Below, one piece after another: positions 1-46,159 of a stretch of DNA of 46,159 bases; position 1 is the first letter of the stretch; each line of letters starts with the position of its first letter. The DNA comes from Bacteroidota bacterium (GTDB lineage: Bacteria; Bacteroidota; Bacteroidia; Bacteroidales; VadinHA17): the NCBI GenBank assembly GCA_022561875.1, contig JADFQJ010000003.1, positions 1-46,159 of the forward strand, written 5' to 3'. The notes beneath the pieces were generated by a model that saw nothing but the letters and a program-made list of their open reading frames with translations, searched no databases and was not told where the DNA came from. Position numbers and translations under genes: made by a program.

Positions 1-129
1 AAAAATCCAAAGAAATAATTATTATAAGTCCTGCCGACATTATTGCTGTTTTAAAGTGATTTTAGAATCCTTTAATTTTTTAACATCCGTAAAGGTTTGT
101 GTTTCTGCTTTATACGATATTACTTTACT

Positions 130-150
130 GGGGTATGTACATCTCTACAG
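130..150 (+). repeat. Left terminal inverted repeat of the IS1595-type element
   Basis: GGGGTATGTACATCTCTACAG, paired with the reverse complement at 1085-1105 with two mismatches. The transposase stop codon (151-153) follows directly. Confidence 0.88.
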
Positions 151-1062
151 TCATCTAACATTCATTATTTCAGTATATTTCACAGGTTTATGAAGTACAG
201 CTTGCTCCATTACTCTTTTGAACAAAAGCCCTCTACTCTTTGATGTCCTACGGTTATACCGAAATACATATTCATCAAGATAAGAGATTAGCCTGTTTCT
301 ACTGGTAAAATTTTGGTGTGTCCCAATCAACCATCTTTTAAGCAAAGATGCTACCCTGTTGGCATTTGGCAACATTTCTTCGTCATCATCTTTAACAGTT
401 ACTTTTTCTATCCTATGCTCATACCCATTTTGTTTTAGACGATTGTAACCTTTCCACCCATCTGTAATAATAAGACTCCCTTGTCGTACATTCATTCTTA
501 TCCACTTTAAAAGATATCTCCCGGATGCTTCTGGCACAATGCCCAGCCTGACCCGTCCTGTCCCTTTTTCCAATATCTCTACCGCAATCACAACAATGCT
601 TTTGTTTTCAGCACCTCGTCCCCTCTTGCCTTTTGCTTTACCTCCAATAAAGGTCTCATCTATTTCAACTACTCCTGAGAGAACTTCTCTTCCTGGATTC
701 ACAGTTAATAGTCGCAATTTATGAAGCCATGTCCAAGCTGTTCTGTAACTGCCTAGGCCAAGTATCTTTTGTAGACCTGTTGCACTAACTCCATTCTTTT
801 GTGCGATCATCCACCAAATAGCCCTGAACCAAATGGTCAATGGCTTGTTTGTTTGTTCAAATACAGTCCCGGCAATTGCAGTAGTTTGGTATTCACAGGC
901 AGCACAAATGATTCTGTTCTTGCTTGCAAACCAATACACATTTTTGGAACAGTTAGGACATGCGAATCCTTCTGGCCAACGAAGCGCTATAATGTATTTT
1001 ATGCAATCTTCTTCTGTTGCAAACATCTTTTCAAATTCTATCTGATTCTTTGGATATGTCAT
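151..1062 (-). CDS. IS1595 family (ISXO2-like) transposase
   Basis: A 303-aa DDE transposase that moves the element enclosing it. The N-terminus has a zinc ribbon with Cys35/Cys38 and Cys53/Cys56. A linker/HTH region follows, then an ISXO2-like catalytic domain with VEIDETFIGG (Asp135), ITDGWKGY (Asp201) and LDEYVFRYNRR (Glu264), giving an apparently complete catalytic triad. Length is normal for the family and there is no frameshift, so the enzyme is probably functional. It is the only mobile gene in the window and sits between an unannotated edge and pheS. Confidence 0.93.
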   Translation of the reverse strand: MTYPKNQIEFEKMFATEEDCIKYIIALRWPEGFACPNCSKNVYWFASKNRIICAACEYQTTAIAGTVFEQTNKPLTIWFRAIWWMIAQKNGVSATGLQKILGLGSYRTAWTWLHKLRLLTVNPGREVLSGVVEIDETFIGGKAKGKRGRGAENKSIVVIAVEILEKGTGRVRLGIVPEASGRYLLKWIRMNVRQGSLIITDGWKGYNRLKQNGYEHRIEKVTVKDDDEEMLPNANRVASLLKRWLIGTHQNFTSRNRLISYLDEYVFRYNRRTSKSRGLLFKRVMEQAVLHKPVKYTEIMNVR

Positions 1063-1084
1063 GTCTGCAAAGGTAATAAATTAA

Positions 1085-1105
1085 CTGGACAGATGTACAT
1101 ACCCC
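1085..1105 (-). repeat. Right terminal inverted repeat of the IS1595-type element
   Basis: Read on the minus strand: GGGGTATGTACATCTGTCCAG. It lies just upstream of the transposase start (1062), so the short interval 1063-1105 should hold the transposase promoter. Confidence 0.88.
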
Positions 1106-1133
1106 ATTTTCCTTATTATCCATCTTTAATAAC

Positions 1134-1158
1134 TTTAGGCACTTTTAGCTTTAGATCA
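1134..1158 (+). repeat. TTTAGNCAC 9-mer repeat, locus 1 (beside pheS)
   Basis: TTTAGGCAC (1134-1142) is followed by degraded copies TTTTAGC (1143-1149) and TTTAGATCA (1150-1158). The same 9-mer family occurs at 9470-9505, 40670-40704 and 42371-42408. It lies downstream of pheS, in the spacer next to the IS. Confidence 0.5.
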
Positions 1159-1185
1159 TTTTAAGTACTGATTAGTTACACCTTT

Positions 1186-2226
1186 TTATATAGAGGATCT
1201 GAACTGACTTAGAAAACGGACATCATTTTCGAAGTATAAACGAAGATCGTTTACTTTGTATTTGAGCTGGGCAATTCTTTCAACACCCATACCAAAAGCA
1301 AAACCGGTATATTTTTTACTGTTAATATTGCAATTTTCCAAAACATTTGGGTCTACCATTCCACAACCAAGAATTTCAACCCATCCATTATGTTTACAGA
1401 CATTGCAGCCCTTCCCGCCACATATAAGGCATGAAACATCCATTTCTGCAGAGGGCTCAGTAAAAGGGAAGTAAGAGGGCCTTAGGCGGGTGCTAATATC
1501 TTCGCCAAACATTTCCCTGGCAAAATATAGCAACGTTTGTTTAAGATCAGCAAAAGACACGTTAGTGTCAATATATAACCCTTCAACCTGGTGGAAAATG
1601 CAATGTGCCCTGGCGCTTATTGCTTCATTTCGGAAAACCCTGCCCGGAGAAATAGTCCTGATTGGCGGTTTTGAATTTTCCATATCCCTGACCTGAACCG
1701 ATGAAGTATGAGTTCGGAGTAATATGTCATGGTTTTTCGCGCTTTCTGAATGCCCCTTTTCAATAAAAAAAGTGTCCTGCATGTCACGTGCAGGATGATC
1801 CGGAGGAAAATTTAATTTTGAAAAAACATGATCATCATCTTCAATTTCAGGACCCTCGGAAATGGAAAAACCTAAGCGGGTAAAAATATCTATAATGTTA
1901 TTTCGTACAATTGATATAGGATGACGCGACCCAACAGGCAGAGGATCTCCGGGAAGACTTAAATCAATGTTTGACACAAAATCATTTTTTTCATCAAGAA
2001 CGCTCTTCAAATGGCTGATCTTTTCAATAGCTGAATTCTTAAGGTCATTTATTAATTTTCCATATTCACGTTTTTGTTCAGGAGAAACCTTTTTAAAATC
2101 AGAAAAAAGGTTAACAATAAACCCTTTCTTTCCCAGAAACCTGATACGAAAAATTTCCAGATCGTCAATACTGTCAACCTGATAATTATCAACTTCTGTT
2201 CTAAGTTTCTTTATTCTGTCTAACAT
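1186..2226 (-). CDS. pheS: Phenylalanine--tRNA ligase alpha subunit
   Basis: Catalytic subunit of the alpha2-beta2 cytosolic PheRS, which charges tRNA-Phe. The 346-aa length is normal. An N-terminal coiled-coil tRNA-binding arm (about residues 1-90) precedes the class II core. Motif 2 is visible as RTISPGRVFRNE followed by HCIFHQVEGLYID, a Cys-rich loop CLICGGKGCNVC follows, and motif 3 is GFAFGMGVERIAQLKY. The C-terminal LRLYFENDVRFLSQF is typical of PheS. The gene lies 36 nt downstream of the cyclophilin gene on the same strand, so the two may be co-transcribed. pheT is not in the window, as is common in this phylum. Confidence 0.97.
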   Translation of the reverse strand: MLDRIKKLRTEVDNYQVDSIDDLEIFRIRFLGKKGFIVNLFSDFKKVSPEQKREYGKLINDLKNSAIEKISHLKSVLDEKNDFVSNIDLSLPGDPLPVGSRHPISIVRNNIIDIFTRLGFSISEGPEIEDDDHVFSKLNFPPDHPARDMQDTFFIEKGHSESAKNHDILLRTHTSSVQVRDMENSKPPIRTISPGRVFRNEAISARAHCIFHQVEGLYIDTNVSFADLKQTLLYFAREMFGEDISTRLRPSYFPFTEPSAEMDVSCLICGGKGCNVCKHNGWVEILGCGMVDPNVLENCNINSKKYTGFAFGMGVERIAQLKYKVNDLRLYFENDVRFLSQFRSSI

Positions 2227-2262
2227 AAATGATAGATATGATTTGAATAAATGGTATAAAAA

Positions 2263-3096
2263 TTAAAACCTGGAATGCACCACTTTCATCTTCTTAATAA
2301 TAACATCATTTAACGGCTTGTCTTTATCAGAAGTTTTTACACCTGCAATTTTGTCTATAATATCAATACCTTCTACAACTTCACCGAAAACAGTATAAGA
2401 ACCATCAAGGCGGGGTGTTCCACCAAGAGACTTATATACAGCCCTTTGTTCAGCAGGAATAGTGAAGAATGGTAATTTTTTTAGTTCTTGTTCCATACGA
2501 AGTGTGGCTGCTTGTTGAATTTTAGCATAATTAAGCGCCTCCTCATTATCAAAAGATTTTTCTTTTTCCTGGTTGATATATTTAAAAAAAAGTGATTGTT
2601 TATTCTGATCGTTAATACGTTTCTCAATTTGATCAAGATCGGTATCGGTAATTTTTTTCCCCTGAACGATATAAAATTGTGAACCGGAAGATCTTTGTTC
2701 GGGATTAACTTTATCACCTTCACGAGCTGCAGCGAGGGCGCCTTTCTTATGGAATAATGAGGGATTAAATTCTGCGGGGATAGTGTATCCCGGCCCATGA
2801 CTATTCTTTTCTTCTGTTGTAGAATTAGTTCTTGTGGCAGGATCGCCGGCTTGTATCATGAAATTATTAATAACCCTGTGGAAAAATTGTCCGTTGTAAT
2901 ACCCATCTTTAACAAGTTTAATGAAATTATCGCGGTGTAATGGAGTTTCATTATAAAGCTTTACTTTGATAATCCCTTTGTTTGTTTCAATAATGACCAT
3001 TATTTCTTTTGATCCATCGATTGAAAAGCAACAAGAAACAGAAAGAATGAGAAATAAAGAAAATATTAAGGAATTAGAAAAAAATCTTTTCATCAT
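2263..3096 (-). CDS. Cyclophilin-type peptidyl-prolyl cis-trans isomerase, putative lipoprotein
   Basis: A 277-aa extracytoplasmic foldase that isomerises Xaa-Pro bonds. The N-terminus MMKRFFSNSLIFSLFLILSV is a signal peptide followed by CC, so lipid attachment is possible although the lipobox is loose. The cyclophilin fold is clear: ETNKGIIKVKLYNETPLH at the start, then FHRVINNFMIQAGDP (catalytic FHR) and GSQFYIVQGK. A Lys/Glu-rich insertion of about 75 residues separates the two halves before YTVFGEVVEGIDIIDKI, an arrangement common in Bacteroidota periplasmic cyclophilins. Two consecutive ATGs make the start ambiguous by one residue. pheS lies immediately downstream. Confidence 0.9.
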   Translation of the reverse strand: MMKRFFSNSLIFSLFLILSVSCCFSIDGSKEIMVIIETNKGIIKVKLYNETPLHRDNFIKLVKDGYYNGQFFHRVINNFMIQAGDPATRTNSTTEEKNSHGPGYTIPAEFNPSLFHKKGALAAAREGDKVNPEQRSSGSQFYIVQGKKITDTDLDQIEKRINDQNKQSLFFKYINQEKEKSFDNEEALNYAKIQQAATLRMEQELKKLPFFTIPAEQRAVYKSLGGTPRLDGSYTVFGEVVEGIDIIDKIAGVKTSDKDKPLNDVIIKKMKVVHSRF

Positions 3097-3127
3097 TTTT
3101 GTATTTTTAAAGATTCTATGAACAATG

Positions 3128-3135
3128 CAAAATTA
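3128..3135 (-). promoter_or_regulatory. Candidate -7 box for the cyclophilin-pheS unit
   Basis: Minus-strand TAATTTTG matches the Bacteroidota -7 consensus TAnnTTTG, 31 nt upstream of the start codon. No TTTG -33 element is seen at the usual 19-21 bp, so this rests on the -7 match alone. Confidence 0.3.
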
Positions 3136-3166
3136 AAATATATTCTCGATAAAATAAGTTTTTATT

Positions 3167-4648
3167 TTGGAGCAAATACGTAAACTCGCGGGACAGACTG
3201 CTATTTATGGCTTAGGAACAATTGTGCCAAGGTTTCTGAACTATGCTCTCCTGACACCTTTTTACACAAGGATATTTAAGACGGGAGAATATGGTATTGT
3301 CACTGAGTTGTATGCATATATGGTGGTTTTGCTTGTTATTCTGACATATGGAATGGAGACCGGATATTTTAGGTTTGCATCAAAGGAAAATGATCCCAAA
3401 AAAGTTTATAGCACCGCTCTGAGCTCAATATTGATAACATGTGGATTATTTATTTTGGCAATAATTCTGTTTAACCAACAGATTGCAAATATTATGAAAT
3501 ATTCTGATAATAAGGAATATATCATATTCTTTTCCTTGATAATAGCAATAGATGCTTGTACTGCAATACCCTTTGCAAAACTGAGAAGAGAAGAAAGAGG
3601 ATTCAGGTTTGCACTGATCAAACTGATTAATGTTGTTGTAATTATTGGATTGGCACTGTTTTTCTATGTTCTTGCCCCAAAGATATATTCTAAAGACCCC
3701 AACAGCGTTATTAAATTAATTTATTCACCGGAAATTGGTGTAGGATATGTTTTCATAGCAAATCTTGCAGGTAGTATAATAACGCTGGTTATCCTGTTGC
3801 CTGAAATATTAGGAATAAAGTTAAGACTTGATACGGTTTTATGGAGAAAAATGTTAAGATACAGCTATCCGTTACTGATCGCGGGGCTTGCAGGTACAAT
3901 AAATGATGTTGTGGATAAAATTGTTTTAAAACACCTGTTGCCTGATCAGGATACAGCAATGAATCAACTTGGTATATACGGTGCAAATTACAAAATAGGA
4001 GTGATAATGGCATTGTTTGTACAGATGTTCAGATATGCGTTTGAACCATTTTTATTTGAGAGTTCTGAAAACAAAAATGCGCGGAGAATATACGCTTTAG
4101 TGATGAAGTATTTTGTATTGTTCGGACTGTTTATCTTTCTGGGGGTTACGTTTTATCTGGACATTATTGTTAACCTGTTACTGGGCGAGAAATTTATAGT
4201 AAGCTCCGGACTTGAAGTAGTACCAATAATACTGATAGGATATTTGCTTTATGGGATTTTTGTAAATCTGTCAGTATGGTATAAAATTAATGAGCTAACA
4301 AAATTTGGTGCGATAATAACTGGAATTGGCGCTTTGATAACAGTGATTATCAATGTAAGCCTGGTTCCGGTTTATGGTTACCATGCTTCAGCATGGGCCC
4401 ATATAGCATGTTACCTTACAATGGTTATTCTGTCGTATTATATCGGAAGAAAATATTATAAAATACCTTACGAAACGGGTAAAATAGTAATCTATTTTGT
4501 AATTGCACTTGCAATGTATTGGCTTACACAAATAATAAAAGCGGAAAAGGAACTAATAAATATCGCTGTTAATACTCTGTTTTTAGCTCTTTTTATTTTC
4601 ATCATTATAAGAAAGGAAAAAATATTAAAAAGCAATTATGAAAATTAG
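3167..4648 (+). CDS. Polysaccharide/lipid flippase (Wzx/MATE-MurJ superfamily)
   Basis: A 493-aa integral membrane protein with about 12-14 hydrophobic helices along its length, matching lipopolysaccharide/O-antigen translocases that move lipid-linked glycans across the inner membrane. The N-terminus [22 protein letters not shown] is characteristic of the Bacteroidota flippase found just upstream of dut. The start codon is TTG: no in-frame ATG exists before residue ~50, and the family N-terminus begins exactly here. The 3' end overlaps dut by 11 nt. The substrate cannot be read from the sequence, since no glycosyltransferases or polymerase lie alongside. Confidence 0.85.
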
Positions 4649-5072
4649 AATTATAAACAAATCGAATAACAAATTACCTCGATATAGTACGGATAAATCA
4701 GCCGGGGTGGATTTGAGAGCAAACCTTAAAAATAGTATAACGCTTAAACCTCTTGAAAGAGCACTTGTGCCAACAGGTTTATTTATTGAACTGCCGGATG
4801 GATATGAGGCCCAAATAAGACCAAGAAGCGGATTGGCAATAAAGAATGGAATTACTGTATTAAATGCTCCCGGAACGATTGATGCGGATTATAGGGGAGA
4901 AATCGAGGTAGTACTTATTAACCTGTCATATGAGAATGTAAAGATAAATAATGGGGATAGAATCTGCCAGATGGTAATTAGTAAGCATGAAAAAGCAATT
5001 TTTAAAGAGGTCAAAGTGTTAAATATTACAAAAAGAGGAAAAGGAGGATTTGGACACACCGGGAACAAGTGA
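4638..5072 (+). CDS. dut: Deoxyuridine 5'-triphosphate nucleotidohydrolase (dUTPase)
   Basis: Trimeric dUTPase of 144 aa that hydrolyses dUTP to dUMP and PPi, keeping uracil out of DNA and feeding dTMP synthesis. All five motifs are present: AGVDLRA (22-28), PRSGLAIK (62-69), [10 protein letters not shown] (79-88), GDRICQMV (106-113) and the C-terminal [10 protein letters not shown] (133-142), which closes over the active site. The start overlaps the flippase end by 11 nt, suggesting translational coupling. The flippase-dut-TPR order is familiar in Bacteroidota. Confidence 0.96.
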
Positions 5073-5147
5073 AATTGCACATAATATCGTACAGTGATTA
5101 AAATGGTTAATATTATTCAAATGAATCAACTAAATTGAAAAGGAAAT

Positions 5148-6899
5148 ATGAAAAGTGAGATGAAAATAGCGATTGGATTAATGATAATAACAGTTTTATT
5201 TACAGGATGCTCGAAAAAACAATTCCCTGAAAAAACAATAAAAAATGTGAAAAAAGCAGGTATTGAAGAGAGTAATGAGATGTTCAGTTATTTTTTTGCT
5301 GAGGGAGTGAAACAAAAAATGCTTGGAGAATTACAACTGGCAGAAAAGCATTTTCATACGGCAGTGAGATTTAATAAGGAAAGATCTGCTGCTTTTTATG
5401 AGTTGTCAAGTATTTATACAATAACAGGAAATGTTAGCGAAGCAATTAAATATGCAGTAAAGGCTGAAAAAATGGATGAAGAAAACATCTGGTATAAATT
5501 ACATCTTGCAAATTTGTATCACATAAACAGGCAAAAGGATAATACAATAAAAATTTACGAGAAAATTAATGCTAAATATCCGGAAAGAAGTGATTTGGCA
5601 TTTAACCTGAGCAAATTGTATGAAGAGAATGGAGAAAAAGAAAAAGCGCTGAAAGTATATGAAAATTTAGAAAAAAGTATTGGACTAAATAAGAAAATCG
5701 GGCTTGCGAAAGTGGGAATTTTTGAAAGGGAAGGAAATTTCGAGAAAGCTAAAAAGGAATTAGAAAAGTTATTGAATATTTATCCCAATGATGTTAATAT
5801 ACTTGGAGTGTTAGCTGAACTTTATAATAATAACGGGTATGATGAAGAAGCAAAACGGACTTTTGATAAATTATTTGAGATTGAACCGGATAATTATATT
5901 GCAAAGCGCTCAATAATAGATTTATACAGAAGAAAAGGCGAATACAAAATGGTTTTTAAGCGGGTAAAAGAGATTATTGAAGAGGAGAAGATAAGTGTAC
6001 CTGAAAAGGTGAAAATGATGATGTCTTTTGTTTCAAGTCCGGAAGAAATGCTCAATTATAGGGCAAACATTGAAATTTATATTGAAATGCTTGAAGACAA
6101 GTATCCGGAAAACTATACTGTTAAAGCAATAATAGCTGATTTTTTTTTAAGAACGGGCAACCTGGAAAAAGCGAGAAATAAATTAAAAGTTATTATAAAG
6201 AAAGGTAATGCAAATTTTGTTCTGTGGGAGCAATATTTGTTCCTTGAAAATAGTCTGGGGAACTATTCAGATCTTTTTACTGAGAGCGGGAAAGCGATAA
6301 AAATTTATCCTGAGAAACCAACGCTATTTCTTTTAAGGGGAATTTCCGGTATTGAAATAGATGAAACGGAAATATCAGTAAAAGCGCTTCAAAAAGGAGT
6401 GAAATTAGTGACAGGCAATAATCAACTGAAAGTACAATTTTATACGCTTTTGGGAGATGCATTCAGGAATGCAGGTTTGAGTAAGAATTCGGATGAAGCA
6501 ATGGAAAGTGCATTGAAAATAGATTCTGAGAATACTATAGTATTAAATAATTATGCATATTATTTATCAGAGAGAGGGGAAAAGCTGAAAAGAGCTTTGA
6601 GGATGAGTAGCAAATGTTTGAAGACAGAACCTTTAAATGCTTTATATTTAGATACGTATGGATGGATATTGTATAAAATGGGAAAATTTGAGGAAGCAAG
6701 AAAATATTTGGAAAAAGCTATGAAAAGGGCAGTGATAAATGATCCTGAAATAACAGAACATTATGCAGATATACTTTACAAAATTGGGGAGTATGGTAAA
6801 GCTGTCGAAAACTGGGAAGATGCGATTTTTTTGGGAGGAGACCGAATGAAAATTGAAAAGAAAATTAATAAAGCAAAAAAAAGAGGACATATAAAATAA
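5148..6899 (+). CDS. Tetratricopeptide-repeat lipoprotein
   Basis: A 583-aa predicted outer-membrane or periplasmic lipoprotein: a short N-terminal hydrophobic segment ends in the lipobox LFTGC (Cys21). The rest is helical TPR repeats, recognisable as repeated A-x-x-x-[YF]-x-[KR]-A-L/I patterns, for example SEAIKYAVKAEKM, KEKALKVYENLEK, EKAKKELEKLLNIYPN and EARKYLEKAMKRA, so it probably scaffolds protein partners. Its stop overlaps the next start (TAATG), indicating an operon with the DUF4292 and EnvC-like genes. Coding is strongly A-rich with AGA for most Arg codons. No enzymatic domain is visible; the partner is unknown. Confidence 0.85.
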   Translation: MKSEMKIAIGLMIITVLFTGCSKKQFPEKTIKNVKKAGIEESNEMFSYFFAEGVKQKMLGELQLAEKHFHTAVRFNKERSAAFYELSSIYTITGNVSEAIKYAVKAEKMDEENIWYKLHLANLYHINRQKDNTIKIYEKINAKYPERSDLAFNLSKLYEENGEKEKALKVYENLEKSIGLNKKIGLAKVGIFEREGNFEKAKKELEKLLNIYPNDVNILGVLAELYNNNGYDEEAKRTFDKLFEIEPDNYIAKRSIIDLYRRKGEYKMVFKRVKEIIEEEKISVPEKVKMMMSFVSSPEEMLNYRANIEIYIEMLEDKYPENYTVKAIIADFFLRTGNLEKARNKLKVIIKKGNANFVLWEQYLFLENSLGNYSDLFTESGKAIKIYPEKPTLFLLRGISGIEIDETEISVKALQKGVKLVTGNNQLKVQFYTLLGDAFRNAGLSKNSDEAMESALKIDSENTIVLNNYAYYLSERGEKLKRALRMSSKCLKTEPLNALYLDTYGWILYKMGKFEEARKYLEKAMKRAVINDPEITEHYADILYKIGEYGKAVENWEDAIFLGGDRMKIEKKINKAKKRGHIK

Positions 6900-7600
6900 T
6901 GGGGAAGCAAAAAATCATACTATTTATTGTTTCACTCTGTTGTATTAATATCATTTTACAGGGATGTAAAACAACTAGAAATACCCTTAAGAAGTTTAAT
7001 GAGGAGAATATTGAAATAATAAGGAATGGAATAATTAGAAACAAAAATGATTATAAAACTGTTTGGATAAAAAGATATAATTGCGAAATAAGGGAAAAAT
7101 GGAAAACAAGAAACTTCTATGGAGGAATAAAGATTGTTAAAGACAAAGGAATACTGATAACAATTAAAAGCGGAATTGGAATGGAAACAGCAAGAATATT
7201 ATTAACTAAAGATTCAGTAAAAATTGTTGATAGAATACATAAAGAAATTTACAATGGTGTATATTCAAAAATGAAAGGCTATTTTAGTTTGGTCGATGGT
7301 TATAAAGAGGTTGAAAATCTGCTGTTATGCAATAATTATATGATAGGAAATGATAATTGGCAACTGCTTGGTTACTTAAAGGAAAACAAAGGGGAAAACG
7401 GAAAGGAAAACAGTTTGAAAATCAATTATTTGGGATGGATTGAGATTGAAGGATTTAAGTTTCCGAAAGGATTAAAAATCGAGATAAATAAAAATGATGA
7501 AAGAACGGTTGTAATATTAGAATATGAGAGGACGGAGATAAATACAAATGTAGAAATTAAATTAGAAAACCCGGATGGATATAAAGTAATAAATTTATGA
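6899..7600 (+). CDS. DUF4292-type lipoprotein, possible LolB-like
   Basis: A 233-aa lipoprotein with a signal peptide ending in LQGC (Cys23). The body alternates short beta-strand-like segments (FYGGIKIVKDKGILITIKSG, METARILLTKDSVKIVDR). This resembles the DUF4292 family, which occurs beside TPR and EnvC-type genes in Bacteroidota. The pattern of an N-terminal strand set followed by 'R-lLt-DSV-iiDR' recalls LolA/LolB half-barrels, so a role in lipoprotein delivery to the outer membrane is a reasonable inference, but it is not demonstrated here. Starts at TAATG with the TPR gene and ends in an ATGA overlap with the EnvC-like gene, so the three are tightly coupled. Confidence 0.75.
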   Translation: MGKQKIILFIVSLCCINIILQGCKTTRNTLKKFNEENIEIIRNGIIRNKNDYKTVWIKRYNCEIREKWKTRNFYGGIKIVKDKGILITIKSGIGMETARILLTKDSVKIVDRIHKEIYNGVYSKMKGYFSLVDGYKEVENLLLCNNYMIGNDNWQLLGYLKENKGENGKENSLKINYLGWIEIEGFKFPKGLKIEINKNDERTVVILEYERTEINTNVEIKLENPDGYKVINL

Positions 7601-8799
7601 TTTGTAGGAAGAGAAAATTATGTATTGGTATATTAATGATTATAGGATTGGTGCTGTTCTCGGGGAAATGCTTTTGCCAAACAAGAAAAGAGCTTGAGAA
7701 AGAAAGAGTGAAAACCATGGAGGAGATTGAATTTACAAGCAAAGTTCTTAAAAGAACAAAACGATATAGAAAAGAATCCTTAAATCAATTGATAATAGTA
7801 AAAGAAAAAATAAATAAAAGAAATGTATATATCCGAACTCTGGAAGATGAAATTGATTTATTAAATAAAAAGATTAGTGACAATAGTTGGATAATAGCAT
7901 CATTAGCAAATGATTTGATGAAAATAAGAGGAGAATATGAGAAAATCATAGTGGGGAGTTATAAAAAATCTAAGAACCAGGATCATATAATTTATTTTTT
8001 ATCATCAGAGAGTTATAGACAAGCGTACAGAAGAATTAAATATTATAAGCAATATGCTGAATACAGAAAAAAACAAGCGAAGAAAATAGTGGCAATAAAA
8101 ACTATTCTTGATAGTAAAGAATCAGAGCTTAAATGTGACAGAGAGAAAAAAAAGGAACTATTAAGCAATATGAGATCAGAGAAAAAGAAACTAAATTATG
8201 AAAAAGAAGAAAAGAACAAAATGGTTGTTAATTTGCGGAAAAAAGAAAGAAAATTACGAAGTGAATTGAGGAAAAGAGAAAGAATCGCAAAACAACTTAA
8301 GAAAGAAATTGAAAGAATGCTTGAAGAGGAAAGAAAGAGAGGGAAAGGAATAATAAAATTAACGCCGGAGGAAAAAATCATTGCAGCGAATTTTTCGAGT
8401 AATAAGGGAAAACTTCCATGGCCGGCAGAAAGAGGAATAATAATAGGGAAATTCGGAAAACATAATCACCCGGTTCTGAAAAATGTTAAGATTAACAACA
8501 ATGGAATTGACATAGCGACAATAGAAAGGGCCGATATTAGAGCGATATTTGATGGAGAAATAAGAAAAATTGTGGCAATTAAAGGTGCAAATAATACAGT
8601 GCTGATTAAACATGGAAATTTCTATACAGTGTACCAAAATTTGATTGAAGTAAATGTAAAAGCTGGTGAAAAGGTAAAAATAAAACAGAAAATAGGAGTA
8701 GTATATTCTGAGAAAGATTCAGAAAACGATAGTGTAATTCATTTTGAAATATGGGAGAATAATATAAAAATGGATCCTGAGAAATGGATTGCAAAATAA
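7597..8799 (+). CDS. EnvC-like murein hydrolase activator (degenerate LytM/M23)
   Basis: A 400-aa periplasmic protein: signal peptide (to about residue 27), long Lys/Glu/Arg-rich coiled coil (about 30-250), then a LytM/M23 domain (about 275-398). In active M23 enzymes the zinc is held by H...D and HxH. Here the first His is replaced (NNNGIDIA rather than HxGIDI) and the second block reads VYQNL instead of Y-x-H-L, leaving only HFEIW. The domain therefore should not cut peptidoglycan itself and fits EnvC/NlpD-type activators of amidases. It is the last gene of the TPR-DUF4292-EnvC set; a 196-bp spacer follows. Confidence 0.87.
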   Translation: MICRKRKLCIGILMIIGLVLFSGKCFCQTRKELEKERVKTMEEIEFTSKVLKRTKRYRKESLNQLIIVKEKINKRNVYIRTLEDEIDLLNKKISDNSWIIASLANDLMKIRGEYEKIIVGSYKKSKNQDHIIYFLSSESYRQAYRRIKYYKQYAEYRKKQAKKIVAIKTILDSKESELKCDREKKKELLSNMRSEKKKLNYEKEEKNKMVVNLRKKERKLRSELRKRERIAKQLKKEIERMLEEERKRGKGIIKLTPEEKIIAANFSSNKGKLPWPAERGIIIGKFGKHNHPVLKNVKINNNGIDIATIERADIRAIFDGEIRKIVAIKGANNTVLIKHGNFYTVYQNLIEVNVKAGEKVKIKQKIGVVYSEKDSENDSVIHFEIWENNIKMDPEKWIAK

Positions 8800-8995
8800 A
8801 TTGTAACCTGGAAGGAAAAAAGTGAGTATAAAGAGAGATGAGATAGGCACATATTTTAACAAATTGATTAGAAAAACCTTAATATGAAAACTAAAAGAGT
8901 AAAATGTGCAGTTGGAAATGTTAGACCTTTGAATTAGCCTAATATTTTATTAATCAATGAATAATTGCAAAATTATAATAACATTTAATTAAAGA

Positions 8996-9391
8996 ATGGA
9001 AAAGAGTCTAAATATAGCGTCAAAAAAGGAAAACCTTCAAAAAGTAGAAAAATTAATTGATGAATTTACAGAAATAAAGGAACTGGATGAAGACCTGTAT
9101 GGGAAAATAATGCTGGCTACAATTGAAGCTGCGAATAATGCTATAGTTCATGGAAATAAACTTGATCCTGAAAAGGAAGTAAAAATTAAAATCATAAAAA
9201 GGGTTGATAGATTTGAAATATTTGTTGAAGATCAGGGTGAAGGGTTTGATTATATGAGAATTCCGGATCCAACGGCACCGGAAAATATTGAAAATATTCA
9301 TGGAAGAGGAATTTTCCTGATGAAACAACTATCAGATGAGGTTAATTTTTTCGACAAAGGAACAAAAGTGCAGATACTTTTTAAGATATAG
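8996..9391 (+). CDS. RsbW-like GHKL ATPase (serine-kinase/anti-sigma type)
   Basis: A 131-aa single-domain histidine-kinase-like ATPase. The N box is ATIEAANNAIVHGN (Glu44, Asn48), the G1 box VEDQGEGFD (79-83) and the G2 box HGRGIFLMKQL (103-110). With no sensor or dimerisation domain, it resembles anti-sigma factor kinases of the RsbW/SpoIIAB type. No cognate sigma factor or STAS antagonist is adjacent, so its target is unknown. In Bacteroidota such a gene commonly precedes ybeY and mnmG, as it does here. Spacers on both sides exceed 150 bp, so it is probably transcribed on its own. Confidence 0.85.
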   Translation: MEKSLNIASKKENLQKVEKLIDEFTEIKELDEDLYGKIMLATIEAANNAIVHGNKLDPEKEVKIKIIKRVDRFEIFVEDQGEGFDYMRIPDPTAPENIENIHGRGIFLMKQLSDEVNFFDKGTKVQILFKI

Positions 9392-9408
9392 TAGGTTGAG
9401 TAGGTTAA
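9391..9408 (+). repeat. 9-bp tandem pair after the RsbW-like gene
   Basis: GTAGGTTGA and GTAGGTTAA stand in tandem, starting at the last base of the stop codon. The wording matches the reverse complement of the atpA-atpH array at 42472-42511 (gttgag / gtagg). Confidence 0.45.
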
Positions 9409-9469
9409 GGATGAAGGAAGGAGAAAGCAAAGACATGTGTTTACGATTCACAACTCACGATTATTAAAT

Positions 9470-9505
9470 TTTAGTCAATTTAGTCATTTTAAGGACTTTA
9501 GACAC
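9470..9505 (+). repeat. TTTAGNCAC 9-mer array, locus 2 (before ybeY)
   Basis: Four contiguous 9-mers: TTTAGTCAA, TTTAGTCAT, TTTAAGGAC, TTTAGACAC. They fill part of the 154-bp spacer between the RsbW-like gene and ybeY. Same family as 1134-1158, 40670-40704 and 42371-42408. Confidence 0.6.
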
Positions 9506-9545
9506 TTCTTTTATTTAACACTGAATAGATGTAATAGCTAAATTA

Positions 9546-9959
9546 ATGGAAATATTTTTTCATAGGGAAGAGGTTAAAACTGATGTGAAAGAAAAAAAAA
9601 GAATAAAGGATTGGATTAAGGCGACAATAAATAGCGAAGGAAAAACGGGAGAAACAATAAATATTATTTTTACAAGCAATAGTAAAATAAAGTATTTAAA
9701 TAGAAAGTATCTGAAGAGAAACTATATAACAGATATTATTGCTTTCAATTATAACCGTGATGACCTTATTTCCGGAGACCTGTTTTTGAACCCGGAAACA
9801 ATTAAAAAGAACGCGGGAAAATATAAAACAAAATTTTCAGAGGAAATTTTAAGAGTTATAATTCATGGCGTTTTACACCTGATTGGTTATAATGACAAGA
9901 ATAAGGAGGAGAAATTGGTGATGAAAGAAAAGGAGAATTTATTTCTGGAAAGATTTTAG
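9546..9959 (+). CDS. ybeY: rRNA maturation RNase YbeY
   Basis: A 137-aa UPF0054 metalloprotein acting in 16S rRNA 3'-end maturation and 70S ribosome quality control. The signature reads IIHGVLHLIGYNDK: His107 and His111 are the first two zinc ligands. The third canonical His (HGxLHLxGYDH) is replaced by Asp117; I recall Bacteroidota YbeY proteins having the same substitution (GYxDK), so this is probably a lineage variant with Asp as ligand rather than an inactive protein. A family-typical middle block, YITDIIAFNY, is also present. mnmG follows after 88 bp on the same strand. Confidence 0.92.
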   Translation: MEIFFHREEVKTDVKEKKRIKDWIKATINSEGKTGETINIIFTSNSKIKYLNRKYLKRNYITDIIAFNYNRDDLISGDLFLNPETIKKNAGKYKTKFSEEILRVIIHGVLHLIGYNDKNKEEKLVMKEKENLFLERF

Positions 9960-10047
9960 ACCGTTATAGAGCTTAACAAAGGAAAAAAAGAATTATGAAC
10001 AAGATTTACTAAAAACGAATTTCGAAGTTTCTATTGAGGAATGATTA

Positions 10048-11919
10048 ATGAATAAATATGATGTTATCGTTATTGGTGCAGGACATGCAGGTTGCGAAGC
10101 TGCCGCCGCCGCCGCCAATATGGGTTCTAAAGTAATGCTGATAACGATGGATATGACAAAAATTGCGGAAATGTCGTGTAATCCGGCAATGGGAGGCATT
10201 GCTAAAGGTCAGATAATTAGAGAGATTGACGCACTGGGAGGATTAAGTGGGGTTGTTACAGATGAAACTATGATACAGTTCAGAATGCTTAATAAATCAA
10301 AAGGACCTGCAATGTGGAGCCCAAGAGCACAAAACGACAGAATAAAGTTTTCAAAAATGTGGAGAGAAAAACTGGAAAGCATAGAAAAGCTTGATTTTTG
10401 GCAGGATACAGTGAATAAAATATTAATAGAAAATGGAAAAGCAGTAGGAGTAAAAACAAATTTGGAAATAAAGATAAAAGGAAAGAGCGTGATTATTACA
10501 AGCGGAACTTTTATGAATGGGCTGATGCATGTAGGAAAAGTACAAAAAGAAGGAGGGAGGGAATCACAACCTGCATCGTATGGTTTATCTGATCAGCTCA
10601 AGAATATTGGTTTTGAGGTTGGAAGAATGAAGACAGGAACACCGGCAAGAATTGATGGAAGAAGCATTGATTTCAGTAAATTGAAAGAGCAAAAAGGGGA
10701 TGATGAAGGGAAATGTTTCTCTTTTATGAATGATGAGGTTGAGATAAAAAATGAAAAAAGCTGTTTCATTGCTTATACAAGCAGAGAAGTACATGATATT
10801 CTTGAATCAGGGCTCGATGAGTCGCCAATGTATGACGGAACAATTAAAAGCACCGGACCAAGATATTGTCCAAGCATTGAGAGTAAAATAGTAACGTTTT
10901 CGGAAAAAGACAAGCATCAGTTGTTCATTGAGCCGGAAGGAGAAAATACTATTGAATACTATATAAATGGGTTTTCATCCAGTCTGCCGCTGAAAGTACA
11001 ATATAATGCAATTAGAAAAATAAAAGGATTGGAAAAAGCTAAAATATTCAGACCGGGATATGCAATTGAATATGATTATTTTCCTCCAACGCAAATAAAA
11101 CATACACTGGAAACGAAAAAAATAAAAAATCTTTATTTCGCCGGTCAGGTTAACGGAACAACAGGATATGAAGAGGCCGGCGCACAGGGATTAATGGCAG
11201 GGATTAATGCACATTTAAAAATTAATAAAAAGAATGAATTGATTCTAAATCGTAATGAAGCTTACATAGGTGTGCTTATCGACGATCTTGTTACTAAAGG
11301 TGTTGATGAACCATACAGGATGTTTACGTCAAGAGCAGAATACCGTATATTATTACGACAAGATAATGCAGATGAAAGACTGACGGAAATAGGGTATAAA
11401 ATAGGATTGGCATCGGAAGAAAGAATAAAAAGAAAAAGAAAGAAATATGATAAAAGAAATAAGATTATTGATTTTCTGAAAAAGGAATCAGTAAACCCTG
11501 GAGAGATCAATGGTAAACTTGAAAATCTTGGAACTGCAATAATAAAACGGAGAAAAAAAATATACGAAATCCTGTTACGACCGCAAGTTAGTATTTATGA
11601 CCTGGAAGATGAATTAGCAAAGGTCAGAAACGAATTTGATGGAATAAAAGAAATGAAAAGTGAAATACTGGAATCAGCAGAAATTGAGATAAAATACGCT
11701 GGATATATTGAGAGAGAGAAAAAAATTGCTGAAAAGATAATGAGGCTGGAGAAAATAAAAATAAAAATAAATATTAAATATGAGAAAATACTGTCCATCT
11801 CAACGGAAGGACGACAAAAACTGGAAAAAATAAGACCGAAAACAATCGGACAGGCATCAAGAATAAGCGGTGTATCACCGTCAGACGTTAATGTGTTGTT
11901 AATATATATGGGGCGATAA
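10048..11919 (+). CDS. mnmG: tRNA uridine-5-carboxymethylaminomethyl(34) synthesis enzyme MnmG (GidA)
   Basis: A 623-aa FAD protein that, with MnmE, installs the carboxymethylaminomethyl (or aminomethyl) group at wobble U34 of tRNAs reading NNR codons. The FAD dinucleotide motif GAGHAGCEAA starts at Gly10. SCNPAMGGIAKGQ, the tGTFMNGLMHVG block and YFAGQVNGTTGYEEAGAQG are family hallmarks. The C-terminal helical domain ends with RISGVSPSDVNVLLIYM. Length is normal. Two parS-type palindromes lie just downstream; the first ends in a T run and could also terminate transcription. The second half of the gene is very A-rich with mostly AGA Arg codons. Confidence 0.97.
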   Translation: MNKYDVIVIGAGHAGCEAAAAAANMGSKVMLITMDMTKIAEMSCNPAMGGIAKGQIIREIDALGGLSGVVTDETMIQFRMLNKSKGPAMWSPRAQNDRIKFSKMWREKLESIEKLDFWQDTVNKILIENGKAVGVKTNLEIKIKGKSVIITSGTFMNGLMHVGKVQKEGGRESQPASYGLSDQLKNIGFEVGRMKTGTPARIDGRSIDFSKLKEQKGDDEGKCFSFMNDEVEIKNEKSCFIAYTSREVHDILESGLDESPMYDGTIKSTGPRYCPSIESKIVTFSEKDKHQLFIEPEGENTIEYYINGFSSSLPLKVQYNAIRKIKGLEKAKIFRPGYAIEYDYFPPTQIKHTLETKKIKNLYFAGQVNGTTGYEEAGAQGLMAGINAHLKINKKNELILNRNEAYIGVLIDDLVTKGVDEPYRMFTSRAEYRILLRQDNADERLTEIGYKIGLASEERIKRKRKKYDKRNKIIDFLKKESVNPGEINGKLENLGTAIIKRRKKIYEILLRPQVSIYDLEDELAKVRNEFDGIKEMKSEILESAEIEIKYAGYIEREKKIAEKIMRLEKIKIKINIKYEKILSISTEGRQKLEKIRPKTIGQASRISGVSPSDVNVLLIYMGR

Positions 11920-11951
11920 GTAATAGAAAAAGGAAGAAGTTGAGTATAAAC

Positions 11952-11977
11952 AAAAGTGTTCCACGTGGAACACTTTT
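11952..11977. promoter_or_regulatory. parS-type site 1 within a 26-bp perfect palindrome; possible mnmG terminator
   Basis: The core TGTTCCACGTGGAACA (11957-11972) is identical to a well-known ParB-binding parS sequence variant. Self-complementarity extends five bases further on each side, giving a perfect 26-bp palindrome followed by two more T. As RNA it would fold into a hairpin ending in a U tract 33 nt after the mnmG stop, so it may also serve as an intrinsic terminator. A second core lies 69 bp downstream. Confidence 0.75.
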
Positions 11978-12025
11978 TTGGTTACAGAAAGTATATAGTT
12001 TCACTTTTTACTTTTATCTTAGTAT

Positions 12026-12041
12026 TGTTCCACGTGGAACA
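12026..12041. promoter_or_regulatory. parS-type site 2 (centromere-like ParB site)
   Basis: An exact second copy of TGTTCCACGTGGAACA, 69 bp from the first and 11 nt before the adenine deaminase start codon. Here the flanks are not palindromic, which argues that the conserved unit is the 16-bp ParB site and not a terminator hairpin. parA/parB are not in the window. ParB spreading from here could affect ade transcription. Confidence 0.75.
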
Positions 12042-12052
12042 TTAATTAACAA

Positions 12053-13690
12053 ATGAAAGAAAAAAAATATATTTTATTTGGGAAATTGGTTGACCCGGTA
12101 AACAGGGAAATGCTAAATGCAAAAATTTCTGTGGAAGATGGGAAAATAAAGGAAATAACACAGATAGAAAATCAGGAGGGAAGGTATATCCTTCCGGGAT
12201 TTGTTGATTCTCATGTGCATATTGAAAGTTCAATGCTTACTCCGGGAGAGTTTGCCCGGCTGGCAGTAAGGCACGGAACGGTTGCAACACTGTCCGATCC
12301 GCACGAAATTGCAAATGTATGCGGGAAAGAGGGATTGAGATTTATGATTGAGGATGGAAAAAAAGTGCCTTTGAAATTTCATTTTGGTGTTCCTTCATGC
12401 GTGCCTGCTACGGACTTTGAAACCTCAGGGGCAAATCTGAATGCTAAAATTGTTGGAGAACTACTGAAAAGCGATGATTACTTTTTCTTGTCGGAAATAA
12501 TGAACTACCCGGGAGTGATACGTGATGATGAAGAAGTATGGGAAAAAATCAGATCTGCAATAAAAGTTAACAAACCTGTTGATGGGCATGCACCCGGTCT
12601 TACAGGAAATGGTTTGAGAAAATATGCAGGTGCAAATATCACTACAGATCACGAATGCGCAACAATTGATGAAGCTGTTGAAAAAATCAGGAGTGGTATA
12701 AAAATTCAAATACGGGAAGGAAGTGCAGCTAAAAATTTTAACACCCTGTTTCCTTTGATTAAACAGTATACTGAAAAAGTTATGTTGTGTACAGACGATT
12801 GTCATCCTGACGATCTGGTAAAAGGACACATAAACCTGCTTGTTAAAAGAGGTATTGAGAAGGGGATTGACCTGTTCGATATGTTAACGGCTGCTTGTAT
12901 AAACCCTGTTAAACACTATGGATTGAATGTTGGTATGCTGCAGATTGGTGATCCGGCCGATTTTATAATCGTAAATAATCTGAATGATTTCAATATCGTT
13001 GAAACATATATTAACGGTGAAAAAGTGTATGACAGGGGTAAACTATTATTTGACTATGCCGGAAGCAAACCTATAAATAATTTTAAACGAACTGAAATAT
13101 CAATAAACGACCTGATAATTGATGAAAAAAGAAAAAAAATCAGGGTAATAGAATGTTTTGAAGGACAATTGTTTACGAACACTTTGGTGACAGAACCCAA
13201 AACAGGGAATGGACAATTAATTGCGGATATTGAAAAAGATATATTAAAACTGGTTGTTATTAGCCGTTACAACAATTCAAAACCGGCTATTGGTTTTATT
13301 CATGGTTTCGGACTTAAAAACGGAGCCCTGGCAGGGAGCATTGCACATGACAGTCATAATATTATTGCGGTTGGCACAAATGACAAGGATATATTGAACG
13401 CCGTTAATTCCGTTATATCTAAAAAGGGAGGTATAGCTGTTTCCGTAAAAGACAATACCAGGTTTTTACCCCTTGAAATAGCCGGATTAATGTCTTACGG
13501 TGATGGTGAAAAGGTGGCTGCAAGGTATGCCGAGCTTAACAATTTTGCACAATCTTTGGGATCTTCATTCAGATCACCGTTTATGACCCTCTCTTTTATG
13601 GCTCTTCTGGTAATTCCTGAACTGAAACTGTGCGATAAAGGACTTTTTGATGTAACCTCTTTTTCTCCGGTTTCGCTGTTTGTAGATTAA
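12053..13690 (+). CDS. ade: Adenine deaminase
   Basis: A 545-aa amidohydrolase-superfamily enzyme converting adenine to hypoxanthine and ammonia for purine salvage. The metal-binding VDSHVHIESSML (Asp52, His54, His56), HGTVATLSDPHEIANVCG, DGHAPGL, TDHECA and TDDCHPDDL blocks are all typical of Ade. The C-terminal beta domain with FIHGFGLKNGALAGSIAHDSHN is complete and the length is normal. It stands between mnmG and uvrC, a position where I recall adenine phosphoribosyltransferase in some Bacteroides. The start codon sits 11 nt after a parS-type site, and codon use is visibly less AGA-biased than in mnmG. Confidence 0.96.
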   Translation: MKEKKYILFGKLVDPVNREMLNAKISVEDGKIKEITQIENQEGRYILPGFVDSHVHIESSMLTPGEFARLAVRHGTVATLSDPHEIANVCGKEGLRFMIEDGKKVPLKFHFGVPSCVPATDFETSGANLNAKIVGELLKSDDYFFLSEIMNYPGVIRDDEEVWEKIRSAIKVNKPVDGHAPGLTGNGLRKYAGANITTDHECATIDEAVEKIRSGIKIQIREGSAAKNFNTLFPLIKQYTEKVMLCTDDCHPDDLVKGHINLLVKRGIEKGIDLFDMLTAACINPVKHYGLNVGMLQIGDPADFIIVNNLNDFNIVETYINGEKVYDRGKLLFDYAGSKPINNFKRTEISINDLIIDEKRKKIRVIECFEGQLFTNTLVTEPKTGNGQLIADIEKDILKLVVISRYNNSKPAIGFIHGFGLKNGALAGSIAHDSHNIIAVGTNDKDILNAVNSVISKKGGIAVSVKDNTRFLPLEIAGLMSYGDGEKVAARYAELNNFAQSLGSSFRSPFMTLSFMALLVIPELKLCDKGLFDVTSFSPVSLFVD

Positions 13691-13713
13691 GGAGCGAAGA
13701 GCTGAAAAAAACA

Positions 13714-13760
13714 GTTAATTACGTAATTAACCACCTATTTAAATAGGTATTTAAATACCT
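13714..13760. repeat. Three consecutive, partly overlapping AT-rich palindromes before uvrC
   Basis: GTTAATTACGTAATTAAC (13714-13731), ACCTATTTAAATAGGT (13733-13748) and AGGTATTTAAATACCT (13745-13760) are each perfect palindromes; the last two share four bases and an ATTTAAAT core. They fill the 116-bp ade-uvrC spacer. They could form a terminator for ade (no clear T run follows), protein-binding sites, or competing hairpins. Confidence 0.6.
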
Positions 13761-13806
13761 CATCTCCTTTTCTCTCTCTTAACATAAAAATTACTACATT
13801 TCGGGA

Positions 13807-15642
13807 ATGGACAAACCTGCCAATATACCCGGTCATATTAAATCCATACTATCAGTGATGCCTGGTAAGCCTGGTGTATATCAGTATTATGATAAAAACG
13901 GATACATGATCTATGTGGGAAAGGCAAAAAATCTAAAAAAGCGGGTTTCTTCATATTTTTCAGGAAAAAACTATGGTAAAACAAGGGTTTTGGTTAGTAA
14001 AATTACTGAAATAAAACATATTGTAGTTGATTCTGAAGAAGATGCCCTGTTACTTGAAAACAACCTGATAAAAAAGCACCAGCCGAGGTATAATATCTTG
14101 CTTAAAGACGATAAAACCTTCCCCTGGATATGTATTAAAAATGAGCCCTTCCCGCGAGTGTTTTCTACAAGGAACCCTGTACGTGACGGATCAGATTATT
14201 TCGGTCCGTATACATCGGCAGGAATGGTAAAAACATTGCTTGAACTGATAAGAAAACTATATCCGCTCAGAACATGTTACTATAAGCTTAATCAGGAAAA
14301 TATAAAAAAAGAGAAAATAAAAGTTTGCCTTGAATATCACCTGGGAAATTGCAAAGGTCCCTGCGAAGGTATGCAGAGTGAAGAAGATTACGGAAAATTG
14401 ATTAAACAAGTGAAAAATATTCTGAAGGGAAATATTCAGGAAGTTCTTGAATACCTGAGGAAGTTAATGGACGAATATGCAACCGGTTTAAAATATGAAG
14501 AAGCAACTCTTATTAAAGAAAAAATAAAAACACTCGAGAAATACCGGAGCCGTTCAACCATTGTTAGTTTACGTATAAAAGATGTGGATGTTTTTTCTAT
14601 TATTGATGATAAGAAACGTGCATATGTTAATTATTTAAAGGTTATAAAAGGAGCATTGGTTCAGTCACATACGGTAGAAATCAGGAAAATGTTAGATGAA
14701 AAGCGGGAAGAAATATTACCAATTGTTATTGTTGATATCAGGAAGCGGTTTTCGAGTAAAGCAAAAGAGATAATACTGCCATTTAAACCGGATGTTGAAC
14801 TTAAGAAGATAAAAATTACTGTTCCTCAAAGAGGAGATAAGAAGAAACTTCTGGATCTTTCAAAAAGAAACGCATGGTATTATCGCAGAGAAGTTCAAAA
14901 GCGACTGGAAGGAAGTGAAAAATCAATACGCCTGGAAAAGAAACTAAAGCAGTTACAAAAAGACCTGAGAATGAAGAAATTGCCAACACACATAGAGTGT
15001 TTCGATAACTCAAATATTCAGGGAACAAATCCTGTAGCAGCATGTGTGGTATTTAAAAACGGAAAACCATTGAAACGTGAATACAGGCATTATAACATTA
15101 AAACCGTTAAGGGAGCAAATGATTTTGCTTCGATGGGAGAGGTGGTGTATCGCAGGTACAAAAGATTATTAAATGAGAAAAAATCGTTGCCTCAATTGGT
15201 GATCGTTGATGGAGGGAAAGGGCAATTGAATGCTGCAATCGATAGTCTTGATAAGCTTAATATTCGTAAAAAGCTTACAATAATTGGAATAGCAAAACGA
15301 CTTGAGGAGATATTTTTTCCATCCGATCCGGTTCCCCTCTATCTCGACAAGAACTCGTATTCATTAAAAATAATACAAAATCTGCGAAACGAGGCACACC
15401 GGTTTGGAATTTTATTTCACCGGCTGAAAAGATCCGGCACCTTTCTGGAATCAGAAACAGACCGGATAAAAGGAATCGGTCCGGAGACTATAAAAAAATT
15501 ATTAAAGGAATTTAAGAGTCTTGACAGGATAAAAAAAACATGTGCTGAAGAGTTAGAAAAACATATCGGTAAAGCAAAAACAAATATTATACTCAAATAT
15601 TTCAAAAATCATCCTGGATCAGAAAAAAACGAAAGAAAATAA
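13807..15642 (+). CDS. uvrC: UvrABC system protein C (excinuclease subunit)
   Basis: A 611-aa dual-incision nuclease of nucleotide excision repair. The GIY-YIG domain is at the N-terminus (PGVYQYY around 22-28, YMIYVGKAKNLKKR around 33-46), making the 3' incision. A Cys-containing block (CLEYHLGNCKGPCEG) and a UVR/UvrB-binding motif (YEEATLIKEKIKTLEKY) follow. The C-terminal RNase H-like nuclease starts at ECFDNSNIQGTNPVAACVVF and includes VIVDGGKGQL. A helix-hairpin-helix (IKGIGPETIKKLL) closes the protein. Complete, normal length. The next gene converges from the minus strand. Confidence 0.97.
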   Translation: MDKPANIPGHIKSILSVMPGKPGVYQYYDKNGYMIYVGKAKNLKKRVSSYFSGKNYGKTRVLVSKITEIKHIVVDSEEDALLLENNLIKKHQPRYNILLKDDKTFPWICIKNEPFPRVFSTRNPVRDGSDYFGPYTSAGMVKTLLELIRKLYPLRTCYYKLNQENIKKEKIKVCLEYHLGNCKGPCEGMQSEEDYGKLIKQVKNILKGNIQEVLEYLRKLMDEYATGLKYEEATLIKEKIKTLEKYRSRSTIVSLRIKDVDVFSIIDDKKRAYVNYLKVIKGALVQSHTVEIRKMLDEKREEILPIVIVDIRKRFSSKAKEIILPFKPDVELKKIKITVPQRGDKKKLLDLSKRNAWYYRREVQKRLEGSEKSIRLEKKLKQLQKDLRMKKLPTHIECFDNSNIQGTNPVAACVVFKNGKPLKREYRHYNIKTVKGANDFASMGEVVYRRYKRLLNEKKSLPQLVIVDGGKGQLNAAIDSLDKLNIRKKLTIIGIAKRLEEIFFPSDPVPLYLDKNSYSLKIIQNLRNEAHRFGILFHRLKRSGTFLESETDRIKGIGPETIKKLLKEFKSLDRIKKTCAEELEKHIGKAKTNIILKYFKNHPGSEKNERK

Positions 15643-15807
15643 TTTGTTCCGTAATGTTTTGATATTCTGCTTGTAATGCTGTATTTCATTTGTATTTGAG
15701 CTTATTTCCTTGCAATTTTTATTTACTTTATAGACGGACTCTAAATAGGCAACATGGTATGGATGTCTGTTACCCCGGAAGGAGGGAACTTGCAGAATCA
15801 GAAACGA

Positions 15808-16782
15808 TTACTTGCCTCTGCTAACAGTATACAAAGCAAGTTTTTCAAGAGAAAGTCTTGCCTCGCTTGCAGGAAATTCATTTAAAATATCAAGTGCCTT
15901 GTTTTTATATTCATGCATTTTTTCTTTTGAATACTCCATTCCTTTATTATCCCTGACGAAGCGAATTACTTCTCTGACCTTGGAAGACTTCTTGTTATGA
16001 TGCCTTACAAGTCTGAGTATTTTTCTTCTTTGGGCCGGATTGGTATTTCCCAGAGCATGGATCAGGGGAAGTGTGAGTTTTTTCTCTTTGATATCATTCC
16101 CGGTTGGCTTACCCAGGTTTCCTTTTTTCTCATAATCAAACAGATCATCCCTGATCTGAAATGCAATTCCTATAAATTCTCCAAATTGTTTCATTTTTCT
16201 GATTGCTTCAGGATCATCTGTTACTGATTTGGTCCCGGAAGCACAACAAGCTGCTATAAGAGCGGCAGTTTTCTTAACTATTATTTCAAAATATTCATCT
16301 TCGGTAATATTCAACTTTCGGGATTTTTGTATCTGTAATAATTCACCTTCACTCATCTCTTTCACTGCGAAAGAAACAATCTCAAGAATTTCATATTCCT
16401 TGTTTTTTACAGATAAAAGCAATCCTTTTGCTAAGAGGTAATCTCCAAGCAAAACAGCTACTTTCGATTTCCATAAAGCATTTATAGAAAAGAAACCCCT
16501 GCGTTCAAATGATTCATCTACAACATCATCATGCACAAGGGTCGCTGTATGAAGCAGCTCAATTAATGCGGCTGCAGTAAAACTCGACCCGGTGATCTTG
16601 CCTGACAGTTTCGCAGCGAGGAAAACAAACATAGGTCTCATTTGTTTCCCCTTCCTTCTTAGAATATAGTTTGTGATAATATTAAGAAGCGGAACCTTGC
16701 TTTTCATAATTGTGTTGAAATAACCGGTGAACCGCTTCATTTCTGCCTCAATGGGCGCTCTGATTTCCTTTATAACAGACAT
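15808..16782 (-). CDS. Long-chain polyprenyl diphosphate synthase (quinone side chain, predicted)
   Basis: A 324-aa all-trans isoprenyl synthase with GKQMRP, the first aspartate-rich motif HDDVVDES (Asp85, Asp86, Asp89) and the second QIRDDLFDYE. The residue five before the first Asp is small (Ala80), which in this family permits long products, so a C35-C45 chain for menaquinone is inferred. Minus-strand island among plus-strand genes, divergent from the ArsR gene and convergent with uvrC. The window holds a second synthase (38.7 kb) with a bulky residue at the same position, suggesting a division of labour. Confidence 0.9.
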   Translation of the reverse strand: MSVIKEIRAPIEAEMKRFTGYFNTIMKSKVPLLNIITNYILRRKGKQMRPMFVFLAAKLSGKITGSSFTAAALIELLHTATLVHDDVVDESFERRGFFSINALWKSKVAVLLGDYLLAKGLLLSVKNKEYEILEIVSFAVKEMSEGELLQIQKSRKLNITEDEYFEIIVKKTAALIAACCASGTKSVTDDPEAIRKMKQFGEFIGIAFQIRDDLFDYEKKGNLGKPTGNDIKEKKLTLPLIHALGNTNPAQRRKILRLVRHHNKKSSKVREVIRFVRDNKGMEYSKEKMHEYKNKALDILNEFPASEARLSLEKLALYTVSRGK

Positions 16783-16903
16783 ACAAATGTTTAAGATGTA
16801 CTACATGCCGTTATAAACCTCTTTACGGATATTAGAAAAGGTAAACCCGGCAAATGCGATAAGGTAATTTAATTTGTTCAAAGATAGAAAAATATATATT
16901 GTT

Positions 16904-16911
16904 TATATTTG
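16904..16911 (+). promoter_or_regulatory. Candidate -7 box upstream of the ArsR-like gene
   Basis: TATATTTG matches TAnnTTTG exactly, 29 nt before the start codon. The nearest TTTG upstream (16873-16876) is 27 bp away, longer than the usual 19-21 bp, so the -33 element is uncertain. Confidence 0.4.
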
Positions 16912-16940
16912 CTTATTACTAATAGGAATAATCAGAAATC

Positions 16941-17237
16941 ATGAAAATAAACGATCTTACTACCGAACAACTTGAAAGAGCAGCAAATATGTTGAAAGCA
17001 ATAGCTCACCCTTTGAGAATTGCAATACTTAATTATTTGGATGAAGGAAAAAAACTAACCGTTACAGAGATTCACGAACTGCTTGATGTTGAGCAATCTA
17101 CCACCTCGCACCACCTAGGTATTCTGAAAGATAAAGGGGTTTTATTATCCCAGCGGAAAGGAAAACATACATTCTATTTTCTGAAGCACGATAATCTGTC
17201 AAACATTATTAAGTGTGTTAGTGAATGTACTGAGTGA
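16941..17237 (+). CDS. ArsR/SmtB-family winged-helix repressor
   Basis: A 98-aa DNA-binding protein. ANMLKAIAHPLRIAILNYLDEG and the recognition region LLDVEQSTTSHHLGILKDKGVL, followed by the beta-wing SQRKGKHTFYFL, are classical ArsR features. The alpha-3 ELCVCD-type metal site is missing; the only Cys residues (92 and 96) are in the last few residues, so classical metal sensing is not supported. It begins 27 nt before queD on the same strand, so the pair is probably one transcript. Targets are unknown; autoregulation is likely by analogy. Confidence 0.88.
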   Translation: MKINDLTTEQLERAANMLKAIAHPLRIAILNYLDEGKKLTVTEIHELLDVEQSTTSHHLGILKDKGVLLSQRKGKHTFYFLKHDNLSNIIKCVSECTE

Positions 17238-17264
17238 AGGAATAAATAAATTAGAAAAAAACTT

Positions 17265-17714
17265 ATGGCTATAATACGTGTAACAAAGGAGTTTCATTTT
17301 GAAATGGCACATGCTTTATGGAATTATGACGGACCTTGCAGGAATATTCACGGGCATTCTTACAAATTACTGGTAACGGTAAGAGGAGAACCAATGAATG
17401 AACCGGGTAAACCAAAGCATGGAATGATAATTGACTTTGGTGACCTGAAAAAGATAATTGACGATACTATTATCAACCGGTTTGACCATACAGTTGTTGT
17501 GAATAAACAAGCGCCGCATGAAATGTTAAAGAAAATAGAGCAAATGTTCGACAAATATGAAGTAATGGATTTCCAGCCTACATGCGAAAACCTGGCGACC
17601 TGTTTCGCAGAAAAGATAAGAACGAAACTACCTGATAATGTTTGTCTTCATAGTCTTAGATTATATGAAACAGGTAACTCGTTTGCAGAATGGTATGAAG
17701 AAGATAATAAGTAA
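17265..17714 (+). CDS. queD: 6-carboxy-5,6,7,8-tetrahydropterin synthase family protein
   Basis: A 149-aa T-fold enzyme (PTPS/QueD family) that converts dihydroneopterin triphosphate to 6-carboxytetrahydropterin in queuosine/preQ0 synthesis. Zinc ligands are visible as His16 (FEMAHAL), His29 and His31 (IHGHSYKL), with catalytic Cys25 in GPCRNIHGH. The downstream blocks DFGDLKK, RFDHTVVVN, PTCENLA and RLYETGNSFAEW also fit. No other queuosine genes are nearby, so a 6-pyruvoyl-tetrahydropterin synthase-like role cannot be fully excluded. Confidence 0.9.
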   Translation: MAIIRVTKEFHFEMAHALWNYDGPCRNIHGHSYKLLVTVRGEPMNEPGKPKHGMIIDFGDLKKIIDDTIINRFDHTVVVNKQAPHEMLKKIEQMFDKYEVMDFQPTCENLATCFAEKIRTKLPDNVCLHSLRLYETGNSFAEWYEEDNK

Positions 17715-17715
17715 A

Positions 17716-17842
17716 GGCAGAAGCCTGCCACGTGAAATGCGACAGAGGAGCATATTTCACTGTGGACACAAGACACAAGGCGCAAGGAGGCAGAAGCTTG
17801 CCACGTTTACCCTGTTGAAAACCTAACCCGTAACTCGTAACA
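17716..17842. repeat. Repeat-built queD-polA spacer
   Basis: This spacer holds an 18-bp direct repeat with one mismatch, ggcagaagcctgccacgt (17716-17733) and ggcagaagcttgccacgt (17789-17806). It also has an imperfect inverted repeat CACGTGAAAT / ATTTCACtGTG (17729-17764). Two period-7 arrays complete it: GACACAA, GACACAA, GGCGCAA (17765-17785) and CCTAACC, CGTAACT, CGTAACA (17822-17842). No gene or RNA is recognised in it. Confidence 0.6.
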
Positions 17843-17904
17843 CTACATAACAATACGCACTGCGAAAACCAGAAAAAACTAAAACCGGAAAATAAATTCT
17901 TACA

Positions 17905-20703
17905 ATGACTGGAAATGAAAAAAAAGAAAATTTAAAAAAACTATTCCTGCTGGATGCTTATGCGTTGATATTCAGGGCGTATTATGCATTTATAAATAAT
18001 CCGATCAAAACATCCAAAGGATTAAACACCTCAGCGATTTATGGCTTTGTAAACACACTGAATGAAATAATTAAAAATCAAGCCCCATCACATATTGCCG
18101 TGGTTTTTGATCCTCCTTCTCCGACTTTCCGGCATAAAATGTATAAAGAATATAAAGCCAACAGGGAAGCAACTCCTGAAGATATTAAAAAATCTGTTCC
18201 ATATATTAAAAAATTGATTTCAGCATACAATATACCGGTTATTGAGGTGGAGGGATATGAGGCGGATGATACTATCGGAACAATTGCGAAAAAAGCAGAA
18301 AGTAAAGGGTTTAAAGTATATATGATGACCCCGGATAAAGATTTTGCACAGCTTGTTTCAAAAAACATATTTATGTTTAAACCTGGAAAAGGCGGAGAAC
18401 AACCGGTTATTTGGGATGAGGAAAAAATACGTGAAAAATTTAACGTGGAACGTCCTGAACAGGTAATTGATGTGCTTGCTTTATGGGGTGATACTTCTGA
18501 TAATATTCCCGGAGCTCCTGGTATTGGAGAAAAAACTTCGAAAAAGCTCATATCTAAATACGGGGGAATTGATGAAATATTTAGAAATATTGACCAGTTT
18601 CAAGGAAAACAAAAAGAAAATCTGCTTGAATACAGGGAACAGATCGAAATGTCACGCAGATTAGTTAAAATAGCACTTGATGTTCCTGTCGATTTTGATG
18701 AAGAAGCTATGGAATCCAGGGAGCCGGATAAGCAAAAACTGGTGGAAATATTTGAGGAGCTTGAATTCAAAACCCTACTCAGAAGGATGAATGCGGAGAT
18801 CACGAAGCCGTCAGAAATGACAAGCACACCGGCACAAGGATTATTGTTTCCCGACGATGTTGCAGGGAATGCCGGAACGGACAAATCAAGAAAGGATATT
18901 AATTCAACCCCCCACAAATATTTTTTGATTGATACACCCGCAAAACAGGATGCCCTTATCAGTAAGCTTATAAAACAGAAAGAATTTTGTTTTGACACTG
19001 AAACAACAGGTTTGGATACAATCGGAGATGAGCTTATTGGTATTTCTTTCTGTTGTGAAAGTCATGAGGCATATTACCTGCCTGTTGATGCCGATGGTAA
19101 GAGATCTGAGGAGATACTCAGTAAATTCAAATCGGTATTTGAAAATGAAAAGATTAAAAAGACAGGTCAGAACCTGAAGTTTGATATAAAAGTGCTGCAG
19201 CGCAGGGGAATATACCTGAAAGGCCCTTTATTCGATACAATGATAGCGCATTATATAATTAAACCGGAAGGGAAACATGGACTGAATGACCTGGCTGAAG
19301 ACTATCTGAATTATACTCCCGTAAAGATTGAGGAACTGATCGGAGTGAAGGGAAAACAACAGAGAAGCATGCAATCGGTGCCGGTTGAAAAAATCAAGGA
19401 ATATGCTGCTGAAGATGCTGACATTACCTGGCAGATAAAAGAGATTCTTGAGAAGGAAATTAAGACGCAAAATTTTGAAACACTGGCAGAAAAAATCGAA
19501 ATGCCACTGGTATATGTGTTGAGTGATATGGAAATTATGGGGTTTAAGCTGAATATTGATGTGTTGAAAAAATACTCAATAGTATTAAAGGATGAATTGA
19601 AAGATATACGGGATAGAATCTATAGTCTTGCTGATACTGAATTCAATGTTGCATCCCCGAAACAACTTGGAGAAGTATTATTTGAAAAAATGAGGATTGA
19701 TACTAAAGCAAAAAGGACTAAGACCGGGCAATATTCAACAAGCGAGGATGTACTTCAAAGGCTGACCGACAGACATGAAATAGTTCCCGAAGTATTAGAG
19801 TTCAGATCGGTTAGCAAACTGCTTTCCACATATGTTGAAAAACTTCCGGAGTTGATACATTCTGATACCGGGAAAATTCATACTTCATTTAATCAAACTG
19901 TTACCGCCACTGGTCGTCTGAGCTCCAACAACCCTAATTTACAAAATATCCCGATCAGGGAAAAGCGGGGACGGGAGGTCAGGAAAGCTTTTGTTCCCTC
20001 AGATCTGCAACACCTTTTGCTTTCGGCTGATTATTCCCAGATAGAGTTGAGATTAATGGCACATATGAGTGGTGACACGAATATGATAAATGCTTTTAAA
20101 GCCGGTGAGGATATTCATGCTTCTACCGCGGCAAAAATTTATGGGATTTCTCTTAATGAGGTGACAAAAGAATTAAGGGGAAGGGCAAAAACTGCTAATT
20201 TCGGGATTATCTATGGCATTTCAGCCTTTGGGCTTGCCCGGAGGATGAATTTGGCACTGTCTGATGCCAGAAAATTTATTGAGGAGTATTTTAAAACCTA
20301 TCCCGGGGTTAAAAGGTATATAGAACGGAGCATAGAAAGGGCAAGAAAAAATGGTTATGTGCAAACGATTATGGGCAGGAAAAGATATTTACCGGACATT
20401 CTTTCGCGCAATTCTATTGTCAGGGGTTTTGCAGAGAGGAATGCAATAAATGCACCTATTCAGGGGTCAGCAGCTGATATTATTAAAATAGCCATGATCA
20501 GGATTCACAATAAAATTATCGAAAGACAAATGAAGTCCAGAATGATTCTGCAGGTACATGACGAACTGATATTTGATGTCCCGGAAAATGAAATTGAAAG
20601 ACTTGGGATTATAGTGGTCGATGAAATGCAAAATGCCTTAAAATTAGACATTCCGCTTTTGGTTGATTGGGGAACAGGAAAAAACTGGCTTGAAGCACAC
20701 TAA
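17905..20703 (+). CDS. polA: DNA polymerase I
   Basis: A 932-aa three-domain polymerase for Okazaki-fragment processing and repair. Residues 1-300 are the 5' nuclease (LLDAYALIFRAYYAF, EVEGYEADDTIGT, TPDKDFAQLV, GDTSDNIPGAPGIGEKT). Around 362 the 3'-5' proofreading domain opens with FDTETTGLD, and NLKFDIKVL and YAAEDADIT are present, so proofreading appears intact. The polymerase domain carries motif A (SADYSQIELR, near 706), motif B (RGRAKTANFGIIYG) and motif C (LQVHDELIFDV, near 882). Length is normal. It is the last of the plus-strand run; the following genes converge. Confidence 0.98.
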   Translation: MTGNEKKENLKKLFLLDAYALIFRAYYAFINNPIKTSKGLNTSAIYGFVNTLNEIIKNQAPSHIAVVFDPPSPTFRHKMYKEYKANREATPEDIKKSVPYIKKLISAYNIPVIEVEGYEADDTIGTIAKKAESKGFKVYMMTPDKDFAQLVSKNIFMFKPGKGGEQPVIWDEEKIREKFNVERPEQVIDVLALWGDTSDNIPGAPGIGEKTSKKLISKYGGIDEIFRNIDQFQGKQKENLLEYREQIEMSRRLVKIALDVPVDFDEEAMESREPDKQKLVEIFEELEFKTLLRRMNAEITKPSEMTSTPAQGLLFPDDVAGNAGTDKSRKDINSTPHKYFLIDTPAKQDALISKLIKQKEFCFDTETTGLDTIGDELIGISFCCESHEAYYLPVDADGKRSEEILSKFKSVFENEKIKKTGQNLKFDIKVLQRRGIYLKGPLFDTMIAHYIIKPEGKHGLNDLAEDYLNYTPVKIEELIGVKGKQQRSMQSVPVEKIKEYAAEDADITWQIKEILEKEIKTQNFETLAEKIEMPLVYVLSDMEIMGFKLNIDVLKKYSIVLKDELKDIRDRIYSLADTEFNVASPKQLGEVLFEKMRIDTKAKRTKTGQYSTSEDVLQRLTDRHEIVPEVLEFRSVSKLLSTYVEKLPELIHSDTGKIHTSFNQTVTATGRLSSNNPNLQNIPIREKRGREVRKAFVPSDLQHLLLSADYSQIELRLMAHMSGDTNMINAFKAGEDIHASTAAKIYGISLNEVTKELRGRAKTANFGIIYGISAFGLARRMNLALSDARKFIEEYFKTYPGVKRYIERSIERARKNGYVQTIMGRKRYLPDILSRNSIVRGFAERNAINAPIQGSAADIIKIAMIRIHNKIIERQMKSRMILQVHDELIFDVPENEIERLGIIVVDEMQNALKLDIPLLVDWGTGKNWLEAH

Positions 20704-20758
20704 TGGACAGGCGAGAGAGAGACTGGGCGAAAAGGCTACCGGGAGATGAAGAGAAGAG

Positions 20759-20790
20759 GTGATGAAGTAATGAGGTAATGTGGTGATAAG
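20759..20790 (+). repeat. 8-bp tandem array between polA and the S41 protease gene
   Basis: Four contiguous octamers, GTGATGAA, GTAATGAG, GTAATGTG and GTGATAAG, in the 228-bp convergent spacer. The rest of the spacer is purine-rich on the plus strand; no clear bidirectional terminator is seen. Confidence 0.55.
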
Positions 20791-20931
20791 GGGAAGAGCT
20801 GAAGAAGAGAATAATGCATATCGATTAACGAATATCAAAGTATGAAGTGAGGGTTTCTGGCTTCGAGTTACTGGTTATTAATAGTCTTTGAAAACCTTAT
20901 TAGACCTTGCATTTTTCCTGCCGACTGAATT

Positions 20932-22608
20932 TTATTGATCAGAAGGATTGAGAATGGCAGTGTATATGTTTTTATCTTCAAATAGTTCGCAGGCTCTTTT
21001 TATTTGTTTATCATAGTCTAAAGAAGTCTGTATTCTGCCAGCACGGTAGAAATAGCGATTAACAATACTTTCCTTTAGCAGGCTTCTTATCTCGACATTG
21101 AAGATATTCATATCCTGTTCAAGGTCATGTGAAAGCTTTTCTTCCAGAGCTGTAAACTCATCTTCAGATAATTTATAATATTTCTCCTTTTTGGCAGTTT
21201 CTTTCAATGTACGTAAAGCTTGTTCCGTATGAGTTTTATAATTGAAATTTTGCTCTTTAACAAACATAATAAAGTCGCGATAAATTTCATCGGTAAGTAC
21301 AAATTCATTTGGGGGGAGGATCGAGTCATGTGTCAGGGAATACCGTGTTGCAAAGTCGAAGACCATAAAATTGACAAACAACTCAATAGTAAGCTGGCTG
21401 GGTTTATCCAGAGATATTTCTATATCAGGCGAAATACCTCCGCCATCATAAACCACCCTGCCGTTTTTAGTCTTAAATTCTGATATCAGAGAGTCAGGAA
21501 TATAACCGACACTCCCATCATCATTCCGGTGTGTGTAATCGAGTGCCTGAATACAGCGCCCGCTGGGAATATAATACTTTGCTGTTGTCAGCTTAAGTCT
21601 CGAGTTATAGCTAAGAGGGCGTGTGGTTTGAACAAGTCCTTTGCCATATGTACGTGTACCGATAATTACGGCTCTGTCAATGTCCTGAAGGGCACCGGCA
21701 ACAATTTCTGATGCAGATGCAGATTCACGGTTTACAATTACTACAAGGGGGATATGTAGATCAACAGGGGTGTTTGTTGCAGTATAGGTTTTATAAAATT
21801 GTTTTATCTTACCTTTAGTGCTGACTATTTCCTGACCTTTTTCAACAAAAAAATTTGTTATATTAACGGCTTCAATGAGCAACCCTCCGGAATTTCCCCT
21901 CAAATCCAGGATCAATGAGTTCATGGTCTCTGTTTTTTCCAGATGGGTCAGGGCTTTTTTAACCTCTTTGCTGCAATCCTGCGTAAAGTTTGAAAGGCGG
22001 ATATATCCGGTATTCTTATTTAACATACCCCAATAAGGAACACTGTTTATATGGATTTTCTTACGGGTGAGGATCATAGTGAGCGGTTCATCTAGTCCAA
22101 ACCGGCTAACTATTATTTTAACTTCGGTGTTTGGGTGTCCTTTTAACCGTTCGCTTACTTTGTCAAGAGGCAATCCCATAATGGATTTTCCATCGATCTC
22201 CTGAATAATATCTCCGGCTTTCAAACCTGCTCTGTCAGAAGGAGAATCCTTATAGATTTCAGAAATAATTGCAAAATCACCGTTTTTCCTGATTAGCGAA
22301 CCAATTCCTCCGTATTTACCTGTGGTTGCAAAATTAAAATCATTAATTTCTGATTCAGGAATATAAACAGTGTAAGGATCAAGCGATTGTAGCATGTTAT
22401 CAATACTTATTTCTATCAGCTTTTCAGGTTCGATATCATCAACATAAAACACATTAAGTTCCCGGAAGAGAGAATAATATATATCAAGGTTTTTCAATAA
22501 TTTAAAATCCCTGTCTTCATTGAATGAAACAAAACCAGCAGAAAAAACGATAATAAGCAGAGCAATAATACCCGCTTTCCCAAATATTTTCATTCTTGTT
22601 GTTTTCAT
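20932..22608 (-). CDS. Carboxyl-terminal processing peptidase (S41 family, CtpA-like)
   Basis: A periplasmic serine protease of about 558 aa that trims C-termini of envelope proteins. I place the start at the ATG at 22606-22608: the longer frame (to 22734) adds 42 residues overlapping yidD, while this start directly precedes the signal anchor KIFGKAGIIALLIIVFSAGF. A PDZ domain follows (GGIGSLIRKNG, DRAGLKAGDIIQEIDG), then the S41 core with the nucleophile in ESASASEIVAGALQD and the catalytic Lys in TYGKGLVQT. A C-terminal helical extension of about 150 residues matches Bacteroidota members. A -7 box (TATCTTTG) lies 29 nt upstream. Confidence 0.93.
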   Translation of the reverse strand: MKTTRMKIFGKAGIIALLIIVFSAGFVSFNEDRDFKLLKNLDIYYSLFRELNVFYVDDIEPEKLIEISIDNMLQSLDPYTVYIPESEINDFNFATTGKYGGIGSLIRKNGDFAIISEIYKDSPSDRAGLKAGDIIQEIDGKSIMGLPLDKVSERLKGHPNTEVKIIVSRFGLDEPLTMILTRKKIHINSVPYWGMLNKNTGYIRLSNFTQDCSKEVKKALTHLEKTETMNSLILDLRGNSGGLLIEAVNITNFFVEKGQEIVSTKGKIKQFYKTYTATNTPVDLHIPLVVIVNRESASASEIVAGALQDIDRAVIIGTRTYGKGLVQTTRPLSYNSRLKLTTAKYYIPSGRCIQALDYTHRNDDGSVGYIPDSLISEFKTKNGRVVYDGGGISPDIEISLDKPSQLTIELFVNFMVFDFATRYSLTHDSILPPNEFVLTDEIYRDFIMFVKEQNFNYKTHTEQALRTLKETAKKEKYYKLSEDEFTALEEKLSHDLEQDMNIFNVEIRSLLKESIVNRYFYRAGRIQTSLDYDKQIKRACELFEDKNIYTAILNPSDQ

Positions 22609-22636
22609 AATAAGATTTGTTTTAATCAAAACAGGG

Positions 22637-22644
22637 CAAAGATA
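22637..22644 (-). promoter_or_regulatory. Candidate -7 box for the S41 protease gene
   Basis: Minus-strand TATCTTTG matches TAnnTTTG exactly and sits between the yidD stop and the chosen ATG, which supports that start. No TTTG is found 19-21 bp upstream. Confidence 0.42.
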
Positions 22645-22648
22645 AAAA

Positions 22649-22891
22649 TCATTTTCTGAAAGAGAAGTGATCCGGTACGGGATCATGACCATGTCCGCCC
22701 CATGGATTACAGCTAATAACCCTTTTAATTGCAAGCCAGCTTCCTTTTAAAGGACCATGCTTTTTAAGTGATTCGATACTGTACGTTGAGCAGGTAGGTG
22801 AATATCTGCAGGATGAAGGAATTAGCGGAGAAATTAACCGTTGATAGATATTTACGAATATAATGAGTATATTGATTAATACTGTTCTCAA
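22649..22891 (-). CDS. yidD: Membrane protein insertion efficiency factor YidD
   Basis: An 80-aa protein of the UPF0161 family, associated with YidC-dependent insertion of inner-membrane proteins. An amphipathic N-terminus is followed by the family signature [20 protein letters not shown] and the ending [28 protein letters not shown], with conserved Cys residues. The start overlaps the end of rnpA by 4 nt. rnpA-yidD is the standard order; rpmH, dnaA and yidC are not adjacent. Confidence 0.96.
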
Positions 22892-23265
22892 AGGTTTTGT
22901 CTTAATTGTTGAAGAGCTGAAATCATTCCTTGTTCAATAGAATGATAATCCATAATTTGTTTTTCCCGGTAAACAAAAATAAAAATCACACCGAAATTCT
23001 TATTCTCAAGAAATTTAAAAAGGAGATGTTTGTTTAAACGATATGCTTCCCGGATTCTTCTTTTAAGGAGATTCCTGTAAACGGTTCGTTTAAAAAGCTT
23101 TTTAGACACGCTGACAGCCATTTTTGCAGGATATTTTTGTTCATGATTTGTTTTTTCCCAGATAACCAGAAACGGTTTGGAATAGAAAGATTTGCCCAGT
23201 TCAAATAATTCTCCGATAACCTTTTTGCTTCTGAGTCTCTCTTTTTTTTTAAAAGTAGCTTTCAT
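22888..23265 (-). CDS. rnpA: Ribonuclease P protein component
   Basis: Protein subunit of RNase P, which removes 5' leaders from pre-tRNAs. The family signature [16 protein letters not shown], which lines the RNA-binding cleft, is present, with N-terminal [21 protein letters not shown] choose the ATG at 23263-23265 (about 125 aa), which fits the family N-terminus; a GTG five codons upstream (23280) is the alternative. The gene overlaps yidD by 4 nt. Confidence 0.93.
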
Positions 23266-23356
23266 CAAATTAACAAACACTAAAAAAAATATACAAAAAA
23301 GGGAAAGACTAAAGCTAAGGTTTTAACTGTACATATCAACCTTTTAGCCTTTTTTT

Positions 23357-24109
23357 CTAACTATTATTTTTATTATAGTTAACGATATACTGTTCAAGGG
23401 CCATAGTCATTGATGGCGCTTCGGGGTTAGGGGCTATAATATTTACCTTCAATCCGGCATCCCTGGCCGCTTTAGCAGTAGTAGGTCCAAAAGAAGCAAT
23501 TTTTGTATTGTTTTGTTTAAAATCAGGGAAGTTTTCGAATAAAGATTTTATTCCTGAAGGGCTGTAAAAAACAAGTATGTCATAATTTACATTAATAAGA
23601 TCTGACAAGTCGCTGCAAACTGTCTTGTAGATAACAGCTTTGGTATAATTTATTTTATTCTTATCAAGAATTTTTGAAATATCCTTTTTATGATGATCTG
23701 ATACGGGTACAAGAAATTTTTCATTCTTGTGTTTATTGATTAAATCCATTAATTCAGCCAGCTTGTGTTTTCCGAAAAATATTTTTCTTTTCCTGTAAAC
23801 AATATACTTTTGGAGGTAATAAGCTGTTGATTCCGACGTACAGAAATATTTCATTGAATCCTGTATAGCCACTCTCATTTCATCACAAATTCTGAAAAAA
23901 TGATCGATAGCAATCCTGCTGGTGAAAATTACAGCGGTATGATCAGATATATTCACACGGGTCTTTCTGAATTCCTTAGCATTAATAGATTCTACATGGA
24001 TAAAGGATCGGAAATCAATTTTCAGATTGTTTTTTTTCGCCAGGTCATAATAAGGCGATTTCCCATTCTCCGGCTCAGGCTGTGATACTAAAATCTTTTT
24101 TATTTTCAA
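23357..24109 (-). CDS. hemD: Uroporphyrinogen-III synthase
   Basis: A 250-aa cyclase converting hydroxymethylbilane to uroporphyrinogen III in heme synthesis. Sequence identity in this family is low, but two pseudo-symmetric alpha/beta domains are visible with VIFTSRIAIDHFF, ILVFYSPSGIKSLFENF and IASFGPTTAKAARDAGLKV, all characteristic. The start is a TTG, because no in-frame ATG lies near the family N-terminus KIKKILVSQP. Lying just downstream of the DUF4271 membrane protein, as usual in Bacteroidota, strengthens the call. Other heme genes are absent from the window. Confidence 0.88.
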   Translation of the reverse strand: MKIKKILVSQPEPENGKSPYYDLAKKNNLKIDFRSFIHVESINAKEFRKTRVNISDHTAVIFTSRIAIDHFFRICDEMRVAIQDSMKYFCTSESTAYYLQKYIVYRKRKIFFGKHKLAELMDLINKHKNEKFLVPVSDHHKKDISKILDKNKINYTKAVIYKTVCSDLSDLINVNYDILVFYSPSGIKSLFENFPDFKQNNTKIASFGPTTAKAARDAGLKVNIIAPNPEAPSMTMALEQYIVNYNKNNS

Positions 24110-24143
24110 AATGCCAAATTTTTATTTTTGTAAATCAGGCTAT

Positions 24144-25301
24144 TTAAAAAACGCCTATGTATTTAAAGAAAACCAATACGGGAATAAATTCGAGAGTACA
24201 AAGGTATAAAAACAAATATAAAACAGAAACCTTTCGTAGGGCAAAAATTTTTATTCCCCTGATAATACGCAGAATATACAATGAAACGAATATCCCGGCA
24301 CCGGCAAAAATGACAATGGGGGTTATCCGGTAGTCAATATATGGGATGGCTATCAGAAATGGCAACAAAATAAAACCGGATATTCTTGCATAAATAAAAA
24401 CATTATGGAGGTATTCGGAAAATAATTGTTGGGAAAGGGAAATATATCCGGCTATTTTGCTGGTAATAAAACGGGCAAGGTAAATAGTAATGACGAATCC
24501 GGTGAATATAAGGAATGACTGAAATCCTGCTGTTTGGATTAGTGTTAAATTAAAATGTTTAACTGACAGGTAAATAAACAGACCGGTATTTAAATAAAAG
24601 ATCAGATCCATTATAAGGAATGCTCTTTGTGTCAGACTGCTTTTATCGTGGAAGATATTATAAGACATCTTATAGTTGAAAAGAGAATTAAGGGTGGCTG
24701 ACAACACTTTGTTATAGAACAACCTGATCCATCCAAAAAAGATGAACGAGACAATAATAATTCCTAAAATCCAATCGCTCCAAAATGAAGGAATTTCATC
24801 CCGGGACCGGTAGTTGCCCGGACTTGTTGCGGGAACCTCGGTTCGGGTCTTTATTGGCTGATTGGAAGTGGTTTTTTCTAACGGTATAAAAACATGTTCT
24901 TTCTGAAAGACTTTTTTATAATTTTGTCCCCACATGTTTTTAAAAAACAGAGGTTTGAGGCCTTGATTTTCACCTATAGCAACGATAATACTTGATGAGT
25001 CCGGTTGAAAATCAGGTTCCGTTTTTACAGGAGTGACAACTTTTTGCTCAGATTTATTGCGGGTGATTTCGTAGATTGAATCAACCTTTTCCCGGTGTTC
25101 TTGTTCCCTTTCGAAAATTTGGAGAACTTCCTGAATTGAATACTGCTTTATTTCTGATGCAAAACTTGTATCCGGTGAAACAGTTGTATCCTGCAAGAAT
25201 ACCGTTATAGTGTCCTGATTAATGATTTTTGGAATAGTATCGGTAAGGGGCTTGATAAGTGTAGTATCCTGTGGTTGCTTATCTCTTCTAATGCTTACCA
25301 T
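24144..25301 (-). CDS. DUF4271 family membrane protein
   Basis: A 385-aa protein of unknown function. The N-terminal ~165 residues are hydrophilic, Thr/Gln/Asp-rich and look disordered. From about residue 175 there are 6-7 hydrophobic helices (WILGIIIVSFIFFGWIRLFY onward), and the loop 'F-NYKMSYNIFHDKSSLTQRAFLIMDLIF' is typical of DUF4271. In Bacteroidota the family sits next to hemD, as here (34-nt gap). The role is not known; a link to heme or envelope physiology is only inferred from position. Confidence 0.8.
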   Translation of the reverse strand: MVSIRRDKQPQDTTLIKPLTDTIPKIINQDTITVFLQDTTVSPDTSFASEIKQYSIQEVLQIFEREQEHREKVDSIYEITRNKSEQKVVTPVKTEPDFQPDSSSIIVAIGENQGLKPLFFKNMWGQNYKKVFQKEHVFIPLEKTTSNQPIKTRTEVPATSPGNYRSRDEIPSFWSDWILGIIIVSFIFFGWIRLFYNKVLSATLNSLFNYKMSYNIFHDKSSLTQRAFLIMDLIFYLNTGLFIYLSVKHFNLTLIQTAGFQSFLIFTGFVITIYLARFITSKIAGYISLSQQLFSEYLHNVFIYARISGFILLPFLIAIPYIDYRITPIVIFAGAGIFVSLYILRIIRGIKIFALRKVSVLYLFLYLCTLEFIPVLVFFKYIGVF

Positions 25302-25329
25302 TCCAGCTTTTTTCAGAAATTTAACGATT

Positions 25330-25337
25330 CAAAGATA
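25330..25337 (-). promoter_or_regulatory. Candidate promoter for the DUF4271-hemD unit
   Basis: Minus-strand TATCTTTG is an exact TAnnTTTG -7 box, 28 nt before the start codon. A TTTG lies at 25357-25354 with a 16-bp gap, slightly short of the usual 19. Confidence 0.42.
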
Positions 25338-25362
25338 ATTAAATTTAAGCAATCAAATAATA

Positions 25363-26169
25363 TCAAAAATAGATAACCACCTCTTTTTCCGGATCTTCAA
25401 GTTGAGATATTTCAGCGAGCAGGTTGTTTGCAAGACTGCTTGCGCCGATCCTGAACAGATCAGGGGTGATCCAGTCATTACCCAGAACACTCATCAGAAT
25501 TTCCAGATATTTAAGCGCCTGTTCTCCCGTGGAAATTCCACCTGCAGGCTTAATCCCTGTTTTTCTCCCTGTTTTAATTACAAAATCACTGATTGACTCT
25601 GACATGATCCTGAATGCGTCAGGGGTGGCGGCAGGCTGAAGTTTACCGGTGGAGGTTTTAATAAAATCAGCTCCGGATTCCATGGCAAGGAAACTGGCTT
25701 TCCTGATTTGGTCAGGGTTCAGGGCGCCTGTTTCAAGTATTACTTTAAGTTGATGATCACCCATGATTTTCTTAATCAGTTCAATTTCAAAAGCGACCTC
25801 TTTCTCATTACCGGAGAGAAATTTGCCGAGGGAGATAACGATATCAATTTCATCGGCTCCGGCTTCCAGGGCCAGCAGAGTTTCTCTTTTCTTTATTTCT
25901 GTAAAAGTTTGGGAAGAAGGAAAACCTGCTGAAACAGAAGCAATTTTTACCGAAGGGTCTTTCAGGTTTTTCCGAACAACCGGAACCATTGAAGGATATA
26001 TACAAATTGCTGCAACATTGGGAATATCAGGATAATAATTCTTAAAATCATTTACTTTATTGCACATATCCAGGATTTTTTCTTCCGTATCCGTTGAATT
26101 CAGGCTTGTAAGATCAATAAGCCCGAACAGGGTTTTTAAATTTTCAGATGTGTAAAATTGGTTTTTCAT
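25363..26169 (-). CDS. deoC: Deoxyribose-phosphate aldolase
   Basis: A 268-aa class I aldolase cleaving 2-deoxyribose-5-phosphate to acetaldehyde and glyceraldehyde-3-phosphate. The Schiff-base lysine is in FIKTSTGKLQPAATPDAF, the second active-site Lys in GIKPAGGIST, and EIDIVISLGKFLSG carries the catalytic Asp. A TIM barrel of normal length. The gap to the upstream MFS gene is only 4 nt, so the two are co-transcribed, and the transporter may deal with a nucleoside-related compound, though this is untested. Confidence 0.96.
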   Translation of the reverse strand: MKNQFYTSENLKTLFGLIDLTSLNSTDTEEKILDMCNKVNDFKNYYPDIPNVAAICIYPSMVPVVRKNLKDPSVKIASVSAGFPSSQTFTEIKKRETLLALEAGADEIDIVISLGKFLSGNEKEVAFEIELIKKIMGDHQLKVILETGALNPDQIRKASFLAMESGADFIKTSTGKLQPAATPDAFRIMSESISDFVIKTGRKTGIKPAGGISTGEQALKYLEILMSVLGNDWITPDLFRIGASSLANNLLAEISQLEDPEKEVVIYF

Positions 26170-26173
26170 TTTT

Positions 26174-27559
26174 TTAATTGTTATTCAATTGTCCCCTGGC
26201 CAGTGAGGCAAATACTCCTCCAATACATAATACGGTAAATATGATAAATGAAACTTTCATTGCCCGCATAAAATCAATAAAATATTCAGGGCGGATTTCA
26301 ACTTTCCCCAGGAACAGGGAAAACAGCATTAGTGCAACCCCCATGCTGAACATCTGACCTACCATCCGCATGGTGCCAACCGAGCCTGACGCAATACCAT
26401 AATATTTTCGTTCCACGGAGCTCATAATAGCATTTGTGTTCGGAGAGGAAAAAAGGGCATAGCCCATGCCCAGTAAAACAAGGATTAGCAAAAGGGTAAT
26501 AAGAGATGTATTCTCATTAATGAAAGAAAGCATAAATAAACCGATGGAGGAAGCAGCAATTCCCGCAGAAGCAAGAATTCCGGGTTGAATTTTGTCGGAA
26601 AGCCTGCCGCAGAAAGGTGAAAAAACAGCCATAATCACTGGTTGAGCAACAAGAATAAAACCTGCTTCATGCGGCTCCAAACCCTTAATATATTGCAGAT
26701 ACAGACTAAGCATAAACCCTATACCAAATGTTGCACTATAATGGATAAGGGCTGCAAGATTAGAAAAAGCAAAAACACGGCTTCTGCTTAATAATCTTAT
26801 TTCAAACAGAGGTTGTTCTGTATGAAGTTCGCACCAGCCAAATGCTACAATAATTAATAACCCTGCTAAAATAAAAACATATCCCATCCATCCCGGAAAT
26901 TCTGAAAAGCCATACATAATTGAACTTAAACCAAGACCATACAATATCATTCCGCGAAAATCAAATTTTTCTCCCTTTGCATCAGCCCATTCTACTTTTA
27001 GCTTGCTTATTGTGACCCACAGAGTAATAAGTCCGAGAGGTACCATAACAAAGAAAATGCTACGCCATGTGAAATATTGTGTAAGAAGTCCACCCAGTGT
27101 CGGACCGGCAGATAGCCCTGTATAAACTGAAGCCACATTTATGCCCAGTGCCTTACCCCGTTCTCCGGGAGGAAATACGGAGGTGAGAATAGCTACACCG
27201 GTGCCAAATATCATTGCACTGCTGATTCCCTGCAAAACCCTGAATGTGATTAGTAAACCGGTATTGGGAGAAAGTCCGCACAGCAAAGAGGAAAATGTAA
27301 AAAGAAAAATACCATATGTGAAAATCTTTTTGCGCCCGGCGATATCGCCAATACGTCCGAAAGGAAGAAGAAATATAGCCGTGGCAAGGATATATGCAGT
27401 GGCAATCCAGTTGATGGAAATGGCATCAGCATTAAAATCTCTTGCAATGGAGGGCAGGGCAACATTTAGTGCCGATCCCATAAAAGGCGTAAGGAAAGCA
27501 GCGAACGTTGCAACAAATAAAGCAGTCTTTTTAGTGATATTTTGAGGCTGATTTTGCAT
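26174..27559 (-). CDS. MFS transporter, DHA2 (EmrB/QacA-like) family
   Basis: A 461-aa inner-membrane protein with about 14 hydrophobic helices. Motif A is GRIGDIAGRKKIF after the second helix. Motif C, the antiporter signature, appears as GLSAGPTLGGLL in helix 5. MGSALNVALPSIARDF at the N-terminus is typical of the 14-TM drug:H+ antiporters, so export of a small molecule driven by protons is likely. No membrane-fusion partner or TolC is adjacent. It is transcribed ahead of deoC with a 4-nt gap. Substrate unknown. Confidence 0.9.
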   Translation of the reverse strand: MQNQPQNITKKTALFVATFAAFLTPFMGSALNVALPSIARDFNADAISINWIATAYILATAIFLLPFGRIGDIAGRKKIFTYGIFLFTFSSLLCGLSPNTGLLITFRVLQGISSAMIFGTGVAILTSVFPPGERGKALGINVASVYTGLSAGPTLGGLLTQYFTWRSIFFVMVPLGLITLWVTISKLKVEWADAKGEKFDFRGMILYGLGLSSIMYGFSEFPGWMGYVFILAGLLIIVAFGWCELHTEQPLFEIRLLSRSRVFAFSNLAALIHYSATFGIGFMLSLYLQYIKGLEPHEAGFILVAQPVIMAVFSPFCGRLSDKIQPGILASAGIAASSIGLFMLSFINENTSLITLLLILVLLGMGYALFSSPNTNAIMSSVERKYYGIASGSVGTMRMVGQMFSMGVALMLFSLFLGKVEIRPEYFIDFMRAMKVSFIIFTVLCIGGVFASLARGQLNNN

Positions 27560-27607
27560 TTATTTATTCACTTCTTAACTTTTGCCTGTTACGCTTCCCC
27601 GCTTCAA

Positions 27608-28063
27608 TTATATATCTTTATTTCTAGTGTCGATAATTATGGTAACAGGACCATCATTGATCAGTGAGATCTGCATCAGCGCTCCAAATTCACCGGTTTT
27701 TATTTCTTTTCCAGATTGAAGACCAAGTTTTTCCACGAATTTATCATATAAAGGTATAGCCACATCCGGTTTTGCAGCCTTAATATATGATGGTCTGTTT
27801 CCCTTTTTTGTTTTTGCATGAAGAGTAAACTGGCTGATAACCAGGATCTCGCCATCAACATCAGCAACAGATAAATTCATTATTCCTTCTTTATCGTCAA
27901 ATATCCGCAGTTGCACAATTTTTTTGCAAAGCCAGTCGATATCCTCCGTTCCATCACCATTTTCAATTCCGAGAAAAACCAGCAATCCTTTCCCAATCGA
28001 AGATTTGACATTGTTTTGTATTTCGACAGAACATTTTTTGACTTTTTGGATTACAACACGCAT
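27608..28063 (-). CDS. dtd: D-aminoacyl-tRNA deacylase
   Basis: A 151-aa homodimeric proofreader that hydrolyses D-amino acids (and glycine from tRNA-Ala) off tRNA. The diagnostic SQFTLHAKTKKGNRPSY and the Gly-cisPro motif in LINDGPVTIIID are both present, and the start MRVVIQKVKKCSVEI is classical. Normal length. I recall dtd near uvrC and deoC in Bacteroides; here the same genes are in the region but separated, suggesting rearrangement. Confidence 0.96.
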   Translation of the reverse strand: MRVVIQKVKKCSVEIQNNVKSSIGKGLLVFLGIENGDGTEDIDWLCKKIVQLRIFDDKEGIMNLSVADVDGEILVISQFTLHAKTKKGNRPSYIKAAKPDVAIPLYDKFVEKLGLQSGKEIKTGEFGALMQISLINDGPVTIIIDTRNKDI

Positions 28064-28219
28064 AAATAATGAAAAAGAGTTAATACTAAAAAAGATCAGG
28101 AGTACTATGCCGGGGTGACTATTTTTATTATCCTGGTAACAATTTAGATCAAAGCTGTTATTTATGGATTTATCGCAAGTGTTTTTTCTACAGGTTTTTT
28201 TATGTTGGTTGACATTCTT

Positions 28220-29425
28220 TTACATATCAGAGGTCATAATAAAGAAAGGCTTCATTTCAAAGCTGTGATAATATGGGCGAAGCCTTTTTTCATTGTAAAA
28301 AGCTTTAACATCCACAATTTTTTTTGTGCTTGTAATAAGATCAATAGGAACATTGTCATATCTTCCGTTTTTGAGGACAACAAGACGACCGTGAATTTTT
28401 TTCAGGATCAGATCGAGCGCCAGATTACCATAAGCCATTGGGACAATAGAATCGATAGCATCAGGATCACCACCACGCACCATATAACCGAGTTTCTGGT
28501 TAATAGTGTTGATGGTCTTTCCTTTGTTGTATTTTGCAGAAATATTTTTAAGCTCTAATGAAACAAGATCGCCGATACCACCAAGTTTGGCATGCCCGAA
28601 AGCATCTTTTTCACCATTTTCGAAAGTCATTTCCCCACCTTTAAATATTGCTCCTTCTGAAACCAGAACGACAGCATATTTACTTGGATTTTGATTACGG
28701 TCTTCAACAAGAAGTTTTGTGAGCTTATCGATATCAAATTTATATTCCGGAATTACACAGCGGTTGGCAGCGCCTGCCATGGTAGGAAGCATTGCAGTAA
28801 AACCTGCATATCGGCCAAATACTTCCAATACTAAAAACCGTTCATGAGACCCGGCAGAGGTCCGCAGACTGTTAGTCATCTGGATAGTCCTGGTCACACA
28901 TGTGCTGAACCCTATGCAATATTCAGTTCCCGGGACGTCATTATCCATGGTTTTCGGTATGGCGACAACCTTAACACCTTCCTGGTATAGCCGCACTGCA
29001 TAACTTAAAGTATCATCTCCCCCAATGGGTATCAGGTAATCAATCCCAAGCCACTCGAGATTTTTTATTACTTCAGGAGTAAGATCATTAATCTCCTTAT
29101 TATATGTATCTTTTAAATGATCAGGCACCTCACTCTTTTTCATATGACTTGGCCGGGTACGGGATGTATGAAGAAACGTACCGCCGGTTCTGCCTGATTT
29201 ATTAACAATATCATCGGTAAGAACCATGTATGAATCCTTGTTGTTTGCTTTTTTGTCGCGGACCAGCTCGATTATTCCCCCCCATCCTCTTCGTAAACCA
29301 ATCACTTTGTATCCTTCTCGGTTAGCACGGATTGTAATTGCACGAATTGCCGGGTTCAGTCCGGGAACATCACCACCACCGGTAAGAATACCTATTACTC
29401 CATTTGTTTTTTTTATGTTCACCAT
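28220..29425 (-). CDS. 6-phosphofructokinase, residues suggest PPi dependence
   Basis: A 401-aa PFK-family enzyme phosphorylating fructose-6-phosphate. The N-terminal loop GILTGGGDVPGLNPAIRA, the catalytic PKTMDNDVPGTEYCIGFSTCV and FGRYAGFTAM are typical. Phosphoryl-donor choice depends on two positions: ATP enzymes have GGDGS/T and PGTIDND, PPi enzymes GGDD and PKTxDND. This protein has GGDDTLSYA and PKTMDND, the PPi pattern at both places, so it may be a reversible diphosphate--fructose-6-phosphate 1-phosphotransferase. The length fits the longer PFK groups. It is a single gene; flanking spacers hold no recognised control element. Confidence 0.88.
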   Translation of the reverse strand: MVNIKKTNGVIGILTGGGDVPGLNPAIRAITIRANREGYKVIGLRRGWGGIIELVRDKKANNKDSYMVLTDDIVNKSGRTGGTFLHTSRTRPSHMKKSEVPDHLKDTYNKEINDLTPEVIKNLEWLGIDYLIPIGGDDTLSYAVRLYQEGVKVVAIPKTMDNDVPGTEYCIGFSTCVTRTIQMTNSLRTSAGSHERFLVLEVFGRYAGFTAMLPTMAGAANRCVIPEYKFDIDKLTKLLVEDRNQNPSKYAVVLVSEGAIFKGGEMTFENGEKDAFGHAKLGGIGDLVSLELKNISAKYNKGKTINTINQKLGYMVRGGDPDAIDSIVPMAYGNLALDLILKKIHGRLVVLKNGRYDNVPIDLITSTKKIVDVKAFYNEKRLRPYYHSFEMKPFFIMTSDM

Positions 29426-29505
29426 ACAAATTTTTTTTATGTTTCTATAAATCTGTTTTTAAAGCGCAAAACGGGTAAAAATATAAAAAGTAGCTTTATT
29501 TAAAC

Positions 29506-30147
29506 CTAATCATCTTGTGAAATTTGAATAAATTCCTCCGAATAACCGGCATGTGCACTGTTCAATTGCTTCAACCCTTTAAAAAACAAAACAATACCGA
29601 CTGTAATACAAAACAGGAAAAATATGGCATAAAGGATAAACAGGATCATTTGAGAAAGGATGAAAGTTCCCTTGAATTTCTTTTCTGATTGAACAATGTT
29701 CAGCTCCAGATCACTTTTATTGAATGTTTTCATCTTGCTGATAAGTAAATTTGAGCTTTCACGGAATAAGGCATTTAATGAATCAACCATTTTTTCATGC
29801 ACAATTATTTCATGATCGTACATTTGCCTTACCGAGTCGAGCAGTTGTATTTGACCCTGAGCTTTTACCAGCAAATTACTCATTGCCTGGTTGGTTTCAT
29901 TTGAGATAACTATTGCATTGTTCAGTTTCCGGTTCAACTCGTCAACCGTGAGACTCAGGTTTTCCACCTCACGGTTGATAAGTTCGTGGTTAATGGATTG
30001 AAATTTTTCTTCCGCAATTATTTTACTTTTTATGGTCAGCTGGTCGAAACAGGATGCCGACAGTTTTTCAAGCTTAAATGGTAAATAGGTCATACTGAAA
30101 ATGATAAGCAGAAATCCCGAAACAGCGGTATAATTGGTCTTTTTCAT
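29506..30147 (-). CDS. Unknown protein: two TM helices flanking a coiled coil
   Basis: A 213-aa protein I do not recognise. One hydrophobic helix lies at about 8-24 and another at about 165-190 (LSQMILFILYAIFFLFCITVGIVLFF). Between them are about 130 hydrophilic residues rich in Asn, Glu, Leu and Lys with heptad-like spacing, predicted to be a helical bundle or coiled coil, probably outside the membrane. The outline resembles the sensory module of a chemoreceptor or kinase but no signalling domain follows; the cytoplasmic tail is only about 24 residues. The gene starts 3 nt after the M14 carboxypeptidase gene, so the two are likely one operon. Confidence 0.6.
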   Translation of the reverse strand: MKKTNYTAVSGFLLIIFSMTYLPFKLEKLSASCFDQLTIKSKIIAEEKFQSINHELINREVENLSLTVDELNRKLNNAIVISNETNQAMSNLLVKAQGQIQLLDSVRQMYDHEIIVHEKMVDSLNALFRESSNLLISKMKTFNKSDLELNIVQSEKKFKGTFILSQMILFILYAIFFLFCITVGIVLFFKGLKQLNSAHAGYSEEFIQISQDD

Positions 30148-30150
30148 TTT

Positions 30151-31278
30151 TTATCTGAGTTTTGGAAAAATGCTATGAATGGCTTGTAAAACTGACTCTC
30201 CGAGAATCATTGACCTTTCGGGTGACCAGCCGGATACCGGATCAGGCATGTTTTTATTATCCTTGAATGGCATTTCCAGTGTAAGTGAAAGACAATCAAA
30301 CTTATAAGCCACAGCTTTTGAACAAATACTTAAATTAGCATTGCCTGGTTTATCTTTTGGATAACCATGTTCGTCCTGGAAATCGGGAGTAAGAGAAATA
30401 AGTGCGTCAATGAAATCGTTCTGGAGATTTTCAAGCCGGTTTGAAAAACCGGGAATCCCTTCAGTGCCTGAAATAAAATTGCAGGGCAGCCCTTCATCTC
30501 CGTGAATATCCAGGTTAAGGTCAACCCCGGTTTCTTCCATTTTGTTAAACACATGGTAAACCTCCGGACTGTTTTCCGGATCCGGATCACTCCATTCACG
30601 GTTAAGATTGCGCCCTGCACCGTTTGCACGTAAATTTCCGTTGATACTCCCGTCAACATTCATGTTTGGCACAAGATAGAAAACACAATCCGAAAGTAAT
30701 TTCCGGGAAACAGGGTTGTTTTTATCAAGAAGCATTGAAATAAAACCTTCCATAAACCAGGAAGCCATAGGTTCGCCGGGATGCTGACGTGCAATGATCC
30801 ATATTTTCTTCTTCCCTTTTGTGGGTTCGCCGGCTATGAGCATATCGATACTTCTGCCTTCAACAGTATCACCAAGGTTTTCAAGGATACAGTCGTCGGA
30901 TAACTGGGCCCTGTGTAACAGATCAAGAAGTTGTTCGTGAGAATAGGGAGCAAAATATGCGTAGAAAACAGAATTATATTCAGGGGTATGATTTATGGAA
31001 AGCACATTATCATCAAAGCTTGTTGGCACCCTGAACCAGTTTAGCCGGTCGTACGAGGCACAGGCATTATAGTCTTTCCATCCTTCCGGTTCGTATGCTT
31101 CACCGGCATTGATTATATTCAGTTTGCACGGATAACCTGCTGCATCCTGGAGTCTGAAGTAAAACCACTGAAAATAGTCAGCGCCGGTGTCTTTTTCAAT
31201 TTTAAGCTGAATATCATCATTGGTTTTGAGAGAAACTACTTCAATATTGCCTCCGTCAAAACGACTGTTAATTTTCAT
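30151..31278 (-). CDS. M14-family zinc carboxypeptidase (cytosolic carboxypeptidase-like)
   Basis: A 375-aa metallopeptidase. An N-terminal beta-sandwich of about 120 residues (with NAGEAYEPEGWKDYNACAS and WFRVPTSFDD) precedes the peptidase, as in the cytosolic carboxypeptidase (Nna1/AGBL) subfamily. Zinc ligands are His166 and Glu169 in ARQHPGEP and His259 in LDIHGDEG; RANGAGRNLNREW carries the substrate-binding Arg, and the catalytic Glu lies in LTLEMPFKD. There is no signal peptide, so it is predicted to be cytoplasmic. Eukaryotic relatives remove glutamates from tubulin; the bacterial substrate is unknown. Operonic with the two-TM protein downstream. Confidence 0.88.
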   Translation of the reverse strand: MKINSRFDGGNIEVVSLKTNDDIQLKIEKDTGADYFQWFYFRLQDAAGYPCKLNIINAGEAYEPEGWKDYNACASYDRLNWFRVPTSFDDNVLSINHTPEYNSVFYAYFAPYSHEQLLDLLHRAQLSDDCILENLGDTVEGRSIDMLIAGEPTKGKKKIWIIARQHPGEPMASWFMEGFISMLLDKNNPVSRKLLSDCVFYLVPNMNVDGSINGNLRANGAGRNLNREWSDPDPENSPEVYHVFNKMEETGVDLNLDIHGDEGLPCNFISGTEGIPGFSNRLENLQNDFIDALISLTPDFQDEHGYPKDKPGNANLSICSKAVAYKFDCLSLTLEMPFKDNKNMPDPVSGWSPERSMILGESVLQAIHSIFPKLR

Positions 31279-31387
31279 ATGTATGAATTTTTAAGATAAA
31301 ATATGTCGTCCCTGAGGCTAAGGTAAATTATTACCGGATTCTTGCAATAAATATCCGTCTCCGCGGAACAAATTACGAATATAAAAG

Positions 31388-32122
31388 TTACCTGCCTTCA
31401 ACATGGAATAAATTTGTTTTTTTCTCAAGGGTTCTGAGGATAAGCCATATTATTAATCCACTGAAGAAAATGATGATCCATCTTAATTCAGGATAGTAAT
31501 TTCCTGTAATGCGGTAATTTCTAACCAGATCAAGTATAGTAAAGGCAAAAATAATATTGCCAAAACCATTATATTCTCTTTTGAAAATATTTTTCCATGA
31601 AAATGATAAATTACCAGGTGTCCACAAAGAAAATTTTGGCAGGAAAGGAGGAGTTCTCATTGCCCATTCTTCGTAGTTCCTGCCGAATTTTTTTCTAAGA
31701 TATTGTTCCTCTGCAAACATAATCCGTTCATAGTATAGCCAGAAGGCAAGGATAAAAATTACAATGAACCAAAAAGATTCGGTAAAAAGGGCCAGTCCAA
31801 GCCAGATAACAAAATTACCAATGTAAAGCGGATGTCTGACAATCGAATAGGTACCGGTAGTATTCACTTCATCAGCTTTTTGCTCTTTGATGTTCCTTCC
31901 CGATGTGTTTTTTGGTGCTTGTCCGATTGTAAATGCCCGGATACCAAGCCCAATAAAGCTAACAAAAAGAAAAACAAAGTCTGTTACAAGGAAATTACGA
32001 CCGGGATCATAATCTTTCAACAGGAGAATAAAAATACCTGCTGCCAGCATTGCCATCGGAAGATATCCCCTTCTTTTAAAAAGCCAGTTCCCGGATTGTT
32101 CAAACTCTTCTGCTAATGCCAT
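31388..32122 (-). CDS. ICMT/PEMT-like membrane methyltransferase family protein
   Basis: A 244-aa integral membrane protein with about 5-6 hydrophobic helices. The motif YSIVRHPLYIGNFVIWLGLAL and, further on, FAEEQYLRKKFGRNYEEWAMRTPPFLP are the signature of the isoprenylcysteine carboxyl/phospholipid methyltransferase family (RHP...Y, E-E-x-x-L...F-G-x-x-Y), which binds SAM at the membrane interface. A lipid or isoprenoid-type substrate is likely but unspecified. Apparently a single gene. Confidence 0.82.
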   Translation of the reverse strand: MALAEEFEQSGNWLFKRRGYLPMAMLAAGIFILLLKDYDPGRNFLVTDFVFLFVSFIGLGIRAFTIGQAPKNTSGRNIKEQKADEVNTTGTYSIVRHPLYIGNFVIWLGLALFTESFWFIVIFILAFWLYYERIMFAEEQYLRKKFGRNYEEWAMRTPPFLPKFSLWTPGNLSFSWKNIFKREYNGFGNIIFAFTILDLVRNYRITGNYYPELRWIIIFFSGLIIWLILRTLEKKTNLFHVEGR

Positions 32123-32208
32123 GGATCAATGTATTTATCGGAGGTTAAAAGTAAGAAAAAAAATGGTTAAAATTGTGTTCACAAGCTCGCTAACGCCTGG
32201 TTGTAATT

Positions 32209-32241
32209 ATTCTAATAATTTTAAAATTCTAATAATTTTAA
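32209..32241 (+). repeat. 16-bp tandem duplication, 17-bp period
   Basis: ATTCTAATAATTTTAA occurs at 32209-32224 and again at 32226-32241, separated by one base. It lies in the 165-bp spacer between the AlkD-like and ICMT-like genes. Both copies are exact. Confidence 0.6.
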
Positions 32242-32287
32242 TTATTTATCCATAATCCCAATAAAATTTCGTTCTATTTAAACCTGT

Positions 32288-32971
32288 TTAAGAAGTTTTT
32301 CTGTTCATCCACTTCATTGCCTCTTTTTTGCTCAGGAGGGACATTCCGGTTGATTCAACAAATTTTGTCACCCAGTCAGGATTTGTTTTTGAATATTCCC
32401 GTAACACCCATCCTATTGCCTTACGGATGAAGAATTCTTTTGAATCACGGCATTTAAGTATGTTTTGTCTCAGCAATTTTGTATCCAGATCATTTTTATA
32501 CTTAAGTTGAAATAACAGGGCGGTTCTGTTCAGCCACATATTATCAGACGAGATCCATTTTTTGTTCATTTGTTCGATCAATCCGGGGAAGTTGGAAAGA
32601 TGTTTACCGATAAGGTTAGCAGCAATAAAATCAACTGTGTCCCACCACGATTTATTTACGATCAGATATTCAAAAAGTTCAATATCATCCCGAACAAATT
32701 TTTTCATCTGTTTTTCAGCCAGTTCCATTGCAAAATACTGAAACTCCCTTTCCTTGTATCCCCATAATTCTTTCACAATATGTTCAAGGTCACGTTTGTC
32801 AGGCCGGGAGTGTGTTGTAAAGAAATTTCGTGTAACAATTCTGCGTTCAGTAGACTTAATGCCTAAAAATTCGAATTTATTCTTCATATACTTTTTCATA
32901 AAAAAAGCATTATCAGGATCAGCGTTTTCCCTGAAGTGCTTTTCCAGGACTTTCAGATCAAATCTTTCCAT
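32288..32971 (-). CDS. AlkD-like DNA alkylation repair protein
   Basis: A 227-aa all-helical HEAT-like repeat protein of the DNA alkylation repair family, which releases bulky N3/N7-alkylpurines without base flipping. The active-site region SWWDTVDFIAANLIG supplies the expected Trp and Asp, and RKAIGWVLREYSKTNPDWV supplies the second Trp-containing helix. FLGIKSTERR near the N-terminus is also typical. Just downstream of the decarboxylase gene (12-nt gap), so possibly co-transcribed with it, without obvious functional linkage. Confidence 0.9.
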   Translation of the reverse strand: MERFDLKVLEKHFRENADPDNAFFMKKYMKNKFEFLGIKSTERRIVTRNFFTTHSRPDKRDLEHIVKELWGYKEREFQYFAMELAEKQMKKFVRDDIELFEYLIVNKSWWDTVDFIAANLIGKHLSNFPGLIEQMNKKWISSDNMWLNRTALLFQLKYKNDLDTKLLRQNILKCRDSKEFFIRKAIGWVLREYSKTNPDWVTKFVESTGMSLLSKKEAMKWMNRKTS

Positions 32972-32983
32972 AGCTTCCTGTGT

Positions 32984-34417
32984 TTATTCCGGGGTTATAT
33001 TGATAATTTCCTGAGCCGTGGTTATTATCCTTTCCCACGCATTTTCCACATGTTTTTTGGTTACATATGTTTGTGCTGTGACCATCCTCAGGGTATATTT
33101 TTCATCGATTTTTGTGTGGGTAAGGTACAATTTTCCGGATTTGTTCAGATTGTTGAGCAACTCTTCGTTTAAACGATTTACCTTTTGCAATTTCATAGAT
33201 TTATCCGGATTTAATCTAAAGCAGACTGTATTTAATGTAACCGGCGCCATCAGTTCAAAATGCGGATTTTTTTCAATGGCCTGTTTCAACCATTGTGCCA
33301 ATGAAATATGAAGCCTGATTTTTTCCCGGAGGCCGTCTACTCCGAAATTCCGGATAACGAACCATAGCTTCAGCGCCCTGAACCTTCGTCCGAGTGGAAT
33401 ACCCCAATCACGGTAATCATTCACTTCGCCACTGTATTTTGTTTTTAAGTATTCAGGGAGTATTTCAAATGTTTTTATCAGGACTTCTTTATTTTTCACA
33501 AAATAGGCAGAACAATCAAAGTTGGTAAACATCCATTTATGAGGGTTAAAAACAAAACTGTCCACATAATCAATTCCCTCGATCATCCAACGGAATTCGG
33601 GAAGCAGGAGAGCTGTTCCTGCCAGGGCGGCATCGACATGGAGCCATATACCGTGTGTTTCGCAGATTTGTCCGATTTCTTTCAGGGGGTCGATAGCTGT
33701 TGTCCCCGTTGTTCCCAGAGTTGCCACTACACACATTGGCTGGTATCCTTTGTTCAGATCGTCGCGGATAGCTTGTTCAAGTTTGTCCGGATCTAGTTTT
33801 AGCTTATAACCGGTTTCGATCTTAACAAGATTCTCTTTCCCCAATCCGGCTATTTTTACTGCCTTCTCGATCGATGAATGTGTTTCGGCGGAGCAATATA
33901 CCCTGAGCGCTTTTTCGTCCCTCAGACCGCCTCTGTTTGACCTGTAACCGGTTGTTTTTTCCCGGGCAGTAATCAATGCTGCCAGTGTTGCTGTCGAAGC
34001 GGTATCCTGGATAACCCCGTAGAAATATTCAGGCAGGCCAATCATACCTTTCAGCCAGTCCATAACTTTCTCTTCAAGTTCGGCTGCAGCAGGGGATGTT
34101 TCCCATATCATACACTGGGCGCCGATTGTTGCAGTGAGCATTTCGGCCAACACTGACGGATAGCTTGAATTAGCGGGAAAATAGGCGAAAAAGTTAGGAC
34201 TTTGCCAATGGGTTATTCCGGGCATAATAACCTGCTCAAAATCTTTCATAATATCTTCCATCGACTCGCCGGTTTGTGGTGGGCTTTCAGGAATTTTATC
34301 ATATATTTCTCCGGGGTTAACTTTTGATTTTACAGGGAGAGTTTCAACTTTTTCCAGGTAATCAGCCATCCAGTCGGCAATTTCATGGGCATTTTTTCGG
34401 AATTCTTTTATGTTCAT
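32984..34417 (-). CDS. PLP-dependent decarboxylase (aromatic-L-amino-acid decarboxylase type)
   Basis: A group II amino-acid decarboxylase of about 477 aa. I start it at the ATG at 34415-34417 (MNIKEFRKNAHEIADWMADYLE), because this matches the family N-terminus; the upstream extension to 34498 (27 residues) has no family match. The PLP lysine is in VFNPHKWMFTNFDCSAYFV, LHVDAALAG holds the cofactor-binding Asp, and ATLGTTGTTAIDPL, GVIQDTASTATLAALITAR and WQSPNFFAYFPANSSYPS are family hallmarks. Likely substrates are tyrosine, tryptophan or phenylalanine derivatives, but this cannot be resolved from sequence alone. Confidence 0.92.
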   Translation of the reverse strand: MNIKEFRKNAHEIADWMADYLEKVETLPVKSKVNPGEIYDKIPESPPQTGESMEDIMKDFEQVIMPGITHWQSPNFFAYFPANSSYPSVLAEMLTATIGAQCMIWETSPAAAELEEKVMDWLKGMIGLPEYFYGVIQDTASTATLAALITAREKTTGYRSNRGGLRDEKALRVYCSAETHSSIEKAVKIAGLGKENLVKIETGYKLKLDPDKLEQAIRDDLNKGYQPMCVVATLGTTGTTAIDPLKEIGQICETHGIWLHVDAALAGTALLLPEFRWMIEGIDYVDSFVFNPHKWMFTNFDCSAYFVKNKEVLIKTFEILPEYLKTKYSGEVNDYRDWGIPLGRRFRALKLWFVIRNFGVDGLREKIRLHISLAQWLKQAIEKNPHFELMAPVTLNTVCFRLNPDKSMKLQKVNRLNEELLNNLNKSGKLYLTHTKIDEKYTLRMVTAQTYVTKKHVENAWERIITTAQEIINITPE

Positions 34418-34548
34418 TGGTTGTAAATGTTGGACATTAAAGTGTGTTGACGTTATTATGCATAATCGGAACAAACTTTGAACCATAAACACCTTCACTC
34501 TTTATGGCGCGAGCCAAAAAGGAGCTATTGCTTTAGGCAGAAGCGTTG

Positions 34549-35535
34549 TCATTTTTCGAACAGATCCTTAACCTGTTTGGCAACCTGAATTACATCAATA
34601 TCGTTCATGCACCTGAAATGTTTCTTAGGGCATTTTTTATAACCCAATTTTGAGCAAGGCCTGCAATTTAAGTGTTCCACCTGTATGATTCGTGAATCAG
34701 GGTCGGGCTGGTATGGGTACATTCCGAATTCAGGAACGGTATTGCCCCAGAGAGAGATGATCTTTTTCTTAAAAGCTGCGGCAATATGCATTAGTCCGGT
34801 ATCATGACTGATCACAACCTTTGCTTGTTTTATTAAAGAAGCTGATTGGTTAATATTGTACACCCCGCAGGCATTGTAAATTTTTTTGTTTACTGCCTTT
34901 TCAATTTGTTCTCCGGGTTTTTTATCGTTTTCATCACCAAGCAGAATTGCAGGAAGATCAATATTTATAATTAACGAGATAATATTTTCAACAGGCATGC
35001 GTTTTGTAGCATGATTTGCACCAATAGCAAAAACGATAAATCCATCATGAAATTCAGCAGGTAATGATCTGGTGTTTACATAGTCCTGTTCGGGCAGAAA
35101 AAAATCCAGACCCGTACCATCATTAACAACATCGAAGGTTTTGACAGTATCAAGATACCTGTCAACAATATTAATATCAGGCATCCGGTTTATTTTCAGA
35201 TGTACAAGCAACCATTTATTGAAATTCTGCTTATGTAAAGAGAACGGTATGGCCTTAATCCTGAATTTTACCAGCGAACTCCTGATATTATTATGCAGGT
35301 CGATAATATAGTCAAAATTTTCTGCTTTTAATTTTGCAATAGTCCGGTTTAGATCATCATCAAACTCATGAACTTTATCAATATAAGGACTGGAGGCAAC
35401 AAGTGTGCTGAATTTCTTTTTTACGAGATAATGAACCCGGGCTGCTTCAACCTGTTTTTTCAGGCATCTGATAACAGGAGAGGTTAATACAATATCCCCG
35501 ATCGAACTAAAACGTATTATGAGAAATTTAACCAA
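34549..35535 (-). CDS. Glycosyltransferase family 9 (heptosyltransferase-like)
   Basis: A 328-aa GT-B enzyme. FLIIRFSSIGDIVLTSPVIRCLK at the N-terminus and SHDTGLMHIAAAFKKKIISLWGNTVPEFGMYPY towards the C-terminus are the GT9 signatures, used by ADP-heptose:LPS heptosyltransferases. A Cys-rich tail (LNCRPCSKLGYKKCPKKHFRCM) is common in Bacteroidota members. The start is TTG (35533-35535); the family N-terminus begins immediately after it. Expected at the cytoplasmic face in LPS core assembly; acceptor unknown, no LPS cluster nearby. Confidence 0.9.
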   Translation of the reverse strand: MVKFLIIRFSSIGDIVLTSPVIRCLKKQVEAARVHYLVKKKFSTLVASSPYIDKVHEFDDDLNRTIAKLKAENFDYIIDLHNNIRSSLVKFRIKAIPFSLHKQNFNKWLLVHLKINRMPDINIVDRYLDTVKTFDVVNDGTGLDFFLPEQDYVNTRSLPAEFHDGFIVFAIGANHATKRMPVENIISLIINIDLPAILLGDENDKKPGEQIEKAVNKKIYNACGVYNINQSASLIKQAKVVISHDTGLMHIAAAFKKKIISLWGNTVPEFGMYPYQPDPDSRIIQVEHLNCRPCSKLGYKKCPKKHFRCMNDIDVIQVAKQVKDLFEK

Positions 35536-35576
35536 AATATTATAGTACGTAAAGCAGGAGTTAAAAATTTTAGGAA

Positions 35577-35858
35577 TTAATCTGTTTCTGGTTTCTGGGA
35601 AAAAATATCCTTATTTGTAACAGATTCTGCAAGAATAATGATCTTGTTATCCCTGACTTCCACAACACCTCCTGAGATTGTAAATATATGCTCCTGGTTT
35701 TTGGATTTCCTCACTTTTATTTCTCCTTTCTCAAGTGTCGAAATAATAGGCGCATGCATATTAAGGATTTGGAAAGATCCTTTTGTGCCTGGAACTTTTA
35801 TTGATTCCACGGTTCCTTCAAAAACTTTCTCTTCGGGTGTTAATATTTCAAGATTCAC
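35577..35858 (-). CDS. atpC: ATP synthase F1 subunit epsilon, short form
   Basis: A 93-aa rotor-stalk subunit. Only the N-terminal beta-sandwich is present (NLEILTPEEKVFEGTVESIKVPGTKGSFQIL...HAPIISTLEKGEIKV, then GGVVEVRDNKIIILAESV). The C-terminal helical hairpin that inhibits ATP hydrolysis in the E. coli and Bacillus enzymes is missing, as usual in this phylum. Start codon is GTG (35856-35858). It follows atpD by 52 nt in a two-gene block separated from the other ATP synthase genes. Confidence 0.94.
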   Translation of the reverse strand: MNLEILTPEEKVFEGTVESIKVPGTKGSFQILNMHAPIISTLEKGEIKVRKSKNQEHIFTISGGVVEVRDNKIIILAESVTNKDIFSQKPETD

Positions 35859-35910
35859 TGGTTTTACCTTTTTTATTTCAGAATTGAAACGGTTTATAGA
35901 GAAACTTTAA

Positions 35911-38015
<2,105 letters not shown>

Positions 38016-38573
38016 ATGAAAAAGCTTTCGCTGATATTCATTTTCTTTTCTTTTATAGTAATTATTAAAACTTCCGGGCAGAGTTATGCAAAATCAACCA
38101 GATTAGGGGGAGGGATATCTTTCGCGACGGGTTTTGATTATCATGATATACATACGGGTAATCGGGGTATACGAATAATTGGAATTCGCAATTTTAATGA
38201 ATCATTTCATTTATCTGCAGCAGTTACATTTTTTTTACCCGAAAAAGAAGATTTTTATGACGGGACGCGGTCTTCAACTCTTTGGATGGTGGACATGGAA
38301 GGACAATATTTTTTATACTCTCGTGACGAGTTCCTGTTATACGTACTGGGGGGGCTAAGTACTACAGGCCTTATTTCAAATTACAAGGGTGAATCATCTG
38401 ATCTTTATCTCGACTATTCAGATCAGGGAATTGGATTAAATCTGGGAGCTGGGGCAAATTTGTCATTTAATAAATCTGTTGTTTTTTTTGCGGAAATGAA
38501 GTATGTGGCTGGTAAATACAATCAGCTTATTGTAACAGTTGGAATAATTATGAATATAGATTGGTTTAATTGA
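38016..38573 (+). CDS. Outer-membrane beta-barrel-like hypothetical protein
   Basis: A 185-aa exported protein, unknown function. I start it at the ATG at 38016, which directly opens a signal peptide (MKKLSLIFIFFSFIVIIKTSGQ); an upstream TTG at 37977 would add 13 unlikely residues. The mature part alternates Gly/aromatic strands (GGGISFATGFDYHDIH, LYVLGGLSTTGLI, IGLNLGAGANLSFNKSVVFFAEMKYVAGKYNQLIVTVGIIM), the look of a small 8-stranded barrel of the OmpA/OprF-like superfamily. It is the only plus-strand gene between 20.9 and 46 kb and splits the two ATP synthase blocks. Confidence 0.75.
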   Translation: MKKLSLIFIFFSFIVIIKTSGQSYAKSTRLGGGISFATGFDYHDIHTGNRGIRIIGIRNFNESFHLSAAVTFFLPEKEDFYDGTRSSTLWMVDMEGQYFLYSRDEFLLYVLGGLSTTGLISNYKGESSDLYLDYSDQGIGLNLGAGANLSFNKSVVFFAEMKYVAGKYNQLIVTVGIIMNIDWFN

Positions 38574-38578
38574 AGAGG

Positions 38579-38625
38579 GTCATGCAATAGTCATACAATG
38601 GTCATTATAAGTAGTCATTAATGAC
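38579..38625 (+). repeat. GTCAT-based 11-bp array downstream of the outer-membrane-type gene
   Basis: GTCATGCAATA (38579-38589) and GTCATACAATG (38590-38600) are tandem 11-mers, followed by degraded GTCATTATAA and GTAGTCATTAATGAC. A 'gcgaacgcagtgagc' / 'gagcaatagcgag' segment follows up to about 38664. No gene is present before the convergent prenyl synthase stop. Confidence 0.5.
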
Positions 38626-38689
38626 AGCGAACGCAGTGAGCATATTACACGAGCAATAGCGAGTATATGACTCGAAAGAAGTGGGCAGA

Positions 38690-39664
38690 TTACTTATTCC
38701 TGTTCAGTATTGTATCGGCAAGATCTCTTAAATATTCCTTTTTTTGATGATCTGCTGAAACTTTTTCCAGGGTTTTGTTTGCCTTGCTGAAATAATCAGT
38801 TATAAGTTCTTTGGATTTTTCTTTGATATTCAGGTTGTTGTAGATTGAACGTATTATTTTGATCTTTTCTTCCGGATCGAAATCCGGTTTTTCCAGCTGG
38901 TTATAAATTTCTTTATTTTGTTGTGAAGATGCCAGCTCAATTGCTTTAACGAGCAAATATGTTTTCTTATTAGCAACAATGTCGGCGCCGGGGTTTTTCC
39001 CAAAAACTTTCAAATTACCATAAACATCCAAAACATCATCCTGGATCTGAAATGCCATCCCCAGGTTCTTACCAAAATCATAGATAAGGTCTGTATCTTT
39101 TGCGTTTGCACCTCCGATTACAGCACCGAGTTTCATGCTGGCTGCAATAAGGGATGATGTTTTAAGCTCAATCATCAGGAGGTATTCCTCAGAAGTGACA
39201 TATTTAATTGTTTCGAAATTCATATCATATTGCTGACCCTTACAGACTTCAAGAGCTGTCTGATTAAACAATTTCAACACATGGGGAAGGATATTTTCAT
39301 TACATGCTGAAATAAATTTATAAGCGAGAATAGACATAGCATCGCCTGAAAGTATGGCAGTGTTCTCATTCCATTTTAAGCGAACCGTTGGATTATTCCT
39401 CCGAACGGGTGATTTGTCCATAATATCATCATGCAGAAGAGTGAAATTATGAAATATCTCGATCCCCAGGGCAGGCATGATGGCTTCTTCAATTTTTCCG
39501 GAGAACAATTCGCATGACATAAGCACCAACGCAGGTCTCAATCTTTTACCTCCGATCGATAATGTATATTTTATCGGGTCGAATAACTCTTTCGGGTCAT
39601 CTGATAAATTTATTTTTACGATGGCATCATTAATGATTTCGCGTGACTCATTAAGCGAATGCAT
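38690..39664 (-). CDS. Short-chain polyprenyl diphosphate synthase (FPP/GGPP type, predicted)
   Basis: A 324-aa trans-isoprenyl synthase with GGKRLRPAL, a first motif HDDIMDKSPVRR (Asp79, Asp80, Asp83) and a second QIQDDVLDVYG. The residue five before the first Asp is Phe74, bulky, which in this family shortens the product, so C15-C20 is inferred, in contrast to the Ala80 of the 15.8-kb paralogue. It lies 71 nt downstream of atpG on the same strand and may be read through from the ATP synthase operon. Confidence 0.9.
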   Translation of the reverse strand: MHSLNESREIINDAIVKINLSDDPKELFDPIKYTLSIGGKRLRPALVLMSCELFSGKIEEAIMPALGIEIFHNFTLLHDDIMDKSPVRRNNPTVRLKWNENTAILSGDAMSILAYKFISACNENILPHVLKLFNQTALEVCKGQQYDMNFETIKYVTSEEYLLMIELKTSSLIAASMKLGAVIGGANAKDTDLIYDFGKNLGMAFQIQDDVLDVYGNLKVFGKNPGADIVANKKTYLLVKAIELASSQQNKEIYNQLEKPDFDPEEKIKIIRSIYNNLNIKEKSKELITDYFSKANKTLEKVSADHQKKEYLRDLADTILNRNK

Positions 39665-39734
39665 GGATATTTTTTTATGCTTGTTTATCAGGTAAAGCTA
39701 ACAGGTTTATTGGTATAGTTGATACCCTGTTTAA

Positions 39735-40610
39735 TTATTTTAAAGCTTCAGCACCACCAACAATGTCTAACAGTTCTTTGGTAATAGCGTTTTGTCTGGC
39801 TTTGTTATATTCAAGATTAAGATCCCTTATCAATTCGGTAGCATTATCGGTAGCATTATGCATTGCAGTCATTCTGGCCCCGTTTTCAGCAACATACGAA
39901 TCAACGACGGCCTTATAAAACTGGATTTTCAACGATTTCGGGATCAGTTCTTTGATTATTCGTTCCTTGTCCGGTTCAAAAATGTAAGATGGAAGATGTT
40001 TGCCCTCTTCTTCCTCACTAACAACAACCGGCAAAAACTGTTCTTTTATAATATTCTGCACTGCAGCATTTACAAACTGATTATAAACAATTTCTATTTT
40101 ATCATATTCCTCATTAATGAATTGCTTCATGATGTTCTCCGGCAGTGGTGCAACAGACTGGAAACTGAGATTGTCAAATAATTCATTTTTGGAATCTATA
40201 AGGTTGTATTTTTTTCGCTTCAGATAATCAGCTCCTTTTTTACCTATTGCCAGGAAGTGAACATTTCCTTTGTTTGATTGTGATTTATATACATCATCAG
40301 CCAGGCTAATGGCATTTTTAATCGCCACAGAATTAAAAGAACCACAAAGTCCCCGGTTGGAAGTAATCAGGATGATTAATATTTTTTCTTCTTCCCTGAC
40401 AGTTGAGTAGTTATTACCTTCTTCCTCAATAAGGTAATTACTTAGTGTGGAAATGAGTTTATGCAACTTATTGGCATACGGTCTTAACTGAATGATCCTG
40501 TTCTGGGCTTTACGTAATCTTGCGGCAGCAATCATTTTCATGGCAGAAGTAATCTGGCGGGTAGATTTAATTGAATTTATCCTTGTACGTAAATCCTTTA
40601 AATTTGCCAT
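39735..40610 (-). CDS. atpG: ATP synthase F1 subunit gamma
   Basis: The 291-aa central rotor shaft. The N-terminal helix NLKDLRTRINSIKSTRQITSAMKMIAAARLRKAQ and C-terminal helix ENGARMTAMHNATDNATELIRDLNLEYNKARQNAITKELLDIVGGAEAL are classic, with SNRGLCGSFN in the Rossmann-like domain. Last subunit gene of the larger block; a 97-bp spacer full of TTTAGNCAC-type words separates it from atpA. Confidence 0.97.
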   Translation of the reverse strand: MANLKDLRTRINSIKSTRQITSAMKMIAAARLRKAQNRIIQLRPYANKLHKLISTLSNYLIEEEGNNYSTVREEEKILIILITSNRGLCGSFNSVAIKNAISLADDVYKSQSNKGNVHFLAIGKKGADYLKRKKYNLIDSKNELFDNLSFQSVAPLPENIMKQFINEEYDKIEIVYNQFVNAAVQNIIKEQFLPVVVSEEEEGKHLPSYIFEPDKERIIKELIPKSLKIQFYKAVVDSYVAENGARMTAMHNATDNATELIRDLNLEYNKARQNAITKELLDIVGGAEALK

Positions 40611-40669
40611 TTTTCTTTTCTCATTCTAATAAAAACAGAGCTCACTTTTAACTTCTTACTCTTCTTAAC

Positions 40670-40704
40670 TTTAGTCACTTATAACTTTAGCTCACTTTAG
40701 TCAC
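40670..40704 (+). repeat. TTTAGNCAC array, locus 3 (atpA-atpG spacer)
   Basis: TTTAGTCAC (40670-40678), TTTAGCTCAC (40686-40695) and TTTAGTCAC (40696-40704), within a spacer that also repeats 'ctcactttta' and 'cttcttaac'. Placed inside the ATP synthase operon immediately after the atpA stop. Orientation is opposite to the genes. Confidence 0.6.
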
Positions 40705-40707
40705 TTC

Positions 40708-42297
40708 TTAACTATTATACTTTTCTGCTATATCATTTGCAACTTCCTCAAGAGTTTTAGATATTTCATCGGTTAATTTACCCTCCTTTAGTGGATCGAG
40801 AACATCTTTTGTATGTTTAACTTCAAGAAATTCGAGGAATTCGGTTTCAAATTTTTTTACTTTTTCGACCGGCACATTTTTAAGCAGACCTTTTGTACCA
40901 CAATAGATTATTGCGATTTGCTTTTCAACGGGCATGGGAGAATAGAGTCCTTGTTTAAGTATTTCAACATTTTTTTCACCTTTATTAATAGCTGCCAAAG
41001 TTGAAGCATCAAGATCAGATCCGAATTTAGCGAACAACTCCAGTTCCCGGTACTGTGCCTGATCAAGCTTCAGTGAACCGGCAACTTTTTTCATCGATTT
41101 GATCTGTGCATTCCCTCCGACACGCGATACGGAAATACCTACGTTAATTGCAGGTCTCACTCCCGAGTTGAACAAGTCCGGCTCAAGAAATATCTGTCCA
41201 TCGGTAATAGAGATCACGTTGGTTGGTATATAGGCAGCAATATCTCCTGCCTGAGTTTCGATAATGGGCAGTGCCGTTAGTGATCCTCCACCTTTAACTT
41301 TTTTTCTGATTGATTCCGGCAGATCGTTCATTTTTCTAGCCACATCATCTGATTCGATGATTTTTGCAGCTCTTTCAAGAAGCCGGGAATGGAGGTAGAA
41401 CACATCGCCCGGATAGGCTTCTCTTCCGGGTGGTCTTCTCAGGAGGAGGGAAACTTCACGATAAGAGACTGCCTGTTTTGAAAGGTCGTCATAAATTACA
41501 AGAGCTGAACGGCCGGTATCCCTGAAGTATTCGCCAATAGCCGCACCGGCAAAAGGAGCATAGAATTGTGCCGCAGCAGGAACCGCAGCAGTTGCTGAAA
41601 CAATCACTGTATATTTAAACGCATCTTGCTCCTCAAGCACTTTAGCGATATTAACTACAGTTGAACCCTTTTGACCGATTGCCACATATATACAATAAAC
41701 GGGGGCGCCTTTATCATAATTATGCTTCTGATTAATAATTGTATCGATGGCAATTGAAGTTTTACCTGTTTTCCGGTCGCCGATGATCAATTCCCGCTGT
41801 CCTCTTCCTATTGGGATCATCGAGTCAATTGCTTTGATACCGGTTTGTAAAGGTTCATTTACCGGTTGCCGGAAAATCACTCCGGGCGCCTTCCTGTCAA
41901 GAGGCATTTCATAAAGATCGCCTTTGATTGGTCCTTTTCCGTCTACTGGCTCACCGACAGTGTTTATAATACGACCAAGCAATGGTTCGCCGGCCATAAT
42001 TGAAGAGATCCTTTTCGTCCTTTTTACTTTATCTCCTTCTTTTATTTTTTCGGTTGGTCCTAATACCACTATACCAACATTATCTTCTTCGAGGTTTAGT
42101 ACAATGCCTTCAATACCGTTTTCAAATTCAACCAATTCGTTAGACTGGACATTTGAGAGTCCGTAAACACGAGCGATACCATCTCCAATCTGAAGAACGG
42201 TACCGACCTCTTCAAGTTCAACCAGGGTTGTAATTCCTTCTAATTGCTTTTTCAGAATTTCAGAAACTTCCGATGGTTTAATATTTGTCATATCCAA
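40708..42297 (-). CDS. atpA: ATP synthase F1 subunit alpha
   Basis: The 529-aa non-catalytic nucleotide-binding subunit. The P-loop [15 protein letters not shown], the [25 protein letters not shown] block and [40 protein letters not shown], including the SxxSRVGG signature with the arginine finger, are present. Start at 42297 or two codons in (M3). Spacers on both sides, 97 and 220 bp, are unusually long for an atp operon and consist of short tandem arrays. Confidence 0.98.
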
Positions 42298-42370
42298 AAT
42301 TTTTTAAGGCAGAACAAGGTGTTGCCTATTAATATTTTTAGTTGTAATTACTCAGCGCCTGATAAAAGAA

Positions 42371-42511
42371 GTGCCTAAAGTGCCTAAAGTGCTGCTAAAG
42401 TGTCTAAAATTGAAGAATCGTGAATCTTTTGCCTTCTTCAACCTTGAACCTTGAACTTTGAACTCTTCCTTACTCACCTACTCACCTACTCGCCTACTCA
42501 ACCCACTCAAC
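42371..42511. repeat. Three tandem arrays with periods 9, 7 and 8 (atpA-atpH spacer)
   Basis: Period 9: GTGCCTAAA, GTGCCTAAA, GTGCTGCTAAA, GTGTCTAAA (42371-42408), which on the minus strand is the TTTAGNCAC family. Period 7: CCTTGAA, CCTTGAA, CTTTGAA (42442-42462). Period 8: ACTCACCT, ACTCACCT, ACTCGCCT, ACTCAACC, CACTCAAC (42472-42511). Together they make up most of the spacer. No coding potential. Confidence 0.7.
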
Positions 42512-42517
42512 TTTAGT

Positions 42518-43057
42518 TTACTTTTTTATTAATTCCCTTTTCATTTTATTTATTGATGTTGCAACGCTTGCATCCAACAGCATATTTTCAATTTGAAGCT
42601 TAAAACCACCCAGAATATTTTTATTGACAAATTCAGTCATTTCAACATCGGCCTTATATGCAGTATTTATCAGTTCAACCATTTTTTTTCTGAGATCATC
42701 ATCAATCCTGATCGCTGTGGTCAGTGATATTGAAATGAATCCCATTTCCTTACGGTACAAATCAAGGAACATCCTTGTAATATCTTCAAGAAATGCCTCC
42801 CGGTTGTTTTTCAGAACAAGGTCGAGAAAAGAAAGTGTGATTTCGTGCACTTTCCCGGCAAAAACAGTTTTGATTATTGTTCTTTTTTTTGATAAAGAAA
42901 CAATAGGGTTTTCAAGAAATTGTTTAAATTCTTCAAGCTCGCGGCAGCAATTATTAAGCAACAGCATATCATCATTGATCTTTTCTAACACATTCTTTTC
43001 CTGTGAAGTAAGGAACAATGCTTTCGAATACCGTACTGAGATTTTGCTTAAGTTCAT
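42518..43057 (-). CDS. atpH: ATP synthase F1 subunit delta
   Basis: A 179-aa peripheral-stalk protein joining F1 to subunit b. The N-terminal helical domain (ISVRYSKALFLTSQEKNVLEKI), the linker LSFLDLVLKNNREAFLEDITRMFLDLYRKE and the C-terminal NKNILGGFKLQIENMLLDASVATSINKMKREL fit the family. 27 nt before it ends the atpF frame. Standard b-delta-alpha order. Confidence 0.96.
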   Translation of the reverse strand: MNLSKISVRYSKALFLTSQEKNVLEKINDDMLLLNNCCRELEEFKQFLENPIVSLSKKRTIIKTVFAGKVHEITLSFLDLVLKNNREAFLEDITRMFLDLYRKEMGFISISLTTAIRIDDDLRKKMVELINTAYKADVEMTEFVNKNILGGFKLQIENMLLDASVATSINKMKRELIKK

Positions 43058-43084
43058 AACAATTTCTGCTTATAAATGGCAGAG

Positions 43085-43579
43085 TTAATTCAATTTTATT
43101 TCATCGAGCAAATCATTGATCATATCTTTTTGATCTTTTGTGCTTTCAAGTTTCTTTTTCAGGATTTTTTCAGCTATTTCGATGGAAAAAATTGCAATCT
43201 GATTTTTTATCTCATCCAGTGCCGCATTTTTCTCATTTTCAATTTTCACCCTGGCATCTTTTATTATTTTTTCCGTTTCCGTATTTGCTTTTTCCTTTGC
43301 TTCAGATATAATCATATCTTTAACCAGGCGGGCATCTTTTAATAAATTATCCCTTTCATTTTTAGCTTCTTTAATAATCTTTTCATTATCTGCCTTAAGC
43401 TGTTCCATTTTCTCTCTCGCTTTATCTGCTGACCTAAGTGCATTATCAATGGAAGCTTCTCTTTCTTTAAGAGCTGTAAGGATTGGTTTCCAGGCAAACT
43501 TTTTAAGGATAAAAAGTATCATCAAAAAAGATAATAACATCCAAAAAACAGTTCCAAATTCCGGAGTTACAAGTTCCAT
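43085..43579 (-). CDS. atpF: ATP synthase F0 subunit b
   Basis: About 164 aa. I start at the ATG at 43577-43579 (MELVTPEFGTVFWMLLSFLMILFILKKFAW) because this is the usual family N-terminus with its single membrane helix; the longer frame to 43627 adds 16 residues covering the intergenic spacer. The rest is a long charged dimerising helix (KAREKMEQLKADNEKIIKEAKNERD...) ending in the delta-binding region. Only one b gene is present. Confidence 0.94.
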   Translation of the reverse strand: MELVTPEFGTVFWMLLSFLMILFILKKFAWKPILTALKEREASIDNALRSADKAREKMEQLKADNEKIIKEAKNERDNLLKDARLVKDMIISEAKEKANTETEKIIKDARVKIENEKNAALDEIKNQIAIFSIEIAEKILKKKLESTKDQKDMINDLLDEIKLN

Positions 43580-43638
43580 AATGAATAACTTTACAAGATG
43601 ATAATTAATAAAAAAAGGTTTTTGCAACCAGCCAACCG

Positions 43639-43656
43639 CCGGTTTTCAAAAACCGG
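43639..43656 (-). promoter_or_regulatory. Hairpin just after atpE, before atpF
   Basis: The minus-strand transcript has CCGGTTTTTGAAAACCGG, a 7-bp stem with a 4-nt loop, starting 8 nt after the atpE stop codon. No long U tract follows immediately, so it is more likely a processing/stabilising hairpin than a full terminator. It could protect the atpE mRNA 3' end and help make c-subunit in excess over b. Confidence 0.5.
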
Positions 43657-43664
43657 AATGTTCT

Positions 43665-43922
43665 TTAGAAGAACAGGATCAACATACAAACAACTACAGC
43701 AAAGAAGGCCACACCCTCAATAAGAGCTGCGGCAATGATCATGCTCGCACGAATATCTCCTGCTGCTTCCGGCTGACGGGCAATAGCTTCCATTGCACTA
43801 CTGCCAATACGTCCAATCCCGATACCGGCTGCCATAGCAGCAATAGCGGCACCAAAACCAGCAGCCAGTTTCCCAAGCCCGGCACCTGCAGCAACTTGTA
43901 ATAATACAGATAAAGTTAACAT
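43665..43922 (-). CDS. atpE: ATP synthase F0 subunit c
   Basis: An 85-aa proteolipid hairpin: helix 1 with the Gly-rich GAAIAAMAAGIGIGRIGSSAM, polar loop ARQPEA, helix 2 with the ion-carrying Glu69 in AAALIEGVAFF. The Na+-type signature (Gln in helix 1 and Ser/Thr after the Glu) is not seen: Ile stands at the Gln position and Gly follows Glu69, so a proton-driven ring is predicted. A stable hairpin follows the stop. Confidence 0.97.
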   Translation of the reverse strand: MLTLSVLLQVAAGAGLGKLAAGFGAAIAAMAAGIGIGRIGSSAMEAIARQPEAAGDIRASMIIAAALIEGVAFFAVVVCMLILFF

Positions 43923-43949
43923 AACATTTAAAGGTTTAATTAATAAATA

Positions 43950-45053
43950 TCAATGGTGTTCAGTTGTTGCCATCCCAAAATAAATGGCTGACAACAAGGT
44001 AAAAACATACGCTTGTACAAATGCAACTAAAAGCTCAATAACTGTCATAAAGACAGTAAAAAGTATAGTTACCGGAGAAACGGCATACCCCAGATAAGGG
44101 ATGATATCGCCGAAAATGAATATCAAACTGAAAAACCCCATAACAATAATGTGTCCGGCGGCTATATTGGCAAAGAGACGAATCATAAGAACCAAAGGTT
44201 TAATAAACAACCCTAAAATTTCAATAATCGGCATAAGGGGGATTGGTATTTTCATCCACCAGGGAACTCCGGGGGCATTATAAATTTCCTGCCAGTAATA
44301 TTTACTTGCGTTTATTGTAATAATAACCAGGGTAAAAAGAGCTAAAACTCCGGTAACAGCAATATTCCCGGTTACATTAGCCCCACCTGGAGGAACAGGC
44401 ACCAGCCCTAACAAGTTGTTAATGAGTATAAAGAAAAATACTGTAAGAAGAAAGGGCATAAACTTCTCATATTTATCTTCTCCAATTGCGGGCTTGGCAA
44501 CATCATCCCTGATAAAAAGGATTAAGGGTTCCATCGCATTTTGGAAACCACTGGGCGCTTTTTTATTCTCATATTTTCGGGCGATAGAAATAAAAATCCA
44601 TAATAACAGTCCGATGCTGATAAAAACAGCAAAAATATTTTTAGTGATAGAAAAATCGAGAGGTTTCAACTCTGTCCCATCTTTCATTATCTCGACGATC
44701 TTTCCCTTATCAGGGCCCTCTTCGGAAATACGAAAACCCTTATATTCACTATGTCCGTGGTGTAGTTTACTGGACCAGAAAGAATGCAAGCCCGACTCCT
44801 TGCTATAAACAATTACCGGTAACGGGATGCTGACATGGCGTTCTTTAAAGGTTAGAATATGCCATTCGTATGAATCGGTTACATGATCAAAAATAAAATG
44901 TCCGGGATCAAATTTTTCCTTTTCATGTTCTGTCTTTGAAGTATGTTCTTTTTCCGCTTCTTCCGGATTTTCAAACGCCAACACATTATGGCTGAGAACG
45001 AAAGTTAACAGAACAAGAAATAATAAACCAACTTTCCGACAATTCTTATGCAT
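43950..45053 (-). CDS. atpB: ATP synthase F0 subunit a, with exported N-terminal extension
   Basis: A 367-aa stator channel protein, longer than the ~270 aa of E. coli. Residues 1-27 are a signal-peptide-like helix (LLFLVLLTFVLSHNVLAF). A charged, His-rich extramembrane segment of about 110 residues follows (HTSKTEHEKEKFDPGHFIFDHVTDSYEWH, HGHSEYKGF), as in other Bacteroidota. The membrane core carries the essential Arg in LMIRLFANIAAGHIIVMGF and the half-channel helix LVAFVQAYVFTLLSAIYFGMA. Normal place ahead of atpE. Confidence 0.96.
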   Translation of the reverse strand: MHKNCRKVGLLFLVLLTFVLSHNVLAFENPEEAEKEHTSKTEHEKEKFDPGHFIFDHVTDSYEWHILTFKERHVSIPLPVIVYSKESGLHSFWSSKLHHGHSEYKGFRISEEGPDKGKIVEIMKDGTELKPLDFSITKNIFAVFISIGLLLWIFISIARKYENKKAPSGFQNAMEPLILFIRDDVAKPAIGEDKYEKFMPFLLTVFFFILINNLLGLVPVPPGGANVTGNIAVTGVLALFTLVIITINASKYYWQEIYNAPGVPWWMKIPIPLMPIIEILGLFIKPLVLMIRLFANIAAGHIIVMGFFSLIFIFGDIIPYLGYAVSPVTILFTVFMTVIELLVAFVQAYVFTLLSAIYFGMATTEHH

Positions 45054-45118
45054 GCAGCCATTATTAACATCAACAAAAATAAGGAAAATATGTTTAGAAC
45101 ATATATTTTACAACTTCT

Positions 45119-45511
45119 TTATTTGTCTCTTGTAATATTAAAATAACCGACTGCAGAGACAACCTCAAAAACGGTAAAAATGATATATAAAATGATGAAA
45201 CAGAACAAAAAGGAAACGGCGTTTTCTTTGTCGAAAATAATATACAGAATGATTAAGAACAGGTAAAAACCCATTTTGATTCCCGTGGCACCCAGAAATA
45301 TTAAAGGGAACTTCCTGTCATTTCTATCAGCAGAGCGAATCAGATAACGATGGAACAAAACTGTAACCAGGAATATTACCAGAAGCAATACCGGGAATGA
45401 AAGGCTGAAATATTCTTTCAAAATAGTTGTAAACAGGAAAAAACCGGTTACAATCAGAATTAAGGAAATTATTATCCCTCTAAAGATGAATTTTTTCAGA
45501 TGAGTATCCAT
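45119..45511 (-). CDS. Small four-helix membrane protein in the atp operon
   Basis: A 130-aa protein with four hydrophobic helices (around 10-28, 36-53, 70-90 and 98-120). It lies between the AtpZ-like gene and atpB, the slot where AtpI/UncI-type assembly proteins occur, and FLGATGIKMGFYLFLII is compatible with them. Identity is too low for me to name it; a role in c-ring assembly or Mg2+ supply is inference from position only. Confidence 0.65.
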   Translation of the reverse strand: MDTHLKKFIFRGIIISLILIVTGFFLFTTILKEYFSLSFPVLLLVIFLVTVLFHRYLIRSADRNDRKFPLIFLGATGIKMGFYLFLIILYIIFDKENAVSFLFCFIILYIIFTVFEVVSAVGYFNITRDK

Positions 45512-45521
45512 ATAATATGAG

Positions 45522-45788
45522 TTACTTGGATTTAAGCAAATCCTTTACAACAAAGAATATAGATCCAAAAACGGCTGAAATTGATAAAACAACTGTAAAA
45601 ACAGGGAAATCCCACCTGATTATTTGGTCTAATTTCATACCACCAAAGACACCGATCAGAATAATTGCCAGCATTTGAAAAGCCAGTGAAGAGTACTTTA
45701 CATATTTATTTAACTGGTTCTTTACTTTTTTCTGATTTGATTTCTGTGGTTTTTTCTTCGGGTGAACGGTAGGTTGATTCTTCATCAC
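45522..45788 (-). CDS. AtpZ/AtpI family protein
   Basis: An 88-aa protein with a Lys-rich N-terminus and two membrane helices (LAFQMLAIILIGVFGGMKLDQIIRW and FTVVLSISAVFGSIFFVVKDLL), the AtpZ layout. AtpZ with AtpI helps assemble or serve the F0 sector in other bacteria. The only usable starts (tandem ATGs at 45788/45785) lie inside the bactofilin gene, giving an 83-nt out-of-frame overlap. It is 10 nt ahead of the four-helix protein. Confidence 0.85.
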   Translation of the reverse strand: MMKNQPTVHPKKKPQKSNQKKVKNQLNKYVKYSSLAFQMLAIILIGVFGGMKLDQIIRWDFPVFTVVLSISAVFGSIFFVVKDLLKSK

Positions 45789-45972
45789 TCATATTGCAAT
45801 TACCGGTAAATTTTGAGCCAGGTTCAATAGCAAGTTTATTGGTTTGAATATCCCCATTAACATTAGCAGTTACTTTAAGTGACAGTAGTTGTGAGACCAC
45901 AATTTTCCCCTCAATACTTCCCGACACATCGGAATTCTTGCATTTTATTTCTCCCTTTACTTTTTTTTGTGA
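45706..45972 (-). pseudogene. Bactofilin (polymer-forming cytoskeletal protein), 3' part; 5' part frame-broken
   Basis: The minus-strand frame reads KVKGEIKCKNSDVSGSIEG, then VVSQLLSLKVTANVNGDIQTNKLAIEPGSKFTGNCNM, the right-handed beta-helix of bactofilins, plus a 27-residue hydrophilic tail. A stop (45973-45975) closes the frame after an A8 run with no ATG in front. Upstream, bactofilin-like fragments continue in other frames: PLRGNVHGTPGR (about 46013-45978) and GASTLEIWANTNS further on. So the 5' half appears to carry at least two frameshifts, through sequence error at the contig edge or true decay. Bactofilin ahead of AtpZ is normal in Bacteroidota. Confidence 0.7.
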
Positions 45973-45975
45973 TTA

Positions 45976-46159
45976 TTCCTGCCAGGGGTTCCGTGAACGT
46001 TGCCTCTAAGGGGACGTGGTAACTGAATTAGTGTTTGCCCAAATTTCCAGGGTGCTGGCACCTCCTTGTTTAAAGCGTTGGATTTATCTTAATCACCGCG
46101 GATCGCGATCGAGGTAAAAAGCGGTGGTGGAGCAGGGAACATAGGGTGGCTAATGGACG
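45976..46159. other. Window edge with shattered bactofilin remnants and unusual composition
   Basis: More GC-rich than the rest and without an open frame. Fragments resembling bactofilin strands are found in different minus-strand frames. The last 80 bp contain the palindrome GATCGCGATC (46101-46110) flanked by CACCGC (46094-46099) and GCGGTG (46121-46126), which could pair as a hairpin. Low-quality end sequence is the simplest reading. Confidence 0.4.

Follow-up and report, generated by a model that had tools for sequence, protein, structure and literature searches.

The mnmG-ade spacer and its palindromic sites

The window analysed here is the whole stretch of 46,159 nucleotides, in which mnmG (gidA) is followed on the same strand by ade. 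The spacer between the two genes is 133 bp long, from the mnmG stop codon TAA, which ends at 11919, to the ade ATG at 12053, and it contains two exact copies of a 16-bp palindrome. The features of the locus are as follows:

10048..11919, + strand: mnmG (gidA), tRNA modification enzyme, anchor gene of the predicted parS sites (Pfam GIDA, 1.8e-165)
11952-11977, no strand: 26-bp perfect palindrome AAAAGTGTTCCACGTGGAACACTTTT with predicted parS site 1 inside, found in the sequence; folds as a hairpin
11957-11972, no strand: predicted parS site 1, TGTTCCACGTGGAACA, exact match, 37 nt past the mnmG stop codon
12026-12041, no strand: predicted parS site 2, TGTTCCACGTGGAACA, exact match
12053..13690, + strand: ade, adenine deaminase, next gene downstream (NCBIfam TIGR01178, 618.7 bits, cut-off 472.5)

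The start-to-start distance of the two copies of TGTTCCACGTGGAACA is 69 bp, and the gap between site 2 and the ade start is 11 nt. This geometry, together with the identity of the two sites, the spacer length and the 26-bp palindrome, had been described in a first-pass annotation and was confirmed in the sequence in every respect. Allowing up to three mismatches, the window holds two matches to the 16-mer, compared with 0.06 expected in shuffles. In the whole genome (2,773,088 bp in 104 contigs), these two sites are the only ones even at up to two mismatches, a reversed-pattern control gives no match at the same threshold, and 0.0003 exact copies are expected in a sequence of this size, as calculated from the base composition of the window. 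The genome-wide count of the 16-mer, which the annotation had called for, thus speaks against copies scattered over the genome. An IS1595-type transposase is encoded at positions 151-1062, at the left contig edge.

Identity as parS and the partner proteins

Chromosomal parS is a 16-bp palindrome, TGTTYCACGTGRAACA, that is present in few and clustered copies, and the genome holds two exact copies in 2.77 Mb, 69 bp apart. The identical 16-mer is described as parS2 and parS3 of Pseudomonas aeruginosa (PMC4368675) and is given as the parS of P. putida (PMC7022226). A single ParB match was detected in the genome by profile search (TIGR00180, 184 bits). The protein comprises 292 aa, and its gene directly follows parA on contig C59 (locus L033), which is another contig than that of the palindrome pair. 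Compared with solved structures, this ParB matched 15 distinct sequences at E-values up to 0.001, including chains of ParB/Spo0J (2e-50 to 1.5e-47) and also chains of Noc (2e-48 to 1e-45). Among the NCBIfam models, it scores above the cut-off of parB_part, and the Noc model gives 238 bits, under its cut-off of 315. Since the gene adjoins parA, the protein is assigned as ParB rather than Noc. Its translation contains the stretches GERRYRA and ENIQRE, which we take to be the CTP-binding motifs of ParBs. ParA was assigned from its translation and position, as all its NCBIfam matches are below the cut-offs, and with this assignment both ParA and ParB are encoded in the genome.

The proposal of the annotation that the sites are a parS variant holds on three grounds: the occurrence of the same 16-mer in the two Pseudomonas species, the presence of parAB and the restriction to two copies. 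The presence of a parB, on which the proposal also depended, is established by the one match beside parA. That the pair is genuine parS is well supported by sequence comparison, copy number, partner genes and the conserved place described below. The kind of site is already known, namely the bacterial chromosomal centromere parS, and the pair is ordinary in kind.

Conservation of the sites beside mnmG

The distribution of the site was surveyed in draws of genomes from the phylum and from the order. In the phylum draw, TGTTYCACGTGRAACA is present in 224 of 296 genomes and the reversed control in 1 (table read by eye), leaving 72 genomes without an exact site. Loci of relatives were fetched from this draw, and mnmG or ybeY lies within 1.5 kb of the site in 23 of the 29. 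The six loci at which the site is not at mnmG are L010-L013, L018 and L019; the ORFs of L010, L012 and L018 were read and no neighbour common to these three was found. In L018 (1467-1781), the parS copy sits within an ORF, where it would read FHVEH, which is probably meaningless.

The order sampled next is probably Bacteroidales, judging from a stretch that G238 (L080) has in common with Bacteroides ihuae (L195) and from the lineage of the latter. In the draw from this order, the 14-bp core was found in 162 of 198 genomes, with the reversed control in 6 (table read by eye); 36 genomes are without an exact site, and 180 of the 198 have an mnmG match. The distance to mnmG was counted among the matches listed, which cover 48 of the 162 site-bearing genomes. 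Five of these 48 (G298, G310, G365, G457 and G463) have no listed mnmG coordinates and were left out, although for two of them, G298 and G310, mnmG can be seen at the corresponding loci (L076 and L082). A site lies within 300 bp of mnmG in each of the 43 genomes with both coordinates among the matches listed, on the 3' side in 42 and on the 5' side in 10. The 67 sites listed for these genomes comprise 49 on the 3' side, 10 on the 5' side, 4 at a greater distance and 4 on a different contig. Of the 49 listed 3' sites, 34 begin at most 12 nt from the mnmG stop codon, and site 1 of the window, at 37 nt, is farther out than most of its counterparts. The sole member of the same family in the order draw (G406) has an exact site 1 nt past the mnmG stop codon and a further copy with one mismatch 324 bp beyond it.

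Public records were also compared, using the best 80 of at least 579 confirmed mnmG loci. Among these 80, a site is present within 300 bp of mnmG in 64, 3' of the gene in 43 and 5' of it in 31, and shuffled mnmG loci gave 0 matches in 1600. Fifteen of the 80 have no site in the stretch examined, and in one locus copies occur within mnmG only. Sorted by eye according to record title, sites in Bacteroidales are mostly 3' of mnmG, 5' sites are found in Cytophagales and in relatives of Pedobacter and Chitinophaga, several Flavobacteriales carry sites on both sides, and five loci from Saprospiraceae, Saprospirales and Neolewinella are without a site. Overall, parS has held its place next to mnmG in much of Bacteroidota. 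Among the listings and passages from open-licence PubMed Central, no paper linking parS to mnmG in Bacteroidota was found; the main survey of parS sites, Livny 2007, may contain this link.

Alternative roles: control of ade and termination of mnmG

The short distance of 11 nt between site 2 and the ade start would suit operators for a regulator of ade, or of mnmG and ade together, in place of a centromere. This possibility is extremely improbable, as sites are kept at loci that have uvrC in place of ade behind mnmG (an exact one in L041, inexact ones in L055 and L063), some loci have sites solely upstream of mnmG, and the genome holds no further copies. Any role tied to ade is disfavoured because of these three uvrC loci. 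An ade promoter in the spacer was also considered and set aside: two sigma-70-like sites were found where 1.5 would be expected, and each of them begins just 7 nt upstream of the ATG.

The extended first copy had also been proposed to double as the mnmG terminator, and this copy does fold as a hairpin. It has an 11-bp stem and a 4-nt loop; its folding energy, taken over 51 nt, is -15.5 kcal/mol (z -3.2), and the hairpin of copy 2 reaches -12 kcal/mol (z -2.9). The stem of copy 1 ends in TTTT, followed by TT, and this copy is T-rich on both sides; a scan with a consensus terminator called copy 1 on the minus strand only. For comparison, a set of 89 mnmG-proximal 3' sites, the one in the window included, was obtained from 140 loci by removing any that had no 3' site up to 300 bp away, along with rows identical over the 60 nt from the stop codon. 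The 26-bp palindrome is the longest among these 89. T-rich sequence follows downstream in 7 of the 89 and is found on the opposite strand in 19, and a conserved role as mnmG terminator is rejected on these counts.

It could still be argued that the first palindrome is mainly an intrinsic mnmG terminator, with its likeness to parS a by-product, and the hairpin, the run of T and the greatest palindrome length among the proximal sites would fit this. However, the terminator call on the minus strand only and the rarity of T-rich tails downstream oppose it, and longer palindromes occur at sites that are not proximal to mnmG (up to 56 bp at 17 distal 3' sites and up to 32 bp at 56 sites 5' of mnmG). 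In addition, the exact parS letters in both copies would be left unexplained. This reading of the palindrome is very improbable. A combination of both roles, compatible with the preferred centromere explanation, would be that the pair consists of centromere sites of which copy 1 is predicted to end mnmG transcripts in this lineage alone. The hairpin of copy 1 is in line with this combination, but the terminator signature is not conserved, and the combination is rather unlikely.

Position relative to the replication origin

As centromere sites, the pair had been expected near the chromosome origin. The position of the pair in this organism, whose genome is in 104 contigs with the pair on one of 121.6 kb (C61), is inferred from three closed relatives (G269, G427 and G488), in all of which the sites are located at mnmG. 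Cumulative GC skew, as sampled, reaches its minimum 11 kb from the mnmG-parS locus in G269, 43 kb from it in G427 and 42 kb in G488. The expectation of the annotation therefore agrees with the three relatives, and a position near the terminus, which would have spoken against it, is contradicted in all three, as the skew minimum is close to the sites.

The skew was sampled in 20-kb stretches, of which there were 20 for G269, 28 for G427 and first 29 and then 49 for G488, placed more densely around mnmG; the closed genomes G002, G033 and G553 are outside this sample, and G002 and G033 are without an exact site. When the mnmG-proximal stretches are omitted, the minimum falls at 610 kb in G269, 1550 kb in G427 and 740 kb in G488. 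The G488 value, obtained with 18 coarse stretches and none of them by mnmG, is 0.6 Mb from parS, for which one stretch, that at 655 kb, is responsible. With 49 stretches, the minimum of G488 is at 80 kb whether the mnmG stretch is included or not, and in 98.9% of 1000 subsamples its distance from parS is no more than 100 kb. In the window itself, the coding strand is strongly purine-rich over positions 5001-12000, with a GC skew of 0.29 to 0.49 and an AT skew of 0.17 to 0.35 in 1-kb steps.

The distance from dnaA to the mnmG-parS locus is 1.42 Mb in G269, 1.16 Mb in G427 and 1.87 Mb in G488. In G427, parB lies about 55 kb from parS; in G488 the distance is 0.90 Mb, and G238 has parB 0.63 Mb away from mnmG, so that it is more than 0.6 Mb off in two of the three relatives that have both on one contig. 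From these distances it follows that parS stays at mnmG, whereas dnaA and often parB do not. The sampled skew minimum, too, is over 1.1 Mb away from dnaA in all three closed relatives, and oriC has been described as commonly far from dnaA in Bacteroidetes (PMC4755523). The gene gidA is recognised as belonging to the origin region and is a member of a proposed ancestral origin gene cluster (PMC2099444); chromosomal parB genes are often found close to it (PMC10653881). Given these descriptions, a parS beside mnmG may be interpreted as left over from the ancestral origin gene cluster.

Probable ParABS segregation and the question of SMC-ScpAB

In the general ParABS model, ParB binds parS, closes into a CTP clamp and slides, and ParA moves the resulting complex (PMC7333895). 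The two palindromes are very probably chromosomal parS sites serving such a ParABS segregation system. The one ParB detected in the genome would bind each of the sites, the bound protein would close into a CTP clamp and slide into the flanking DNA, and the neighbouring ParA would carry the DNA near the origin, coated with ParB, into the daughter cells. Such spreading may, as the annotation suggested, affect ade.

In other bacteria, ParB at parS also recruits SMC-ScpAB (PMC7333895). Profile searches gave no ScpA match in this genome or in four relatives from the order, and ScpA was found in both of two relatives from the class. In larger draws, 0 of 99 genomes of the order matched ScpA, and 20 of 99 in the class draw, which includes 4 genomes of the order, did. 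SMC-ScpAB loading was set aside as a mechanism on the ScpA results for this genome and for the order. A fragment of an SMC head of 242 codons is present in the assembly at 9094-9822 of locus L165, where contig C93 (9.9 kb) ends. This contig gives the impression of being chimeric. The SMC model PF02463 matches many ATPases, and its best matches in three relatives are 374 to 572 residues long, which is short for SMC. Loading of SMC-ScpAB at the sites is considered unlikely because ScpA is without a match in the 99 genomes of the order. The annotation had called the spacer a chromosome-segregation loading site, and its reading of the sites as parS stands, whereas loading of SMC-ScpAB is doubtful.

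The absence of ScpA agrees with the report in PMC10197239 that no known condensin was found in two Bacteroidetes; the same source describes a secondary-diagonal (arm-contact) signal in Bacteroides caecimuris without a known condensin. A wider proposal, which we put forward tentatively and which may well not hold, is that a centromere is locked to mnmG throughout Bacteroidota and is a better origin marker than dnaA, and that in Bacteroidales, which gave no ScpA match, ParB at this site could work independently of SMC-ScpAB, relying on ParA only or loading an unknown arm-aligning factor.

Comparison with known systems

The chromosomal parS sites of Pseudomonas (parS2/parS3 of P. aeruginosa and parS of P. 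putida) have the same 16-mer and likewise occur as few copies near the origin. Unlike these, the pair described here adjoins mnmG, parAB is on another contig, and ScpA was not found in the order. The parS sites of B. caecimuris and Muribaculum intestinale (PMC10197239) likewise belong to Bacteroidota and form clusters; the origin is not always at dnaA and no known condensin was found. The available text of that source names neither mnmG nor the precise position of the sites. In that study, the parS cluster was used to pick the skew shift that marks the origin, so that the study cannot serve as independent proof that parS is near the origin. In the ancestral origin cluster of gidA, gidB, parA, parB and dnaA (PMC2099444, PMC10653881), mnmG/gidA likewise belongs to the origin region and commonly neighbours chromosomal parB. 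In contrast to this cluster, parS stays with mnmG here, and dnaA, as well as parB in two of three relatives, are far off.

Two points are of interest: the sites keep to mnmG, a place that in three relatives is close to the skew minimum, and ScpA is absent from the sampled genomes of the order. A parS pair beside mnmG could serve to mark the origin region when genomes of Bacteroidota are assembled, since dnaA is a misleading guide there (in all three closed relatives sampled). With ScpA absent from all 99 genomes sampled, the order is suited to asking what ParB-parS does without SMC-ScpAB.
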